In this document: piece by piece, positions 1-64,000 of the stretch
How positions within the stretch are numbered: the first letter of the stretch is position 1
Layout of the letters: each line of letters opens with the position of its first letter
Assembly (NCBI RefSeq): GCF_028898945.1
Contig: NZ_CP118607.1
Location: 2,094,001 to 2,158,000 of the forward strand
Direction: 5' to 3'
Length of the DNA stretch: 64,000 bases
From: Pseudomonas sp. PSKL.D1
Lineage (GTDB): Bacteria; Pseudomonadota; Gammaproteobacteria; Pseudomonadales; Pseudomonadaceae
Translations under genes and position numbers: made by a program
Notes under the pieces: model-generated
What the model saw: the letters and a program-made list of their open reading frames with translations, nothing else
What the model was told of the DNA's origin: nothing
Databases searched by the model: none

Positions 1-1
1 G

Positions 2-1429
2 CTGGCGGGCGTCGGCCAGTTGCTGGAGGTCAAGCTCAAGGAGTTTGGCGTGGAGGTCGCGGTGGACTCCATCCACCCGGGCCCGGTAATTACCCGATAC
101 GAAATCCAGCCGGCAGCCGGCGTGAAAGTCAGCCGCATCGCCAACCTGGCCAAGGACCTTGCCCGCTCCCTGGCGGTGACCAGCGTGCGTGTGGTCGAGG
201 TGATTCCCGGCAAGACCACCGTGGGTATCGAAATCCCCAACGAAAACCGGCAGATGGTGCGCTTCTCCGAAGTGTTGTCCACGCCGCAGTATGACGAGCA
301 GAAATCGCCGGTCACCCTGGCCCTGGGCCATGATATCGGCGGCAAGCCGGTGATCACCGACCTGGCCAAGATGCCCCACCTGCTGGTGGCCGGTACCACC
401 GGTTCCGGTAAGTCGGTGGGTGTGAACGCGATGATCCTGTCGATCCTGTTCAAGTCCAGCCCGGAAGACGCGCGGCTGATCATGATCGACCCGAAAATGC
501 TCGAACTGTCGATCTACGAGGGCATCCCGCACCTGCTGTGCCCGGTGGTCACCGACATGAAAGACGCCGCCAACGCCCTGCGCTGGAGCGTGGCCGAGAT
601 GGAGCGGCGCTATAAGCTGATGGCGGCCATGGGCGTGCGTAACCTGGCCGGCTTCAACCGCAAGGTCAAGGACGCCCAGGAAGCCGGCGAAATCATCCAC
701 GACCCGCTGTACCGCCGCGAGAGCATGGATGACGAGCCTCCGGCCCTGAAAACCCTGCCGACCATCGTGGTGGTGGTGGACGAATTCGCCGACATGATGA
801 TGATCGTCGGCAAGAAGGTCGAAGAGCTGATCGCCCGTATCGCGCAGAAGGCGCGGGCCGCGGGCATTCACCTGATCCTCGCCACCCAGCGCCCGTCGGT
901 GGACGTGATCACCGGCCTGATCAAGGCCAACATCCCTACGCGCATGGCGTTCCAGGTGTCGAGCAAGATCGACTCGCGGACCATCATCGACCAGGGTGGC
1001 GCCGAGCAACTGCTGGGCCACGGTGACATGCTGTACATGCCGCCGGGCACCAGCCTGCCAATTCGTGTACACGGTGCGTTCGTGTCGGACGATGAAGTGC
1101 ACCGCGTGGTGGAAGCGTGGAAGCTGCGCGGCGCGCCGGACTACAACGACGACATCCTCAACGGCGTCGAAGAGGCCGGCAGCAGCTTCGAAGGTGGCGG
1201 CGGCGGTGGTGATGGCGAAGATTCGGAAAGCGATGCCCTGTATGATGAGGCCGTGCAGTTCGTGCTGGAAAGCCGCCGCGCGTCCATTTCGGCGGTGCAG
1301 CGCAAGCTCAAGATAGGTTACAACCGCGCCGCCCGCATGATCGAAGCCATGGAAATGGCCGGCGTGGTCACCCCCATGAACAGCAACGGCTCGCGGGAAG
1401 TGATTGCCCCGGGCGGCCCGCGCGACTGA
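2..1429 (+). CDS. ftsK: DNA translocase FtsK, C-terminal part (5' end outside window)
   Basis: The reading frame is open from the first base, so the N-terminal membrane domain and linker lie upstream of the window. The visible 475 residues hold the motor and gamma domains. Seen: Walker A GTTGSGKS near nt 392-415, Walker B with [11 protein letters not shown] near nt 765-795, an [12 protein letters not shown] segment, a glycine/acid-rich linker (nt 1190-1230), and a C-terminal winged-helix gamma domain (about the last 65 residues) that in this family reads KOPS sequences. FtsK pumps DNA toward dif and activates XerCD during division. Family assignment is secure; completeness cannot be judged here. 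Confidence 0.97.
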
Positions 1430-1440
1430 AGTACACCCTG

Positions 1441-1464
1441 CCGGGCGCCAACGGCGGCGCCCGG
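1441..1464 (+). terminator. GC-rich hairpin after ftsK
   Basis: Nine-bp perfect arms (ccgggcgcc / ggcgcccgg) lie between the ftsK stop and lolA. There is no following T-run, so it may be a weak terminator, an mRNA-stabilising stem or simply a processing site; lolA could still be read through from ftsK. Confidence 0.45.
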
Positions 1465-1491
1465 CCAATTCAATGCTCAATGAGGATTCCC

Positions 1492-2115
1492 ATGCGCGCG
1501 ATTCGCATGCTGTTGGTTTCTGCCCTGGCCCTGGGCTGCGCTTCGGCATTTGCCGGTGAGCAGGACGTGCAACGCCTGACCCAGTTGCTGGAAAAGTCGC
1601 AGACCATCGAGGCCAACTTCTCCCAGCTGACCCTGGACGCCGGCGGCACCAGCCTGCAGGAGACCAAGGGCAACATGACGGTCAAGCGCCCGGGCCTGTT
1701 CTACTGGCACACCGATGCGCCCCAGGAGCAGGTGGTGGTGTCGGACGGCAAGAACGTCACCCTGTGGGACCCGGACCTGGAGCAGGCGACCATCAAGAAG
1801 CTCGACCAGCGCCTGAACCAGACCCCGGCGCTGCTGCTGTCCGGTGATGTGTCCAAGATCAGCCAGAGCTTCGACATCACTTCCAAGGAGCAGGGCGAAG
1901 TGATGGACTTCACCCTCAAGCCCAAGACCAAGGACACCCTGTTCGATTCGCTGCGCGTGTCGTTCCGCCGTGGCCTGATCAATGACATGCAGCTGATCGA
2001 CAGCGTCGGCCAGCGCACCAACATCCTGTTCAATGGCGTGAAGGCCAACGGGGCAGTGCCGGACAGCAAGTTCAAGTTCGACATCCCCAAAGGCGCGGAC
2101 GTCATCAAGGAGTAA
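1492..2115 (+). CDS. lolA: Outer-membrane lipoprotein carrier protein LolA
   Basis: Periplasmic chaperone that accepts lipoproteins from LolCDE and passes them to LolB. The 207-residue product begins with a clear Sec signal ([21 protein letters not shown], cleaved before GEQDV), and the mature part has the family pattern of hydrophobic half-barrel strands ([28 protein letters not shown]). An in-frame ATG 12 nt earlier (1480) would only lengthen the signal. It sits between ftsK and rarA, the usual pseudomonad order, and ends 12 nt before rarA, so the two are probably cotranscribed. Confidence 0.95.
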
Positions 2116-2127
2116 CCGGAACTCGCC

Positions 2128-3453
2128 ATGGACCTGTTTCGAAGCGAACCTGTCGCCCAGCCCCTGGCCGCCCGGCTGCGTCCGTCCAACCTGGACGAGT
2201 ACGTGGGCCAGGAGCACCTGCTGGCGCGTGGCAAACCGCTGCGCGAGGCGCTGGAGCAGGGTGCGCTGCATTCGATGATCTTCTGGGGGCCGCCCGGCGT
2301 GGGCAAGACCACGCTGGCGCGGCTGCTGGCGCAGTTTTGCGATGCGCATTTCGAAACGGTGTCGGCGGTGCTGGCCGGGGTCAAGGAGATCCGCCAGGCG
2401 GTCGAGGTGGCCAAGCAGCAGGCCGGCCAGTATGGCCGGCGTACCATCCTGTTCGTGGACGAAGTGCACCGTTTCAACAAGTCCCAGCAGGACGCCTTCT
2501 TGCCCTATGTGGAAGACGGCACGCTGATCTTCATCGGTGCCACCACCGAAAACCCCTCGTTCGAGTTGAACAACGCCTTGCTCTCGCGGGCGCGGGTGTA
2601 CGTGCTCAAAAGCCTGGACGAAGCTGCGCTGCGCAAGCTGGTTGACCGGGCACTGAGCGAGGAGCGCGGGCTGGGCAAGCGCAACCTGAGGGTGGGCGAC
2701 GAGGCGTTCAGGATGCTCATGGCCGCCGCCGATGGCGATGGCCGGCGCATGCTCAACTTCCTCGAAAACGCCTCGGACCTGGCCGAAGACGGTGGCGAAA
2801 TCGGTGTCGATCTGCTGCAAAGCCTGCTCGGCGACAGCCGCCGCCGTTTCGACAAGGGCGGCGAGGCGTTTTACGACCAGATTTCCGCGCTGCACAAATC
2901 GGTGCGTGGCTCCAACCCGGATGGCGCGCTGTACTGGTTCGCGCGCATGCTCGATGGCGGCTGCGACCCGCTGTACATCGCCCGGCGCGTGGTGCGCATG
3001 GCCAGCGAAGACATCGGCAATGCCGACCCGCGCGCCCTGAGCCTATGCCTGGCGGCCTGGGATGTGCAGGAGCGCCTGGGTAGCCCCGAGGGCGAGCTGG
3101 CAGTGGCCCAGGCCATCACCTACATTGCCTGCGCGCCCAAGAGCAACGCCGTGTACATGGGCTTCAAGACCGCCCTGCGCGAAGCGGCCGAGCACGGTTC
3201 GCTGGAAGTGCCGCTGCACCTGCGCAACGCGCCGACCAAGCTGATGAAACAATTGGGCTATGGCGACGAGTACCGTTATGCCCATGACGAGCCCGATGCC
3301 TACGCTGCCGGTGAGGATTACTTCCCGGAGCAGCTGGAGCCACGCCAGTACTATCAGCCCGTGCCCCGGGGCCTTGAACTGAAAATTGGCGAAAAACTGC
3401 GCCACCTGGCCGAACTGGACCGCAACAGCCCCCGCCAACGGAGAAAACCGTGA
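2128..3453 (+). CDS. rarA: Replication-associated recombination protein RarA (MgsA)
   Basis: AAA+ ATPase of the clamp-loader clade that acts at stalled forks. In the 441 residues: Walker [10 protein letters not shown] (about 51-59), Walker [17 protein letters not shown] (about 108-123), sensor-1 [10 protein letters not shown], sensor-2 region with [10 protein letters not shown], and the C-terminal MgsA tetramerisation domain (from about residue 270, [25 protein letters not shown]). Length matches the family. The stop overlaps the crcB start in a GTGA arrangement, indicating translational coupling. Confidence 0.96.
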
Positions 3454-3824
3454 TTGCACTCATCGCCGCCGTCAGTGCGGGCGGCATCGCCGGCACCTTG
3501 CTGCGTTTTGCCACAGCCAACTGGGTCACGGCCCACTGGCCTCGGCACTTCTACCTCGGTACGCTGGCGGTCAACCTGGTGGGTTGCCTGCTGATCGGCC
3601 TGTTGTACGGGCTGTTTCTGCACAAACCATTGGCGCCGGTGGAACTGCGCGCCGGCCTGATCGTGGGCTTTTTGGGCGGCCTTACCACTTTTTCTTCCTT
3701 TTCGCTCGATACCGTGCGCCTGATGGAAAGCGGGCAAGTGCCCCTGGCCGTGGGCTATACCGGTATTAGCGTGATGGGCGGGCTGTTGGCCACCTGGGCC
3801 GGCCTGTCCCTGACCCGACTCTGA
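3450..3824 (+). CDS. crcB: Fluoride channel CrcB/Fluc
   Basis: A 124-residue, four-helix membrane protein. Family marks: [10 protein letters not shown] near the N-terminus, NLVGC in helix 2, and [13 protein letters not shown] in the helix-3 break that forms the fluoride pore with the Na+ site. It works as a dual-topology dimer exporting fluoride. The start is GTG at 3450, overlapping the rarA stop. No fluoride riboswitch can precede it because it begins inside rarA, so it should be expressed with rarA rather than induced by fluoride. Confidence 0.93.
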
Positions 3825-3843
3825 ACCAACCTAATACACATAA

Positions 3844-5136
<1,293 letters not shown>

Positions 5137-6528
5137 ATGGATTACCTGCCGCTGTTCCACAAGCTGCAGGGCGGCCGGGTATTGGTCGTCGGCGGCGGCG
5201 AAATTGCCTTGCGCAAGGCGCGCCTGCTGGCCGATGCCGGCGCCGCGCTGCGGGTGGTGGCGCCGGACGTCGACGGCCAGCTGGCCGCGCTGGCCCGCGA
5301 AGGGGGCGGCGAGGTGCTGGTGCGTGGCTATCAGGCCGATGACCTGACCGGTTGCCGGTTGGTGATCGCGGCTACCGACGACCCTGGGCTCAATGCCCAG
5401 GTGTCGGCTGATGCCCAGGCACACAGCCTGCCGGTGAACGTGGTGGATGCGCCGGCCCTGTGCACGGTGATCTTCCCGGCCATCGTCGACCGTTCACCTT
5501 TGGTGGTGGCGGTGTCCAGCGGCGGCGACGCCCCGGTGCTGGCGCGCTTGATCCGCGCCAAGCTCGAAGCGTGGATCCCGTCGGCCTATGGCGAGCTGGC
5601 AGGGCTGGCGGCGCGCTTCCGGCACAAGGTCAAGGCCTTGTACCCGGACGTGAACCAGCGCCGTGGCTTCTGGGAGACCGTTTTCCAGGGGCCGGTTGCC
5701 GAACGCCAGTTGGCCGGGCAGGGGGCCGAGGCCGAGCGCTTGTTGCAGGCCATGGTCGATGGCGCACCGGTGCAGCAGGGCGGCGAGGTATATCTGGTAG
5801 GCGCGGGGCCGGGTGACCCGGACTTGCTGACCTTCCGCGCCTTGCGCCTGATGCAGCAGGCCGACGTGGTGCTGTACGACCGGCTGGTGGCGCCTGCCAT
5901 CATCGAGATGTGCCGGCGCGATGCCGAGCGCATTTACGTGGGCAAGCGCCGTGCAGACCATGCCGTGCCGCAGGACCAGATCAACCGCCTGCTGGTGGAC
6001 TTGGCCAAACAAGGCAAACGCGTACTGCGCCTCAAAGGCGGCGACCCGTTCATCTTCGGCCGGGGTGGCGAAGAGATCGAAGAGCTGGCCGATGAGGGCA
6101 TTCCGTTCCAGGTGGTGCCGGGGATTACGGCAGCCAGTGGTTGTTCCGCCTATGGTGGCATTCCGCTGACCCATCGGGATTACGCCCAGTCAGTGCGGTT
6201 CGTCACCGGGCACCTGAAGGACGGTACCAGCAACCTGCCTTGGGATGATTTGGTCGCCCCCGCCCAGACTCTGGTGTTCTACATGGGCCTGGTCGGCTTG
6301 CCGACCATTTGTGCCGAGCTGATTCGCCATGGGCGTGCGGCAAGCACCCCGGCGGCTTTGGTGCAGCAGGGGACCACACGTAACCAGCGAGTGTTCACCG
6401 GTACCCTGGCAGACTTGCCAGAGCTGGTGGCACGCCATGAAGTGCATGCGCCGACCCTGGTGATTGTCGGGGAGGTGGTGCAGTTGCGCGAGAAGCTGGC
6501 GTGGTTTGAAGGGGCGCAAAACAGCTGA
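5137..6528 (+). CDS. cysG: Siroheme synthase CysG (multifunctional)
   Basis: Makes siroheme for sulfite/nitrite reductases from uroporphyrinogen III. The 463-residue fusion has an N-terminal NAD-binding precorrin-2 dehydrogenase/ferrochelatase module ([20 protein letters not shown], residues 8-27), a dimerisation segment to about 215, and a C-terminal SUMT methyltransferase ([20 protein letters not shown] from about 218; [13 protein letters not shown] near 302; [12 protein letters not shown]). Full length. It directly follows the serS stop, so both should share a transcript. Confidence 0.97.
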
Positions 6529-6606
6529 AGGCTGGCTTCGGGCTACGCTGTCCGGCCGCAAACGCGACGCGTACCCTGTGGCAGCAACTGTCTTGTGCTG
6601 ATTGTG

Positions 6607-6640
6607 CCGGCCCCTTCGCGGCTAAAGCCGCTCCCACAGG
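6607..6640. repeat. REP-like palindrome
   Basis: Contains ttcgcggctaaagccgctcc, an imperfect palindrome of the type scattered through P. putida genomes, in the convergent gap between cysG and the porin gene. Confidence 0.75.
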
Positions 6641-6671
6641 TTCAGTGCTTACCTCAAGGCATGCGCAATCC

Positions 6672-6697
6672 CTGTGGGAGCGGATTTATCCGCGAGG
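6672..6697. repeat. REP-like palindrome, opposite orientation
   Basis: gtgggagcggatttatccgcg, oriented opposite to the preceding unit; together they form a head-to-head pair. Confidence 0.75.
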
Positions 6698-6732
6698 CAG
6701 CCACCGCGGTGGATGGCACCGGCTTTGCCGGT

Positions 6733-6759
6733 GTTCGCGGCTGAAGCCGCTCCTACAAG
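6733..6759. repeat. REP-like palindrome
   Basis: gttcgcggctgaagccgctcc, third unit of the cluster, ending about 20 bp before the porin stop codon. The 251-bp gap 6529-6779 holds these three units and no gene. Confidence 0.75.
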
Positions 6760-6779
6760 GGTTTGCGGCAAGCTACACG

Positions 6780-8105
6780 TCAGAACAACGGCACCGAGTA
6801 ACTCACCGTCAACCGGTTCTGGTCCTGGTCCCACTCACTCGGCACCCCGCTGCGCAACATGCCGTTGCGCCAGCTAAACCCCAGCCCCTTGAGCGTACCG
6901 CTCTGCACCACATAGTCCAGGGCGATATCACGTTCCCATTCCTTCTCGTCACCACCTGACGTCATGCGAATGTGCGTGCCCTTCAGGTAGGTCACCGACG
7001 CAATCAACCCCGGCACCCCCAGCGCAGCGAAGTTGTAACCATACTGGCCAAAGGTGGTGCGCTCACCCGCGCGGGTGAAGCTGGTCACCAGGCGGTCGGT
7101 GAACAGGTAGATGCTCGACCCTGCCGCGCCTTCGCCGGTATTGCCCTGGTTCAACTGCACGAAGTTGCCGCTGTCGGATACCCGCTGGTGGCCGAGCAGC
7201 AGCGAATGGCCGCCTACGGCGTAGGTGAACATCGCGCTCCAGGTGTCGTTGTCGATCTTGCCGGGCGTATCGGCAAGGCCGCTCACCTGGTAGCCCGCCG
7301 CGCGCCCGTTGGCCGAGTCGTTGCGCCCGTCGGCATCGGTCTTGAAGTAGCGCAGGTCGGTGGTCAGCGACTGGTTGTCGGCCAGCGCCCAGGTGTGTAC
7401 CAGGCCGGCGAAGTGCTGGACGTAATAGTCCTCGAGTTGCGCGGCGTAATACTGCAGCTTGAGGGCCTGGGTGAGTTGATAGTCGGCGCCGGCAAAGAGA
7501 AATTCGTTGCTCTGGCGGGTGCCGCCGGCCACGGCAAGGCCAGAGCGGTTGGTCGACCCCCGGCCTGTGGTGTGTTCCAGGCGCCCGCCAGTCAACGTCA
7601 GGCCGTCGATTTCCCTGGAGGTGACCATGCCGCCCTCGAAGGTTTGCGGCAGCACGCGGCCGTCGTTGGCGACCAGAATCGGCAGTTTCGGTTGCAAGGT
7701 GCCGTAGCGCGCCTCGGTTTGCGAGAAACGCAGCTTGCCGGTCAGGCCCAAACGGCTCCATTCATCCACGGCGCTGCCGTCGCTGTCGTCGGGAATCATC
7801 GAGCTGCCGCGATGATTGCCAGCGCCGCCGTCCAGGCGCACACCGAGCATGCCGAGCGCATCCACGCCGAAACCGACGGTGCCGTCGGTGAAGCCCGATT
7901 TGTAGTCGAGCACGAAGCCTTGGGCCCATTCGGCGGTCTTGCTCTGGCCGGCAGCGCCGGCGCGGTCACGGAAATCGTTATTGAAGTAATAGTTGCGCAA
8001 GTTGAGGTTGGCTTTGCCGTCCTCGATGAAGGCGGCCTGGGCGGTGGGCAAGGCCAGGCTCGTGGCGGTCAGCAGGTACAGGTGTACAGGGGCTTTTTTT
8101 GTCAT
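6780..8105 (-). CDS. OprD-family outer-membrane porin
   Basis: A 441-residue substrate-specific porin. It has a Sec signal (cleavage likely after LALPTAQA), an N-terminal FIEDGKANLNLRNYYFNND strand typical of OprD/OpdK channels, the KSGFTDGTVGFGVDALGMLGVRLDG segment, many amphipathic strands, and a C-terminal aromatic (YSVPLF) used for BAM insertion. Such channels usually pass carboxylates or amino acids. It is the last gene of a minus-strand group (thiolase, ligase, two PPC proteins), 67 nt after the last of them, so it probably admits the substrate of that pathway. A 15-bp motif shared with the SDR gene at 19758 lies at 8148-8162. Confidence 0.9.
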   Translation of the reverse strand: MTKKAPVHLYLLTATSLALPTAQAAFIEDGKANLNLRNYYFNNDFRDRAGAAGQSKTAEWAQGFVLDYKSGFTDGTVGFGVDALGMLGVRLDGGAGNHRGSSMIPDDSDGSAVDEWSRLGLTGKLRFSQTEARYGTLQPKLPILVANDGRVLPQTFEGGMVTSREIDGLTLTGGRLEHTTGRGSTNRSGLAVAGGTRQSNEFLFAGADYQLTQALKLQYYAAQLEDYYVQHFAGLVHTWALADNQSLTTDLRYFKTDADGRNDSANGRAAGYQVSGLADTPGKIDNDTWSAMFTYAVGGHSLLLGHQRVSDSGNFVQLNQGNTGEGAAGSSIYLFTDRLVTSFTRAGERTTFGQYGYNFAALGVPGLIASVTYLKGTHIRMTSGGDEKEWERDIALDYVVQSGTLKGLGFSWRNGMLRSGVPSEWDQDQNRLTVSYSVPLF

Positions 8106-8147
8106 TGTTGTTTCCTGAGGGCAAAAGGGCGCCCGAAACCACCGGGC

Positions 8148-8162
8148 GCAAAGGGCGTGGTG
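8148..8162 (-). promoter_or_regulatory. 15-bp motif shared with the SDR at 19758
   Basis: On the minus strand it reads CACCACGCCCTTTGC, ending 43 nt upstream of the porin ATG. A 14/15 identical copy lies 48 nt upstream of the SDR gene at 19758 in the same orientation. It resembles a sigma-54 site with a good -12 but lacks the -24 GG; its function is unknown. Confidence 0.3.
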
Positions 8163-8172
8163 CAGCGTTGAA

Positions 8173-8571
8173 TCAATCGGGCAGCCATTCCTGCAAGGTG
8201 AGTTCGACGGTGATGAACGACAGGTTGCGGCCGCGTTGCAGGCGGCCGGCGAAGATGTTGCCGGCGGCGTCGGCCAGCACCGCCTGCAGGCGGCTTTGCC
8301 CCGCGACGATTTCGCCGCTCAGGCTGAGGATTTCGATGCCCGGGCCGGGTACATGGATATCCTGCATGCCCTGGCGGCCCAGGTAGTGCAGCTCGCCGTC
8401 GATCAGGCTGCCAAGGCCGCCGCGCACCACGGCGCAAGCAATGCCGTGGCTGGCGCACAGGGCTTCGGCGCTGTCGATGATGTCTTCGTTCGGCTTGAGC
8501 CGCGCGACCACCAGGCGGCCCAGTTGGCCGCTTTGCACGAGGGATTCGACGTTGTCTTGCGGCAAAGTCAT
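8173..8571 (-). CDS. PPC/DUF296-domain protein, histidine site degenerate
   Basis: A 132-residue protein consisting of one PPC (DUF296) domain: a GRLVVARLKPNEDIIDSAEAL start, the ACAVVRGGLGSLIDGELHYLG turn, and the IEILSLSGEIV strand are all family-like. The canonical histidines (HxH strand and GGHL) are replaced by LQAVL and AGRL, so the metal/ligand site seen in many prokaryotic PPC proteins looks lost. The ATG at 8571 is used because it overlaps the upstream PPC gene (stop at 8568-8570). Its neighbour retains the histidines, which suggests a hetero-oligomer. No biochemical function can be assigned. Confidence 0.75.
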   Translation of the reverse strand: MTLPQDNVESLVQSGQLGRLVVARLKPNEDIIDSAEALCASHGIACAVVRGGLGSLIDGELHYLGRQGMQDIHVPGPGIEILSLSGEIVAGQSRLQAVLADAAGNIFAGRLQRGRNLSFITVELTLQEWLPD

Positions 8572-9119
8572 GAGGCCTCCTTGAGCACGGGATGCAAGAG
8601 GTTGAACTGGGTTTCCGGGTCTGGCTGCACCTGGTAGGCCACCTGGTCGAACAGGCACAGGCGCAGCACCAGCGGCTCGTTGCCGACGATCAGCCGGTCG
8701 AGTACCAGGTGGCCGCCGTGTTGATGGCCATCGCGGTCAATGAAGCCGGCATGGCAATGCAGCAGCGGTGTGCCGCTGGCACTTTGGCCAACGGTAATGG
8801 CACCGCTGATGAAAGTGATATAGCCATCCAGCACCACCGGCTGGCCGTAGTCGTAGGGGCGCTGCTCATTCTCGGTGGTGACCATGCGGTGGTAACTCAA
8901 ATGCGCCGCGCCGCCACACAGGATGCGCCCGACGGCGCTTTGATAGCGGCAGCCTTGCAACACTGCCAATAAGCCTTCGGCCACATTGCAGGCCAGCGGC
9001 AGCTCCACGCGCAGCTCCTGGCTGTGTGCCACCTCGCAGTCAAGCAGGCGCGGCTGCTGCGGTTGGCCGCCGTGGATGAAGTGGCGCACGCCGCCACGGG
9101 TTTCGAAGTGCGGTGTCAT
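8568..9119 (-). CDS. PPC/DUF296-like protein with intact histidine motifs
   Basis: A 183-residue protein. The C-terminal half carries LLHCHAGFIDRDGHQHGGHL, matching the HxH ... GGHL pattern of PPC/DUF296 domains, preceded by a FISGAITVG strand equivalent to the LSGnI strand. The N-terminal half (CNVAEGLLAVLQGCRYQSAVGRILCGGAAHLSYHR) fits the domain's first lobe. The ATG at 9119 overlaps the stop of the acyl-CoA ligase (ATGA), and the gene's own stop overlaps the next PPC gene. PPC proteins form trimers; the three-histidine cluster suggests a metal or ligand site, but the role in this pathway is unknown. Confidence 0.72.
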   Translation of the reverse strand: MTPHFETRGGVRHFIHGGQPQQPRLLDCEVAHSQELRVELPLACNVAEGLLAVLQGCRYQSAVGRILCGGAAHLSYHRMVTTENEQRPYDYGQPVVLDGYITFISGAITVGQSASGTPLLHCHAGFIDRDGHQHGGHLVLDRLIVGNEPLVLRLCLFDQVAYQVQPDPETQFNLLHPVLKEAS

Positions 9120-10696
9120 ACCGGCTGCTCCTGGCCCGCTTCGAGCAGCGTGCGGATGTGTTTCTTGACGATTTTGCCGTAACCGGACTTGGGCATTTCG
9201 TGCCAGCGCACAAAGCGTTTGGGCCACTTGTAGCGGGCCAGGCGCGGCTCCAGATGGGCCAGCAGTTGCTCGTCGCTGACCTCGCCCGTGGTCACGATCA
9301 CCGCACAGCCGCACTCGCCCCACTTTTCGTCGGGCATGCCCAGCACCGCCACCTCGTTGACCGCCGGGTGGGTGAGCAGGGCTTCCTCTATCTCCCGTGG
9401 GTACACGTTGGAGCCGCCCGAGATGTACATGTCCGAAGCGCGGCCAGTGATGAACAGGTAACCCTCGTCGTCCACATGGCCGAGGTCGCCGGTGTGGAAC
9501 CAGCCATGCCGGAAGCACGCGGCGTTGGCGTCGGGGTTGTTGTAGTAACCGGCGAACACCGCCGGGCCGCGCACGCAGATTTCACCGTCGCTGCCGGTGG
9601 GCAGTTCGGTGCCGTGCTCATCGAGGATGGCCACCTGCATGCCGGTGCGCGGGTAGCCGCACGAACCCACCTTGGCCTGGGGGCTGTCTTCGGCGTCGTG
9701 GCAGTCGGCTGGCAGCACGGTGATGTTGCCGGTGACTTCGCCCAGGCCGTAATACTGCACCAGCACCTTGCCCAATGTGCGCAGGGCATGGCACTGGTCG
9801 GCGCGGTACATAGGGGCGCCGGCGTAGATGACGTAGCGCAGGCTGCTGTGGTCGTAGCGCGCCACGGCCGGGTCTTCGGTAAGCATCTTGACGATGGTCG
9901 GCACGGTGAACAGGTTGTCGATGCGGTGCGTTTGCACCAGGCGCCAGGCTTCGTCGCAGTCCAGGCGGTCACCGGCAGGCAGCACGCAGGCGGCGCCCCG
10001 GGCGACGTTGACCAGGGCATGGATACCGGCGCCGTGGGACAGCGGCGCCAGCACCAGCGAGCGCGACTGGTGGCTGAGGCCGGGCATCAGGTCGGCGAGG
10101 TGGTTGTTGACCACGAAGGCCATTTGCCCGTGGGTGAGCACGCCGGCCTTGGGGTGGCCTGTGGTGCCGGAGGTGTAGAAGAACCACAGCGGGTCGTGGT
10201 AACGGACCTCGGCCGGGCGGAACGCAGCCTGCAACGGTGCGCCTTCGTCGAGCAGGGCGTCATAGCCCAGCTCACCGCTGCGTGGCGTGCCGATGGCGAT
10301 GACCGTTTGCAACGCAGGCGATGCCTCGCGCACGGCGTCCACGTAATGAGCGAAGCCCTCGTCGTAAAGCATCGCCACCGCACCGCTGGAGCTGCCCAGG
10401 TAAGCGGCTTCCGGTGGGGTGATGCGCACGTTGGTCGGCACCCACACCATGCCCAGGCGAAACGCCACCCAGGCACTTTCGAACAGCTGCAGGTTGTTGC
10501 GTGAATGCACCAGCAGCCGGTCACCCTTGGTCAAACCCCGGGCGCGCAAAGCCGCAGCCACGCTGTCTACCCGCTCAAGCAACTGGCGCCACGGCACACA
10601 CTGCTCACCGCGAATGAAACCCGGCGCGTCAGGCAGGCGGCGGGCCACCTGGGCCAGCAACTCGCCCAGGTTCATCACGTTGTCGATACCCGTCAT
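9116..10696 (-). CDS. AMP-dependent acyl-CoA synthetase/ligase
   Basis: ANL-superfamily enzyme that adenylates a carboxylic acid and transfers it to CoA. In 526 residues: P-loop YTSGTTGHPKAG (about 174-185), YYGLGEVTG (A5), GWFHTGDLGHVDDEGYLFITGR (A7/A8 hinge), ISGGSNVYPREIEEAL, and the C-terminal catalytic lysine in KSGYGKIVKK. It most resembles class I acyl/aryl-CoA ligases; the substrate cannot be read from sequence. The start codon overlaps the thiolase stop (ATGA) and the stop overlaps the next gene, so the operon is tightly coupled. Confidence 0.9.
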   Translation of the reverse strand: MTGIDNVMNLGELLAQVARRLPDAPGFIRGEQCVPWRQLLERVDSVAAALRARGLTKGDRLLVHSRNNLQLFESAWVAFRLGMVWVPTNVRITPPEAAYLGSSSGAVAMLYDEGFAHYVDAVREASPALQTVIAIGTPRSGELGYDALLDEGAPLQAAFRPAEVRYHDPLWFFYTSGTTGHPKAGVLTHGQMAFVVNNHLADLMPGLSHQSRSLVLAPLSHGAGIHALVNVARGAACVLPAGDRLDCDEAWRLVQTHRIDNLFTVPTIVKMLTEDPAVARYDHSSLRYVIYAGAPMYRADQCHALRTLGKVLVQYYGLGEVTGNITVLPADCHDAEDSPQAKVGSCGYPRTGMQVAILDEHGTELPTGSDGEICVRGPAVFAGYYNNPDANAACFRHGWFHTGDLGHVDDEGYLFITGRASDMYISGGSNVYPREIEEALLTHPAVNEVAVLGMPDEKWGECGCAVIVTTGEVSDEQLLAHLEPRLARYKWPKRFVRWHEMPKSGYGKIVKKHIRTLLEAGQEQPV

Positions 10697-11862
10697 AGCA
10701 CGGCCTCCAGGATGCTCACGTAGTTGGTGACAGCCGCGCCGCCCATGTTGAATACCCCGGCACGGTCGGCGCGTGGCAGCTGCATGTCGCCTGCCTGGCC
10801 GCTCAGTTGCATCGCTGCCATCACATGCATCGAAACCCCGGTGGCACCAATCGGGTGGCCTTTGGACTTCAGCCCGCCGGACGGGTTGACCGGCAGCCTG
10901 CCGTCCTTGTGGCTGATGCCTTCGGCGATTACCCGCGCGCCCTGGCCGCGTTCGGCCAGGCCCATGGCTTCGTATTCGAGCAGTTCGGCAATGGTGAAGC
11001 AGTCATGGGTTTCGACCAGCGACAGGTCATCAAGCGTCAGCCGGGCCTGCGCCAGCGCCTGTTGCCAGGCCCGCGCCGCGCCTTCGAACACCGTGGGGTC
11101 GCGGCGCGACAGGGGCAGGTAGTCGTTCACCTGCACCGCCGCACGAAAACGCACGGCTGGGCCGCTACGGTCGTGCTGGTCGGCGCGGCTGATCACCAGC
11201 GCAGCGGCGCCATCGCTGATCAGCGAACAGTCACTGCGCTTGAGCGGGCCGGCGACAAAGGGGTTTTTCTCCGAAGGCGTGCGGCAGAAGTCGTAGCCGA
11301 CGTCCCGGCGCATGTGCGCGTAGGGGTTAAGGGCGCCATTGGCGTGGTTCTTGGCGGCGATCATCGCCAGGGCGTCGGACTGGTCGCCGTAGCGGCCGAA
11401 GTAGGCGCTGGCGATATTGCCGAACACCCCGGCAAAGCCGCTCTCGATGTCGGCTTCTTCGCGGGCGTAGCAGCATTTGAGCAGGATTTTGCCTACCTCG
11501 GCGGTGGGCAGGCCGTTCATTTTCTCGAAGCCCACCACCAGCGCATGCCGCGATTGGCCGCTGAGCACGGCGTGCAGCGCCGAATGGATGGCCGCAGAGC
11601 CTGTTGAACAGGCGTTTTCAACACGCACGGCCGGGGTAAAACGCAGCGCAGGCAGGTGGTTGGCCAACAGCGCGCTGGGGAAGTCCTGGTACAGGAAGCC
11701 TGCGTTGAAATGGCCGACATGCACGCTGTCGATCTGCTGTGGGTCCAGCCGGGCATGGGCCAGTGCGCCAATGGCGGCGTCGGCCATCATGTGTTCGGGG
11801 TCGATGTCGGGAAACTTGCCGAAGGGGGCGTGGTACCAGCCGCTGATGAGGGGTGAATCCAT
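10693..11862 (-). CDS. SCP-x-type thiolase
   Basis: A 389-residue thiolase-fold enzyme. The acylated cysteine lies in VENACSTGSAA (about residue 85), the HDCFT motif replaces the usual thiolase NEAFA, and GGLKSKGHPIGATG gives the GHP signature; these together mark the SCP-x / lipid-transfer thiolase branch. It would cleave a 3-ketoacyl-CoA. No DUF35 (OB-fold) partner gene is nearby, unlike many members. Start chosen at 11862, preceded by AGGA; a longer in-frame start at 11904 lies inside the promoter and is unlikely. It is first gene of the minus-strand operon, behind a sigma-54 promoter. Confidence 0.88.
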   Translation of the reverse strand: MDSPLISGWYHAPFGKFPDIDPEHMMADAAIGALAHARLDPQQIDSVHVGHFNAGFLYQDFPSALLANHLPALRFTPAVRVENACSTGSAAIHSALHAVLSGQSRHALVVGFEKMNGLPTAEVGKILLKCCYAREEADIESGFAGVFGNIASAYFGRYGDQSDALAMIAAKNHANGALNPYAHMRRDVGYDFCRTPSEKNPFVAGPLKRSDCSLISDGAAALVISRADQHDRSGPAVRFRAAVQVNDYLPLSRRDPTVFEGAARAWQQALAQARLTLDDLSLVETHDCFTIAELLEYEAMGLAERGQGARVIAEGISHKDGRLPVNPSGGLKSKGHPIGATGVSMHVMAAMQLSGQAGDMQLPRADRAGVFNMGGAAVTNYVSILEAVL

Positions 11863-11900
11863 GAGGTGAATCCTCGCTCGATGGGTTTGCGAGGTCGATG

Positions 11901-11915
11901 GCAAGAACGGTGCCA
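11901..11915 (-). promoter_or_regulatory. Sigma-54 promoter for the thiolase operon
   Basis: On the minus strand, TGGCACC-GTTC-TTGC: -24 GG and -12 GC with the exact 4-bp gap of the RpoN consensus (TGGCACG-N4-TTGCW). It lies about 40 nt upstream of the thiolase ATG at 11862. Confidence 0.8.
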
Positions 11916-11989
11916 GCCACTTGGCGAGGCCTCTGCGCCGTGGCTTTGCGAGTATGGGCGGGGTGTAGGCCGGTAGCAGGCGCGGTGCT

Positions 11990-12037
11990 ACAGGTGTCGC
12001 CCTGAGCGGCCAGGCGACAGTTCAGGGAGACACCTGT
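11990..12037. promoter_or_regulatory. Long inverted repeat, probable activator binding site
   Basis: Arms 11990-12005 (acaggtgtcgccctga) and 12022-12037 (tcagggagacacctgt) match at 15 of 16 positions around a 16-bp centre. It lies 75 bp from the -24 of the thiolase promoter and 138 bp from the -24 of the dctP promoter, the usual range for an enhancer-type UAS. Confidence 0.6.
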
Positions 12038-12174
12038 TACACCTGCCGTATCACCGCAGCCAGGCATTCACAATTTGATACATCGGCGCTGCGCACGCTT
12101 CTGCCCATGTAAATCAGTGGGTTAGGTGGCTTTAGCTGCGCTTGCGGGCATCAGGTCGGGCAGCCTGGGGCCGG

Positions 12175-12190
12175 TGGCACTCCAATTGCT
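12175..12190 (+). promoter_or_regulatory. Sigma-54 promoter for the TRAP operon
   Basis: TGGCACT-CCAA-TTGCT: -24 GG and -12 GC with the canonical spacing, 64 nt upstream of the dctP ATG. Confidence 0.85.
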
Positions 12191-12254
12191 ATGTCATGTT
12201 CACCATCGCCGTATCCCACTCGATCAATAAGAACAAATAGGTCAGGAGAGCTTC

Positions 12255-13286
12255 ATGAGCGATTTCACCCGCCGTTCCTTCATCAAAACGGCCTGCATGG
12301 CATCTGCCGCGGTCGCCGCCGCAGGCCTTGGTTTGTACAGCCCCGGTACTCGCGCTGCCGACTTCAAACTCAAGTTCGCCAACAACCTGCCCATCAGCCA
12401 CCCGATGAACGTGCGGGCCCGGGCCATGGCCAAGGCCATCAAGGAAGAAACCAACGGCGCGCTGACCGTGCAGGTGTTCCCCAGCAGCCAGCTGGGCAGC
12501 GATACCGACACCCTGGCCCAAGTGCGTTCCGGCGCGGTGGACCTGTTTTCGCTGTCGCCGGTGATCCTCGGCACGATGGTACCCTCGGTGCAGATCAGCG
12601 CGGTAGGCTTTGCCTTCAAGGACTACCAGCAGGTGTGGAGCGCCATGGACGGCGCGCTGGGTGAACACGTGCGGGGCGAAATCGCCAAGACCGGGACGCT
12701 GTTCGCCTTCGACCGCATGTGGGACAACGGCTTCCGTGTGACCACCACCAGCACCCGGCCGGTGACCAGCCCCGATGACCTGCGCGGCATGAAACTGCGC
12801 GTACCGCCCAGCCCGATCATCATGTCGATCTTCCGCGCCCTGGAGGCGGCGCCCACCAGCATCAACTTCGCCGAAGTGTATTCGGCGCTGCAGACGCGCA
12901 TCGTCGAAGGCCAGGAAAACCCCATGACCCTGGTGAGCTCGGCCAAGCTGTACGAGGTGCAAAAGTACTGTTCGCTGACCAACCATGTGTGGGACGGCTT
13001 CTGGATGCTGGGCAACAGCGCTTCGTTTGCCCGCCTGCCAGCGGACATGCAGGCCATTTTGCGCAAGCACATCAACGAGGCGGTAATGGGCCAGCGCGAA
13101 GACCTGGCCAAGCTTGAAGGCAGCACCCGCGACACCTTGAAGGGGCAGGGGCTTGAGCTGGTGGAAGCGCCCGCCGACGCCTTCCGCGACATGCTGCGCA
13201 GCGCCAACTACTACGCCGACTGGCACGGCAAGTTCGGCGACGAAGCGTGGGCCATCCTTGAGCAGTTCTCCGGGAAGCTGGCGTGA
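12255..13286 (+). CDS. dctP: TRAP transporter substrate-binding protein (DctP family)
   Basis: A 343-residue periplasmic solute-binding protein for a carboxylate-type ligand. The N-terminus is a Tat-like signal (twin arginine in TRRSFIKTACMASAAVAAAG), and the mature part starts with DFKLKFANNLPISHPMN. Family features include the conserved arginine strand (KLRVPPSPIIMSIFRALEAAP) and EVYSALQTRIVEGQENP. A strong RBS (aggagag) precedes the ATG. The stop overlaps the DctQM start. Tat export suggests folding before export; ligand not predictable, but the context points to an organic acid used by the adjacent ligase/thiolase. Confidence 0.93.
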   Translation: MSDFTRRSFIKTACMASAAVAAAGLGLYSPGTRAADFKLKFANNLPISHPMNVRARAMAKAIKEETNGALTVQVFPSSQLGSDTDTLAQVRSGAVDLFSLSPVILGTMVPSVQISAVGFAFKDYQQVWSAMDGALGEHVRGEIAKTGTLFAFDRMWDNGFRVTTTSTRPVTSPDDLRGMKLRVPPSPIIMSIFRALEAAPTSINFAEVYSALQTRIVEGQENPMTLVSSAKLYEVQKYCSLTNHVWDGFWMLGNSASFARLPADMQAILRKHINEAVMGQREDLAKLEGSTRDTLKGQGLELVEAPADAFRDMLRSANYYADWHGKFGDEAWAILEQFSGKLA

Positions 13287-15166
13287 TGCGCGCCCCCGCG
13301 CTACCGGCCTCCACCGTTTCGCAGCGCCTGCCGGCCCGGGTGCTGATCTGCCTCAACACCTGGGCCATGCGCCTGGTCGGGGTGATTGCCGTCGCCTTGA
13401 TGGTGATTGAAACCTTTGTGCTGCTGGCGGGGGTGATTGCCCGCTACGTGCTGCACAGCCCGCTGATCTGGTCTGATGAGCTGGCCTCGTCGCTGTTCAT
13501 CTGGCTGGCGATGTTTGGCGCGGTGCTGGCACTGGACCGTGGCGAGCACATGCGCATGTCGGCGCTGGTGAACAAACTGCCCGCCACCTGGCGCGGGTTC
13601 AGCGAAACCTTGTCTGCATTGATCGTCTGCCTGTTCGTGGCCATGATCATTTCGCCCGCCATGCAGCATTCCCACGAACAAATGTGGATTACCACGCCCG
13701 CACTGGGCATCCCCGACGGTGTACGAGCGGCGGCCTTGCCGGTAGGCGCGGTGCTGATGCTGCTGGCGGCCGTGGCGCGCATGGCGCGCTATTCGACGGT
13801 GCGCCAGTTCATGGCCGGGTTGGCGGTGGTTGGTGCGGTGGCGGCTGCGCTGTGGCTGGCGCAGCCGCTGCTGGCGGCCATGGGCAACTACAACCTGGTG
13901 GTGTTCTTCCTGGTGTTGCTGGGCGCCTGTGTGTTTGGCGGCATCCCGATTGCCTTTGCCTTCGGCACCGCGACCATGGCGTACCTGGCCCTGGCCACCC
14001 ATGCGCCGCTGTCTATCGTGGTCGGGCGCATGGATGAAGGCATGTCGCACATGGTGCTGCTGGCGGTGCCGCTGTTCGTGCTGCTGGGCGTGGTGCTGCA
14101 GCTGTCGGGCATGGCGCGCACGCTGATCGACTTCATGGCCTCGCTGCTGGGCCATGTGCGCGGCGGGTTGCAGTATGTGCTGCTGGGGGCGATGTTCCTG
14201 GTGTCGGGCATCTCCGGCTCCAAGGTCGCCGACATGGCGGCCGTGGCCCCTGCGCTGTTCCCCGAAATGAAGCGCCGGGGCTCCAAGCCCGAAGAACTGG
14301 CCGCGCTGCTGTCGGCCACCGGTGCGATGACCGAAACCATCCCGCCAAGCCTGGTGCTGATCACCATCGGCGCGGTGTGCAGCGTGTCGATTACCGCGTT
14401 GTTCATCGGCGGGTTGATGCCGGCGGTAGTGGCCACCCTGGCCATCGCGGTGGTGTGCTGGTGGCGCTCACGCAAGGATGAAGGGCCGGCCATCGAGCGT
14501 GCACCGTTGTCGCGGGTGGCCAAGACCTTCCTGTTCGCCTTGCCGGCGCTGGCCTTGCCGCTGCTGATTCGCGTGGCGGTGCTGGAAGGGGCGGCCACGG
14601 CCACCGAGGTGTCGACCATCGGCGTTGCCTACGTGGTGTTGGTGGGGCTGGTGATGCACCTGTTCATGCGCCATATCGAATGGCGCCGGCTGTACCCGAT
14701 GCTGCTGGAAGCGGCCGCGCTTTCGGGGGCCATTCTGCTGATTATCGGTATGGCGTCGGCCATGGCCTGGGCGCTGACCCAGTCGGGCTTCTCGCAGTCG
14801 CTGGTGGAGCTGATCGAGGACATCCCCGGTGGCGTGATCGGGTTCATGGTGGTGACCATCCTCACGTTCCTGATCCTGGGCAGCGTGCTGGAGGGTATCC
14901 CGGCCATTGTGCTGTTCGGCCCACTGATGTTCCCGCTGGCCGAGTTGCTGGGCATTCACCCGGTGCATTACGCCATGGTGGTGATCCTGGCCATGGGCGT
15001 GGGCCTGTTCGCACCGCCGCTGGGGGTGGGCTTCTACGCCGCCTGCGCCATCAGCAAGACTTCATCCGACCACGTTATCCGCCGCGTCTGGGGTTACCTC
15101 GGCGCGTTGCTGGTGGCGTTGGTGATCGTTGCCTGTTTCCCGTGGATTTCCATCGGTTTCCTTTAA
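13283..15166 (+). CDS. dctQM: TRAP transporter fused small/large permease (DctQM)
   Basis: A 627-residue membrane protein joining the four-helix DctQ subunit (about residues 20-170, including the SDELASSLFIWLAMFGAVLA segment) to the DctM channel (from about 190; FLVLLGACVFGGIPIAFAFG, GISGSKVADMAAVAP, GMASAMAWALTQSGFS, GVGLFAPPLGVGFYAAC). It drives Na+-coupled uptake with DctP. Start is GTG 13283 or ATG 13286, both overlapping the dctP stop. Fusion of Q and M is a known arrangement in this family. Confidence 0.93.
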   Translation: MMRAPALPASTVSQRLPARVLICLNTWAMRLVGVIAVALMVIETFVLLAGVIARYVLHSPLIWSDELASSLFIWLAMFGAVLALDRGEHMRMSALVNKLPATWRGFSETLSALIVCLFVAMIISPAMQHSHEQMWITTPALGIPDGVRAAALPVGAVLMLLAAVARMARYSTVRQFMAGLAVVGAVAAALWLAQPLLAAMGNYNLVVFFLVLLGACVFGGIPIAFAFGTATMAYLALATHAPLSIVVGRMDEGMSHMVLLAVPLFVLLGVVLQLSGMARTLIDFMASLLGHVRGGLQYVLLGAMFLVSGISGSKVADMAAVAPALFPEMKRRGSKPEELAALLSATGAMTETIPPSLVLITIGAVCSVSITALFIGGLMPAVVATLAIAVVCWWRSRKDEGPAIERAPLSRVAKTFLFALPALALPLLIRVAVLEGAATATEVSTIGVAYVVLVGLVMHLFMRHIEWRRLYPMLLEAAALSGAILLIIGMASAMAWALTQSGFSQSLVELIEDIPGGVIGFMVVTILTFLILGSVLEGIPAIVLFGPLMFPLAELLGIHPVHYAMVVILAMGVGLFAPPLGVGFYAACAISKTSSDHVIRRVWGYLGALLVALVIVACFPWISIGFL

Positions 15167-15178
15167 GAGAGCCCTGAC

Positions 15179-15970
15179 ATGAGCCAAGCTGCGAAAACGA
15201 CTTTGCCTGTATCCGCCCATGGACGTGTGGCGCTGGTGACTGGTGCCGCGATGGGTATCGGCGCGGCCATCGCCGAACGCCTGGGGCACGACGGCCACAC
15301 GGTGGTGGTGGCCGATATCAACCTGAGCGCCGCCCAAGAGATGGTTGCCGGCCTGCAGGCCCAGGGCATCGATGCCCTGGCACTGGCCATCGACATTGGT
15401 GATGCAGCCTCGATCAGCGCGCTGTTCGCCACCCTGCGAGAGCGTTGTGGGCGCTGTGATGTGCTGGTGAACAACGCGGGCATTGCCCGCACTCAACCCT
15501 TCCTGGACACCGAGCTGGAGGGCTGGCAGCGGCTGATGAACGTCAACCTCACCGGCACCCTGCTGTGCAGCCAGCAGGCGGCGCAGCTGATGCGCGAGCA
15601 GGGGTGGGGGCGAATCATCAACGTGGCGTCGATCAGCGGCATGCGGGCCAGCATGGGGCGCACGGCGTATGGCACGTCGAAGGCGGCAGTGATCGGCCTG
15701 ACCCGGCAGATGGCCATTGAGCTGGCCGAGCATGGCATCACTGTAAATGGCATTGCGCCGGGGCCGGTGGACACGCCATTAACGCGCACGCTGCATTCGG
15801 CGGCAACGCGTGAATCGTATGCCCGCGCCGTGCCGCTGCGGCGCTATGGCACGCCGGCGGAGATGGCTGGAGCGGTGGCGTTTCTGGCGTCGGAGGATGC
15901 GTCGTACATCAGCGGGCATGTGATCCCGGTGGATGGCGGGTTCATGGCATCGGGCATCCTCGAGATCTAG
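15179..15970 (+). CDS. Short-chain dehydrogenase/reductase
   Basis: Classical SDR of 263 residues: cofactor motif TGAAMGIG (about 22-29), NNAG (about 100), catalytic serine in INVASISG and YGTSKAA tyrosine/lysine pair (about 165-169). The substrate is unknown; FabG-like 3-hydroxy/3-keto acid or alcohol oxidation is typical. It follows dctQM by 12 nt in the same sigma-54 operon. The region after its stop is interrupted 22 bp later by an insertion sequence. Confidence 0.9.
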   Translation: MSQAAKTTLPVSAHGRVALVTGAAMGIGAAIAERLGHDGHTVVVADINLSAAQEMVAGLQAQGIDALALAIDIGDAASISALFATLRERCGRCDVLVNNAGIARTQPFLDTELEGWQRLMNVNLTGTLLCSQQAAQLMREQGWGRIINVASISGMRASMGRTAYGTSKAAVIGLTRQMAIELAEHGITVNGIAPGPVDTPLTRTLHSAATRESYARAVPLRRYGTPAEMAGAVAFLASEDASYISGHVIPVDGGFMASGILEI

Positions 15971-15992
15971 CACAACGCGATCGGTGTAATCG

Positions 15993-16004
15993 ATGGACTC
16001 GCCC
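15993..16004 (+). repeat. Left subterminal inverted repeat of the IS
   Basis: atggactcgccc, reverse complement of 17414-17425. Confidence 0.85.
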
Positions 16005-16067
16005 CCGCCGAGGCATCACAGTGCCACGGTGGCGTTCGAAGAAGCCAACGGCAGCGAGGGCGAGACC

Positions 16068-17171
16068 ATGAAAAAGCATAGTTCGAAGCACGATTCCCTG
16101 TCTTCCACTGATGTGGAGCTTTGCACAACCATCTGCGTAGACCTGGCCAAACAGGTCTTCCAGTTAGCAGGCGAGGATGCTACCGGTCGGGTGATCTACG
16201 AAGATCGCATCAAATCCCGACAGGCTTTCCATGATTTCCTACTCAAGGTGCCAGTGACGGTAACTGTCTTGATGGAGTGTGGTCCGGGTGCGCAAGCCTG
16301 GGCCAGGTTGCTGCAGGCCAAGGGTAATCCGGTTCGCATTCTGCCTGCGCAACGCGTGGCCGAGCACCGCAGTGGCGCCAAGAACGACCGTAACGACGCT
16401 CATGCCATTTTGCGCGCTGGTCGCGACAGCAGCATCGCCTCGATACCGGTCAAGAGCACCACAGCACTGACTATTCAGGCGCTGCACCGTATCCGGCGCG
16501 GCAACATCAAGCGACATACAGCGCTGGGTAATCAGATGCGTGGCTTGCTGCTTGAGCATGGTGTATCCATGCCCCAAGGTGATACCGCGATCAGTACACA
16601 TGTACCGCGAGCTCTTGAGGATGCCTCCTTGCCCCTGCCTGATTTGTTGCGCGAGTTGCTCGATGAACTGCTAGCTGACTGGCTCTTTCTGAGTGAGCGC
16701 ATTGCGACGCTAAGTGCGCGGCTCGAAGCGACAGCCCAAGAGGATAAGGTCGCACAACGGTTGATCACCATTCGTGGTGTCGGCCCCATCATCGCCACGG
16801 CGATCGTGGCGAAAGAGACAGAACCTGCACGCTTCGCCAGTGGCCGGATGTTTTCTGCTTTCTTCGGTGTCGTGCCCGACCAGCACAGCAGCGGAAACAA
16901 AATCAGGCTGGGCAGAATGAGCAAGCGAGGTGACGGCTACATACGCAGCTTGATGATTCAAGGCGCGCATGCTGTCTTGAGTCAGCTAAAGCCTGATTCC
17001 GATCAGCCAGATGATCGCCGCCTCTTGCGCTGGCTATCCCGCCTTGGGCGCAAGGAGGCGGCGATCAGACTGGCTAATCGAAATCTGCGCATTATTTGGT
17101 CACTGCTGCAAAGTGATCAGGTTTATCAACGCAAACCGAAAGGTCATGAGGAGGCTGCCATGAGCAGCTGA
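16068..17171 (+). CDS. IS110-family DEDD transposase/recombinase
   Basis: A 367-residue protein with the N-terminal RuvC-like DEDD domain (D25 in CVDLAKQ, E70 in LMECGPG, D107 and D110 in KNDRNDA) and the C-terminal Transposase_20 domain (LITIRGVGPIIATAIVAK; FFGVVPDQHSSGNKIRLG with the conserved serine pair; SKRGDGYIRSLMIQGA). IS110 enzymes act with a bridge RNA from the element's non-coding end. Start at 16068; an upstream in-frame ATG at 15993 overlaps the terminal inverted repeat and is unlikely. The gene looks intact and is less GC-rich than its neighbours. Confidence 0.93.
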   Translation: MKKHSSKHDSLSSTDVELCTTICVDLAKQVFQLAGEDATGRVIYEDRIKSRQAFHDFLLKVPVTVTVLMECGPGAQAWARLLQAKGNPVRILPAQRVAEHRSGAKNDRNDAHAILRAGRDSSIASIPVKSTTALTIQALHRIRRGNIKRHTALGNQMRGLLLEHGVSMPQGDTAISTHVPRALEDASLPLPDLLRELLDELLADWLFLSERIATLSARLEATAQEDKVAQRLITIRGVGPIIATAIVAKETEPARFASGRMFSAFFGVVPDQHSSGNKIRLGRMSKRGDGYIRSLMIQGAHAVLSQLKPDSDQPDDRRLLRWLSRLGRKEAAIRLANRNLRIIWSLLQSDQVYQRKPKGHEEAAMSS

Positions 17172-17413
17172 TCAACCGAGCAATGCCACCGGGGCGCTGC
17201 GCGCCCCAACCCCTGCTAGTGAACATTGCCCCTTGGTAAGACCGTCGCAGAGAAATGCCTCCGCTCCTACAGGCCCGGCAACATTATGGCCTCAATGTAA
17301 ACGGCAAACTGCGAGCTCACCACGATGTTGGCCAGAAGCGAAAAGCTTTCTCGAATAGGCCTGATACATAGATGCAACCGGGTTCCTATGTTCAAAAAGC
17401 AGCTAGACAGTGT
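17172..17413 (+). ncRNA. IS 3' non-coding region, candidate bridge RNA / regulatory sRNA
   Basis: This 242-bp gene-free stretch lies between the transposase stop and the right inverted repeat. In the IS1111 group the bridge RNA comes from this side. It opens with a 7-bp GC stem (ggggcgc tgc gcgcccc, 17191-17207). ISPpu9 in P. putida is reported to carry small RNAs here. Transcription and boundaries cannot be seen from sequence. Confidence 0.45.
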
Positions 17414-17425
17414 GGGCGAGTCCAT
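17414..17425 (-). repeat. Right subterminal inverted repeat of the IS
   Basis: gggcgagtccat, pairing with 15993-16004. Confidence 0.85.
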
Positions 17426-17428
17426 ACA

Positions 17429-17543
17429 TAGGAGCGGCTTCAGCCGCGATTGGCCTGCGAAGCAGCCCCAGCAATTTCTGCGGTTGTGCTGACACCTCAG
17501 GGCCGCTGCGCGGCCCTATCGCGGCTGAAGCCGCTCCTACACC
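17429..17543. repeat. Paired REP palindromes (BIME-like)
   Basis: Two inverted copies, taggagcggcttcagccgcg (17429-17448) and tcgcggctgaagccgctcct (17519-17538), flank a GC hairpin (gggccgctgcgcggccc). The first copy is the one the IS abuts. The second reaches into the 3' end of the LysR gene. Confidence 0.8.
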
Positions 17544-18481
17544 GACCGTGTGGGCTGAGGGTCTTCCTCCAGGCGCCGGGCCTCATCCTCCCGCGTCGCC
17601 TGCTCCCCGGCCTGCAGCGCCGTTTCCACGAACGTGGCAATGCACGGGTTGTGGTTGTCGGCCTTCCACACCGCCACCACCTCGATCACCGGCGCCTGGC
17701 GCAACGGCCGGAAGCTGGTGCTGGCCAGGCGCATGTTGCGCATCGAGCGCGGCACGATGGCCACCCCCAGGCCTTCGCCCACCAGGTTGACGATGGTCTG
17801 CTGCATGTTGATCTCAAGGCCGATGTTGGGCGTTACGCCGTGTTGCAGGCAGTAGTTGCAGATCATGTCGTGCAGGGCAGGGGCAATGCGCCGGGGGACG
17901 ATGATGAAGGTTTCGCCCGCCAGCTCGCGTGGCTCCACCACGGCCTGATTGGCCAGCCGATGGCCGGGTGGTAGCACCAGCGTCATTTCCTCGCGGTAGA
18001 GGGTAACCGTTTCCAGCCCCGTGCAGTCCTGTGGGCGATACATGATCGCCACGTCCTTGTTGCCGCTGCTGATGTCCTGGGCCAGGTCCAGTGGCAGGGT
18101 TTCCGTCAGCTTGAGGTTCACTTGCGGGTACAGCGCGGCGTAGCGCCGGGTGATGGCCGGGGTGATGCTGTAGGCCGTCGACATCATGAACCCCACCGAC
18201 AACTCGCCGGCCGCACCCCGCGCCGCCGCCAGCGCATTGCGCTTGGCCTGCTCGAAGGCGGCGAACACCGTGCCGGTGTCCAGGTAGAAGCGTTGGCCGG
18301 CCTCGGTCAGCTCCACCCGCCGCCGTGAGCGGTCGAACAGTTTGACCCCCAATTCCTCTTCCAACAGTGCGATCTGCCGTGACAGCGGCGGCTGGGAAAT
18401 ATGCAGCCGCTCGGCCGCGCGGCCAAAGTGCAGGGTTTCGGCCAGGGTACGAAAGTACTGTAGGTGACGTAGTTCGATCAT
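17537..18481 (-). CDS. LysR-family transcriptional regulator
   Basis: A 314-residue LTTR. The N-terminal winged HTH (MIELRHLQYFRTLAETLHFG, then RAAERLHISQPPLSRQIALL) is of the CatR/BenM-like branch; the effector domain (from about residue 90) includes the usual GFMMSTAYSITPAI and LPPGHRL strands. Start at 18481 gives the standard length; the frame continues 129 nt upstream without a family-like extension. It is divergent from the sigma-54 activator, with a 159-bp gap between them. It may control the adjacent cluster or the activator gene; the last codons fall in a REP, so the C-terminus may be strain-specific. Confidence 0.9.
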   Translation of the reverse strand: MIELRHLQYFRTLAETLHFGRAAERLHISQPPLSRQIALLEEELGVKLFDRSRRRVELTEAGQRFYLDTGTVFAAFEQAKRNALAAARGAAGELSVGFMMSTAYSITPAITRRYAALYPQVNLKLTETLPLDLAQDISSGNKDVAIMYRPQDCTGLETVTLYREEMTLVLPPGHRLANQAVVEPRELAGETFIIVPRRIAPALHDMICNYCLQHGVTPNIGLEINMQQTIVNLVGEGLGVAIVPRSMRNMRLASTSFRPLRQAPVIEVVAVWKADNHNPCIATFVETALQAGEQATREDEARRLEEDPQPTRSV

Positions 18482-18640
18482 GATGCTCACAAAGGTATCA
18501 GTCGATGCTGGATTATGTATTGGAAAATATAACTGCGCCTCCCTAATGTGAAGGTGCAACGCCCCTCCGGCCCCGGCCGCGCCACAAGCGCTGCCCGCCG
18601 GCATAGTCACAAGCTATAGAACAAGAAAAAGGTGACGCTG

Positions 18641-19672
18641 ATGACCGCTTTGACCCGCCCTGGCCACCCGTGCCTGCCCGCCGTACCCGAATGCGATATT
18701 GCCCACGACAGCGACCCGCTGGTGCGCCAGGCCTTTCGCCGCGCGCTGCGCCTGATGGAGCGTGGCATTGCCGTGCTGATTCGCGGCGAAACCGGCACCG
18801 GCAAGGAAATTCTTGCCCGCGCCCTGCATGCCCACAGCCAGCGCCAGGCCGCTCAATTGGTGGCGCTCAACTGTGCCTCGATCCCCGAAACCCTGATTGA
18901 AAGCGAATTGTTCGGCTACACCCGTGGTGCATTTTCCGGTGCGCTACCGGGGGGCAAGAAGGGCAAAGTGCAGCAGGCCGACGGTGGCACGCTGTTTCTG
19001 GACGAAATCGGCGACATGCCGTACGAGCAGCAAACCCGCCTGCTGCGGGTGATCGCCGAGCGGGAGGTAACGCCGCTGGGGGCAGAGCGCAGCGTGCCGG
19101 TGAACTTCGCCCTGGTCTGCGCCACCCACCAAGACCTGGCCGCCCGGGTGGCCGACGGCAGCTTCCGTGAAGACCTGTTCTACCGCATCGCCACCGGCGT
19201 GGTGCATTTGCCACCCCTGCGCGAGCGCAATGACCGTGGCGAACTGCTGTGCAACATGGTTGCCTTTGAACTGCCAGGCTGCGACCCGCGCCAGGTACTG
19301 AGTGAGGTGTGGGCACTGTTGCTGGCGCACCCTTGGCCGGGCAACCTGCGCCAGATGCGCGCGGTGGTGCGCTATGCCTGCGCGGTGATGGAAGGGGCGC
19401 GGATCCAGCGCAGTGACCTGCCGCTGGACTTCCTCGGCCAGTGCCAGGCGCCACGCCCGTTGCCCGCCAACATCACGCCGATCCGCCGCCCGGTGCCGCA
19501 AGGCGATGAGCGTGCCGACGTGCTCGACACCCTGCAGGCCTGCCGCTGGAACATGTCTGCCGCTGCCCGCGAACTCGGCATCTGCCGGCCTTCCCTGTAC
19601 CGGGTGATGCGCCGGCTGGAAATACCGCCGCTCAAGGAACAGCTGGCAATGGGCAGCTACGGCACCGCCTGA
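18641..19672 (+). CDS. Sigma-54-dependent activator lacking a sensory domain
   Basis: A 343-residue bacterial enhancer-binding protein. After only about 25 residues comes the AAA+ domain: Walker A GETGTGKE (about 49-56), the loop GAFSGA (about 96-101, T replaced by S in the GAFTGA motif that contacts sigma-54), Walker B GGTLFLDEIG (about 115-124), and an FYRIATGVVHLPPLRER sensor region. A C-terminal Fis-type HTH (NMSAAARELGICRPSLYRVMRR) binds DNA. No receiver, GAF or PAS domain is encoded, so it resembles PspF-type activators whose control comes from a partner or from expression level. It is the obvious regulator of the two sigma-54 promoters at 11901-12190. Start ATG 18641 has aagg upstream. 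Confidence 0.88.
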   Translation: MTALTRPGHPCLPAVPECDIAHDSDPLVRQAFRRALRLMERGIAVLIRGETGTGKEILARALHAHSQRQAAQLVALNCASIPETLIESELFGYTRGAFSGALPGGKKGKVQQADGGTLFLDEIGDMPYEQQTRLLRVIAEREVTPLGAERSVPVNFALVCATHQDLAARVADGSFREDLFYRIATGVVHLPPLRERNDRGELLCNMVAFELPGCDPRQVLSEVWALLLAHPWPGNLRQMRAVVRYACAVMEGARIQRSDLPLDFLGQCQAPRPLPANITPIRRPVPQGDERADVLDTLQACRWNMSAAARELGICRPSLYRVMRRLEIPPLKEQLAMGSYGTA

Positions 19673-19695
19673 CTCCGTTTTCGTTCGCACATTCG

Positions 19696-19710
19696 CATCA
19701 CGCCCTTTGC
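19696..19710 (+). promoter_or_regulatory. 15-bp motif shared with the porin gene
   Basis: CATCACGCCCTTTGC, 14/15 identical to the minus-strand site at 8148-8162 and similarly placed (48 nt before the ATG). Function unknown. Confidence 0.3.
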
Positions 19711-19757
19711 ATCGCAGAGGGCGCGCCTGGCTACGGCCTTCTGAAGGGATTACCACC

Positions 19758-20543
19758 ATGAGCAACACGGCTGCTGTGCACACTGCAATCAATTTCACCC
19801 TGGCCGGGCGCACCGCGCTGGTGACCGGCGCCGCCCGTGGCATCGGCCACGCCATCGCGGCGGCCTTGGGCCATGCCGGTGCGCGCGTCGCCCTGGCGGA
19901 CCTGGACCCGGGCGCTGCCGAACTGGCCGCCGGGCAGCTGCGCGAGCAGGGCGTTGAAGCGATCGGCGTGGGCGTGGATGTGGCGGATGAGGGGCAGGTG
20001 CAGGCGATGATGGCGCAGGTCGAGGCGCAGTTGGGGGGCGTGGATATTCTGGTCAACAACGCCGGTATCGTGTCCACCGCGCCGCTGCTGGAGTTGACCA
20101 CGGCGGAATGGAACCGGGTGATGGCCATCGACCTCAACAGCGTGTTCTTCTGCGCCAAGGCCGTGCTGCCCGGCATGATGGCGCGCCGTGGCGGGCGCAT
20201 CATCAACATCGCCTCGGTGGCCGGCAAACGCGGGGGCGGGTTACTGGGCAACAGTTGCTACGCGGCCGCCAAGGGGGCGGTGATTGCGTTGACCAAAGGC
20301 TTGGCGCGTGAAGCGGGGCCTTATGACATCACCGTCAATGCCGTGTCGCCCGCGTTGACCGACACCGAAATGACCAGCGTGCTGGCGCCGCAGGCGAGGG
20401 CTCAGGTGCTGGCGCAGATGCCATTGGGGCGCGCCGGGACGCCACGGGATATCGCGGCGGCGGTGTGCTTTCTGGCGTCGGCCGAGGCGGGATTTGTAAC
20501 GGGGGAAATCATGGATGTGGACGGCGGGTTCATGCGCGATTGA
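19758..20543 (+). CDS. Short-chain dehydrogenase/reductase (second)
   Basis: Classical SDR of 261 residues: TGAARGIG cofactor loop (about 21-28), NNAG (about 97), INIASVAG serine and YAAAK pair. C-terminus EIMDVDGGFMRD is typical of FabG-like enzymes. The ATG at 19758 has a gaaggga RBS; the frame is open further upstream but without family similarity. It follows the sigma-54 activator by 85 nt. It is distinct from the SDR at 15179 and could act on a different enantiomer or step of the same pathway (inference). Confidence 0.9.
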   Translation: MSNTAAVHTAINFTLAGRTALVTGAARGIGHAIAAALGHAGARVALADLDPGAAELAAGQLREQGVEAIGVGVDVADEGQVQAMMAQVEAQLGGVDILVNNAGIVSTAPLLELTTAEWNRVMAIDLNSVFFCAKAVLPGMMARRGGRIINIASVAGKRGGGLLGNSCYAAAKGAVIALTKGLAREAGPYDITVNAVSPALTDTEMTSVLAPQARAQVLAQMPLGRAGTPRDIAAAVCFLASAEAGFVTGEIMDVDGGFMRD

Positions 20544-20561
20544 GCATGGCCCGCCGTTGGC

Positions 20562-21524
20562 TCAGTTGCTGCCCCAGATGCCCTTGCCTGGCAGACGTGC
20601 CCGGTCGTGGGGCTGGGTGAAGTCCTGCAGCGGGCCCTTGGGCACGATCCCGGTGGGGTTGATGGTCTTGTGGCTCATGTAATAGTGCTTCTGGATGTGC
20701 TCCATGTTCACCGTCTGCGCCACACCCGGCCACTGGTACAGTTCGCGCAGCCAGTTGGACAGGTTGGGGTAGTCGCTCAGGCGCCGCAGGTTGCATTTGA
20801 AGTGGCCGTGGTAAACGGCATCGAAGCGCACCAGGGTGGTGAACAGGCGCACGTCGGCTTCGGTCAGGTATTCGCCGGCCAGGTAGCGGTTGCGGCCTAG
20901 CAAGCCTTCCAGGTAATCCAGTTCGTTGAACACCTCGTCGAATGCCGCCTCGTAGGCCGCTTGCGTGGTGGCAAAGCCTGCGCGGTACACGCCGTTGTTC
21001 ACTGCCGGATAGATGCGGGCGTTGAGTTCATCGACAAGGGGGCGCAGCGGTTCGGGGTAGAGGTCCAGCGTATTGCCGGTCAGCTCGTCGAAGGCGCTGT
21101 TGAAGATGCGGATGATTTCGGACGATTCGTTGTTGACGATGCGTTTTTCCTGCTTGTCCCACAGCACGGGTACGGTAACGCGCCCGGTGTAATGCGGGTC
21201 ATCCTGCGTGTAGCGCTGGTGCAGGTACTGCAGGGCATCGAGGTGGTCGCCGCTGGAGCCTTGCTCTTGATCGAACGTCCAGCCGTGTTCCTGCATGAGC
21301 CAGCTGACCACCGACACATCGATCAACGGCTCCAGGCCTTTGAGTGCGCGCACGATCAGGGTGCGGTGGGCCCATGGGCAGGCCAGCGACACGTACAGGT
21401 GGTAGCGGCCGGCCTCGGGGGCGGGCAGTTGATTACGGCGCTGGGCGTTCTCGCGCTTGAAGGTGCCGTCCTTGCCGTTTTCGTACCACTGGTCATGCCA
21501 GCGGCCGTCGATCAAAAGGCCCAT
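20562..21524 (-). CDS. Glutathionyl-hydroquinone reductase (Xi-class GST)
   Basis: A 320-residue member of the ECM4/YqjG/PcpF family, which reduces glutathionyl-hydroquinones using GSH. The catalytic cysteine is C49 in SLACPWAHRTLIVRALKGLE; conserved TVPVLWDKQEKRIVNNES follows in the thioredoxin fold, and the all-helical C-terminal domain carries NNGVYRAGFATTQAAYE. Length fits the family. Single gene, convergent with the SDR; 93 nt separate it from ybiB on the same strand. Confidence 0.93.
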   Translation of the reverse strand: MGLLIDGRWHDQWYENGKDGTFKRENAQRRNQLPAPEAGRYHLYVSLACPWAHRTLIVRALKGLEPLIDVSVVSWLMQEHGWTFDQEQGSSGDHLDALQYLHQRYTQDDPHYTGRVTVPVLWDKQEKRIVNNESSEIIRIFNSAFDELTGNTLDLYPEPLRPLVDELNARIYPAVNNGVYRAGFATTQAAYEAAFDEVFNELDYLEGLLGRNRYLAGEYLTEADVRLFTTLVRFDAVYHGHFKCNLRRLSDYPNLSNWLRELYQWPGVAQTVNMEHIQKHYYMSHKTINPTGIVPKGPLQDFTQPHDRARLPGKGIWGSN

Positions 21525-21617
21525 GATTGAGCTCCTTGGAACAAAAGTGTTTGTCGTTGGAGCCCAGTCTAGGGGAAATCGTTCGAAGAACTAGCGCAAA
21601 GAACGCCTAAGAATAAT

Positions 21618-22622
21618 CTACTTATTCGATTGGTTGCGTGCGGCCCAGTAACCGCGCGCGCTGCTGAAGGCTTGCTCGCGGTTTTGGCCCAGGCCGCGCA
21701 GGGCAAGGGCCATGGTTGCCACCACGGCCATTTCGCCGTAGCTGTCTTCCGCCTCGCCATGCCACACCGCCAGCAATTGCTCTGGCTGCAGGCTTGCCGG
21801 CTTCACGTGGCGGCGCTCGCTGAGGGCTGGCCATTCCTCGTCCCAGGCTTCGCCGCCTGCTGTGCCATACAGATGGCTGATGACATCGGGGTTGACCTCG
21901 ATCTCGCCGCCATCGCCCTTGATTACCACGGCATGATCACCGAGCAGGCGGCTGGCCTCGCGGTGCACGGCCTGGTAGCCGGGGTGGAAGATGCTTTGCA
22001 GGCCGCAGCGTGCATTCAGCGGGTTGAGCACCCGTGCCAGCGAGTGAATGGGCGAGCGAAGGCCCAGGGTGTTGCGCAGGTCGATCATGCGTTGCAGTTG
22101 CGGCGCCCAGTCTTGCAGCGGGGCAAAGGCCAGCTGGTGCTGGTCAAGCGCCTGGCTGACGGCTGGCCAGCCGCGGCACAGCGGGATCTCCAGCAAGGCC
22201 AGCAGTTGTTCGGTATACATACGCCCGGCGGTATGCGCGCCGCCGCCATGCAGCAGGATGCGCACGCCATTGTTGGCCAGGCATTTGGCGGCCAGCAAGT
22301 ACCACGGCAGGTGGCGCTTCTTGCCCGCATAGGTGGGCCAGTCGAGGTCGACCTTGATCGCGGGCGCGTGCAGGTGAGCGCGCACGGCTTCGGTGAAGCC
22401 GGCCAGCTCGTCGGCGCTCTCTTCCTTGTGCCGCAGCAGCATCAGGAAGGCGCCGAGCTGAGTGTCCTCGACCTTGCCTTCCATCAGCAGGGCCATGGCG
22501 GTGCGGGCTTCTTCGCGGGTGAGGCCGCGGGCGCCGCGTTTGCCTTTGCCCAGGATACGCACGAACTCGGCGAACGGGTGTTCGGCAGGGGTTTGCAGGG
22601 TGAGCGGGCTAACGTCGGTCAT
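21618..22622 (-). CDS. ybiB: YbiB-like glycosyl-transferase-fold protein (TrpD2 family)
   Basis: A 334-residue protein of the anthranilate phosphoribosyltransferase fold (REEARTAMALLMEGKVEDTQ; LGAFLMLLRHKEES; ILLHGGGAH). YbiB proteins bind nucleic acid rather than acting in tryptophan synthesis, and in E. coli YbiB is linked to the SOS response. Start ATG 22622 overlaps the tusE stop (ATGA). The association with tus genes is conserved in pseudomonads. Confidence 0.85.
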   Translation of the reverse strand: MTDVSPLTLQTPAEHPFAEFVRILGKGKRGARGLTREEARTAMALLMEGKVEDTQLGAFLMLLRHKEESADELAGFTEAVRAHLHAPAIKVDLDWPTYAGKKRHLPWYLLAAKCLANNGVRILLHGGGAHTAGRMYTEQLLALLEIPLCRGWPAVSQALDQHQLAFAPLQDWAPQLQRMIDLRNTLGLRSPIHSLARVLNPLNARCGLQSIFHPGYQAVHREASRLLGDHAVVIKGDGGEIEVNPDVISHLYGTAGGEAWDEEWPALSERRHVKPASLQPEQLLAVWHGEAEDSYGEMAVVATMALALRGLGQNREQAFSSARGYWAARNQSNK

Positions 22623-22954
22623 ATGCAATTGGTCGGCTTTGGCAGGCCCGCCAGCTTGGCGGCAAGTTTGGCGGGCGTGCCGTTGAACAGGCGGTTGAGG
22701 TGCGGGCTGTTGCCCTTGTCCGCGCCCAGCTTGAGCGCGGTGTACTTGATCAGCGGACGGGTGGCCGGCGACAGCTGGTACTCGGCATAGAACTGGCGCA
22801 GCACGTCGAGGATTTCCCAATGCTCGGGCGTCAGGGCAATGCTTTCGCGTTCAGCCAGCGCCTCGGCCACGGGCTGGGACCAGTCTTGCAGGTCAACCAG
22901 AAAGCCGTCTTTGTCCAGTGCGATCGACTGATCGCCGACAGTCAGGGTGCTCAT
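22619..22954 (-). CDS. tusE: Sulfur carrier TusE (DsrC family)
   Basis: A 111-residue protein passing persulfide sulfur from TusBCD to MnmA for 2-thiouridine at the tRNA wobble position. DsrC-type core (DKDGFLVDLQDWSQPVAEALA; LTPEHWEILDVLRQFY) and a penultimate reactive cysteine (NCI). Its start overlaps the tusB stop. Confidence 0.93.
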   Translation of the reverse strand: MSTLTVGDQSIALDKDGFLVDLQDWSQPVAEALAERESIALTPEHWEILDVLRQFYAEYQLSPATRPLIKYTALKLGADKGNSPHLNRLFNGTPAKLAAKLAGLPKPTNCI

Positions 22955-23247
22955 AGCCAGCTGTTCACCTTGTCGTACTGCAGCGACAGGGCAACGAATG
23001 CCTGATAGTCCACGGCGTTGGCCAGGCTGCTGATGATGGCGCGGGCTTGCAGGTCTTCGTCCAAGGCAAACAGGCGCTGTTCAAGCTTGGCGTTTTGCAG
23101 TTGCTGCTGCGTTTCGGCACCGTCGCGCAGGGCGTACACGGCATCGCCACACAGCAGCAAGGCATCGTCGCTGCCCAGCAGGCGCAGGCAGCTGCCCAGG
23201 CGATCATCGCCAAAGGGGGAGTGGGATATCACATGCAGGGTTGGCAT
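22951..23247 (-). CDS. tusB: Sulfurtransferase complex subunit TusB
   Basis: A 98-residue DsrH-family subunit (MPTLHVISHSPFGDDRLGSC; DALLLCGDAVYAL). It is structural in the TusBCD heterohexamer. The start overlaps the tusC stop by one base (TGATG). Confidence 0.92.
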   Translation of the reverse strand: MPTLHVISHSPFGDDRLGSCLRLLGSDDALLLCGDAVYALRDGAETQQQLQNAKLEQRLFALDEDLQARAIISSLANAVDYQAFVALSLQYDKVNSWL

Positions 23248-23606
23248 CAGAGCGTCACCACTTGGTCGAAACGGGCAATCAGGGCCTTGAGGGCGGCATC
23301 GTCCAGTGCCTCCACTGGCAGCGCCAGGGCATCGGGGGCAAGGCCGCGGCGTTGCAGGCTGGTTTGGCAGGCGAACAGCTCCTCGACACCGAACATGGGC
23401 AGTGCCTGCAGGTTGGCGGCGAGGTCTTTTTGTTGCACGGCGCCGGGCTGTTGGCCGGAGGCGAGTTGCAGTACACCGTCATCAAGGAACAGCATCGCCA
23501 ACGGCAGGTCGAACGCGCCGCCAGCCAAAGCGATGTCCAGCGCTTCGCGGGCGGACGGGCCATTCCACGGCGCCTGGCGGCTGATGATCAACATGGATTT
23601 GGCCAT
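23247..23606 (-). CDS. tusC: Sulfurtransferase complex subunit TusC
   Basis: A 119-residue DsrF-family subunit (MAKSMLIISRQAPWNGPSAR; ALDIALAGGAFDLPLAMLFLDDGV). The ATG at 23606 is chosen because it follows the tusD stop (23608-23610) directly; an in-frame codon 24 nt earlier would overlap tusD. Confidence 0.92.
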   Translation of the reverse strand: MAKSMLIISRQAPWNGPSAREALDIALAGGAFDLPLAMLFLDDGVLQLASGQQPGAVQQKDLAANLQALPMFGVEELFACQTSLQRRGLAPDALALPVEALDDAALKALIARFDQVVTL

Positions 23607-23607
23607 T

Positions 23608-24000
23608 TCAGTCGCCTCCAAAGCAGACAAGCCGATCGGCCATTTGCGCCGCTTCGTGCAATTGACCCAGGCCCGACAGCTCCCAAGGCTTGGGCAGGTT
23701 TACCGCCGGGCGCTGATAGCGGCTGGCTTCGGCTTCATCCAGCACACCACGGCGCAGGGCAGCGGCGATGCACACCACGGCGTCAAGCTGGTGCGCGGTA
23801 ATGAATGCGCGCCATTGGGCAGCGATGTCCTGTTCATCCTGAGGGGCGACCACATTGGCCGAGGCGCTGTGCACGCCGTCCTGATAGAAGAACAGCCGGG
23901 CAATCTCGTGCCCGCTGGCCAGCACCGCCTCGGCAAAGCGCAGGGCGCGGCGCGAAGAGGGCGCATGGGCCGGGGAAAAAACCGCGAGGGCGAATTTCAT
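23608..24000 (-). CDS. tusD: Sulfurtransferase complex subunit TusD
   Basis: A 130-residue DsrE-family subunit (MKFALAVFSPAHAPSSRRAL; FFYQDGVHSAS) with the persulfide cysteine in AVVCIAAALRRG. First gene of tusDCBE-ybiB. The start is at 24000, immediately inside the operon promoter region. Confidence 0.92.
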   Translation of the reverse strand: MKFALAVFSPAHAPSSRRALRFAEAVLASGHEIARLFFYQDGVHSASANVVAPQDEQDIAAQWRAFITAHQLDAVVCIAAALRRGVLDEAEASRYQRPAVNLPKPWELSGLGQLHEAAQMADRLVCFGGD

Positions 24001-24037
24001 GGGCAACTCATATAAAGGAATGTGGCCATGATAAAGC

Positions 24038-24068
24038 AAAAAGCCCGCGCAGGTGGGCGCGGGCTTTT
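24038..24068 (-). terminator. Intrinsic terminator of the NCS2 permease gene
   Basis: 12-bp stem (aaaagcccgcgc / gcgcgggctttt) with a T-run on the minus strand, 19 nt past the permease stop. Confidence 0.85.
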
Positions 24069-24086
24069 GCGGTGAAGCCGCCTGTA

Positions 24087-25466
24087 TCAGGCGTGTTCCT
24101 TGCTCTCGGGCAGGAACCAGTTCAGCACCAGCGCACAGATGCCGCCGGTGGCTACGCCCGACTCCAGCACATTGCGGATGGCGGCTGGCATGTGCGCCAG
24201 GAACTCAGGTACCTGCGCCACACCCAGGCCCAGCGCCAGCGACACGGCAATGATCAGCAGGGCGCGGCGGTCGAGGCGGGTGCTGGCCAGAATGTTGATA
24301 CCCGACGCAGCGACTGCGCCAAACATCACCATGGCGGCACCGCCCAGTACCGGCTCAGGCACGGCCTGGATCACACCGGCAACGCTCGGGAACAGGCCCA
24401 GCACCACCAGCATCACGGCAATCCAGATGCCGATGTGGCGGCTGGCAATGCCGGTCAGCTGAATCACGCCGTTGTTCTGCGCAAAGATCGAGCTCGGGAA
24501 CGTGTTGAACACACCGGCCAGCAGCGAGTTGGCGCCGTTAACCAATACGCCGCCCTTGATGCGCTGCATCCACACCGGGCCCTCTACTGGCTCGCGCGAT
24601 ACCTTGCTGGTGGCCGTGACATCGCCAATGGCTTCCAGCGACGTCACCAGGTAAATCACCAGCATCGGGATGAACAGTGCCCAGGAGAAGCCCAGGCCAA
24701 AGTGCAGAGGCATCGGCACCTGGAACAGCGCGGCCTCGTGCATGCCGGTGAAGTCCAGGCGGCCAAGGTAGCCCGCCAGCGCATAGCCCACGGCCAGCGC
24801 GATGACGATGGCACAGCTGCGCATCCAAACCACCGGAATTCGGTTGAGGAGGACGATGATCGCCAGGACCACGCCCGACAGCAGCAGGTTTTCGCCGTTG
24901 GCGAAGGTGCCATTGGCCATGGCGCCAAAGCCGCCGCCCATGCTGATCAGGCCGACCTTGATCAGCGTCAGGCCGATCATCAGCACCACGATGCCGGTTA
25001 CCAGTGGGGTGATCAGGCGTTTGACGAACGGCAGGATGCGCGAAACGCCCATTTCAACGAACGAGCCGGCAATGACCACACCGAAGATCGCCGCCATGAC
25101 GCTTTCGACCGGCGTGCCCTGCTTGACCATCAACGCGCCGCCGGCAATCAGCGGGCCGACAAAGTTGAAGCTGGTGCCCTGAACAATCAGCAGCCCCGCG
25201 CCGAACGGCCCGAAACGCTTGCACTGTACGAAGGTGGCAATCCCGGAAATGACCAGCGACATCGACACGATCAGGTTGGTATCGCGCGCCGAAACACCCA
25301 GCGCCTGGCAGATCAGCAGGCCGGGGGTAACGATGGGCACGATGATCGCCAGCAGGTGTTGCAGCGCTGCCAACAGGCCGATTGTCAACCGAGGTTTGTC
25401 CTCAAGGCCGAGTACCAGTTCGTTGGCAGGCGCCGTCGCGCCTGGGCTGTGTTCGTGTGAGCTCAT
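24087..25466 (-). CDS. NCS2-family nucleobase (xanthine/urate-type) permease
   Basis: A 459-residue, about 14-helix transporter of the nucleobase-ascorbate family (COG2233). Seen: LQHLLAIIVPIVTPGLLICQ (helix 1 His), VQGTSFNFVGPL, and the helix-10 signature region TFPSSIFAQNNGVIQLTGIASR, matching purine transporters of the xanthine/uric-acid clade rather than UraA. Start ATG 25466; an in-frame ATG at 25502 adds 12 non-conserved residues. Monocistronic, ended by a terminator. Confidence 0.88.
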   Translation of the reverse strand: MSSHEHSPGATAPANELVLGLEDKPRLTIGLLAALQHLLAIIVPIVTPGLLICQALGVSARDTNLIVSMSLVISGIATFVQCKRFGPFGAGLLIVQGTSFNFVGPLIAGGALMVKQGTPVESVMAAIFGVVIAGSFVEMGVSRILPFVKRLITPLVTGIVVLMIGLTLIKVGLISMGGGFGAMANGTFANGENLLLSGVVLAIIVLLNRIPVVWMRSCAIVIALAVGYALAGYLGRLDFTGMHEAALFQVPMPLHFGLGFSWALFIPMLVIYLVTSLEAIGDVTATSKVSREPVEGPVWMQRIKGGVLVNGANSLLAGVFNTFPSSIFAQNNGVIQLTGIASRHIGIWIAVMLVVLGLFPSVAGVIQAVPEPVLGGAAMVMFGAVAASGINILASTRLDRRALLIIAVSLALGLGVAQVPEFLAHMPAAIRNVLESGVATGGICALVLNWFLPESKEHA

Positions 25467-25601
25467 TGCAGTCAGCTGCCCCGGGAGAAAAAAGGAGCGC
25501 ATTCTACGGGGTGAAGCGGGATTGGGGTAGGGGCAAGCGAGATGGCGGCATGATCGGCGACTATTTGCCTGGATTTCTGACTTTTAGGTTAGTTTTTGAG
25601 T

Positions 25602-25630
25602 GCGCATCGCGGATAAATCCGCTCCTACAA
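25602..25630. repeat. REP-like palindrome
   Basis: gcatcgcggataaatccgctcctac; pairs in inverted orientation with 25672-25702. Confidence 0.75.
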
Positions 25631-25671
25631 GACATACCCCAAGGCTAACAACCATGGCCACATTGCAACAG

Positions 25672-25702
25672 ATGTAGGAGCGGATTTATCCGCGATGCGC
25701 CG
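25672..25702. repeat. REP-like palindrome
   Basis: gtaggagcggatttatccgcgatgcg, inverted copy of the unit 42 bp upstream. Confidence 0.75.
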
Positions 25703-25779
25703 CGCGGGCGGCGCTCGATTTCACAGGCGCCAAACACTTCACGGCGAACACCCCGCAGCCCCACACCATTCTCAAGACG

Positions 25780-25805
25780 AAAAAAAGCCCGCCGAAGCGG
25801 GCTTT
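25780..25805 (-). terminator. Intrinsic terminator of the yccA-like gene
   Basis: Stem aaagcccgc / gcgggcttt, loop cgaa, T-run on the minus strand, 23 nt past the stop. Confidence 0.85.
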
Positions 25806-25827
25806 CTCCAACTGCACTCGAGCGGTA

Positions 25828-26499
25828 TCAGTCGTCGCTGCTCATGATGCCAAACAGCTGCAGCAGGCTCACAAACAGGTTGTAGATCGACACATACAGG
25901 CTGATGGTCGCCATGATGTAGTTACGTTCGCCACCGTGGATGATCGCGCTGGTCTGGAACAGGATGCACACCGACGAGAACAGCACGAAGCCAGCGCTGA
26001 TTGCCAGTTGCAGGCCGCTGATCTGGAAAAAGAAGCTCGCCACCACGGCGCCCAGCAGCACGAAGAAGCCAGCAGTGATGAAGCCGCTGAGGAAGCTCAT
26101 GTCCTTGCGGGTAATCAGCACGTACGCCGACAAGCCACCGAATACCAGTGCGGTCATGGCAAACGCCGAGCTGACCACTTCCGCGCCACCGGCCATGCCG
26201 AGGTAGCGGTTGAGGATAGGGCCGAGGATGAAGCCCATGAAGCCGGTGAGGGCGAAGGTGGACACCAGGCCCCACGCCGAGTCACGCAGCTTGTTGGTGA
26301 GGAAGAACAGACCATAGAAGCCGATCAGCACCACGAAGATGTTCGGGTACCCGACACGCATCTGCTGGGCCACGAAGGCCATGACACCGCTGAAGGCGAG
26401 GGTGAGCGCCAGCAGGCTGTACGTGTTGCGCAGGACCTTGCTGACCTCCTGCTGCTCGACCTGCTGGCCGTGGTGAACGGCATAATCCTGTTCGCGCAT
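25828..26499 (-). CDS. yccA: Bax inhibitor-1/YccA-family membrane protein
   Basis: A 223-residue, seven-helix inner-membrane protein of the BI-1/TMBIM family. YccA modulates FtsH proteolysis in E. coli. Seen: soluble N-terminal 20 residues with [14 protein letters not shown], then hydrophobic segments through [20 protein letters not shown] and the C-terminal [21 protein letters not shown] with the acidic tail. Full length, own promoter, terminator downstream. Confidence 0.92.
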
Positions 26500-26623
26500 G
26501 GCGACACTCCTGTGGTTTGAAACATTCAGATGCGATCGAGTCTATCAGAGCTACGGCAACCCGCGACACAGAGAGTTTGACAGCGTGTTTCATTAAGGTA
26601 TTATGGCGCCCGCAAAACGAGCT

Positions 26624-26711
26624 GGAAGCGTGGCCGAGTGGTTTAAGGCAACGGTCTTGAAAACCGTCGATGGGCAACTATCCTAGAGTTCGAATCTCTA
26701 CGCTTCCGCCA
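26624..26711 (+). tRNA. tRNA-Ser (anticodon TGA)
   Basis: 88 nt with acceptor arms GGAAGCG / CGCTTCC, an encoded CCA at 26709-26711, an anticodon stem ACGGT/ACCGT with loop CTTGAAA (anticodon TGA at 26658-26660), a long class II variable arm and GTTCGAATC in the T loop. Confidence 0.97.
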
Positions 26712-26716
26712 TATTC

Positions 26717-26742
26717 AAAGCCCTGATTATTCAGGGCTTTTT
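26717..26742 (+). terminator. Terminator of tRNA-Ser
   Basis: 10-bp stem aaagccctga / tcagggcttt followed by T residues, 5 nt after the CCA end. Confidence 0.85.
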
Positions 26743-26792
26743 GCGTTTTTGGGGTGTGGAAATCGCCGCTTGGGACCACCCTTGGGAACGAT

Positions 26793-26877
26793 TCACTTCG
26801 TAAGCGCTTCCAGCACTTTCTTTGTTTGGTTGATTTCGCGGGCGTGCATGTAAACGTCAAGCCGTAAAGGCCATGTC
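26793..26877 (-). pseudogene. Orphan C-terminal coding tail, possible remnant
   Basis: Between the bestrophin stop and tRNA-Ser, a short minus-strand frame reads WPLRLDVYMHAREINQTKKV and then seven more residues to a TGA at 26793-26795. Its composition looks like real protein, but the upstream part of the frame is cut by the bestrophin gene. It may be a scrap left by a deletion or by an element at the tRNA; family not recognised. Confidence 0.25.
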
Positions 26878-27795
26878 TCAGCGCTGCCCTTCCATAGCAA
26901 CGCACGGCGTCAGCGACAACACCCCACGCTCCGGTGAGTTGAACATCGACTGAAGATTCTTCTCGATGTTCCGGCAAAACTCATGAGTACGAATGCTGTG
27001 CTGGCCATGCCCGAATGGTGCTTGCAGGTCGGTGCCAATTCGCTCCATGGCCAGCAGCATGCAACCTACCACCGTGGAGACGACTGGGGTGAACCAGCCC
27101 AAGGAGGGCACCAGGCTGAGCGGCATGATCACGCAAAACAGGGTGCTGAATATCCTGGGGAAGTAGGTATACGGGTAGGGGAGTGGCGTATTGGCAATCC
27201 GTTCCATTCCGCCTTGCCAGTTTGAGATATCGACCAACGTGGACTCAAGGCGGGCCAGGCGGATGCTGTCCAGGCGGCCTTCCTGAAACTCCCGGGCGAT
27301 GATCTCTGCGGAGCCGCTGAGGATGTCGTTTGGTAAATTGCTCGCTGAGGTGAGCAGTTGCAGGTCGTGGTCGGACAGCAGCGGCGCTAATACAGAGATG
27401 TCCCGTTTCCCTTGAAGATGCATCCGCAAAGCCTGCAGGTAAGCTACGTGACGCTGAATAAGCCGGGCCTTGACCGGATTGGCGTGCTGGTCATCGTCGA
27501 TCAGCGTCAGCACCTGGCGGCCATAGCTTCTCGAACTGTTGACCATCGACCCCCACAATGTGCGTGCTTCCCACCAGCGGTTGTAAGCGCTGGAGTTGCG
27601 GAAACTGATCAGCACCACCAGCGCTGAACACAGCAGTGTCAGGGGCATCAATGGCAGCTCGAACCCGTAGCCCGCCACGAGCATCGCATCCAGCGTGACG
27701 GCGACGTCCCACAGCAATAGCCAGAACAGCGCCCAACCCACATACGTGATTGTCCGAGCCAGGCATTTCCATTTCTTCGCCAGTGCAGCTTCCAT
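26878..27795 (-). CDS. Bestrophin-family (UPF0187/YneE) anion channel-like protein
   Basis: A 305-residue membrane protein. The bestrophin signature NSSAYNRWWEARTLWGSMVNSSR (about residues 67-89) is clear, with PLTLLCSALVVLISFR helix before it and the IGTDLQAPFG segment near residue 260 that follows the fourth helix. Bacterial bestrophins form pentameric ion channels. Single gene on the minus strand; its promoter region is 27796-27973, shared with the small gene in the other direction. Confidence 0.9.
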   Translation of the reverse strand: MEAALAKKWKCLARTITYVGWALFWLLLWDVAVTLDAMLVAGYGFELPLMPLTLLCSALVVLISFRNSSAYNRWWEARTLWGSMVNSSRSYGRQVLTLIDDDQHANPVKARLIQRHVAYLQALRMHLQGKRDISVLAPLLSDHDLQLLTSASNLPNDILSGSAEIIAREFQEGRLDSIRLARLESTLVDISNWQGGMERIANTPLPYPYTYFPRIFSTLFCVIMPLSLVPSLGWFTPVVSTVVGCMLLAMERIGTDLQAPFGHGQHSIRTHEFCRNIEKNLQSMFNSPERGVLSLTPCVAMEGQR

Positions 27796-27979
27796 GTCGC
27801 ATCTCTCCTCATCAACCGGGCGCGGGGCTCATTGCCTGATTGAGAAGACTACGGCGCGATCCTTAACAGGAACTTAATGCCTGAGCGCATCCATGCCCCA
27901 GCCGTCATACAGCATGAATAGCCTTGAGGTTTCTCCACAACAAGACTAATACTTAAGTCATGCCCGATGAGGGATGATC

Positions 27980-28270
27980 ATGCAGATACGCTTTGTTGTG
28001 GTTCCCGCTGTACCCATGGAAAAAGAGGTTTTTCCTCGCCGCATCGGCGTTCCCCGCGATTCTGGGGTAGGCTTCGACCTCTACGATAATCACAACAAGA
28101 CCCGGCTGACCTTGAACTTCCCTACGCGTGCCGAGGCTGACTACGAATGTGCCCGTCGTAACGGCCAGTACGGCGCGAATGGAGCAACCGATACGGAAGA
28201 TCGCTCACGGTTTATGGCATACGAGTCGTACCCTGAAGAGGCGGGATCCAGGTGTGCAGGCCATGGCTGA
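27980..28270 (+). CDS. Small hypothetical protein
   Basis: A 96-residue product of unknown family (begins MQIRFVVVPAVPMEKEVFPR; hydrophilic C-terminal half, no signal or TM). A gaggg RBS fits ATG 27980 better than ATG 27974. Codon use is normal for the genome. Probably real, with function unknown. Confidence 0.55.
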   Translation: MQIRFVVVPAVPMEKEVFPRRIGVPRDSGVGFDLYDNHNKTRLTLNFPTRAEADYECARRNGQYGANGATDTEDRSRFMAYESYPEEAGSRCAGHG

Positions 28271-28417
28271 AGCTACTTGCCAGAACATTTGCAGCTCGAT
28301 CACCGTCCTGAGCGCCTACACGGTCGATCTTTTCTTGCCACACACACTTTCCGACTGAACCCTAACCGTGACGGCCAGGTCGCATGCTTCGCATTCCCGG
28401 CAAAAAGGATGTTAGCG

Positions 28418-28690
28418 ATGAAAGCGATGACTCGACTGTTCACTGGCCTTGCATTGGTTGGTGCCATGGGGGCTACTTCTGCATGGGCTGATACGCCCGG
28501 TGCTGACTGGAAGGTGAACAAGGATCAGGCTGAGGCCACCTTGAAAGGCGCAGGCTACACCCAGATCACCAAGATCGAAGCCGACGATGGCCACTGGGAA
28601 GGCGAGGGCCTCAAGGCCGATGGCAAACGATACGAATTCCAGGTTGATCCGCACGACGGCAAGATCATCAAGGATGAACTGGATAACTGA
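28418..28690 (+). CDS. Periplasmic PepSY-domain protein
   Basis: A 90-residue secreted protein: Sec signal ending TSAWA, mature part a single PepSY domain (DQAEATLKGAGYTQITKIEA ... EGEGLKADGKRYEFQVDPHDGKIIKDEL). PepSY proteins are thought to inhibit or modulate peptidases or bind cell-envelope ligands. ATG 28418 is 10 nt after aaaagg. Monocistronic. Confidence 0.85.
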   Translation: MKAMTRLFTGLALVGAMGATSAWADTPGADWKVNKDQAEATLKGAGYTQITKIEADDGHWEGEGLKADGKRYEFQVDPHDGKIIKDELDN

Positions 28691-28702
28691 TCACAGTGTG
28701 AT

Positions 28703-29000
28703 TTGGGCCTGCCCGCGCGCTGGAGCGTTAAGTTCCACCCCGAAGTAGATACTGACCTCAGGCAGCTCGGTACTGCCGAGGCGAGGAGAATCCTGAAGGT
28801 GGTGCGCGAGCGCATTGCGGAAGGTGAACCCGATAAGCTCGGTAAGCCCCTGAGGGGTGTGCTGGCTGGATGCCGCCGTATACGGGACGGGCGATGTTCG
28901 CGTCGTCTACCGTATTCAGGGTACTGAAATCGTTGTGGTCCTGTGCGTCGGGGCTCGACGTGATGATGAAGTCTATGAGGCCGCCTTAAGGCGAGTCTGA
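28703..29000 (+). pseudogene. Frameshifted RelE/ParE-like toxin (Gp49/HigB type)
   Basis: The frame from 28703 encodes WSVKFHPEVDTDLRQLGTAE and RILKVVRERIAEGEPDKLGKPLRG, a RelE/ParE-superfamily beginning. Near 28885-28890 an extra G moves the frame: dropping one base in 'cgtatacgggacgggc' restores RIRTGDVRVVYRIQGTEIVVV and a normal C-terminus to the stop at 28998. There is also no ATG at the 5' end (TTG only) and no antitoxin gene adjacent, so this looks like a decayed module, unless it is a sequencing error. Confidence 0.7.
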
Positions 29001-29006
29001 CTCCGA

Positions 29007-29030
29007 ACCCCGCATATGCGGGGTTTTTTT
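29007..29030 (+). terminator. Intrinsic terminator after the toxin remnant
   Basis: aaccccgcatatgcgggg followed by seven T. Confidence 0.85.
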
Positions 29031-29121
29031 AGGCTAGCGCCGCGATCGCCTTTGCGCCACGCAAGCGAGAACCGAACACGGTACAGCCCCCTGTTCGGTA
29101 TCGCCGCCAGCCTACCCGTAC

Positions 29122-29631
29122 TCAGTCCGCAACCTGCTCCACAGCACCATCGCCCACCGGCGCCGCAACACTCGCCTTCGCCTTCGCCCGATTACGCCGC
29201 TCCTGCCCACGCTGCTTGAACGCCTGCTGCTTCGCATACTGCGCCTGAGCCGCCGTAACCGTGCCCGCTGCCTGCCCATTCAGGTCCAGCCGCGCTGCAC
29301 CTTCAACCATGCTTGCCCAGTACCGGGCGCCGCGGCACCAGGTGGAGATGCCGAGCTTGAGTTGTTCAGCGGTGATGCCGAGCAGCTCCAGGTGTTGCTC
29401 GGCGTCCTTGAAAATGCCTTCCTTCAGGGGAACCTTGGGCGCCGGGTTGACCGGGAAGGCCAAGGGGAAATGCTTCTGCAATGGCCAGATCGCTGCCACC
29501 GCCGGATCCTGCTCACGGGGCTTGGCCTGTGCAGCGGGCTTGCGCTTCACCTGGGGTGGGCGCTCGGCCTTGGTTTGCTCTTTTTCAGCCCGCAGGCGGT
29601 CACGGAGTGCTGCTAGTTGTTCAAAACCCAT
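29122..29631 (-). CDS. ProQ/FinO-domain RNA-binding protein
   Basis: A 169-residue RNA chaperone candidate. A charged N-terminal linker (to about residue 45, K/R/E/P-rich) precedes the ProQ/FinO domain: LQKHFPLAFPVNPAPKVPLK, GIFKDAEQHLELLGI, STWCRGARYWASMVEGAARLDLNG. A basic C-terminal tail follows. Such proteins bind structured sRNAs and mRNA 3' ends. Larger N-terminal extension than minimal ProQ; domain call is firm. Confidence 0.85.
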   Translation of the reverse strand: MGFEQLAALRDRLRAEKEQTKAERPPQVKRKPAAQAKPREQDPAVAAIWPLQKHFPLAFPVNPAPKVPLKEGIFKDAEQHLELLGITAEQLKLGISTWCRGARYWASMVEGAARLDLNGQAAGTVTAAQAQYAKQQAFKQRGQERRNRAKAKASVAAPVGDGAVEQVAD

Positions 29632-29753
29632 CGTTCAATTCACTGCTTCGAAGTTGATTGCGTGGTGCAAGGATATGCCATGCAGCCCTTGAGAGCAGCC
29701 TAAACAAGATAAATTGCCGCTGCTTTCTTGGGCGCAAGGCCCTGGCAACCCAC

Positions 29754-30464
29754 TCAGGCAACGCTTTTGGCCTGTTGTTCCAGGTGCACCTGCAACGTCG
29801 GGTCGATCTGCAGGGCGCTGGCCAGGTCGTCAAGGTAGGCCCGTTCGGCGGGCTGCTGGTCATCCACCAGCATCACGCTGGCGAGGTACATTTCCGCTGC
29901 CATGGCCGGGTCCTGGGCCGACTGCGCCACCTCGGCTGCATCCAGTGGCTTGCCGACTTCGTCATCCAGCCATTGCTGCAGTTGCGGGTCGCTGGTGTGG
30001 CGCTTGATTTCAGCGTAGATCAGCTGTTCTTCCTGCGGGTCGATGCGCCCGTCAGCCTTGGCCGCCGCAATCAGTGCACGCAAAATGGCGTGGCTGTGCT
30101 GCTCGGCCTCGGGGCCAGCCAGCTGATCGACGGTACGCACGGCCTGCTGCGGGGCGGCCGCAGCCTGGCTGCGCTGCCAGCTTTGAAAGGCCTGGAACGC
30201 CATCATGCCCAATGACGCCAGCGCGGCGTAGTTCATCCCGCCTGCGGTGCGCCCCTGGGTGGCGCCGCCCGCGTTACCGCCCCCCAGCAGGCCACCGAGT
30301 AACCCGCCAAGGCCAGCGCCGCCACCGCTTGCGTTGCCGCCCCCGAGCAGGCCGCCCAGCAAGCCGCCCAAGCCGTCTTGCGATGGCATGCCACCGCGCC
30401 CTTGCTGCGCTTGCGAGCCTTGCCCGGCCCGAAGCAGTTGTTCGAGTAGATCACTGGTGTTCAT
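29754..30464 (-). CDS. DUF533 / TerB-like protein (YebE family)
   Basis: A 236-residue protein: short N-terminal helix, a Gly-rich segment of GGLLGGLLGGG repeats (about residues 30-75), a hydrophobic stretch (NYAALASLGMMAFQAFQSW), and a TerB-like helical C-terminal domain (ILRALIAAAKADGRIDPQEEQLIY; AAEMYLASVMLVDD). Inner-membrane association is likely through the glycine-rich/hydrophobic part. Start ATG 30464. Function unknown. Confidence 0.85.
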   Translation of the reverse strand: MNTSDLLEQLLRAGQGSQAQQGRGGMPSQDGLGGLLGGLLGGGNASGGGAGLGGLLGGLLGGGNAGGATQGRTAGGMNYAALASLGMMAFQAFQSWQRSQAAAAPQQAVRTVDQLAGPEAEQHSHAILRALIAAAKADGRIDPQEEQLIYAEIKRHTSDPQLQQWLDDEVGKPLDAAEVAQSAQDPAMAAEMYLASVMLVDDQQPAERAYLDDLASALQIDPTLQVHLEQQAKSVA

Positions 30465-30614
30465 GGCATCGCCCTCGGTCGGTAGCCGTTGCCCAGACAA
30501 GCAACGATAGCTGCCTGCGGGCGGTTCGGCATGACCGTCTGGCCGCGAGTGGGGCTTTAAGGCTTGCCCCGCGCCGCGTGCGTCAACCCCCGCGTGGCCG
30601 GCCCGATTGCGCAG

Positions 30615-30989
30615 TTACACCAGGCTGATAAACCAACCCATCAATGCCGCCCACGCCAGCACGATGGCGCCGGCCATCACCCACCGCCCCTTGAACACCA
30701 CCTTCTGACCTGCCAGGCGCTCTGCCTCGGGCCGGCACTGCGCGAGCATCGCCGGGGGGATCAGCCGCAAGGCCAGGGCAATGCCCAAAGGCAGCAGAAT
30801 CACATCATCCACAAACCCCAGCACCGGGATGAAGTCCGGGATCAAGTCGATCGGGCTGAAGGCGTAGGCCACGGTTGCCAGGCTCACCAGCCACGCCAGC
30901 TTTGGCATGTGCGGCTGGCGCAGGCACAGCCACAATAGGATCAGGTTGCTTTTCAGGCGGCGGGCCCAGGTTTTGAGTGAGGCGATCAT
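30615..30989 (-). CDS. DUF1232 (YkvA) membrane protein
   Basis: A 124-residue protein with the DUF1232 core ATVAYAFSPIDLIPDFIPVLGFVDD and two or three hydrophobic helices. Its ATG at 30989 overlaps the stop of the siderophore binding-protein gene (ATGA), so it is co-translated with the iron-uptake operon. Its contribution there is unknown. Confidence 0.85.
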   Translation of the reverse strand: MIASLKTWARRLKSNLILLWLCLRQPHMPKLAWLVSLATVAYAFSPIDLIPDFIPVLGFVDDVILLPLGIALALRLIPPAMLAQCRPEAERLAGQKVVFKGRWVMAGAIVLAWAALMGWFISLV

Positions 30990-32128
30990 GGGGCATCCAG
31001 GTTGGCGAAGCAGGCCTGCCCGTGGAACACGAACGGGCGGGCTGGCAGGGTGGTGAATTCGGCAATCAGCTGCCGGTATTCGTGGTCCGGGTCGAGGTCG
31101 GCAAAATGCTGCGGCCAGAACAGTTTGGCCAGCCACTGCGCCCCAACGATGTTGAACACGCTGTTGTAAAACTGGTGGTTCAGGCCTTGCACGCAGGCAT
31201 CTGCTGCCGGTGCCAGGGCCGCAAAGCCTGGCCGCTGCATCAGCCTTTGCAAGGCCGTGTGCACGTCGGCCGTGCTGGCGCCGTAGCCGAACGGAATAGC
31301 CGTCACGCCATTGCGCACGCGTTGGGTGCCGGTCATCAGGTACAGGTCGGGTTTGCTGAGGATCAGCGTTTCCAGCGCGACGTCTGCCGAGGCGCTGCGC
31401 AGGTACTGCGAGCCGAGGTTGATGCCACCGACATGCTGCACCAGCAAGCCCCAGCCGCTGTCGCCCTGGGTATGGCAGCAGCCACCGGTGCCGGCCTGGC
31501 CGGCCCGTGCTTCGACGAACACCCGGGGGGCGGGCAGCCCGTGGGCGGTTGCGAGCAGGGTGCGCAGGCGCTGGTCGTAGGCCGTCAGATAGGCCTGCGC
31601 CTGGGCTTCCCTGGCCAGCGCCTGGCCCAGCAGTGCCACGCTGCGCGGCACGTGCTGAAGCGGGTCTTGTTCGTTGTCGACATACAGCAGCGGGATGCCC
31701 AGCCGTTCAAGCACGCTGTACAGCACGGTGTTTTCAATGGCGGGCTGTGCCTCCAGGCGTGCGATAACCAGGTCCGGGTGGGTGCGCAGCAGGCCTTCGA
31801 TGTCGATCTGGCCGCTTTGCATGAATTCGACCTGGCGGATGTGCGTGGCTTGCGGCCAGCGCTCGGCCACCACGTGCCACAGCGCCGGGTCGGAGCTGGC
31901 CAGGTTGTTACCCCAGGCTATTACCCGCTGCAGCGGGTTGTCGCGGTCGAGCAGGGCGAGCGTCAGCAGGTCGTTGCTGTCTTGCAGCAAGATGCGCTGC
32001 GGGGCGTGCTGCAGCGTCACCTGGCGCCCGGCCAGGTCGGTGACGGTGCGCGGGTAGGTGGCGGCGTGCAGTGGCAGGCACAGCAGTAGCATCAGCCAGA
32101 TGGCACACCGGATGGTGGCCAGCGTCAT
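30986..32128 (-). CDS. Periplasmic iron-siderophore/haem-type binding protein
   Basis: A 380-residue class III (FecB/BtuF-like) substrate-binding protein. Sec signal ends PLHAA; then YPRTVTDLAGRQVTLQHAP, IDIEGLLRTHPDLVIAR, and a long helix in the middle as usual for helical-backbone SBPs. Unusual is a CC pair in GTGGCCHTQGDSGWG (about residue 220), which could be a disulfide or metal-contact site. Overlaps the ATPase gene by four bases (ATGA). Confidence 0.87.
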   Translation of the reverse strand: MTLATIRCAIWLMLLLCLPLHAATYPRTVTDLAGRQVTLQHAPQRILLQDSNDLLTLALLDRDNPLQRVIAWGNNLASSDPALWHVVAERWPQATHIRQVEFMQSGQIDIEGLLRTHPDLVIARLEAQPAIENTVLYSVLERLGIPLLYVDNEQDPLQHVPRSVALLGQALAREAQAQAYLTAYDQRLRTLLATAHGLPAPRVFVEARAGQAGTGGCCHTQGDSGWGLLVQHVGGINLGSQYLRSASADVALETLILSKPDLYLMTGTQRVRNGVTAIPFGYGASTADVHTALQRLMQRPGFAALAPAADACVQGLNHQFYNSVFNIVGAQWLAKLFWPQHFADLDPDHEYRQLIAEFTTLPARPFVFHGQACFANLDAP

Positions 32129-32910
32129 GACACAGCCCCGTCCACGAGGATTTGCACACGTCCTTGGGTGCAGGCTTCCACCCGTGCCTGCACTCGGTAC
32201 ACCTCGGCCAGCATGCGCGGGGTGAGGGTATGCACCGGTGGGCCGGCGGCATGCAGGTGCCCGTTCTGCAGTACCACCAAGCGGTCGGCCCAGCGTGCGG
32301 CCAGGCCCAGATCGTGCAGCACCACAATGACCAGCCGGCCTTCGTCGGCCAGTGAACGTGCCGTGGCCATTACATCGTTCTGGTAGCGCAGGTCCAGCGC
32401 GCTGGTGGGCTCGTCGAGCAGCAGCAGGCGAGGTTGGCGGATCACGGCCTGGGCCAGGCTGACCATCTGCCGTTGCCCACCCGACAACGCGTCCAGCGGG
32501 CGCAAGGCAAGGTGCAGAATGCCCAGCCTCTCCAGCACGGCGTAAGCGCGTTCCTGCTGCTGGCGGGCATTGCCCAGCGCGGCGCGCGGGTCACCGCCAC
32601 GCAAGGCGCCGAGCAGGGTTTCCAGCACGCTCAGGGCAATGCCATCGGGCAGCGCCTGGGGCATGAAGCCAAGCACCTGTGCGCGTTCGCGGCGGTTGGC
32701 ACGCAGCAGGTCGAGGGTGTCGAAGCGTACGCTCCCGTGAGCACTTGGCAGCAGGCCGGCAAGGCTGCGCAACAAGGTCGACTTGCCCGCGCCGTTCGGG
32801 CCTACCAGCGCCACCAGTTCGCCTGCCGCCAACGCAGGCAGGGTGATGCCGTGCAGCACTGTGTTGCGCTTGTAGCCCACCGTAAGGTCGTGCACATGCA
32901 GGCTGCTCAT
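32125..32910 (-). CDS. ABC transporter ATPase (FecE/FhuC type)
   Basis: A 261-residue ATPase: Walker A VGPNGAGKST (about 37-46), signature LSGGQRQMVSLAQA (about 138), Walker B LLLLDEPTSALD (about 157). Powers import with the overlapping FecCD-type permease gene. Overlaps both neighbours by four bases. Confidence 0.94.
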   Translation of the reverse strand: MSSLHVHDLTVGYKRNTVLHGITLPALAAGELVALVGPNGAGKSTLLRSLAGLLPSAHGSVRFDTLDLLRANRRERAQVLGFMPQALPDGIALSVLETLLGALRGGDPRAALGNARQQQERAYAVLERLGILHLALRPLDALSGGQRQMVSLAQAVIRQPRLLLLDEPTSALDLRYQNDVMATARSLADEGRLVIVVLHDLGLAARWADRLVVLQNGHLHAAGPPVHTLTPRMLAEVYRVQARVEACTQGRVQILVDGAVS

Positions 32911-33947
32911 GGGCGCCCCCGCTTCAGGATCAACGTCATGAACAGCGGTACGCCGACGATGGCGGTGACGATACCCACCGGCAGCACCACGCCGGGTATC
33001 AGCTGCTTGCTGACGATGGCCGACAGCGACATGATCAGTGCCCCGGTCATGGCGCTGACCGGCAGAAAGTAACGGTGGTCCTCGCCAATCAGCATGCGTG
33101 CGATATGCGGCCCCACCAGGCCGATGAAGCCGATGGTGCCGACGAACGCCACTGCCGTAGCCGCCAGCAGGCTGATGCGCAGCAACGCGCCAAAGCGCAG
33201 CCGGGCTACGTCGACCCCCAAGGTTTCGGCACGTTCCTCACCCAGGCGCAAGGTAGTCATCTGCCAGGCTGCCCGCAGGCTGAACGGCACCACCAACAGC
33301 AACACCACCCCCAGCGTCTGCACCGCCGGCCAACTGGCCCGGCTCAGGCTGCCCATGCTCCAGAACACCAGCTGCTGCAGGGCATCGGCGCTGGCCAGGT
33401 ATTGCAGCAGGGCAACCATGGCATTGAAGCTGAACACCAGCGCGATACCGAACAGCACCAGGCTTTGCACGCCGCCGGTGAGCCCGGCCACGGCCTGCAG
33501 CAACAGCACCGAGGCAAAGGCAAACACGAAGGCATTGGCAGTGACCAGCGCACCGCCCGGCACCCCCGGTACACCCAGGTCGAGCACGATGGCCAACGCG
33601 GCCCCCAGCGACGCCGCCGACGACACGCCCAGGGTGAATGGGCTGGCCAGTGGGTTGTTGAGGATGGTCTGCATCTCGGCACCGGCCAGCGACAGCGCAG
33701 CGCCCACCAGCACGGCCATCAGTGCGAAGGGCAGGCGCAGTTCGCGCACGATGACCAGCGTGTCCGGGTCTACCGACGGGCTGCCGAGCAAGGCGTGCAG
33801 CACGTCGATCGGCGCAAACGCGGTGCTGCCCAAGGCAATGTCGCCCAGCAGGCTACCCAGCAGCGCCAGGGCCAGCGCCCCGCAAATCAGCAGGCGCCTG
33901 CGCTGGATGCCACGCCACGCCAGGTGCAGGGAGGCCGGCGCGGTCAA
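32907..33947 (-). CDS. FecCD-family ABC permease
   Basis: A 346-residue, about 10-helix permease of the BtuC/FhuB/FecCD group (LRLPFALMAVLVGAALSLAGAEMQ; NPLASPFTLGVSSAASLGA; GTIGFIGLVGPHIARMLIG coupling motif). Only one permease gene is present, so a homodimer is expected. The stop and start overlap neighbours by four bases. Confidence 0.93.
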   Translation of the reverse strand: MTAPASLHLAWRGIQRRRLLICGALALALLGSLLGDIALGSTAFAPIDVLHALLGSPSVDPDTLVIVRELRLPFALMAVLVGAALSLAGAEMQTILNNPLASPFTLGVSSAASLGAALAIVLDLGVPGVPGGALVTANAFVFAFASVLLLQAVAGLTGGVQSLVLFGIALVFSFNAMVALLQYLASADALQQLVFWSMGSLSRASWPAVQTLGVVLLLVVPFSLRAAWQMTTLRLGEERAETLGVDVARLRFGALLRISLLAATAVAFVGTIGFIGLVGPHIARMLIGEDHRYFLPVSAMTGALIMSLSAIVSKQLIPGVVLPVGIVTAIVGVPLFMTLILKRGRP

Positions 33948-36307
33948 AACTTCGCACTCACGGTGGCCACCAGTTCCGCCGGGTCGCCTGCATAGTTGCC
34001 ATCAGTGCCCGCGACGATTTCGATGTACTTGCGGTCGAACAGGTTGCGGCCATTGAGCGACACCCGCACGTTTTCGTCGATGTCGTAGAACACGCTGGCG
34101 TCAACGCGGGCATAGCCGCCCACGTCGTAGGTGTTTTCGATGTTGCCCTGGCGCTCGCCCACCGCCGTGACCCCGGTACCAAAGCCAAGCCCCGCCAGCG
34201 GGCCTTCCTGCAGCTGGTAGCTGCTCCACAGCGAGCCACTCATGATCGGCACGCCTTCCAGGCGGTTGCCTTCTTCGATGACGGTGTCCTGGGTGACCTT
34301 GGCCTGCAGCGCGCTGATGTTGCCGATGATTTCCCAACCCGGCAGCGGCGTGCCGCTTACGTCCAGCTCGATGCCGCGCACGCGCTGCTCGCCGGTTTGC
34401 ACCGAGTAGTTATCGTCGGCGGGGTCGGGCGCGGCGACGTTCTCGCGGGTGATTTCGAACACCGCCAACGTGGCACTCAGGCGGTCCGGAATCAGGTCGA
34501 ACTTGGCGCCCACTTCATACTGCGTACCTTCCTCGGGGTCGAGCACGCTGCCACTGCGCTGGATGTCGTTTTGCGGGGTAAAAGAGGTGCTGTAACTGGT
34601 GTACAGCGCCAGCCAGTCGGTGGGCTGATACACCAGGCCTGCCCGGGGCGACACCTTGCTCGGGTCGAGGTCGGTGCGGGTGACTTCGTAGTCGGAATTG
34701 GTGGTGGTGTTGCGCTGGCGTGTGTCGTCGTAACGCGCGCCCAGCAACAGCTTCCACTGGCTGCTCAGGTCGATCTGGTCCTGCAGGTAGAAACTGTAGG
34801 ACTCCAGGTTGTACTTGGACTTTTCATTGAAGCGGAACGGCCCCGGCAGCGCACCGTATACCGGCTCGTAAATATCGATGGAGGCCAGTGAAGCGCGGTC
34901 GCTGGCGACCACGCGGCGGCCGTCGATGTATTCGATACCGGCCAGTGCCGTGTGCTGAATGCCGCCAGTGTCGAAGCGGGCAATGGCCTCGAACTGCGCG
35001 TCGAGGGTGCTGATGCGTTCGTTGCCGTCGGTGGCGCGGCGTGCCAGGGTACGGCCGTCACTGCCGATGCCGCGCAGGTCGACCACGTAACGGTCTTTGT
35101 GCGACTGGTCCCAGCGGGTCATCTGGCGCAGGGTCAGCCAGTCGTTGACGTCATGTTCGGCCTTGTACCAGGCCGAGAACTTGTCAGCCTTGTCGCGCGA
35201 CCAGGGCTCGTGCAGGAAACGGTCGGCGGGCATGTTGATCTTGCCGTTCTGCGGCAGCAGGCCGCGGTCGAACGGGCTGGTCTGGTTGATGAAGTCCAGG
35301 CCGGCATCCACCCGCGTGGCGTCGCTGGGTGCCCAGCGCAGGGTGGGCGACACATAGGTGCGCTTGCTGTCCCGGAAGGTGTCGCGAAAGCCACGGTCGG
35401 TCTGGGTGGCCATGGTCAGGCGGCCGGCCAGGGTTTTGTCGGCGTTCAGCGCGTTGCTGGCGTCGGCCTCCAGGCGATAGAAGTCGTAACTGCCCACCTG
35501 TGCCTTTACCCGTGCCTCAGGTTCGAACGAGGGCTGGCGGGTGACCAGGTTGATCAGGCCGCCCGGGTTGCCGCGCCCGTACAACACCGACGCCGGCCCC
35601 TTGAGCACCTCTACGCGCTCGACGTTGGCCAGGTCGCGCAGCGCTTCCGGGCGAGACACCAGCGGGTTCATGGCCATGCCGTCGATCGCGTAGGTGTTGG
35701 CCTTGAAACCCCGGATCACGAAGGCTTCCGACGAGCCACCGTGGGTGTTGCCGCGCTGCACGCTGCTGACGTTGGCCAGCACCTCGCCCAGGCTGTTGGA
35801 CTGCTGGTCCTCCATCACCTGGCGCGACACCACCTGGATCGATTGCGGGATGTCGCGCAGGGCGGTGTCGGTCTTGGTACCGGTGGCGCTGCGGGTAGCG
35901 CGGTAGCCCTGCACCGGGCCGTCGGCGCGCTCCACATAGTGGTTGGCGTTGACGGTGGAGGGCGCCAGGTTCAGCGCACCGTCCTGGGTAACCGGGTACA
36001 GCAGCAAGGTGCGCTCCGGGGTGAGCGACCAGCCCAGCCCCGAACCTTGCAGCAGGCGTTGCAGGGCGTCGCTTTCCGAGAGCTGCCCATTCAACGCCGG
36101 GGCCATGCGCCCCTGCGCCAGCGCCGCGTCGAAACTCAGCTGCAGGCCGTTCTGCCGGGCAAACTGCGCCAGCGCACTGGCCAAGGGCTGCGCCGCCATG
36201 GCATAGGACGCAGTGCGTCGTTCAGCGGGGGCTTCGGCAGCCCAGCCGGTGTTGATCGGCAACAACAGCACCAGTGCCAGGGACGGCAGCGGGTAGAAAC
36301 GCGGCAT
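33944..36307 (-). CDS. TonB-dependent siderophore receptor with STN signalling domain
   Basis: A 787-residue outer-membrane transducer. Sec signal (to WAAEA), STN signalling domain (about residues 33-108, ASALAQFARQNGLQLSF ... LTPERTLLLYPV), plug domain (DIPQSIQVVSRQVMEDQQ; GRGNPGGLINLVTR), and a 22-strand barrel ending in an aromatic (ATVSAKF). The STN domain should contact the adjacent FecR-like protein, so binding of the siderophore would induce this operon. Ligand unknown; it resembles FpvA/FoxA-type receptors. Confidence 0.94.
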   Translation of the reverse strand: MPRFYPLPSLALVLLLPINTGWAAEAPAERRTASYAMAAQPLASALAQFARQNGLQLSFDAALAQGRMAPALNGQLSESDALQRLLQGSGLGWSLTPERTLLLYPVTQDGALNLAPSTVNANHYVERADGPVQGYRATRSATGTKTDTALRDIPQSIQVVSRQVMEDQQSNSLGEVLANVSSVQRGNTHGGSSEAFVIRGFKANTYAIDGMAMNPLVSRPEALRDLANVERVEVLKGPASVLYGRGNPGGLINLVTRQPSFEPEARVKAQVGSYDFYRLEADASNALNADKTLAGRLTMATQTDRGFRDTFRDSKRTYVSPTLRWAPSDATRVDAGLDFINQTSPFDRGLLPQNGKINMPADRFLHEPWSRDKADKFSAWYKAEHDVNDWLTLRQMTRWDQSHKDRYVVDLRGIGSDGRTLARRATDGNERISTLDAQFEAIARFDTGGIQHTALAGIEYIDGRRVVASDRASLASIDIYEPVYGALPGPFRFNEKSKYNLESYSFYLQDQIDLSSQWKLLLGARYDDTRQRNTTTNSDYEVTRTDLDPSKVSPRAGLVYQPTDWLALYTSYSTSFTPQNDIQRSGSVLDPEEGTQYEVGAKFDLIPDRLSATLAVFEITRENVAAPDPADDNYSVQTGEQRVRGIELDVSGTPLPGWEIIGNISALQAKVTQDTVIEEGNRLEGVPIMSGSLWSSYQLQEGPLAGLGFGTGVTAVGERQGNIENTYDVGGYARVDASVFYDIDENVRVSLNGRNLFDRKYIEIVAGTDGNYAGDPAELVATVSAKF

Positions 36308-36337
36308 GGTATCGATCCTTCATACGTCTGAGTTTCA

Positions 36338-36356
36338 TTTGAGACAAATTCTCAAA
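36338..36356. promoter_or_regulatory. Palindrome upstream of the receptor gene
   Basis: tttgaga-caaat-tctcaaa, 31 nt from the receptor ATG. A candidate operator or part of the ECF promoter; not a clear Fur box. Confidence 0.35.
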
Positions 36357-36411
36357 AGGACGTTGAAAGACGACGTGCTCGCGGATTTTTTTCAGCCTGA
36401 CGAAAAAAAAC

Positions 36412-37335
36412 TTAAAAATCGCCCACTACGCGTACCCAAGGGGTGATTTGCCGTGCGCGCGTGCCCAGTGATTGCGCCAGCGCGGCGTAGGCCCGTTCGG
36501 GGTTACGCACGTCAAACACCCCGGTGATGCGCTTGTCGCGCAGCGGTTCGGCGACGATCACCCAGCCGCCGCTGTAGCGTTGCAGCTGGTTGGCAAGTTC
36601 GCGCACGGGCATGTCCTCCACGAACAGGTCACCGGTGCGCCAACTGGCGACTTGGGTTGGCGCCACCTGGGAGCGCTCGACACGGCCGGAGGGCCAGCTG
36701 AAATCCAGGCGTTGGCCTGGGGCCAGGCGTTCGCTCAAGGGGTAGGCGCGGCTTTCTGCCTGCACCGAGCCTTCCTCTAGCGCAACCTCGGCATGTTGCG
36801 CCGCCAGCGAGAGGTCGAAGGCGGTGCCCAGCACCCGCACCGACAACTCGCCAGCCTGGGCAGTAAAGGGGTGCGCGGCGTCGTGGGCGACCTTGAAGTA
36901 GGCCTGGCCTTGCAGCAGTTCGACAGCCCGGGGGTTGTCGCTGTCCACCTTCAACGCACTGTGCGGCGCCAAGGTGATGCGTGAGCCATCAGCCAACCGC
37001 ACTTCGCGGGTTTCGCCGCTGCCGGTGCGGTAGTCGGCTTGCAGCGCAAGCTGTGCCTGCGGTGCGCTGAGCACGGCCAGCCCGGCGATGCTGGCCGCGG
37101 CAGCCAGCGCAGGCCAGCGCCGCTTGCGCCGGGCCACCACTGGCGGTGTCGGGGCAGGGTTTGCCTGCGGCAGTTCGCCCAAGGCGCCCCACAGCGTCTG
37201 CATGCGCTGCCAGGCGGCTTGGTGGGCGGGGTCGCTTGCCAGCCAGGTGTCGAACTCCACCCGGCAGCCCGGCTCCTCCTGCAAACGCAGGTGCCAGTCG
37301 GCGGCTTGCTCCAGCACCTGCGGGTCAAGCTTCAT
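36412..37335 (-). CDS. fecR: FecR-type anti-sigma/sigma regulator
   Basis: A 307-residue inner-membrane regulator: cytoplasmic DUF4880 N-terminus (ADWHLRLQEEPGCRVEFDTWL ending ahead of QTLWGALGEL), one TM segment (WPALAAAASIAGLAVLSA, about 87-104), and a periplasmic FecR domain (TREVRLADGSRITLAPHSAL; YFKVAHDAAHPFTAQAG) that meets the receptor STN domain. Start ATG 37335 overlaps the sigma gene by 11 nt. Confidence 0.92.
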   Translation of the reverse strand: MKLDPQVLEQAADWHLRLQEEPGCRVEFDTWLASDPAHQAAWQRMQTLWGALGELPQANPAPTPPVVARRKRRWPALAAAASIAGLAVLSAPQAQLALQADYRTGSGETREVRLADGSRITLAPHSALKVDSDNPRAVELLQGQAYFKVAHDAAHPFTAQAGELSVRVLGTAFDLSLAAQHAEVALEEGSVQAESRAYPLSERLAPGQRLDFSWPSGRVERSQVAPTQVASWRTGDLFVEDMPVRELANQLQRYSGGWVIVAEPLRDKRITGVFDVRNPERAYAALAQSLGTRARQITPWVRVVGDF

Positions 37336-37843
37336 GGCTGCCCCCGCCCACGTCGGGCTCCTCGACTTCCTCGGCCAAGCGGGCAAGGGCGTCGCGCAGC
37401 AGGCGATGCGCGGTGCTCAGGGAAACGCCCAGGCGCTCGGCGATCTGCGCCAGGGTGCAGCCACCAAAGCGGTGCATTTCCAGCGCCTGTCGGCTGGCTT
37501 CGGGCAGGGCTTGCAGGGCGGTGTTGAGGCGGTCGAGCAGCATGCTGTGCTGGCAGTTGTCAGCGGGGTCCGCGCCTAGCCCGGGTTGCAGCCAGGCCGG
37601 GGCCGTGGCCTGGCGTGCCTGTTCGCGGCTGCGGCTGCGTTTGAGGTCCAGCGCCAGGTTGCGCACGATGCGGTACAGGTAGGCCACCGGCTGTTCGACC
37701 GCGGCGGCGGGGGTGAAGCGGATCCACGCTTCCTGCACGATGTCTTCGGCCTGGGCGCGGTCACCGGTAATGGTGGAGGCGTAACTCACCAGCTCCCGGC
37801 GTACGCCGAGGAACACTTCCAGTTGTGTCGATGGGTCTGCCAT
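37325..37843 (-). CDS. fecI: ECF sigma factor, FecI/iron type
   Basis: A 172-residue sigma-70-family ECF factor: region 2 (ITGDRAQAEDIVQEAWIRF; YLYRIVRNLALDLKRSR) and region 4 (ALEMHRFGGCTLAQIAERLG; VSLSTAHRLLRDAL). First gene of the signalling pair; a Fur-box-like site at 37901-37919 lies 58 nt upstream, so iron limitation should turn it on. Confidence 0.93.
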   Translation of the reverse strand: MADPSTQLEVFLGVRRELVSYASTITGDRAQAEDIVQEAWIRFTPAAAVEQPVAYLYRIVRNLALDLKRSRSREQARQATAPAWLQPGLGADPADNCQHSMLLDRLNTALQALPEASRQALEMHRFGGCTLAQIAERLGVSLSTAHRLLRDALARLAEEVEEPDVGGGSHEA

Positions 37844-37900
37844 TGCCGTGCCTCAAGCCCTGTGGTCGCCGATGCGGCGCGGCGGCAGTGTGAAGCAATC

Positions 37901-37919
37901 GAGAATGGTTTTCAATTGT
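37901..37919 (-). promoter_or_regulatory. Fur-box-like site before fecI
   Basis: Minus-strand sequence acaattgaaaaccattctc matches GATAATGATAATCATTATC at 12 of 19 positions and sits in the fecI upstream region. Confidence 0.5.
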
Positions 37920-37932
37920 GCGATGCGGCGCT

Positions 37933-38892
37933 TTACTCCGATCGGCTTTGCTCCAGGTGTACCGCCGCCATGAACGTCTGCATGGCCGAGGAGTGCACGC
38001 GATTGCGCCGGGTGATCAAACCGTACGGCGGCAGGCGCGGTTCAAGCTGGATGGGCAGCACGGCTAGCAGGTGCCGCCCCGGGTAGTCGTCGACCACCGA
38101 GCGGGGGGTGATGCCGATCATGTCGGTTTGCTGCAGCAGTGACAGCAGGGTCATGATCGAAGTGGTTTCGACGATGCTGCTGGGCAGGTCGATGCGCGCA
38201 TTGTGGAACGCCTGGTTGACGATGGTGCGCATCGGGCTGGGGTGCTGCTGCAGCACCCAGGTCATGTCCTGAAGCTCGGTCCAGGCCAGTTTTTTCTGCT
38301 TGGCCAAGGGGTGTTGGGCGCCGGCGATCACGCACAGGTCTTCTTCACCCAGGCTGTCGAACTGCAGGTCGTCGGTGCGTGCGTTGCTGGGGATGCGCCC
38401 CAGTACCACATCCAGTTGGTCCTGCTGCAGGGCTTGCACCAGCACGTCACTGGTGTCCACCTGCAGGCTCATCGACAGGCGCGGGTGGCTTTGCTTGAGC
38501 GTGGCAATGGTGCGGGTGAGCAAACCCGAAGCCAGCGCCGGGATGGCGCCGATGGTGACCCGGCCCAGGTTGCCTGACTCCAGGGCGACCATTTCCTCGC
38601 GCATGCCCGACAGCTCGGCAAAGATCATGCGTGCGTAGTAAATCAGCGTTTCGCCAAACGGGGTGGGGCGCATGCCGCGTGCCAGGCGTTCGAACAGCTC
38701 GACGCCCAGCAAGTCTTCGGCTTCATGCAGCATCTTGGTTGCGGCCGGTTGGGTCATGCCGATTTCCTCGGCGGCGCGGCGCAGCGAGCCCAGCTCATCC
38801 AGGGCCAGCATCAGGCGCAGTTGCCGCAAACGCAGGCGGCTGTGGATGATGTTGGCGTCGGGGATGCGGGACATGGTCTGGCTCGTGGTCAT
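37933..38892 (-). CDS. LysR-family regulator (tct-linked)
   Basis: An LTTR of about 319 residues: HTH LRQLRLMLALDELGSLRRAA ... EEIGMTQPAATKMLHEAEDL, effector-binding domain from about residue 100 (LGRVTIGAIPALASGLLTR; ITPRSVVDDYPG). Of three possible starts (TTG 38913, ATG 38892, ATG 38874) none has a strong RBS; 38892 is a compromise. Adjacent to and codirectional with tctA; likely sensor for the TctABC/sugar-acid cluster. Proteins of this branch are common beside TctABC and sugar-acid genes. Confidence 0.87.
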   Translation of the reverse strand: MTTSQTMSRIPDANIIHSRLRLRQLRLMLALDELGSLRRAAEEIGMTQPAATKMLHEAEDLLGVELFERLARGMRPTPFGETLIYYARMIFAELSGMREEMVALESGNLGRVTIGAIPALASGLLTRTIATLKQSHPRLSMSLQVDTSDVLVQALQQDQLDVVLGRIPSNARTDDLQFDSLGEEDLCVIAGAQHPLAKQKKLAWTELQDMTWVLQQHPSPMRTIVNQAFHNARIDLPSSIVETTSIMTLLSLLQQTDMIGITPRSVVDDYPGRHLLAVLPIQLEPRLPPYGLITRRNRVHSSAMQTFMAAVHLEQSRSE

Positions 38893-38970
38893 GGGGAGGG
38901 CCAAGATTGACAAGAATTGGGGGAGGGCGCCAGCCGCGCAGGGGCACAGGAGCTCCCGCGCGGTGGCGGG

Positions 38971-40494
38971 TCAGGCGATGCGCCGGGCCAGCGTGCGGCC
39001 AAGCAAGGTACGCAGGCCGCTGATGCCTTTGGCCAGCAACGGCCAGCACAGCATCAACAGCGCCGCGCAGGTCAGGCTGCCCACCAGTGGGTTGGACCAG
39101 AAGATCGACAACTGCCCGTCCGAAAACAGCATCGACTGGCGGAACGCATCCTCTGCCTTGTCACCCAGCACGGCGGCCAGCACCAGCGGTGCGATGGGGT
39201 AGCCGAGTTTCTTGAACAGGTAGCCCAGCGCACCGAACACCAGCATCAGGCCCACGTCGGTCATCGAGTTGTGCACCGAGTAGGCACCAATGGCGCAGAC
39301 CATGATGATGATCGGCGCAATGATCGAGAACGGGATGCGCAGGATCGAGGCAAACAGCGGCACCGTGGCCAGCACCACGATCAGGCTGACGACGTTGCCC
39401 AGGTACATGCTGGCAATCAGGCCCCAGACAAAATCGTGCTGTTCGACGAACAACGTCGGCCCCGGGTGCAGGCCCCAGATCATCAACCCGCCCAGCATCA
39501 CCGCTGCCGTGGCCGAGCCGGGGATGCCCAGGGTGAGCATCGGCAGCAGGGCGCTGGTGCCGGCACTGTGGTCGGCGGTTTCCGGCGCAATCACGCCTTC
39601 CACCTCGCCACTGCCGAAGCGCTCGCGGTTTTTCGAGAAGCGCCGCGCCAGGCTGTAGCTCATGAACGACGCGGCCGTCGGGCCACCCGGGGTCACACCC
39701 ATCCAGCAGCCGACCAGGGCGCTGCGCAGCCAGGTCAGCCAGTAGCGGGGCAGCTTGGCCCAGGTGCGCAAGATCACCATCGGCGTAATGCGTGCCCGCT
39801 CACCACGGAATACCAGGCCTTCTTCCACGGTGCAGAGGATTTCGCCGATGCCGAACAGGCCGATCACCGCCACCTCGAAGCTCAGGCCCGACAGCAGCCA
39901 GGGTTGGTCGAAGGTCAGGCGCAGTTCGCCGCTCACCGTGTCCATGCCCACCGCGGCCATGCCAAAGCCGATCATCATCGCCACCACCGTCTTCAGCGGC
40001 GGGTTCTTGCTCAGGCCGATGAAGGTGCAAAACGCCAGCAGGTACACCGCAAAGAACTCCGGCGAGCTGAACTCCATGGCGAACTTGGCAATGTGAGTAG
40101 ACAGGAATGTCAGCAGCAACACGCCCACCAGCGCACCGAGCAGTGCCGAGGTGAACGCCGCCGTCAGGGCTTCGCCGGCCTGGCCGTTGCGGGCCATGGG
40201 GTAGCCATCGAAGGTGGTCGCCACCGATGACGGCTCGCCGGGGATGTTGAACAGGATCGAGGTGATCGAACCGCCGAACAACGCCCCCCAGTACATGCAC
40301 GACAGCAGGATGATCGCCGACACCGGCTCCATGGTGAAGGTCAGCGGCAACAGCAGTGCCACGCCGTTGGGTGCACCCAGCCCCGGCAGCACACCGACCA
40401 GTATGCCCAGCAGCACGCCCACCACCATCAGGCCCAGGTGGTGGGCGGTGAGGATCAGGCTCATGCCCTGCATCAACGAATCGATTTCACTCAT
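38971..40494 (-). CDS. tctA: Tripartite tricarboxylate transporter large subunit TctA
   Basis: A 507-residue, about 12-helix subunit (GVLPGLGAPNGVALLLPLTF; SCMYWGALFGGSITSILFNI; GVTPGGPTAASFMSY; TLGIPGSATAAVMLGGLM) forming the channel. Start overlaps the tctB stop by four bases. Confidence 0.94.
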   Translation of the reverse strand: MSEIDSLMQGMSLILTAHHLGLMVVGVLLGILVGVLPGLGAPNGVALLLPLTFTMEPVSAIILLSCMYWGALFGGSITSILFNIPGEPSSVATTFDGYPMARNGQAGEALTAAFTSALLGALVGVLLLTFLSTHIAKFAMEFSSPEFFAVYLLAFCTFIGLSKNPPLKTVVAMMIGFGMAAVGMDTVSGELRLTFDQPWLLSGLSFEVAVIGLFGIGEILCTVEEGLVFRGERARITPMVILRTWAKLPRYWLTWLRSALVGCWMGVTPGGPTAASFMSYSLARRFSKNRERFGSGEVEGVIAPETADHSAGTSALLPMLTLGIPGSATAAVMLGGLMIWGLHPGPTLFVEQHDFVWGLIASMYLGNVVSLIVVLATVPLFASILRIPFSIIAPIIIMVCAIGAYSVHNSMTDVGLMLVFGALGYLFKKLGYPIAPLVLAAVLGDKAEDAFRQSMLFSDGQLSIFWSNPLVGSLTCAALLMLCWPLLAKGISGLRTLLGRTLARRIA

Positions 40495-41021
40495 GGCCGC
40501 AGCCCTCCCAGGTAGCTCGCCAGGTCACCCAGCACACCGGCCTGCAGCGGCACCTTGAACCACAGCGCAAAAATCAGGTAACTGGCGAGTGCGGCGCAGC
40601 AGGGGATCAGCACGATGGTCAGCCAGCGGTGGCCTTGCCCGGCCTTGCGCGCCCGCCACATGAACCCGCCGATGAACAGCACCGAAGCCAGGTAGATGCC
40701 CAGCAATGGCATGGCCGCTACGTACACGGCAATCGGCACGAATACGGCCAGCACCTGGGCAAACGCCCGGCGCCCGACGAACGCTTCGGCCATGGCCTGG
40801 CGCCGCACCACGGCCAGCAGCAGGTTGCCCAGGCTGGCGCAGCTCAGCAGCAGGCCGATGTAGAACGGGAAGTAGCCCGCCTCTGGCCCGGCATCGCCCC
40901 AGCCAATGCCGATGGCCAGGCTGCCGTACATGAGGGTGCCGCCCAGCGCGGCGGTGAACAGGGCCAGGCCGATTTCCACCCAGCGGGTGGCAACCAGCGG
41001 CGCGTCGTTGGTGGTGGACAT
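40491..41021 (-). CDS. tctB: Tripartite tricarboxylate transporter small subunit TctB
   Basis: A 176-residue, four-helix subunit (ALFTAALGGTLMYGSLAIGI; GPEAGYFPFYIGLLLSC). Start ATG 41021 chosen; it lies 20 nt after tctC. Confidence 0.9.
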   Translation of the reverse strand: MSTTNDAPLVATRWVEIGLALFTAALGGTLMYGSLAIGIGWGDAGPEAGYFPFYIGLLLSCASLGNLLLAVVRRQAMAEAFVGRRAFAQVLAVFVPIAVYVAAMPLLGIYLASVLFIGGFMWRARKAGQGHRWLTIVLIPCCAALASYLIFALWFKVPLQAGVLGDLASYLGGLRP

Positions 41022-41041
41022 GGTGGTCTCCCTTGTCACGC

Positions 41042-42043
41042 TCACTGGCGCAGCCAGCCGGCGTCCTTGAACAGTGGCATCACGCGTTCACGGTCCTGTT
41101 CGATGTAGCTCACCAGCGCCTGGCCTTCGAGGAAGGTCGGCGCCAGCGCCGAGCGCTCGATGTAGGCCTTGAACTCTGGCGTCTGGCTGACTTTGCGCAG
41201 CACCTCCACATAGAACGCCCGCTGTTCGTCGCTGATCCCGCCGGGCAGGAAAACGGTACGGGGGAAGCGGTATTGTTCGATGGCCAGGCCCTGTTCATGG
41301 CAGGTAGGGATGTCGGCCCAGGACTGCTCGGCGGTGACCTTGTCGCGGTAGATCATGCGCTCGCGGCTGAACACGCACAGCGGCCGCACCTGGCCGCCGC
41401 GCCACTGGCTGAGGCTTTCGGCCGGGTTGTTGAGGTTGGCGGCAATGTGCTTGCCGGCCAGCTGGATGGAGGCCTCGCTGCCGCTTTTGAAGGGGATGTA
41501 GGTGAGCTTGCTGCCCACCTGCTGGCCAATCAGCAGGGCCAGGGTCTGGTCCACATCCTTGGACTGGCTGCCGCCAAAGCGCATCTTGCCGGTATTGCTT
41601 GCGAGCGCCCCCTTGAACGCGGCGGCGTCACTCCACGGGGCGTCCTGGTAGGTCCAGAGAATGAAGTCGTCTTCGGCCACGGCGGCCACCGGGGTGAGGT
41701 CGGTCCACTGGTAGCCCAGCTTGGCTACCAAGGGCAGCAGGTACACGTTGTTGGTGCCGATCACCAGCTTGTGGGCATCGCCCTGGGCCAGTTTCATGTC
41801 GAGGAAGGCTTCGGCGCCGTTGCCACCGCCTTTGTTCAGTACCACGGTGTTGACGTCCAGCAGGTGATGCTGGCTGATCGCTTGCTGGATCAGGCGCGCC
41901 AGCTGGTCGGTGCCGCCGCCGGGGCCACCGGCCACGACGATCTCGACATTCTTTTCGGGCTTCCAGGTGTCGGCAAGGGCGGGCAGGGCGGTGACACACA
42001 GCAGGCCGCAGGCGGCCAGCAGCGACGAAATGTGACTTCGCAT
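41042..42043 (-). CDS. tctC: TctC/Bug-family periplasmic binding protein
   Basis: A 333-residue binding protein: Sec signal ending LPALA, mature DTWKPEKNVEIVVAGGPGGG with the Bug-family pro-Gly loop, NKGGGNGAEAFLDMKLAQGD, and the FGGSQSKDVDQTLALLIGQQ loop. First gene of tctCBA; captures a carboxylate, probably a sugar acid or lactone-derived acid in this context. Confidence 0.92.
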   Translation of the reverse strand: MRSHISSLLAACGLLCVTALPALADTWKPEKNVEIVVAGGPGGGTDQLARLIQQAISQHHLLDVNTVVLNKGGGNGAEAFLDMKLAQGDAHKLVIGTNNVYLLPLVAKLGYQWTDLTPVAAVAEDDFILWTYQDAPWSDAAAFKGALASNTGKMRFGGSQSKDVDQTLALLIGQQVGSKLTYIPFKSGSEASIQLAGKHIAANLNNPAESLSQWRGGQVRPLCVFSRERMIYRDKVTAEQSWADIPTCHEQGLAIEQYRFPRTVFLPGGISDEQRAFYVEVLRKVSQTPEFKAYIERSALAPTFLEGQALVSYIEQDRERVMPLFKDAGWLRQ

Positions 42044-42118
42044 GGGGGACCTCTTTGTTGTCTTTGTTATGGGTCACCGAAGTCTGCGCAGCTAACCGAT
42101 AAGCGTCCACTCAAAGTT

Positions 42119-42138
42119 ACGCATACACCGATAGCCTG
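42119..42138 (-). promoter_or_regulatory. 20-bp motif shared with the second MFS promoter
   Basis: Minus-strand caggctatcggtgtatgcgt, 16/20 identical to 45767-45786 on the plus strand. It lies in the tctC/MFS divergent region. Confidence 0.5.
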
Positions 42139-42166
42139 CGGTTATAGCTGAGCGATAACCACAGGC
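42134..42166. promoter_or_regulatory. Inverted repeat in the tctC/MFS divergent region
   Basis: Arms gcctgcggttat (42134-42145) and ataaccacaggc (42155-42166), 11/12 matched, with a 9-bp centre. Further half-sites taaccgat (42093-42100) and ggttatcg (42197-42204) flank it. Fits a LysR-type operator for both directions. Confidence 0.55.
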
Positions 42167-42271
42167 AATGGCTCTATGAGCAGCTTTGATTAGACGGTTA
42201 TCGACGGCCCGGCCATAGTGGCACTGCCGGACATCACCGGCTTACAACAATAACAAGCAGAGGTACCTCCC

Positions 42272-43597
42272 ATGGCTCAGGCACACACCACTGTGCTGCA
42301 CGCTGGGCAATCGGCCGACACGCCTGTCGCGCTGAAGGCCAGCAACGTGCGCTGGCGCATCTTCGCAATCATTTTTGCCCTGACGGTGATCAACCTGATC
42401 GACCGTGTTTCGCTGTCCATTGCCATGCCCACCATTGCCGCGGAGTTCGAGCTTTCGCCGAGTATGCAGGGGCTGATCCTCAGCAGTTTCTTTTGGGCTT
42501 ACGCGTTGTTACAAATCCCCGGTGGCTGGTTGATCGACCGCTTCGGCCCGCGCCGGGTCATTGGTTGGTCCACCGGCCTGTGGGGCGCGTTCCAGACATT
42601 GGCGGCGTTCGCCACCGGTGGCCTGTCGCTGATGTTCGCCCGGGTTGCCCTGGGCGCTGCGGAGGCGCCCTTGTTCCCCTCGGGCGGCAAACTCAACTCT
42701 TTGTGGCTGGGCGCCAACGAGCGCAGCCGCGGCGCGGTGCTGATGGATTGCGGCGGCCCGCTGGGTGCGGCCTTGGGCGGCTTGATCATCGCCTACCTGA
42801 TCGCCGTGCTTGGCTCGTGGCGCATCGCCTTCTTCGTCGCCGGTATCGCCACATTGGCCATGGCCTGGCTGGCCTGGCACTACCTGCGCGACAACCCCGC
42901 CGAGCATGCCGCCGTCAATGCCGCCGAGCTGGACAAAATCAACGACGGCCGCGCTGTACCGTTGGCCGAGGCGGCGCAACGGCCGGCCAAGGGGCTGGGC
43001 ATCGCGCCCCGTTCGCTCACCGGCATCCTGTTGGGCCGCGCCAGTTGGGCGATGGTGTTCTTCGGCTTGCTGACCTGGGGGCCGAGCTACCTGGCCCATG
43101 CCCGTGGTTTTGACATCAAGGGTATCGGGGCGGCCACGTTCATCATCTTCCTGTGTGGCGCGGTGGGCTCGCTGGTGGGCGGCTTCCTGTGCGACACCCT
43201 GATCCGCAAGGGCGTGCGCCGTGGTTTGGCCGCCAAAGGGCTGCTGACGTTCTCGGGCCTGGTGGCGCTGTGCGCCTTCCTGCTGCTGCCCGGCCTGAGC
43301 GACGCCTACGCGGCTGTGGCGCTACTGTCGCTGACGGCGTTCTTCCTGATGTGGGGCAGCTTGTACTGGAGCTTCCCGGCGTTGCTCGCGGCACCGTCGC
43401 GGGTGGGCCTGATCGGTGGGGTGATGAATCTGGCCGGCAGCCTGGGCGGCATCGTGGTGCCGATTCTGGTGGGCGTGCTGTTGCAGCATCTGGGCGGCTA
43501 CCCGGCCGTGCTCGGCTTTTTTGCCCTGTGCTCGGGGCTGTTCATCGTCGGCACGCTGTTGATCTCGCTGGACAAGACCGAGGTACACCATGGCTGA
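42272..43597 (+). CDS. MFS transporter (anion:cation symporter type)
   Basis: A 441-residue, 12-helix major facilitator of the ACS family (LTVINLIDRVSLSIAMPTIA; SSFFWAYALLQIPGGWLIDRFGPRR; LGAAEAPLFPSGGKLNSLW; MNLAGSLGGIVVPILVG). ACS members carry sugar acids such as glucarate/galactonate. The stop overlaps the next gene by 8 bases. Confidence 0.9.
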   Translation: MAQAHTTVLHAGQSADTPVALKASNVRWRIFAIIFALTVINLIDRVSLSIAMPTIAAEFELSPSMQGLILSSFFWAYALLQIPGGWLIDRFGPRRVIGWSTGLWGAFQTLAAFATGGLSLMFARVALGAAEAPLFPSGGKLNSLWLGANERSRGAVLMDCGGPLGAALGGLIIAYLIAVLGSWRIAFFVAGIATLAMAWLAWHYLRDNPAEHAAVNAAELDKINDGRAVPLAEAAQRPAKGLGIAPRSLTGILLGRASWAMVFFGLLTWGPSYLAHARGFDIKGIGAATFIIFLCGAVGSLVGGFLCDTLIRKGVRRGLAAKGLLTFSGLVALCAFLLLPGLSDAYAAVALLSLTAFFLMWGSLYWSFPALLAAPSRVGLIGGVMNLAGSLGGIVVPILVGVLLQHLGGYPAVLGFFALCSGLFIVGTLLISLDKTEVHHG

Positions 43598-44549
43598 GTT
43601 GTACGAAGGGCCGATCGTCGATGCCCATCATCACTTCTGGGACCCGCTGAACAACCCGCACCCGTGGCTGTCGGCCAGCCAGAACATTCCGTTTCGTTAC
43701 GGGGATTACACTGCCATCAAGCGGCGCTACTTCCCCGAGGATTACCTGCGTGATGCGGGCACCCATCAGGTGGTCGAAACCGTCTACGTGGAAACCGAAT
43801 GGGACCCGCGTGACCCCGTGGGTGAAACGCGCTTCATCCATGGCCTGGCAGCCCGTTACGGGGCGCCCAATGCCGTGGTGGCCCAGGCCTGGCTGGATGC
43901 GCCGGACGCCGCCCGGGTGCTGGCCGAGCAGGCGGCTTTCGAGCGGGTGCGCAGCGTACGCCACAAGCCCGGCGGGCCATCGTGCCCCGCGGAGGTCGGG
44001 CGCCTGCACAGCCTGATGAGCGACGTGAACTGGCGCGATGGCTATGCGCAGCTTGCGCGCCATGGCCTGCATTTCGACCTGCAGACCCCGTGGTGGAACC
44101 TCGATGAAGCGGCCCGCCTGGCGCGCGACTTCCCCGACACGTTGCTGATTCTGAACCACGCCGGCCTGCCGTCGGACCGCAGCCCCCAGGGCCTGGCGGA
44201 CTGGCACGCGGCCATGGCGCGGTTTGCCGAATGCGACAACGTGGCGGTGAAGATTTCGGGCATAGGCCAGGCCGGCCAACCCTGGCGTGCCGAGGACAAC
44301 GCCTGGATCGTGCGCCGGGTCATCGCGTTGTTTGGCAGCGAGCGGGCGATGTTTGCCAGCAACTTCCCGGTCGATGGCCTGTGCGGCAGCTTCGACACCA
44401 TTTATGGCGGCTTCAAGCAGATTGTCGCCGACCTGCCGCACACCGCCCAGCAACAGCTTTTCTACAGCAACGCACGGCGCCTGTACCGCACCGTGCCCGA
44501 CACCTTGCGCGTCAATCAGGTGTTGCCCCACACAAGGACCCCCGCATGA
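43590..44549 (+). CDS. COG3618 amidohydrolase, sugar-lactonase/PDC-hydrolase type
   Basis: A 319-residue TIM-barrel metal hydrolase: IVDAHHHFWDPLNNPHPWL (metal HxH), TVYVETEWDPRD, ILNHAGLPSDRS, and FASNFPVDGL, all COG3618. Characterised members hydrolyse L-fucono-, L-rhamnono- or L-galactono-lactones or 2-pyrone-4,6-dicarboxylate. Beside an aldonate pathway, a sugar lactonase is the better guess. The stop overlaps the start of the PdxA-like gene (ATGA). Confidence 0.85.
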   Translation: MAELYEGPIVDAHHHFWDPLNNPHPWLSASQNIPFRYGDYTAIKRRYFPEDYLRDAGTHQVVETVYVETEWDPRDPVGETRFIHGLAARYGAPNAVVAQAWLDAPDAARVLAEQAAFERVRSVRHKPGGPSCPAEVGRLHSLMSDVNWRDGYAQLARHGLHFDLQTPWWNLDEAARLARDFPDTLLILNHAGLPSDRSPQGLADWHAAMARFAECDNVAVKISGIGQAGQPWRAEDNAWIVRRVIALFGSERAMFASNFPVDGLCGSFDTIYGGFKQIVADLPHTAQQQLFYSNARRLYRTVPDTLRVNQVLPHTRTPA

Positions 44550-45562
44550 ACAAGCCAACCTTTCCACGCCTGGCCATGGTACTGGGTGACCCGGCCGGTA
44601 TCGGGCCTGAACTGATCGCCCGCCTGCTGGCCGAGCCCGAGGTACGCGGCAAGGCGCACGTGGTGCTGATTGCCGATGAGCAGGAGATGCGCCGCGGCAT
44701 GCAGATCGCGGGTTGTGAGTTCCCGTACCGGCGTATCGATTCGCTCGACGTACTGGATTTTGCCGATGACACGCCGCTTCTGTTCCCTTATCGCGGCGCT
44801 GCACAGGGTGAGTTCCCGCGTAGCGAAGCCAGCGTGATTGGCGGGCGTTACAGCCTCGACACCTTGGCCGTGGCGCTGGAGCTCACCGACACGGGCAAGA
44901 CCGACGCCATCCTGTTCGGCCCGCTGAACAAAACCTCGCTGCACATGGCCGGCATGGGCCACAGTGACGAGCTGCACTGGTTTGCCGAGCGCCTGAATTT
45001 CAGCGGGCCGTTCTGTGAGTTCAACGTGCTCGATGCCCTGTGGACTTCGCGGGTGACCTCCCACGTGGCATTGGCCGAGGTGCCCGGCATGCTCAGCCAG
45101 GCGCGAGTGCTCGAAGCCATTGGCCTGATCGACACCGCGCTCAAGCGCAACGGTTTGCAGCGCCCACGCATCGGCGTGTGTGGCCTGAACCCGCACAACG
45201 GCGACAACGGCAGCTTTGGCCGCGAAGAGCTGGACATCATCGGCCCGGCGGTGCAGCTGGCGCGCGAGCAAGGCATCGACGCCGACGGCCCCTACCCGGG
45301 GGACACGATCTTCTTGAAGGTGCAGGGCGATGCCCAGGCCTTTGACGCGGTGGTGACCATGTACCACGACCAGGGCCAGATCGCCATCAAGCTGATGGGC
45401 TTCTCTCGGGGTGTCACGGTGCAGGGTGGCCTGCCGATCCCGATCACCACCCCGGCCCACGGCACCGCATTCGACATTGCGGGCCAGGGCAAGGCCAATG
45501 TCGGCGCTACCCGCCAGGCCTTCGAGATTGCCTGCCGCATGGGGCGCAACGCCTGCTTATAG
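44546..45562 (+). CDS. PdxA-family dehydrogenase paralogue
   Basis: A 338-residue member of the 4-hydroxythreonine-4-phosphate dehydrogenase fold. The three metal histidines are in GMGHSDELHWF, MYHDQGQIAIK and TPAHGTAFDIAG; LGDPAGIGPELIARLL opens the protein. In pseudomonads the B6 gene pdxA is elsewhere (by ksgA), so this is a catabolic paralogue. Known paralogues act on threonate/erythronate phosphates (PdxA2) or aromatic cis-dihydrodiols (TphB). Terminal gene of this operon; a REP follows. Confidence 0.85.
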   Translation: MNKPTFPRLAMVLGDPAGIGPELIARLLAEPEVRGKAHVVLIADEQEMRRGMQIAGCEFPYRRIDSLDVLDFADDTPLLFPYRGAAQGEFPRSEASVIGGRYSLDTLAVALELTDTGKTDAILFGPLNKTSLHMAGMGHSDELHWFAERLNFSGPFCEFNVLDALWTSRVTSHVALAEVPGMLSQARVLEAIGLIDTALKRNGLQRPRIGVCGLNPHNGDNGSFGREELDIIGPAVQLAREQGIDADGPYPGDTIFLKVQGDAQAFDAVVTMYHDQGQIAIKLMGFSRGVTVQGGLPIPITTPAHGTAFDIAGQGKANVGATRQAFEIACRMGRNACL

Positions 45563-45600
45563 GTATTGGTCGCCTGTGAAATCGAGCGCCGCCCTTGCGG

Positions 45601-45627
45601 CGCATCGCGGATAAATCCGCTCCTACA
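45601..45627. repeat. REP-like palindrome
   Basis: gcatcgcggataaatccgctcctac, first half of a close inverted pair. Confidence 0.75.
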
Positions 45628-45635
45628 CGGGCCCT

Positions 45636-45661
45636 TGTAGGAGCGGATTTATCCGCGATGC
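45636..45661. repeat. REP-like palindrome
   Basis: gtaggagcggatttatccgcgatgcg, inverted copy of the previous unit, 8 bp apart; could fold into a long hairpin. Confidence 0.75.
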
Positions 45662-45766
45662 GCCGCAGGGCGGCGCTCAATCTATACACCAACATCCACC
45701 TCAAACCGAACACCCCCAAACCATCCGATAACCCCACCACCCCCGAACCGCAAAAAGGTATTACCC

Positions 45767-45786
45767 CAGGCTATCGATGGATACGC
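45767..45786 (+). promoter_or_regulatory. 20-bp motif shared with the tctC/MFS region
   Basis: caggctatcgatggatacgc, 16/20 identical to the minus-strand site at 42119-42138, 113 nt before the MFS ATG at 45899. Confidence 0.5.
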
Positions 45787-45898
45787 ATAAGTGATTATCC
45801 AGCCAGGCCTTCCCCCTCTAAAGTCGCCCCAACACCAACAACAAAAAGCCCGCCCCAAAGCGTCCCGGGGCACACAGGGCACCAACGGGGACACCTCC

Positions 45899-47212
45899 AT
45901 GAGCGATCACGCCAGCTCCCTGGCTTCGGCCATTTCCACCAGCCGCGCGCGGCTACTGCCCTTTCTCATCCTGATGTACGTCCTGGCCTTCATCGACCGC
46001 GCCAACGTCGGTTACGCCCGGGCCTTCCTGCAGGCTGACACCGGCCTGAGCGACGTCGCCTTCGCTTTCGGTGCCAGTATCTTCTTCATCGGCTACGCCT
46101 GTTTCGAGGTGCCCAGCAACCTGATGCTGCACCGGCTGGGCGCCCGCGTCTGGCTGTGCCGCATCATGGTCACCTGGGGCCTGGTCAGCGCGGCGATGAT
46201 GTTTGCCGACAACGCCACCACCTTCTACGTGCTGCGCTTCTTGCTGGGCATTGCCGAGGCCGGCTTCTTCCCCGGCATCATCCTCTACCTCACCTACTGG
46301 TTCCCGCAGCGCAGCCGCGCCCAGGCGCTGGGCCTGTTCTACTTTGGCCTGCCGCTGGCGCTGGTGCTGGGTGGCCCGTTGTCGGGCTGGCTGCTGGAGT
46401 TTCATGACGTGTTCGGCCTGCGCAACTGGCAGTGGCTGTTCGTGGTTGAAGGGCTGCTGGCTTCGCTGGTGGGCATTGCCGCCTACTTCTACCTGGTTGA
46501 CCGCCCACGCCATGCCCGCTGGCTGAGCGATGCGCAAAAGGATGCACTGGAAAGCCAACTGGCCGAAGAAGACGCACAAAAGCAGGCCCAAGGCCCGCAC
46601 GGCTTCCTGGGCGCATTGCGCAACGGCCAGGTGATGAAGTTCTGCCTGGTGTATTTCACCGTGCAGATGAGCGTGTACGGCGTGGTGTTCTACCTGCCGA
46701 CGCGCATTGCCAGCTTCCTCGATGGCGAGGTGGGCCTGAGCGTGGGCCTGTACACCGCCATCCCCTGGGCCTGCGCCCTGGTGGTGACGCGCCTGGTCAC
46801 CCGCCATGCCGACCGCACCGGCAAGCATCGCCAACTGGCGGTGGCCATGTTGGCCATGGCCGCGGCGGGCATTGCTGCCTCGGCACTGGCCGGCAGCCTG
46901 CCACTGGTGGTGCTGGCGTTCTGTTTCGCCGCCGCAGGCTTTGTTGCCGTGCAGCCGCTGTTCTGGACCTTGCCCACCGGCTACCTCAGCGGCGCGGCCG
47001 CCGCCAGTGGCATCGCCCTGATCAACTCGCTGGGCAACCTCGGCGGCTTCGTGGCACCCAACCTCAAGACCCTCACCGAAACCCTGTTCGCCGACCCGCG
47101 CGCGGGCATGTTCGCCCTGGCGATCGTGGGCGTGCTGGGGGCCTGGCTGCTGTCCCGGCTCAAATCCTCCAAACCCACGCCTGCCGCGCTGGAACCGGCG
47201 CAGGTTGGCTGA
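45899..47212 (+). CDS. MFS transporter (ACS family, second)
   Basis: A 437-residue, 12-helix transporter (LILMYVLAFIDRANVGYARAF; GYACFEVPSNLMLHRLGARVW; GIAEAGFFPGIILYLTYWFP; LINSLGNLGGFVAPNLKTLTE). Close to phthalate/tartrate/aldonate symporters. Leads the dehydratase operon; 32 nt to the next gene. Start ATG 45899 aligns with the family; the frame is open about 108 nt earlier without similarity. Confidence 0.9.
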   Translation: MSDHASSLASAISTSRARLLPFLILMYVLAFIDRANVGYARAFLQADTGLSDVAFAFGASIFFIGYACFEVPSNLMLHRLGARVWLCRIMVTWGLVSAAMMFADNATTFYVLRFLLGIAEAGFFPGIILYLTYWFPQRSRAQALGLFYFGLPLALVLGGPLSGWLLEFHDVFGLRNWQWLFVVEGLLASLVGIAAYFYLVDRPRHARWLSDAQKDALESQLAEEDAQKQAQGPHGFLGALRNGQVMKFCLVYFTVQMSVYGVVFYLPTRIASFLDGEVGLSVGLYTAIPWACALVVTRLVTRHADRTGKHRQLAVAMLAMAAAGIAASALAGSLPLVVLAFCFAAAGFVAVQPLFWTLPTGYLSGAAAASGIALINSLGNLGGFVAPNLKTLTETLFADPRAGMFALAIVGVLGAWLLSRLKSSKPTPAALEPAQVG

Positions 47213-47244
47213 TCAACACGCTCTATTGAAAGGAACCTGCAAGC

Positions 47245-48420
47245 ATGAAAATCACAGCCGTTCGTACCCGTGTTTTTGAATGGAAAGGCAAGGTCGTGCC
47301 GCCCCAGGCGCACTTCTGCACCAACGCCAGTGACATCCTGTTCGAGCGTGGCGATGCCATGGGCTCGTTCCGCTTCCACGGCTGGCTGGTGGTCGAGATC
47401 GAGACCGACACCGGCATCGTCGGCATCGGCAACTGCGCCCTGGCACCGCGCGTGGCCAAGGAAATCATCGACCTGTACCTGGCGCCGATCTGCATTGGCG
47501 AAGACCCGTTCGACAGCGAGTACATCTGGCAGAAAATGTACCGCCGCACCCACGCCTGGGGCCGCAAGGGCATCGGCATGGCGGCCATTTCGGCAATCGA
47601 CCTGGCGATCTGGGACATCATGGGCAAGGCGGTGAACAAGCCGGTGTTCAAGCTGCTGGGTGGCCGCACCAAGGAAAAGATCTGGACCTACGCCTCCAAG
47701 CTGTACGCTAACGACAACCTCGACCTGTTCCTCGAAGAAGCCCAGGGCTACCTCAACCAAGGCTTCACCGCCCTGAAGATGCGCTTCGGCTACGGCCCCA
47801 AGGACGGCCCGGCCGGCATGCGCCGCAACATCGAGCAAGTGCGCGCCCTGCGTGAACTGGCCGGCCCGGACGTGGACATCATGCTCGAATGCTACATGGG
47901 CTGGACGCTGGAATATGCCCGCCGAATGCTGCCGAAACTGGCCGAATTCGAGCCGCGCTGGTTGGAAGAGCCAGTCATCGCCGACGACATCGAAGGTTAT
48001 ATCGAGCTGAAGAAGATGGGCATCATGCCGATCTCCGGCGGCGAGCACGAGTTCACCGGCCACGGCTTCAAGGACCTGCTCGAGCGCCGTGCCGTGGACG
48101 TGATCCAGTACGACACCAACCGCGTCGGCGGCATCACTGCCGCGCGCAAGATCAACGCCATGGCCGAAGCCTGGTCGGTGCCGGTCATTCCCCATGCCGG
48201 GCAGATGCACAACTACCACCTGACCATGGCCAGCACCGCCTCACCGATGGCCGAGTTCTTCCCGGTGTTCGACGTAGAGGTGGGCAACGAGTTGTTCTAC
48301 TACGTGTTCAAGGGCGAGCCGCAGCCTGTCAACGGCTACATCCAGCTGGACGACGACAAGCCGGGCCTGGGCCTGGAAATTTCCGAAGAGTACCTCTCGG
48401 ACTTCAACATCATCGAATGA
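47245..48420 (+). CDS. Enolase-superfamily sugar-acid dehydratase (rhamnonate-dehydratase-like)
   Basis: A 391-residue mandelate racemase/muconate lactonizing-type enzyme. RhmD-like signs: [20 protein letters not shown], metal ligands in [17 protein letters not shown] and SGGEHEF, and the His/Asp pair helper in [12 protein letters not shown]. It should abstract the proton alpha to a carboxylate and eliminate water from an aldonate to give a 2-keto-3-deoxy acid. Substrate candidates: L-rhamnonate, L-lyxonate or another six- or five-carbon aldonate; the following AraD1 and semialdehyde dehydrogenase favour a pentonate. Confidence 0.87.
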
Positions 48421-48475
48421 ATGCGCGGGGGCACCCCGGCGCGGCGGTGCCCCGGCCAGGCAAGGAGAGTGACAC

Positions 48476-49471
48476 ATGCGGTTGATTCAATTCGAAGACG
48501 CGGCCGGCCAGCGCCGGGTGGGCGTGGTGGAAGGTGCCCAGGTGCACACCGTGCGGGCAACCACCAGCACCCGCGAGCTTGCCCTGGCGGCGATCCGTGC
48601 CGGGCATGGCCTGGTTCAGCAAGTGCTGGCGCGTGGCACTGACCCCGGCCCCGACTACGCCGGGTTGCTGGAAGCGGGCAGGGTACTGCCGCCGCTGGAC
48701 CACGAAGACCCGGCCCATTGCCTGGTCAGCGGCACCGGCCTGACCCACCTGGGCAGCGCAGCGACGCGCGACAAGATGCACCAGCAGGGCGAGCAGGATG
48801 AAACGTCGCTGACTGACACCATGCGCATCTTCAAATGGGGCCTGGAAGGCGGCAAACCGGCAACGGGTGAGGTTGGCGCGCAACCGGAGTGGTTCTACAA
48901 GGGGGATGGCAGCATCGTCGTGCGCCCCGGGGCCGACCTGCCGCTGCCGGCCTTTGCCGAGGATGCCGGCGAAGAGCCGGAGCTGGTGGGCCTGTATGTG
49001 ATCGGCGATGACGGTACGCCCCACCGCCTGGGGTATGCCTTGGGCAACGAGTATTCCGACCATGTGATGGAGCGGCGCAATTACCTGTACCTGGCCCATT
49101 CCAAGCTGCGCGCCTGTGCCTATGGCCCGGAGTTGCGGGTGGGCGAACTGCCGGCGCACCTGCAAGGCAGCAGCCGTATCTGGCGTGATGGCAAGGTGCT
49201 GTGGGAGCGTGAGTTCCTGTCTGGCGAGCAGAACATGTGCCACAGCCTGCAGAACCTGGAGTTTCATCACTTCAAGTACGCGCAGTTCCAGCGGCCGGGT
49301 GACGTGCACGTGCATTACTTCGGCACGGCCACCTTGTCGTTTGCAGACGGTATCAAGGCCGCGCCGGGCGATACCTTCGAAATTGCCATCACGGAGTTCG
49401 GCGCGCCGCTGCGCAACGGCATTGTAGAGGCGCAAGCGCCACGGGTGCCGGGGTCGGTTGCCATTCTCTGA
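48476..49471 (+). CDS. AraD1/GguC-family FAH-superfamily dehydratase
   Basis: A 331-residue fumarylacetoacetase-fold protein matching the AraD1/GguC group (CLVSGTGLTHLGSAATRDKM; IFKWGLEGGKPATGEVGAQP; YALGNEYSDHVMERRNYLYL). AraD1 proteins dehydrate 2-keto-3-deoxy-pentonates to 2-oxoglutarate semialdehyde. Placed exactly between the upstream dehydratase and the semialdehyde dehydrogenase, it fits that step. Confidence 0.85.
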   Translation: MRLIQFEDAAGQRRVGVVEGAQVHTVRATTSTRELALAAIRAGHGLVQQVLARGTDPGPDYAGLLEAGRVLPPLDHEDPAHCLVSGTGLTHLGSAATRDKMHQQGEQDETSLTDTMRIFKWGLEGGKPATGEVGAQPEWFYKGDGSIVVRPGADLPLPAFAEDAGEEPELVGLYVIGDDGTPHRLGYALGNEYSDHVMERRNYLYLAHSKLRACAYGPELRVGELPAHLQGSSRIWRDGKVLWEREFLSGEQNMCHSLQNLEFHHFKYAQFQRPGDVHVHYFGTATLSFADGIKAAPGDTFEIAITEFGAPLRNGIVEAQAPRVPGSVAIL

Positions 49472-49487
49472 GGTGGAAGAGGTCGTT

Positions 49488-51077
49488 ATGCTCAATCTAC
49501 TTGGTTACAACTACATCGCCGGGGGCCGCAGTGCTGCCGGTTGCGTGGAGCTGCACAGCGTCGATGCCTGCACTGGCGAAACGCTGCCATACCGGTTTAC
49601 CCAAGCCACCCCTGACGAGGTGGACGCCGCTGCGCAGGCTGCCGAGGCGGCGTTTCCAGCCTACCGGAGCTTGCCACCCGAACGGCGTGCCGCGTTCCTC
49701 GACGCCATTGCCGAAGAAATTGACCTGCTGGATGACACCTTCGTTGCCCTGGTGTGCCGCGAAACAGCCTTGCCCGCAGCGCGCATCAAGGGCGAGCGGG
49801 CGCGCACCAGCAACCAGATGCGCCTGTTCGCCCAGGTGCTGCGCCGCGGCGAGTGGCTAGGGGCGCGTATCGACCGTGCCCAGCCCGAGCGCCAGCCATT
49901 GCCGCGGGTGGACCTGCGCCAATGCCGGGTCGGCGTTGGGCCGGTGGCGGTGTTCGGGGCCAGCAACTTCCCGCTGGCGTTTTCCACTGCGGGCGGCGAC
50001 ACCGCCGCGGCGCTGGCAGCGGGTTGCCCGGTGGTGTTCAAGGCGCACTCCGGGCATATGGCCACTGCCGAGTGCGTGGCCGATGCCATCGTGCGGGCGG
50101 CCCAGCGCACCGGCATGCCTGATGGCACCTTCAACATGATTTTTGGCGGGGGCGTTGGTGAGCAGTTGGTCAAGCACCCGGCAATCCAGGCCGTTGGCTT
50201 TACCGGTTCGCTAAAGGGCGGCCGTGCCCTGTGTGACATGGCAGCAGCCCGGCCGCAGCCGATTCCGGTGTTCGCTGAAATGAGCAGCATCAACCCGGTG
50301 GTGCTGCTGCCCGGGGCGCTTGAGCAGCGCGGCGAAACCGTGGCCACCGAGCTGACGGCGTCGGTGGTGCAGGGTTGCGGGCAGTTCTGCACCAACCCCG
50401 GGTTGGTCGTCGGCATACGCTCACCCGCGTTCTCGCAGTTTGCCGAGCAATTGGCGGCGCGCATGGCCGACCAGCCGGCGCAAACCATGCTCAATGCTGG
50501 CACGTTGCACAGTTATGCGCAGGGCGTCGCGGCGTTGCAGGCTCTGGCCGGCGTTCGCCACCTGGCCGGTCGCCCGCAACAGGGCCGGCAGGCGCAACCG
50601 CAACTGTTCCAGGCCGATGCAGCGCTATTGCTGGCCGGGAATGAGCGGCTGCAGGAGGAGGTCTTTGGCCCTTGTACCGTATTGATCGAGGTGGCTGACC
50701 CGCTTGAGCTGCGCCGTGTGGTGCAGGCGTTGCAGGGGCAATTGACCGCCACCCTGATTTCCGAGCCGGGCGACCTGGCGGCATTTGCCTGGCTGGTGCC
50801 CGAACTGGAGCGCAAGGCCGGCCGGCTGTTGCTCAACGGCTACCCGACCGGTGTGGAGGTGTGTGATGCGATGGTGCATGGCGGGCCTTACCCGGCAACC
50901 TCGGATGCCCGTGGCACGTCGGTGGGCACGCTTGCGATCGACCGTTTCCTGCGGCCGGTGTGTTACCAGAATTATCCCGATGAACTGTTGCCGGCGGCGC
51001 TTCAGGATGCCAACCCTCTGGGGATCATGCGGTTGGTTGACGGTGAAGTGAGCAGGGCGGTGATAAGCCGCGGTTGA
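49488..51077 (+). CDS. 2,5-dioxovalerate (2-oxoglutarate semialdehyde) dehydrogenase
   Basis: A 529-residue NADP-type aldehyde dehydrogenase of the KGSADH group: GASNFPLAFSTAGGDTAAAL, GFTGSLKGGRALCD, catalytic glutamate in AEMSSINPVV, and cysteine in GQFCTNPGLV. It converts 2-oxoglutarate semialdehyde to 2-oxoglutarate, feeding the TCA cycle. ATG 49488 has gaagagg upstream, 16 nt after the AraD1 stop. Final gene of the operon. Confidence 0.92.
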   Translation: MLNLLGYNYIAGGRSAAGCVELHSVDACTGETLPYRFTQATPDEVDAAAQAAEAAFPAYRSLPPERRAAFLDAIAEEIDLLDDTFVALVCRETALPAARIKGERARTSNQMRLFAQVLRRGEWLGARIDRAQPERQPLPRVDLRQCRVGVGPVAVFGASNFPLAFSTAGGDTAAALAAGCPVVFKAHSGHMATAECVADAIVRAAQRTGMPDGTFNMIFGGGVGEQLVKHPAIQAVGFTGSLKGGRALCDMAAARPQPIPVFAEMSSINPVVLLPGALEQRGETVATELTASVVQGCGQFCTNPGLVVGIRSPAFSQFAEQLAARMADQPAQTMLNAGTLHSYAQGVAALQALAGVRHLAGRPQQGRQAQPQLFQADAALLLAGNERLQEEVFGPCTVLIEVADPLELRRVVQALQGQLTATLISEPGDLAAFAWLVPELERKAGRLLLNGYPTGVEVCDAMVHGGPYPATSDARGTSVGTLAIDRFLRPVCYQNYPDELLPAALQDANPLGIMRLVDGEVSRAVISRG

Positions 51078-51135
51078 GGAAGCGGTGCGGCCGCTCTCAT
51101 GGAGCTGCACATAACCTGTTGAATTAGCAGGGACA

Positions 51136-51160
51136 TGTGGGAGCGGCTTTAGCCGCGAAG
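51136..51160. repeat. REP-like palindrome
   Basis: gtgggagcggctttagccgcgaag, first unit of an inverted pair after the dehydrogenase. Confidence 0.7.
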
Positions 51161-51194
51161 CAGGCGACGCGGTGGATGGCACCGGCTGCGCCGG

Positions 51195-51220
51195 TGTTCG
51201 CGGGTAAACCCGCTCCCACA
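51195..51220. repeat. REP-like palindrome
   Basis: gttcgcgggtaaacccgctccc, second unit of the pair; a sequence variant with a perfect GGGTAAACCC core. Confidence 0.7.
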
Positions 51221-51283
51221 CCGACCGCATCCGTTGAACAAAGCAGCCCGGAAGGGCTGGGTACCCTCCTGCCGGTGACCTCC

Positions 51284-51469
51284 TCACTGCAACGTGGGTG
51301 GTTTCATCTCGTCCGGCAATCTTGCCAGCACGTTTTCCATCTGGGCGATCTTCTTTGCCAGCCGCTGCGCCTCTTCCACTTTGCCTTGCTTGAGCAAGCG
51401 GTCCCGCTCACGGCGCAAGGCCAGGAGGTTTTTCTGCAGGGCCAAGCCTGAACGGTTGAACTGGTCCAT
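51284..51469 (-). CDS. Small conserved-looking helical protein
   Basis: A 61-residue, highly charged, predicted all-helical product (LQKNLLALRRERDRLLKQGK; VEEAQRLAKKIAQMENVLAR) with heptad spacing suggesting a coiled coil. No family recognised. Start ATG 51469; the alternative 21 nt earlier is less likely. Confidence 0.6.
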   Translation of the reverse strand: MDQFNRSGLALQKNLLALRRERDRLLKQGKVEEAQRLAKKIAQMENVLARLPDEMKPPTLQ

Positions 51470-51887
51470 GTTTCTCTCTGCTAAGGGCATCCGTGCGGTT
51501 GTAGGAAATTTGGACCGTAGCAGGTCGAAACTCCTCCGAACAGCGCGCTTTCGTACAGTATTGTGCAGTTACGTGGCAATTGCCTACATGACTTGGTAAT
51601 GATTCCTACAAAAGTGTGATGTGAATGTTTCTTTTCATGTATCCGAAGAGCAGGGCAGAGCCTGACAGCCGCTGGGTTTTACCCACTTGGCGTCGGATTA
51701 ATGAAGTGGCGTGAAGTTCTGGCTGGGTGGGTGGGCGTTGAAACTTCGTGTTGCAATTACTGCACTGATTGGACACATGGCGGGCGTGCTGCATCTGATC
51801 CGGTTTTTTTGTGACAACCTGCCTCTGTAACCGTATCAGCTCAGGCGCGACAATCTGGCCATCCAACATCATGTCGAAGAGGTTCTG
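51470..51887. other. 418-bp intergenic region
   Basis: An 88-codon minus-strand frame (51606-51872) exists but has no RBS or protein-like pattern. AT content rises at 51590-51650; otherwise nothing clear. Confidence 0.5.
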
Positions 51888-51971
51888 ATGGGCAAGCTCG
51901 CGCTGTTTCTGGGTGGCTTTCTGTTACTTACCGTGCTGATCGGCCTGCTGGGCACCATCCCGCCGAGCTGA
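51888..51971 (+). CDS. 27-residue single-span membrane peptide
   Basis: atg at 51888 preceded by aagagg (6-nt spacing) encodes MGKLALFLGGFLLLTVLIG followed by LLGTIPPS and a TGA at 51969. The product is one hydrophobic helix with a charged N-terminus and a Pro-rich tail, comparable in form to CydX/KdpF-like accessory peptides. No larger partner gene is adjacent. Confidence 0.55.
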   Translation: MGKLALFLGGFLLLTVLIGLLGTIPPS

Positions 51972-52158
51972 TCACCCCCTCCTTGCGGCCTGTCCCATCC
52001 GTGGACGGGCCCGTTCCCCGCCCAAGTGCTACCCGGTTGCACCACTGGACTAGTGGTCGCTGCAAGTCATTCTCAAGTGCAAACTGCTCGTGTACTCTCC
52101 CTGCGTCATAACAGGTCGCAATAGCGGGCCGTCCTTTTGCCTTGGAGACGAAATATAG

Positions 52159-52353
52159 ATGGAATGCAAGAAGGGCACTTCAGCCATGCTGGAGTGGCGT
52201 AGCCGTTTTCTCACTGCCGAGCTTCTGGAAGAGGATCAGTATGACCAGGCATTGCGCAGTGCCGAGGCGCTCGAGCAATCAGGCGTGATCAGTTCGGCCG
52301 AGTGGATCGAGTTGGTGAGGGCTGCGAATGCAGCGCTGTTGCGTGTGCGGTAA
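52159..52353 (+). CDS. Small hypothetical protein
   Basis: A 64-residue helical product (MLEWRSRFLTAELLEEDQYD; QALRSAEALEQSGVISSAEW) with an ggagacg RBS 8 nt before ATG 52159. Family not recognised; plausibly real from RBS and composition. Confidence 0.55.
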   Translation: MECKKGTSAMLEWRSRFLTAELLEEDQYDQALRSAEALEQSGVISSAEWIELVRAANAALLRVR

Positions 52354-52401
52354 GTCCTTCTTCGCGCGGGGAAATCTGTCCACAAAAAGCGTGGGTAGGT
52401 C

Positions 52402-52410
52402 TGTGGATAA
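52402..52410. other. Perfect DnaA-box-like 9-mer
   Basis: tgtggataa, the complement of TTATCCACA, with a related tgtccacaa at 52375-52383, in the gap before the LysR gene. Confidence 0.4.
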
Positions 52411-52469
52411 CGTGCTGTAAGCCAGGCCTGCGGCGGGTTCTGTTAGATTGAGCAGAATTTGAGCAGCCT

Positions 52470-53390
52470 TTAACGGGCCTGCCGAGTCTGTGCTTCACCG
52501 GCCTGGCGCAAGGCCAGCAGCAGCTCACGCACACGTGCCGGGATGTCGCCAGCGGGGTAAACCGCGTGCATCTGCGGGTCCTGGCCGGTGCTGGAGGTCA
52601 GGCGGTACTGAGGGCACACGCGCACCAGGCGCCCCGCCGCGACCTGAGGCTCGGCGGCCCAGTCGGCCAGGCGGGCGATGCCCGCCCCGGCCAGGGTGGC
52701 GTGATACACCGCGTCACCAGAGCCCAGGCGCAACCGGGGGTGGGGGCGCAGGCTGCTGATGTGCCCGTCGCGGCAAAAATGCCAGGCCTTGAGGATGCGC
52801 GGGGCGGTGTGCAGGATCAGGGCGTGACCAGGCAGGTCTTCCGGGTGTTGCGCCAACCCGCTGAGGGCAACGTAGGCCGGGCTGGCATACAGATGGCGCC
52901 GATAGCGCCACAGCGGAAAGCCAATCAGCTCGCTGGATTGCGGGAACGCTCCGCGCACCACGAAGTCCAGCTTGCCCTGCAGCGGGTCAAGTGACTGATC
53001 ACTGTAGTGCACGTCCAGGGTCACTTGCGGGTGGCGCCGGGAAAACGTGGCCAGCACGCCTGGCAACACCTGCTCGCCGAGCAATTGCGGCACGGCGAAG
53101 CGTATCCAGCCTTGCGCTGTACCGCTCAAGGCCGCCAGTTCATCGGTGGCGTCACGTTGCACATCCAGCAAGCGTTCAGCATGTGGCAGTAGCCGCTCGC
53201 CAGCTTCGGTGAGGGTGACCGCGCTGGCGCTGCGGTTGAGCAGTTTGCACCCGGTGTTGTCTTCGAGCATTTGCACCGCGCGAGTCACCGCACTGGGTGA
53301 GCGGCCCAGGGCGCGCGCGGCGGCCACGAAGCTGCGCTTGTGCGCCACGCTGACGAATGCCTGGATTTCACGCAGCATGTCCAATGCCAT
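52470..53390 (-). CDS. LysR-family transcriptional regulator
   Basis: A 306-residue LTTR: HTH MALDMLREIQAFVSVAHKRS, FVAAARALGRSPSAVTRAVQ, effector domain from about 90. ATG 53390 chosen from a gagga RBS. Divergent from the TauE-type exporter, which it probably regulates. Confidence 0.88.
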   Translation of the reverse strand: MALDMLREIQAFVSVAHKRSFVAAARALGRSPSAVTRAVQMLEDNTGCKLLNRSASAVTLTEAGERLLPHAERLLDVQRDATDELAALSGTAQGWIRFAVPQLLGEQVLPGVLATFSRRHPQVTLDVHYSDQSLDPLQGKLDFVVRGAFPQSSELIGFPLWRYRRHLYASPAYVALSGLAQHPEDLPGHALILHTAPRILKAWHFCRDGHISSLRPHPRLRLGSGDAVYHATLAGAGIARLADWAAEPQVAAGRLVRVCPQYRLTSSTGQDPQMHAVYPAGDIPARVRELLLALRQAGEAQTRQAR

Positions 53391-53491
53391 GAAGGGGTCC
53401 TCGTTGCAGTTTGTGCAATATGGCATTTCAACATAACCGGGTCGCTTTGATTAGCCTTGCAGCCTGCAATCACTGTTTGGACCTGCACGTC

Positions 53492-54253
53492 ATGATGGAT
53501 ATCGCCGTACTTTCCCTGTTCGCTTTTGCCGCCGGCCTGATCGACGCTGCCGTTGGCGGGGGCGGGCTCATTCAGATCCCGGCGCTGTTCAACGTGCTGC
53601 CCACCGCGCAACCCGCCGCGTTGTTGGGCAGCAACAAGCTGGCGTCGGTTTGCGGTACGGCGTTCGCGGCGCGCTCGTTCATCCGCAAGGTGACGCTGGA
53701 CTGGGGCCTGATTGTACCGGCGGCGCTCAGTGCGTTCGTGATGTCGTTTGCCGGTGCCGCCACTGTGTCGCTGGTGCCACCCAGCGTGATGCGGCCCGCA
53801 GTGCTGGTGCTGATCGTGCTGATGGCAATCTATACCTTCTGCAAGAAGGATTTTGGCACCTTGCACAAGCCGGCGAAGATTGGCCGCAAGGAGCAATGCC
53901 TGGCGGTGTTGATCGGCGGGGCCATCGGCTTTTATGACGGCCTGTTCGGGCCTGGCACCGGTAGCTTCCTGATCTTCTTGTTCATCCGCTTTTTCGCGCT
54001 GGACTTTTTACACGCGTCGGCGTCGGCCAAGGTGGTGAACATTGCCACCAACCTCGCTGCGCTGGTGTTTTTCGTGCCTTCGGGCAACGTGCTGTACGCG
54101 ATTGCCCTGCCGATGGCCGCGTGCAACATCCTTGGCGCGCTGACCGGCACCTGGCTGGCAGTGCGCAAGGGCGCAGGTTTTGTGCGGGGGCTGTTCCTGA
54201 TGTTGCTGTGTGTACTGATCGCCAAGCTGTCGTGGGATTTGCTGATGGGCTAA
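53492..54253 (+). CDS. TauE/SafE-family exporter
   Basis: A 253-residue, eight-helix membrane protein of the TauE/SafE (TSUP) family: FAAGLIDAAVGGGGLIQIPA, LGSNKLASVCGTAFAARSF, GAIGFYDGLFGPGTGSFLIF. These export sulfonates, sulfite or related anions. Start ATG 53492 or 53495. Confidence 0.88.
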   Translation: MMDIAVLSLFAFAAGLIDAAVGGGGLIQIPALFNVLPTAQPAALLGSNKLASVCGTAFAARSFIRKVTLDWGLIVPAALSAFVMSFAGAATVSLVPPSVMRPAVLVLIVLMAIYTFCKKDFGTLHKPAKIGRKEQCLAVLIGGAIGFYDGLFGPGTGSFLIFLFIRFFALDFLHASASAKVVNIATNLAALVFFVPSGNVLYAIALPMAACNILGALTGTWLAVRKGAGFVRGLFLMLLCVLIAKLSWDLLMG

Positions 54254-55665
54254 GTCACGCGTAGCTGGCGTTGCGGTTCTGCCTGCTCCACGCGGTTGCG
54301 GCCATGGGCCTTGGCGCGGTAGAGCGCCTGGTCGGCGCGTGCCAGCAATTCGTCCAGGCTGGGCGCCGGTACACCGGCGGCGCAGCCGTCCAGGCCAATG
54401 CTTACCGTGATCTGCAGGCGTGCATCGCTTTGCACGACGTGCAGGTCTTGCACCGCGCGGCGCAAGCGCTCGGCGGTGAACGTGGCGCGCTCCGGTGCCA
54501 GGCCGGGCAGCAGCACCACAAATTCCTCCCCGCCCAGGCGTGCCAGCAGCTCGCCGTCGTGCAACTGGTCTTGCAGCGTACGGGCGAACTGGCGAAGCAC
54601 CTGGTCGCCCACCGCGTGGCCATGGCGGTCGTTGATGGCTTTGAAGTGGTCAATATCCAGCATCATCAGGGTAAGTGGCAGTTCCTGGGTGTGTTGTTGG
54701 CGGCTGTCGAGCAAGGCGTTGGCGCGGCGGGTGAAGGCGCTGCGGGTCAGCACACCGGTCAGGTGGTCGATGGTGGCCTGGTGCGCCAACCGTGCCAGCA
54801 GGCTGCGGTTGGCCTGGCTGACGCAGGCGACCACCAGCGGGCCGAGCACCAGCATGGCAATGCCAAGGCGCGCCGACATCAACGTTGCCACGCCCGTCTC
54901 GCTTTGCGGCACGATGAAATGCATCAGGTTTTGTGCCACGGCAACGATCAGCGTGCTGCCTGCCGTCAGCGTCAGCAGTGATACCAGAAACGGCGAATAG
55001 GTCCAGGCACACCAGAGCAGTGCGGCAATCGGGAAGGCAATTGCACCCGGCCCGCCGAAGAAGATGCTGAAGGCCAGCGAAGCGATCAGTACTAGCAACG
55101 GTGCAAAGCGAATGGCCTGGGTGCTGCTACGTAAGACGGCACGGGTGGAGGGCGCGGTAAGCAGCACCGGCAGCACCAGCACACTGGTCGAAAACTGCTC
55201 GCTGAACCAGGCCAGCCACGTGGCCCGCAGTGATTGTTCGAACCACGGCGCGGCCATCACGCAGGCCAGGCTGGCAGCCACCGCCGCGCCCGCGGCGCAC
55301 GCCGTGAACACGGCAAGTACGCCAAACGGTGTGCGCATGCGCCGATGCACACGGGGCAAACGCGACAGCAACTTCCAGACCGTCACCACCACGCCAAGGT
55401 TGCACAGGTTGAACCACAGTGCAGGTGCCCAGGTGCTGCCGCACGCGAGGTCGGCGGCGACCATCGCCAGCCAGACCAAGGCAAACCCCGTGGGTGTGGC
55501 CTGGCGCGGAAAGCGTAACAACACGCCGGCCAGCACGGCGTTCACCGGCCAGAACAGCGACAACGATTCGATTGGCCGGGCCAGAATGCCGCCCAGCGTC
55601 AGGGCAAGGGTCAGGCCGAACAGGGCCGCGTAGGGCAACAGGCGCGATTGGGCTGCAACAACCAT
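54250..55665 (-). CDS. MASE1-type diguanylate cyclase
   Basis: A 471-residue membrane GGDEF protein. The N-terminal half (to about 290) has eight hydrophobic segments of the MASE1-like sensor type; the C-terminal GGDEF domain carries ARLGGEEFVVLLPG, DIDHFKAINDRHGHAVGDQV and SIGLDGCA, so it should make cyclic di-GMP. No RxxD inhibitory site was seen just upstream of GGEEF. ATG 55665 preferred over TTG 55680. Convergent with the tauE gene. Confidence 0.9.
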   Translation of the reverse strand: MVVAAQSRLLPYAALFGLTLALTLGGILARPIESLSLFWPVNAVLAGVLLRFPRQATPTGFALVWLAMVAADLACGSTWAPALWFNLCNLGVVVTVWKLLSRLPRVHRRMRTPFGVLAVFTACAAGAAVAASLACVMAAPWFEQSLRATWLAWFSEQFSTSVLVLPVLLTAPSTRAVLRSSTQAIRFAPLLVLIASLAFSIFFGGPGAIAFPIAALLWCAWTYSPFLVSLLTLTAGSTLIVAVAQNLMHFIVPQSETGVATLMSARLGIAMLVLGPLVVACVSQANRSLLARLAHQATIDHLTGVLTRSAFTRRANALLDSRQQHTQELPLTLMMLDIDHFKAINDRHGHAVGDQVLRQFARTLQDQLHDGELLARLGGEEFVVLLPGLAPERATFTAERLRRAVQDLHVVQSDARLQITVSIGLDGCAAGVPAPSLDELLARADQALYRAKAHGRNRVEQAEPQRQLRVT

Positions 55666-55803
55666 AGGCTCGACCGGCAAGCGGAGGCGAAATCCAGGAC
55701 AACGGCTGTAGGCACCTGGGGTGATGCGCGTCAGTTTGGATCCACTGGCGGGTTGATGTCAATCTGCTGCGATCTTGCAGGATCACGGCCCCAAAGGGTT
55801 TCG

Positions 55804-57633
55804 CTACAGCCCGTAGAACCACGGCACCATGAGCACTGCCACCGGCATCACCAGTACCGTGAACGGCACGCCAACCTTCACGAAATCGGCAAAACGGTAC
55901 TGCCCAGGCCCAAGCACCAGCGTGTTCACGGGGGACGACACCGGCGTCATGAACGCCGCCGAAGCTGCCAGGGCAACCGTCATGGCAAACGGGTAAGGTG
56001 ACAGGCCCAGCTGAGCTGCCGTGCTCACCGCCACGGGGGCCATCAACACGGCCGTGGCGGTGTTGGAGATGAACAGGCCGATCACCGCCGTCACCATGAA
56101 CAGGCAGGCGAGCATGGCATAGGGCCCGGCCCCCCCGAGCAGCTTGACCAGTGCACCCACCGCCAAGTCGATGCCGCCGGTTTGCTGCAGGGCCAGCGCA
56201 AACGGCAGCATCCCCACGATCAGCACCAGGCTTTGCCAGTGGATGGCCCGGTACGCGCTGTTCATGTCGATGCAGCGCCCGGCGCCCATCAGCAGGCAGC
56301 CGATCAGGGCGGCGATGACGTTGGGGACCGCGCCAGTGACCATCAACCCGACCATCACCGCCAGGCTGATCAATGCATAGGGTGCGCGGGCACGGGCCGG
56401 CGCAACCTGGTCGATCTCGGCCGGCAGGCTCAGTACCAGAAAGTCCCGTGGCTGGGCCTGCAATTGGCGTACGGCCTTCCAGGGGCCGACCACCAGCAAG
56501 GTGTCCCCCAGACGTAGCTTTTCTTCCACCAATTGCTCGTCGATGGCTGCCTGCTCACGGCGCAACCCCACCACGTTGAGGTCGTAGCGGCTGCGAAAGG
56601 CCATTTCCAGGATGCTCTTGCCGATCAGTTGCGAACCCGGCGGCAGCGAAACTTCTGCCATGCCCAACTCCTGGGACTGGTCGATGAAATAGGCGGCCTT
56701 GAAGTGCAGGGGTTCCAGCTGCATGGTCTGGCACAGGCTGCGCAGGTCGTCGCGGTTGGCGAACAGGTCGAGCAGCAGCACATCCCCTTGGTGCAGCACG
56801 GTGCCGGAGTCGGCGGCGATCACCCGGGTGGTGAATTTGTGCTGGCGTTCAATGCCAATCACGTTGGCGCCATGGCGGGTGCGCAGTTCCAGTTCACCCA
56901 GGGTGTGGCCGATCAGTGGTGAATGCGGGCGAATGCGCAGGCGGCGTTCGCGACCATTGAGTTTGTAGTCGAGCACCAGGTCCAGCAGGGTGCGGCGGCT
57001 TTCTACCCGGCCATCCTTGCGCACCTCGCCATTGAGCCAGTGCCGGGTCAGCAGCATGTAACCGATACCCAGCACCAGCACCACCAGGCCGAACGGGGTG
57101 AAACTGAAGAACGCGAAGCCTTGCTCGCCCTGGCGCACCAGTTCGCTGTGCACCACCACGTTGGGCGGGGTGGCCACCAGGCTGAGCATGCCACTGATCA
57201 GGCCGGCGAAACTCAACGGCATCATCAGGCGGCTGGGCGAAATTTGCAGGCGCGCGGCAATGCTCAGCACCACAGGGATGAAAATTGCCACCACCCCGGT
57301 GGAGCTCATCACCGAGCCCAGCCCGGCCACTGAAACCATCAGCAACACCAGCAGGCGCGCCTCACTGTTGCCCGCCCGTTCGCTCATCCACTCACCGATG
57401 CGGTAGGCGATGCCGGTACGCACCAGGCCTTCGCCGATCACGAACAGTGCGGCAATCAGCACCACGTTGGGGTCGCTGAAGCCTGCCAGCGCCTGCTCCA
57501 CGGTAAGGATGCCGGACAGGGGCAGGGCGAGGATCACCAGCAGGGCAACCACGTCCATGCGCGGGCGGTTGATCACGAAGAGGACGACAACGACAGCCAG
57601 CAGGCCGAGAACCCAGAGCAGTTCCTGATTCAT
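55804..57633 (-). CDS. SLC13/DASS-type transporter with RCK (TrkA-C) domains
   Basis: A 609-residue membrane protein: about 5 helices, two central TrkA-C-like cytoplasmic domains ([40 protein letters not shown]), then six more helices with [19 protein letters not shown] and [17 protein letters not shown], the substrate loops of sodium-coupled di-/tricarboxylate or sulfate transporters. ATG 57633 taken; a GTG 21 nt earlier is possible. Confidence 0.85.
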
Positions 57634-57744
57634 GGGGGAGGGGTGTTCCTTCACTCAAAGGGCACGAAAGACGGTAGCAGTCAGTGTGGCAGCTTGCCGT
57701 GAAGGCGGTGTTGATGTGTTGCAGGGTTTTGGGCGATGGGTGCA

Positions 57745-57770
57745 AAAGAAAGGGCCGCGAATGCGGCCCT
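57745..57770 (-). terminator. Terminator of the glycine-zipper gene
   Basis: Stem agggccgc / gcggccct with loop gaat and T-rich tract on the minus strand, 15 nt past the stop. Confidence 0.7.
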
Positions 57771-57784
57771 TGGTACGGCGGGGA

Positions 57785-58171
57785 TCAGTGACGGTGACGG
57801 CGATGCTTTTTGCCGTTGTTGTCACCCAGGTGGTTGCCGATGGCACCACCGGCTGCGCCGCCCAGGCCGGCACCGATGGTCGAACCGGTCGAGCCGCCCA
57901 CCTTGCCACCCAGCAGCGAGCCACCAGCCGAACCCAGGCCGCCGCCAATGGCCGCTTCGGTGCGGTTGCCCTTGCGCGCGGCGACTGCGCTGCCTGCCGC
58001 GCCGCCCACGCCGGCACCAATGGCCGCGCCGGTGCTGCCGCCGAGCTGTTGGCCGACAACGTTACCCAGGGCGCCACCCAGGCCACCGCCAAGGGCGGCA
58101 GTACCGTCACCGGCGAAAGCGCCCTGGCACAGCAGCAGGCCAAGGGCGAGGGAAGGCAAAGTCAGACGCAT
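57785..58171 (-). CDS. Glycine-zipper envelope protein
   Basis: A 128-residue secreted protein: signal peptide (cleaved near QGAFA), then repeats with GxxxGxxxG spacing (GGGLGGALGNVVGQQLGGST; GAAIGAGVGGAAGSAVAARK) and a strongly basic His/Arg tail (KKHRRHRH). Resembles glycine-zipper / OmpA-like membrane proteins; function unknown. Confidence 0.75.
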   Translation of the reverse strand: MRLTLPSLALGLLLCQGAFAGDGTAALGGGLGGALGNVVGQQLGGSTGAAIGAGVGGAAGSAVAARKGNRTEAAIGGGLGSAGGSLLGGKVGGSTGSTIGAGLGGAAGGAIGNHLGDNNGKKHRRHRH

Positions 58172-58224
58172 GTTGGAAGCCTCGGAAGAATCATCAGGTT
58201 GAAGAAGTTGGGTGCAAAGACGTC

Positions 58225-58401
58225 TTAGCGGTAATCGCGGTCACGGTAGCGGCGATCATCATCGCGGTCGTACCGATGGTGGTGACGGTGGTCACGGTCG
58301 CCATCACGCCAGCCATCGTCGTCATCGTGGTAACGATGGTGGTGGCAACCGGCAAGGAGCAGGACGGCGGCGATCAGCGTGCAGCCAGCAAGGCGAGTCA
58401 T
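58225..58401 (-). CDS. Tiny His/Asp/Arg-rich lipoprotein
   Basis: A 58-residue lipoprotein: MTRLAGCTLIAAVLLLAGC ends in a perfect lipobox, and the mature chain is almost only H, D, R and Y (HHHRYHDDDD ... HRHHHRYDRD). The charge pattern suggests metal or polyanion binding (inference). Start ATG 58401; a longer frame exists upstream but lacks signal sense. Lies 53 nt after the glycine-zipper gene on the same strand. Confidence 0.7.
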   Translation of the reverse strand: MTRLAGCTLIAAVLLLAGCHHHRYHDDDDGWRDGDRDHRHHHRYDRDDDRRYRDRDYR

Positions 58402-58613
58402 CACGGTATAGGTCCTTGATCTGCAAAGGTTTACAGGGCACTTGCTGAGACTGGGATCGATCCATTTGGTTTCATTGCCGCGCAATATTTTGTGGTGCCG
58501 GTGATGAATGGCTGCTGTTCTGTCCCGCTCGGTCATGGTCTGCAGGCAACGCGGGACCTAGACTCCTGCACAAGCCGCGCTGAAGACGGCCATCTGCCAC
58601 ACGGTGAATCACG

Positions 58614-59765
58614 ATGATCGCCCACACCCCCACGCTGTTCGCCGCCGTTGCCCTGGTTGCGACCATCCTGGCGTTTTGCCTGCTGCTGGTCGGCCAGCGC
58701 AACCGCCGCGATAACCTCTGGCTGACCGGCTGCGGGCTGCTCGCCCATGCATCGGCGTACGTCTGTTACACCCTGTACGGCCATGCGCCGCTTTGGCTCA
58801 GCTATGGCGTGGGTAACAGCTTGTTGTCTTTGGCGCTGGCATTTTACGCCGCCAGCCTTTTCTGGGTGCGCGAGCAAGCGGTGCCGTGGCGGCTGATTTT
58901 CAGTATTCCGCTGCTGTTGCTCGTGGGGCTGTTGCTGCTGCTCGACACGCTGGAGCCGCGTATGTTGCTGGCAACCTTGGTGTTGATGCTGCAGTGTTCG
59001 ATGATCCTGTACTGGGTGAGGCGGCGCAGGGCGTGGGCGGGCAGCGCGCACCTGCTGCTGGTGATCGGGTCGCTCATCAGCCTGGTCGGTTTGGGCATGC
59101 GCGCAGTGGCGGTAATCGGCGGCACGGCGGTGGACATGCGCTACGACACCAGCAACCTCAAACAGAGTGTTTCGGTGGCCATCGGTACCGCCACGGTGAT
59201 GATGTACGCGATTGGCCTGGTGCTGATGGCCAAGGAGCGCAGCGAAACGCGCCTGCAGCATTTGGCGCTGCGCGACGTGCTGACAGGCACCTTCAACCGC
59301 GGGGCGATCCTCGAACGCTTCTCTGCCGAGTTTGACCGTGCCCGGGGCGAGCAGCGCAGTTTGGCGGTGGCCATGATCGACATCGACCATTTCAAGCGCA
59401 TCAACGACCGTTACGGGCACTTGGCGGGTGATGAAGTGCTGTGCCACTGCGTGCGCCAATTGCTCCAGCGCATACGCCAAACCGACAGCCTTGGGCGTTA
59501 TGGCGGTGAAGAGTTTTTGTTGCTGCTGCCAGACACTGATCGGGAGGGGGCACTGCAAGCGTTGCATGGCTTGCGGGAGGCCATTGCCTGCAGCCCCGCG
59601 CACTTTGCCGGTGACGAGATTGCGCTGCGCTTCAGTGTGGGGTTGTGGTGCGGTGTGCCCAGCCCCCAGCACAACCCCACCAGCTTGCTGGCCCAGGCCG
59701 ATGCGGCGCTGTACCAGGCCAAGGCGGCCGGGCGCAATACCGTGCAGATGGCGGCGCTGTGCTAG
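58614..59765 (+). CDS. Membrane diguanylate cyclase
   Basis: A 383-residue GGDEF protein: six to seven N-terminal TM segments (to about 195), then a GGDEF domain with DIDHFKRINDRYGHLAGDEV and GRYGGEEFLLLLPD, so catalytically competent. A short gap precedes the lipoprotein gene. Confidence 0.9.
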   Translation: MIAHTPTLFAAVALVATILAFCLLLVGQRNRRDNLWLTGCGLLAHASAYVCYTLYGHAPLWLSYGVGNSLLSLALAFYAASLFWVREQAVPWRLIFSIPLLLLVGLLLLLDTLEPRMLLATLVLMLQCSMILYWVRRRRAWAGSAHLLLVIGSLISLVGLGMRAVAVIGGTAVDMRYDTSNLKQSVSVAIGTATVMMYAIGLVLMAKERSETRLQHLALRDVLTGTFNRGAILERFSAEFDRARGEQRSLAVAMIDIDHFKRINDRYGHLAGDEVLCHCVRQLLQRIRQTDSLGRYGGEEFLLLLPDTDREGALQALHGLREAIACSPAHFAGDEIALRFSVGLWCGVPSPQHNPTSLLAQADAALYQAKAAGRNTVQMAALC

Positions 59766-59797
59766 AGTCGCCTTCTTTTTTGCCTTGGGGATGGAAC

Positions 59798-60148
59798 ATG
59801 CGAGCAATTGCTCCGATGGTTGCGGCTTTGGTGTTGGTAGGGTGCGCTTCGGCGGCCATGGACGCGGCGCGCAGCGGCAAGCCAGCGGCACAACTCGATT
59901 CACGCAAGGCACCGGAGCTGGTGGCGCAGTGCATCCAGTTCAGCTGGCAGAAAGAAGACAGCTTCGGTGTGGACGCCAGTGGCTACATGGAACCGCGCAA
60001 GCAGGGTGGCTTCACGGTGTACACGCGTGAGGCAGAATCGTTTGTGGATGTGTATCCGCAGGCAGGTGGCACGCGCGTTGACTACTATGCGCAGAAGAAC
60101 GACAGCATGGCCTTGCAACGCCGGGCGGCTGCGGCGACCTGTTTGTAA
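59798..60148 (+). CDS. Small lipoprotein
   Basis: A 116-residue lipoprotein: signal MRAIAPMVAALVLVGCAS with lipobox LVGC; mature part includes LVAQCIQFSWQKEDSFGVDA. No family recognised; likely periplasmic, membrane-anchored. Confidence 0.75.
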   Translation: MRAIAPMVAALVLVGCASAAMDAARSGKPAAQLDSRKAPELVAQCIQFSWQKEDSFGVDASGYMEPRKQGGFTVYTREAESFVDVYPQAGGTRVDYYAQKNDSMALQRRAAAATCL

Positions 60149-60200
60149 CGCCAGCCCACGGCGGGGCCCACAACCCCATACAACATCAAGGATGAACCCG

Positions 60201-61022
60201 ATGAGCCAGTCCCACCAGCTGAACCGCGCCAGTTGGGATGAACGTGCGCCGTTGCATGCCGCATCGGTGGATTATGAAGTCGAACGTCTGGTCAGCGAGC
60301 GGAGCCACCTTTCGGAGACCGTGCGCTTCGACCTGCCATTGCTGGGCGACATCAACGGCCTGCGCACCGCCCACCTGCAATGCCACATCGGCACCGATAC
60401 GCTGTCGCTGGCACGGCTGGGTGCCCACGTTTGTGGCCTGGATTATTCGGCTGCATCTCTCGCCGAAGCGCGGCGCCTGGCTGCGCGGTGCGACACGCCC
60501 ATCGACTACGTGGAGGCGGATGTCTACCAGGCTGACCAGGCCTTGCCGGCAGGGCACTTCGACCTTGTATACACCGGTATCGGCGCGCTCTGCTGGCTCC
60601 CGCGCATCGAACCATGGGCCCGTGCCGTGGCGGCGCTGCTCAAGCCGGGCGGGCGCCTGTTCCTGCGCGATGGGCACCCGATGCTGATGGCGGTGAACGA
60701 GGACCATCAGGACCGCCTGCAACTGGAGTACCCCTACTTCGAGCACGAGGCGCCGACGGTGTGGCACACCGACCAGACCTACGTCGAAACCGACCAGCGC
60801 CTGACCCAGACCGAAACCCACGAATGGAACCACGGCCTGGGTGAAGTCATCACCGCTTTGCTCGCCCACGGCCTGCAGATAACGGCGCTGGTCGAGCACC
60901 AGAGCCTGCCGTGGGAGGCGCTGCCGGGGCAGATGGTCAAGGGCGGCGATGGCGAATGGCGCTTGCGCCACCAGCCCGAGCGCCTGCCGCTGAGCTACAC
61001 CTTGCAGGCCATCAAAGCCTGA
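60201..61022 (+). CDS. Class I SAM-dependent methyltransferase
   Basis: A 273-residue methyltransferase: motif I HLQCHIGTDTLSLARLGAHV ... GLDYSAASL, motif II/III GHFDLVYTGIGALCWL, KPGGRLFLRDG. Substrate unknown. ATG 60201 preferred; ATG 60192 lies on top of the aagga RBS. Convergent with the SDR. Confidence 0.9.
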   Translation: MSQSHQLNRASWDERAPLHAASVDYEVERLVSERSHLSETVRFDLPLLGDINGLRTAHLQCHIGTDTLSLARLGAHVCGLDYSAASLAEARRLAARCDTPIDYVEADVYQADQALPAGHFDLVYTGIGALCWLPRIEPWARAVAALLKPGGRLFLRDGHPMLMAVNEDHQDRLQLEYPYFEHEAPTVWHTDQTYVETDQRLTQTETHEWNHGLGEVITALLAHGLQITALVEHQSLPWEALPGQMVKGGDGEWRLRHQPERLPLSYTLQAIKA

Positions 61023-61790
61023 TCAGGACAGGTAACCCCCGTCCACGTTCAGCGCAGTGCCAGTGGTATAGCTGGACGCATCGCTGGCCAGGTACAGCAC
61101 GGCGCCGGCCATTTCCTTGGGGTCGGCCACGCGCTTGAGCGGGATCACCTGCAGCGCCGCCTTGAGGATGGCTTCGTTCTTGACCAGGGCCGAGGCGAAC
61201 TTGGTGTCGGTCAGGCCCGGCAGCAGGGCGTTGCAGCGGATGCCGAACTGCGCGCACTCTTTGGCGAACACTTTGGTCATGTTGATCACCGCCGCCTTGG
61301 TCACCGAATAGATGCCCTGGAAGTGGCCAGGCGACACGCCGTTGATCGATGCCACGTTGATGATGCTGCCGCTGCCGTTTTCGCGCATCAGCTTGCCGGC
61401 TTCCACCGACATGAAGAAGTAGCCGCGGATGTTCACGTCCACGGTTTTCTGGAATGCGCTGGGGTCGGTGTCCAGCACGTTGCAGAACTGCGGGTTGGTG
61501 GCGGCGTTGTTGACCAGGATGTCCAGGCGCCCGAACTGCTCACGGATGCCGGCAAATACCTGCTGAATCTGCTCCAGTTCACCGATGTGGCACGCCACCG
61601 CAGTGGCCTTGCCGCCCGCCGCGATGATGGCATCGGCTACATGCTGGCACCCTTCGAGCTTGCGGCTGGAAACAATCACATGCGCGCCTTGCTGGGCAAG
61701 CAGGTGGGCGATGGCTTCGCCGATTCCGCGGCTGGCACCGGAGACGAAGGCGATTTTGCCGTCGAGGTCGAACAGGTGGGTCTTGGACAT
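61023..61790 (-). CDS. Short-chain dehydrogenase/reductase
   Basis: A 255-residue SDR: SGASRGIG, NNAA, INVASING serine and YSVTKAA pair, C-terminal LNVDGGYLS. Adjacent to an APH-type kinase and SCP2 gene as in conserved pseudomonad groups tied to acyl-CoA metabolism. Start ATG 61790. Confidence 0.92.
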   Translation of the reverse strand: MSKTHLFDLDGKIAFVSGASRGIGEAIAHLLAQQGAHVIVSSRKLEGCQHVADAIIAAGGKATAVACHIGELEQIQQVFAGIREQFGRLDILVNNAATNPQFCNVLDTDPSAFQKTVDVNIRGYFFMSVEAGKLMRENGSGSIINVASINGVSPGHFQGIYSVTKAAVINMTKVFAKECAQFGIRCNALLPGLTDTKFASALVKNEAILKAALQVIPLKRVADPKEMAGAVLYLASDASSYTTGTALNVDGGYLS

Positions 61791-61813
61791 GCTGTTTTCC
61801 TTGTTGTCTGCCG

Positions 61814-62881
61814 TCAGAGCGTGGACTTGGCGATAACCTGCAGGCTCATCTGCTCCAGCAGCCGGTTCATGTGGATGAACTGGGCGAAGCGTTTGTCCTG
61901 GGTCTGGCCGTGGTAGTAGCGGTAGTAGATTTGCTGGACGATGCCGGCCAGGCGGAACAGGCCATAGCAATAGTAGTAATCGAAGTTGTCGAGCGTGATG
62001 CCGGCCCGCTCGGCGTAGTAATCGACGAACTGGCGCCGGGTAAGCATGCCCGGGGCGTTGCTGGGCTGGCGGCGCATCAGTTGCACCGGCGCCGGGTCGC
62101 TGGCTTCGATCCAGTACGCCAGGCTGTTGCCCAGGTCCATCAGCGGGTCGCCGAGGGTGGCCATTTCCCAGTCCAGCACGCCGATGATGCGCATGGGGTT
62201 GTCGGCGTCGAGGATAACGTTGTCGAAGCGGTAGTCGTTGTGCACGATGCCCGGGCGTGGATGGTCAGCGGGCATCTTCTCGCGCAACCAGCTGATGACC
62301 TGCTCCCAGCGGGGCGCATCGGGCGTCAGAGCCTTTTCGTAACGGCTGGTCCAGCCTTCGATCTGGCGCTGCACATAGCCTTCCGGCTTGCCCAGGTCAG
62401 CCAGGCCGCAGGCGGTGTAGTCCACCTGGTGCAGTTCGACCAGGCGATCGATAAAGCTTTTGCACAGGGCCTCGGTGCGCGTGGCGTCCAGGTTCAGTTC
62501 GGCAGGAATGTCCGAGCGCAGGATTACGCCCTTGACCCGTTCCATCACGTAGAACTCGCCGCCAATCAGCGATTCATCGGTGCAGTGCACGTAAGCCTTG
62601 GGGCAGAAGGGGAAGCCGCTGTTCAACTGGTTGAGAATGCGAAACTCGCGGCCCATGTCGTGGGCCGATTTGGCTTTGTGGCCAAAGGGTGGGCGGCGCA
62701 GCACGAACTCGCGGCCCGGGTAGGCGACCAGGTAGGTGAGGTTGGAGGCGCCCCCCGGAAACTGGCTGACAACCGGCATACCCTCAAGCCCGGGGATATG
62801 GTCTTTCAGGTAAGGGTCGATGACGGCCGCATCAAGTTCTTCGCCTGGGCGTACCTGGGTGGACTGGTCGGTGATCGTCAT
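61814..62881 (-). CDS. APH-fold phosphotransferase-family protein
   Basis: A 355-residue aminoglycoside-phosphotransferase-fold protein: FPGGASNLTYLVAYPGREFV, KSAHDMGREFRI, catalytic loop IVHNDYRFDNVILD and LDWEMATLGDPLMDL. This group is often linked to ACAD10/11-type acyl-CoA dehydrogenases. Start ATG 62881. 23 nt before the SDR. Confidence 0.88.
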   Translation of the reverse strand: MTITDQSTQVRPGEELDAAVIDPYLKDHIPGLEGMPVVSQFPGGASNLTYLVAYPGREFVLRRPPFGHKAKSAHDMGREFRILNQLNSGFPFCPKAYVHCTDESLIGGEFYVMERVKGVILRSDIPAELNLDATRTEALCKSFIDRLVELHQVDYTACGLADLGKPEGYVQRQIEGWTSRYEKALTPDAPRWEQVISWLREKMPADHPRPGIVHNDYRFDNVILDADNPMRIIGVLDWEMATLGDPLMDLGNSLAYWIEASDPAPVQLMRRQPSNAPGMLTRRQFVDYYAERAGITLDNFDYYYCYGLFRLAGIVQQIYYRYYHGQTQDKRFAQFIHMNRLLEQMSLQVIAKSTL

Positions 62882-63017
62882 GCGTTTTCCTTATTATTGA
62901 TCGCAAGGATTATTGGCTAATCTAATGGGCGCGCAGCGTTGGAACAAGCGTGCCAGTGGCCAAATAGGTGCGGGTGTTGCCGGCCGATCAACTGGCTTGA
63001 TAGCGCGATTGGCAGGC

Positions 63018-63052
63018 AAAAAAAAACCGAAGCCCCTTGAGGCTTCGGTTTT
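63018..63052 (-). terminator. Intrinsic terminator after the SCP2 gene
   Basis: Stem aaaaccgaagcc / ggcttcggtttt with a T-run on the minus strand; marks the SCP2 transcript end and separates it from the APH gene. Confidence 0.85.
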
Positions 63053-63076
63053 GCTATCGCGCGGTGTACCCGGCAC

Positions 63077-63394
63077 TCAGGACGGGAACAGCTCGCTCAG
63101 TTTCATCGACAGCATCATGTCGCCTTCAACGCGCAGCTTGCCGCCCATGAAGGCCTGCATGCCGTCGGTTTCACCGCTGACGATGCCCTTGAGGGTTTCG
63201 CTGTCCATGACCAGGGTGCAGTTGGCATCCGGGTTTTCGCCTTCCTGCAGGTCGCAGGTGCCATCCTTGACGATCAGGGCGTATTGCTTGTCTTCGTCAG
63301 TAATGTTGAAACCGAACACCAGGTCCAGGCCGGCGGCAGCGGACGGGTTGAACTTCTCTTGCATCTTTTTAACGGCATCAGCTACGGAGGTCAT
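63077..63394 (-). CDS. SCP2 sterol-carrier-domain protein
   Basis: A 105-residue single SCP2 domain (LVFGFNITDEDKQYALIVKD; LVMDSETLKGIVSGETDGMQ; AFMGGKLRVEGDMMLSMKLS). Binds fatty acyl or similar lipids. 55 nt after the phosphatase gene, same strand. Confidence 0.93.
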   Translation of the reverse strand: MTSVADAVKKMQEKFNPSAAAGLDLVFGFNITDEDKQYALIVKDGTCDLQEGENPDANCTLVMDSETLKGIVSGETDGMQAFMGGKLRVEGDMMLSMKLSELFPS

Positions 63395-63449
63395 GGCGCA
63401 TTCCTTATTGAGTGATTTCGCGTCCCCGCAGGGACCAAACAGGCCGGGC

Positions 63450-64000
63450 TCATCGGTAGGTAATGAGTTCCGGCGCCTTCAACAGCTGCACATGGGCCTG
63501 GCTGTTGAAGGAAGCCAGTGCCACGTCGCGGCCGCGAAACTTCAGTTGGCTGAGCGACGTGTTGATGATTTGCCAGTTCAGGGTAAATGCCTGACCGGGG
63601 GTGATACGGGTAACCAGGTGGAGCAGGGCGGCAATGGTGCCGCCCGAGGTGAACACGGCAATGTTGTCGCCGCTGCCGGCAGTATCCAGCAACCGCTGCA
63701 GGCCTGCTTCGACCCGGCCAGTGAAGGCTTGCCAGGTTTCCAGGCCATCGTCGGCATGCTCACCGTCGTGCCAGCGCTGCACCATCAGGGCAAACAGGCG
63801 CTGAAACTCGCTGCGGTTTTGTGTGCCGTTGCGCAGGATGTCCCGGGCGTGCGGCTCGTCGGCCATAAGGCCCGGGAGCAGGGCGCGGATCACGCCATCG
63901 GCATCGAACTCGTTGAAGGCCGGGTCGGTCTCGATGGCCGGTATTGCCGCACCGCCTGCCTGCAAGGCTTGCAGCGCAAGCCGCGCCGTATCTTGCTGAC
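63450..64000 (-). CDS. Histidine-phosphatase family protein, partial
   Basis: Only the C-terminal part is inside the window; the frame stays open to base 64000 (reading QQDTARLALQALQAGGAAIP before the first internal start-like codon), so the gene begins beyond it. The visible 180 residues include the phosphatase core after the RHG site: FNEFDADGVIRALLPGLM, VFTSGGTIAALLHLV (C-terminal His replaced by the SGG context typical of the broad family). The RHG motif itself is not visible. Confidence 0.85.
   Translation of the reverse strand, partial: QQDTARLALQALQAGGAAIPAIETDPAFNEFDADGVIRALLPGLMADEPHARDILRNGTQNRSEFQRLFALMVQRWHDGEHADDGLETWQAFTGRVEAGLQRLLDTAGSGDNIAVFTSGGTIAALLHLVTRITPGQAFTLNWQIINTSLSQLKFRGRDVALASFNSQAHVQLLKAPELITYR

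Follow-up and report, generated by a model that had tools for sequence, protein, structure and literature searches.

A conserved, sigma-54-controlled catabolic gene cluster of Pseudomonas, possibly for an acetolactate-like short ketol acid

The window, a stretch of 64,000 nucleotides from the genome of Pseudomonas sp. PSKL.D1 (5.88 Mb, one contig), carries a compact set of catabolic, transport and regulatory genes (Table 1). A preliminary description had read positions 6780-20543 as divergent operons with overlapping genes, followed after the TRAP operon by a short sigma-54 activator, a LysR gene and a second short-chain dehydrogenase (SDR). All of the named genes were found and matched their families, and according to the ORF coordinates four gene pairs overlap by 4 nt each: thiolase/ligase, ligase/PPC1, PPC1/PPC2 and DctP/DctQM. 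The thiolase starts with the ATG at 11862. The OprD gene lies 67 nt past PPC2 on the minus strand and the SDR1 gene 12 nt past DctQM on the plus strand.

Table 1. Genes and sequence features of the cluster, numbered from the first nucleotide of the window
Feature	Position	Strand	Evidence and remarks
OprD-family porin	6780..8105	-	PF03573 467 bits; ends the thiolase operon; optional
PPC2, PCC/PPC-domain protein	8173..8571	-	PF03479 60.9 bits, above cut-off
PPC1, PPC-fold protein, candidate metalloenzyme half	8568..9119	-	PF03479 20.2 bits (cut-off 25); model and fold matches
AMP-dependent acyl-CoA ligase	9116..10696	-	NCBIfam PRK07470 845.1 bits, cut-off 774
SCP-x-type thiolase	10693..11862	-	NCBIfam PRK07516 637.9 bits, cut-off 412
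Sigma-54 box, thiolase operon, TGGCAC-N5-TTGCC	11900..11915	-	one mismatch
Candidate upstream activating site, 22-nt inverted repeat	11984..12043		arms 86% matched
Sigma-54 box, TRAP operon, TGGCAC-N5-TTGCT	12175..12190	+	exact
DctP, TRAP solute-binding protein, Tat-type leader	12255..13286	+	PF03480; TAT_signal_seq 20.9 vs 16.7 bits
DctQM, fused TRAP permease	13283..15166	+	PF04290 and PF06808
SDR1, short-chain dehydrogenase, FabG/butanediol-dehydrogenase type	15179..15970	+	family matches
IS110-family insertion sequence	15985..17230	+	transposase ORF 15993-17171; right end not fixed
LysR-type regulator	17537..18481	-	PF03466 and PF00126
Sigma-54 activator, AAA+ plus Fis-type HTH, sensorless	18632..19672	+	PF00158 and PF02954
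SDR2, second short-chain dehydrogenase; optional	19758..20543	+	PF13561

Some details of that description had to be adjusted. SDR1 and LysR are both there, but an IS110 transposase gene that had been missed lies between them. Of the two PPC proteins, PPC2 exceeds the Pfam cut-off whereas PPC1 stays below it and was assigned by its fold. OprD and SDR2 are present in the window but are not constant across related loci. The IS110 element was rejected as a part of the regulon: the comparison with four relatives that have the cluster at the same site (five records, since L013 and L058 belong to one genome) showed no copy at this spot, and seven more full copies lie elsewhere in the source genome.

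A contig scan with the PPC1 alignment yielded 18 loci, 16 from Pseudomonas, one from a gammaproteobacterial metagenome genome (L011) and one from Herbaspirillum (L019). The latter shows thiolase-ligase-PPC1-PPC2, ends at a contig edge beside the thiolase and is excluded from the counts over 17. In each of the other 17 loci (L002-L018) all nine core genes, i. e. those for thiolase, ligase, PPC1, PPC2, DctP, DctQM, SDR1, LysR and the activator, are linked, and the neighborhood of PPC, SCP-x thiolase and AMP ligase is found in all 17 as well as in L019. In ten loci the TRAP and thiolase operons face each other; in the other seven the TRAP operon lies elsewhere. OprD adjoins PPC2 in 11/17 loci (L008 ends before that position) and SDR2 was found in 13/17; L012 and L017 are without SDR2, in L018 it is cut by the locus end, and L011 is too short. 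The chromosomal site of the window, between serS and cysG, recurs in L002, L003, L007 and L013, and the closest PPC1 relatives with a named source, 92%, are from Pseudomonas putida. The cluster is rare: PPC1 was present in 4 of 149 sampled Pseudomonas genomes, the window's own genome counted, and when further relatives were sought in the order of G308, the one hit among 244 genomes was the centre itself.

Sigma-54 boxes were defined as TGGCAC-N5-TTGCW with at most one mismatch and at most 250 nt from a gene. The whole window contains eight boxes with at most one mismatch compared to 5.2 expected, and 12 of 100 shuffles reach eight; judged from the window alone, the two outward boxes are no excess over chance. 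We hold the outward promoters of the preliminary description to be real because the boxes are kept at both operons, not because of the window count. A box is found near the thiolase and near DctP in 17/17 loci each, measured among loci with common descent, and the background is 382 of 20,000 random 250-nt stretches (1.9%). No box was found upstream of the activator (0/17), LysR (0/17) or OprD-like genes (0/12), nor upstream of the 18 SDR2-like genes, five of which are a different SDR with a 35% match. By the conserved -24/-12 boxes at both of its operons, the cluster belongs to a sigma-54 regulon.

The two promoters flank an inverted repeat of 22 nt with the arms ACAGGTGTC and GACACCTGT. The window and the 17 loci together have 36 promoter regions, 32 of them with an exact arm. 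The 36 amount to 25 distinct regions because facing operons have one common region; counted in this way, 22 of 25 carry the half-site. Together with the boxes at both operons in every locus this bears out the co-regulation of the two operons. Ten of the 11 shared regions have the exact arm, and among the seven loci with moved operons it was found seven times at DctP, five times at the thiolase and five times at both. L017 has no exact arm of the repeat. Across the 17 loci (338 kb), the arm occurs 31 times inside promoter regions and three times outside. The two-arm site, which is palindromic and was counted on both strands, is confined to a single position of the complete genome, and the reversed control gave zero. 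We regard it as a candidate target of the activator, predicted from its sequence and position.

The activator has 346 residues, its AAA+ domain starts at residue 28 (206.6 bits with PF00158) and it has no sensor domain. It combines the AAA+ domain with a GAFTGA-type loop, as sigma-54 activators do, and this loop, GAFSGA, is kept in 17/17 relatives. The LysR gene adjoins the activator gene divergently in all 17 loci. Its best NCBIfam match is AlsR, but with 252.9 bits it stays under the cut-off of 430 for this acetoin regulator. LysR is the probable inducer sensor. Upon binding of the inducer it could turn on production of the sensorless activator, which would then occupy the single upstream site and fire both sigma-54 promoters.

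The enzymes of the cluster fit a CoA-dependent route. The thiolase belongs to PRK07516 (the score was obtained with a form with two extra residues) and the ligase to PRK07470. CSTG, THDCF and GHPIG motifs are present in the thiolase; in the relatives THDCF and GHPIG are kept in 17/17 and VENACSTG in 14/17. It is likely that the cluster activates a beta-oxygenated carboxylate with CoA and cleaves it, which agrees with the route for a hydroxy- or keto-carboxylate suggested before.

The nature of this acid can be approached through the transporter. The nearest solved relative of DctP is 4OAN (E 1e-127; next E 3e-42), RPB_2686 of R. palustris HaA2, with 56% identity over 312-314 columns. Its density was presumably modelled as (S)-2-acetolactate, a C5 acid. 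DctP R182, R161 and N222, which we take to be carboxylate-binding residues, align with the matching positions of a SiaP protein. The structure model of DctP was poor (pLDDT 51) and served just for reading PDB titles. Acetolactate and 4-hydroxy-3-oxopentanoate are isomers, and thiolysis of either would give lactoyl-CoA and acetyl-CoA. More narrowly than a hydroxy- or keto-carboxylate, the substrate might be a short ketol acid resembling acetolactate, a working hypothesis with somewhat less than an even chance of being right. According to a review, 2-acetolactate is among the ligands newly identified by the EFI screen (PMC5812351), and a study on a SiaP-type protein describes one conserved arginine as essential (PMC4646407). 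We found no mention of 4OAN in the open-licence PubMed Central literature.

A D-lactate dehydrogenase gene adjoins the cluster in 6 of 18 loci (L005, L006, L010, L015, L016, L017), which share descent and are not six independent events. In four of them it comes after SDR1, with the same orientation, and in two it lies beside PPC2. The protein of L006 scores 964 bits (cut-off 391) and the other five resemble it at 80-95%. The family occurs in 10 of 149 Pseudomonas genomes and is absent from the window's own genome. This neighbor, and the fold in common with acetolactate decarboxylase discussed below, would be left without reason if the substrate were a 2-methyl-3-hydroxy or 2-methyl-3-oxo acid, e. 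g. 2-methyl-3-hydroxybutyrate, that is oxidized by the SDRs and split by the thiolase to acetyl-CoA and propionyl-CoA, with PPC1-PPC2 as an accessory. We give such a substrate a rather small chance, albeit SCP-x thiolases have a preference for 2-methyl-branched substrates, SDR1 and SDR2 resemble 3-hydroxybutyrate and acetoacetyl-CoA enzymes, and the acid would be similar in size to the presumed ligand of 4OAN. We consider a larger substrate unlikely, e. g. an aryl-3-keto acid or an acid derived from lignin that enters through OprD and the TRAP transporter and is cut by the ligase and the thiolase, as DctP is nearest to a protein whose ligand we take to be a C5 acid and no gene for an aromatic oxygenase, a demethylase or ring cleavage was found among the scanned genes at 6780-20543. 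In its favor are the feruloyl-CoA synthetase among the PDB matches of the ligase, the aromatic acids named in the preliminary description, and TarPQM of R. palustris, named in the review (PMC5812351) as a TRAP transporter of aromatic acids from lignin.

Five loci (L004, L006, L010, L014, L016) have a GntR regulator, a PhyH-type dioxygenase and another SDR nearby. In four of the five, not in L014 within its stretch, a second DctP (63-67% to that of the window) stands beside these genes, and it is without a permease gene of its own in the three loci read further. These neighbors and the second DctP would be in keeping with a feeder route that leads to the same intermediate.

The transporter was also followed on its own. 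A search for DctP in 149 genomes from a single family of the same phylum gave matches at E 1e-60 or better in 67, and 20 of the matched loci were chosen and read. Because 17 of these 20 contain an acyl-CoA ligase, the acid that the transporter takes up very probably becomes activated as a CoA ester. Unlike in the window, the ligase is mostly another one: 13 are like that of L082 (81-100%), which scores as PRK08162, and four are of the window type. PPC was found in three of the 20 loci and the thiolase in two; L083 and L087 have the window-type ligase and show no PPC in the loci read.

The PPC pair was followed as well. When 398 genomes of the phylum were searched for PPC1, 17 gave a match, with 18 places in all, the window's own among them. 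PPC2 adjoins PPC1 at all 18, and a ligase of the same type at 17; the exception is G167's second copy. The other 17 places (L040-L056) are distant ones, and at 13 of them PPC1 and PPC2 form one open frame, at four they are separate. Within the stretches read, three distant places (L040-L042) have the thiolase and four (L042, L043, L044, L047) a DctP of at least 50% identity. Thus the PPC pair is tied more tightly to the ligase than to the thiolase, because the former is present at 17/18 places and the latter at 3/17. This speaks against a role of PPC1-PPC2 as a thiolase partner without catalysis of its own, which would replace the DUF35 OB-fold protein that is customary in SCP-x operons. The PPC genes do lie inside the thiolase operon, and no DUF35 domain was found among the scanned window genes (6780-20543). 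Yet in PPC1 the residues H121-x-H123 and GGH137 are kept in 26/26 aligned sequences, as expected of a metal site, and we consider the partner role unlikely. PPC2 has no metal-type histidines in this alignment.

The structure model of PPC1 matched the zinc-bearing domain of alpha-acetolactate decarboxylase (ALDC; 4BT2, 6J92, 5XNE), and PPC1 carries an H-x-H...GGH motif that may correspond to the one of ALDC. At the sequence level, PPC1 has no match to the ALDC family PF03306, and a scan at E up to 1 gave PF03479 alone. The PPC1 profile found PPC entries among the PDB sequences (best 2dt4, E 1.9e-6) and no ALDC, and the alignment of its H-x-H/GGH motif to H-x-H/GGHL of one ALDC was not significant (prob 1.7%). 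PF03306 itself is absent from the window's own genome and was found in one of 95 genomes searched. H121-x-H123-x10-H134 was tried as the zinc spacing of ALDC and dropped: the GGHL histidine, H137, is kept in 26/26 sequences, H134 is not.

By the modelled fold of PPC1, PPC1-PPC2 is a candidate two-part metalloenzyme of the acetolactate-decarboxylase fold. ALDC has two such domains per working unit, and the same may hold for PPC1-PPC2. Unlike in ALDC, the two domains are encoded by two genes or are fused, with the His-bearing one in front, and they are tied to an acyl-CoA ligase. From other PPC/PCC (DUF296) proteins (3HTN, 2DT4, 2H6L) they differ in being a ligase-adjoining pair of which one half is histidine-free. 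Some PPC structures are titled (3htn, 3hwu) or named (2nmu, 2hx0) putative DNA-binding proteins. A DNA-binding or regulatory function of the window's pair is nevertheless very improbable: the PDB names are themselves predictions, and the pair, which has an overlap with the ligase gene, is fused in one frame at most of the distant places.

Our best explanation for the whole, which we hold at a little under even confidence, is that the cluster is accessory and serves the catabolism of a short carboxylate of the acetolactate type, alpha-hydroxy (or alpha-methyl) and beta-keto, or of the corresponding reduced hydroxy-acid. OprD and the TRAP system would bring the acid in, SDR1 and SDR2 would oxidize its hydroxyl to the 3-ketone if it arrives reduced, and the ligase would form the CoA ester. 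From this the SCP-x thiolase would release acetyl-CoA and a 2-hydroxyacyl-CoA (lactoyl-CoA), and the lactate derived from the latter would be converted to pyruvate. PPC1-PPC2 may act on the substrate or the product of the ligase, either as a ketol isomerase or epimerase or in a step that frees the 2-hydroxy acid. A bolder version, which we put forward as a doubtful possibility, is that PPC1 and PPC2 are the two domains of a split metalloenzyme which arose from the ALDC fold and acts on ketol-acyl-CoA esters, e. g. by ketol rearrangement or epimerization before thiolysis; the cluster would then be a first dedicated catabolic route for an acid of the acetolactate type, ending in acetyl-CoA and lactate.

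The nearest known system that we found is the deoxyribonate pathway of Klebsiella michiganensis, which has the same logic of splitting a hydroxy acid. There, a CoA synthetase, a beta-hydroxyacyl-CoA dehydrogenase and a thiolase are proposed to yield acetyl-CoA and a 2-hydroxyacyl-CoA (PMC6365646). That route has a CoA-transferase and a glycerate kinase, neither of which is among the scanned window genes at 6780-20543, whereas the cluster described here has the TRAP transporter, sigma-54 control and the PPC pair, which is not named in the passages of that report considered (PMC6365646). The open-licence PubMed Central literature yielded no described pathway with the same gene set, in line with the preliminary description, which recognized none, and no article joining acetolactate with the PPC domain, DUF296 with acyl-CoA and a thiolase, or the PPC domain with acyl-CoA and a TRAP transporter. 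What it offered on acetolactate together with lactoyl-CoA and thiolase was unrelated, and on the uptake or catabolism of acetolactate a yeast paper came up. Many of the DUF296 papers among the matches listed concern plant AHL proteins. The cluster is thus a real, conserved and co-regulated catabolic set, undescribed as far as searched.

If our interpretation is true, it would show how ketol acids leaking from branched-chain amino acid and acetoin metabolism get eaten. It would also provide a two-tier switch, from LysR through a sensorless sigma-54 activator to two promoters, with a single two-arm target in the genome. For the bacterial PPC/DUF296 proteins, several of which are in the PDB as putative DNA-binding or hypothetical proteins, it would supply testable chemistry. 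We know of no earlier catalytic role for any of them, and that of PPC1-PPC2 would be the first.

PPC1 and PPC2 form a single open frame at 13 of the 17 distant places with a PPC1 match (L043, L044 and L046-L056), and at several of these the ligase was the only one of the window's genes found nearby. Within one family of the phylum, the TRAP system resembling 4OAN (RPB_2686 of R. palustris HaA2, the closest solved relative of the window DctP) is accompanied by a PRK08162-type acyl-CoA ligase like that of locus L082 at 13 of the 20 loci read.

In the relatives, the main cluster is adjoined at 6 of 18 loci by a quinone-type D-lactate dehydrogenase (PRK11183), which is rare genus-wide (10 of 149 genomes). 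Five Pseudomonas loci carry a second small cluster next to the main one, with genes for GntR, a PhyH dioxygenase (top NCBIfam match ectoine hydroxylase, under the cut-off), an SDR and an AEC-like transporter, so named by appearance and with no NCBIfam match; at four of the five it includes an unpaired DctP (63-67%).

The imperfect palindromic pair of the GGAGCGGCTTCAGCCGCGAT type in the window is similar to the REP repeats of Pseudomonas. The IS110-family element was probably active recently, since the genome holds seven other full copies of it, about 100% identical, as well as one that is split in two pieces.

Coordinates and loci of the features discussed
Feature	Location	Remark
Second small cluster	L004 1-3940; L117 194-2840; L118 15709-19000; L120 179-3684	
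4OAN-like TRAP with L082-like ligase	L080-L082, L084-L086, L088-L093, L096	
D-lactate dehydrogenase	L006 12507-14231; L017 11329-13050	
IS110-family element	window 15985-17230	
Palindromic pair	window, about 17428-17545	between IS element and LysR gene end
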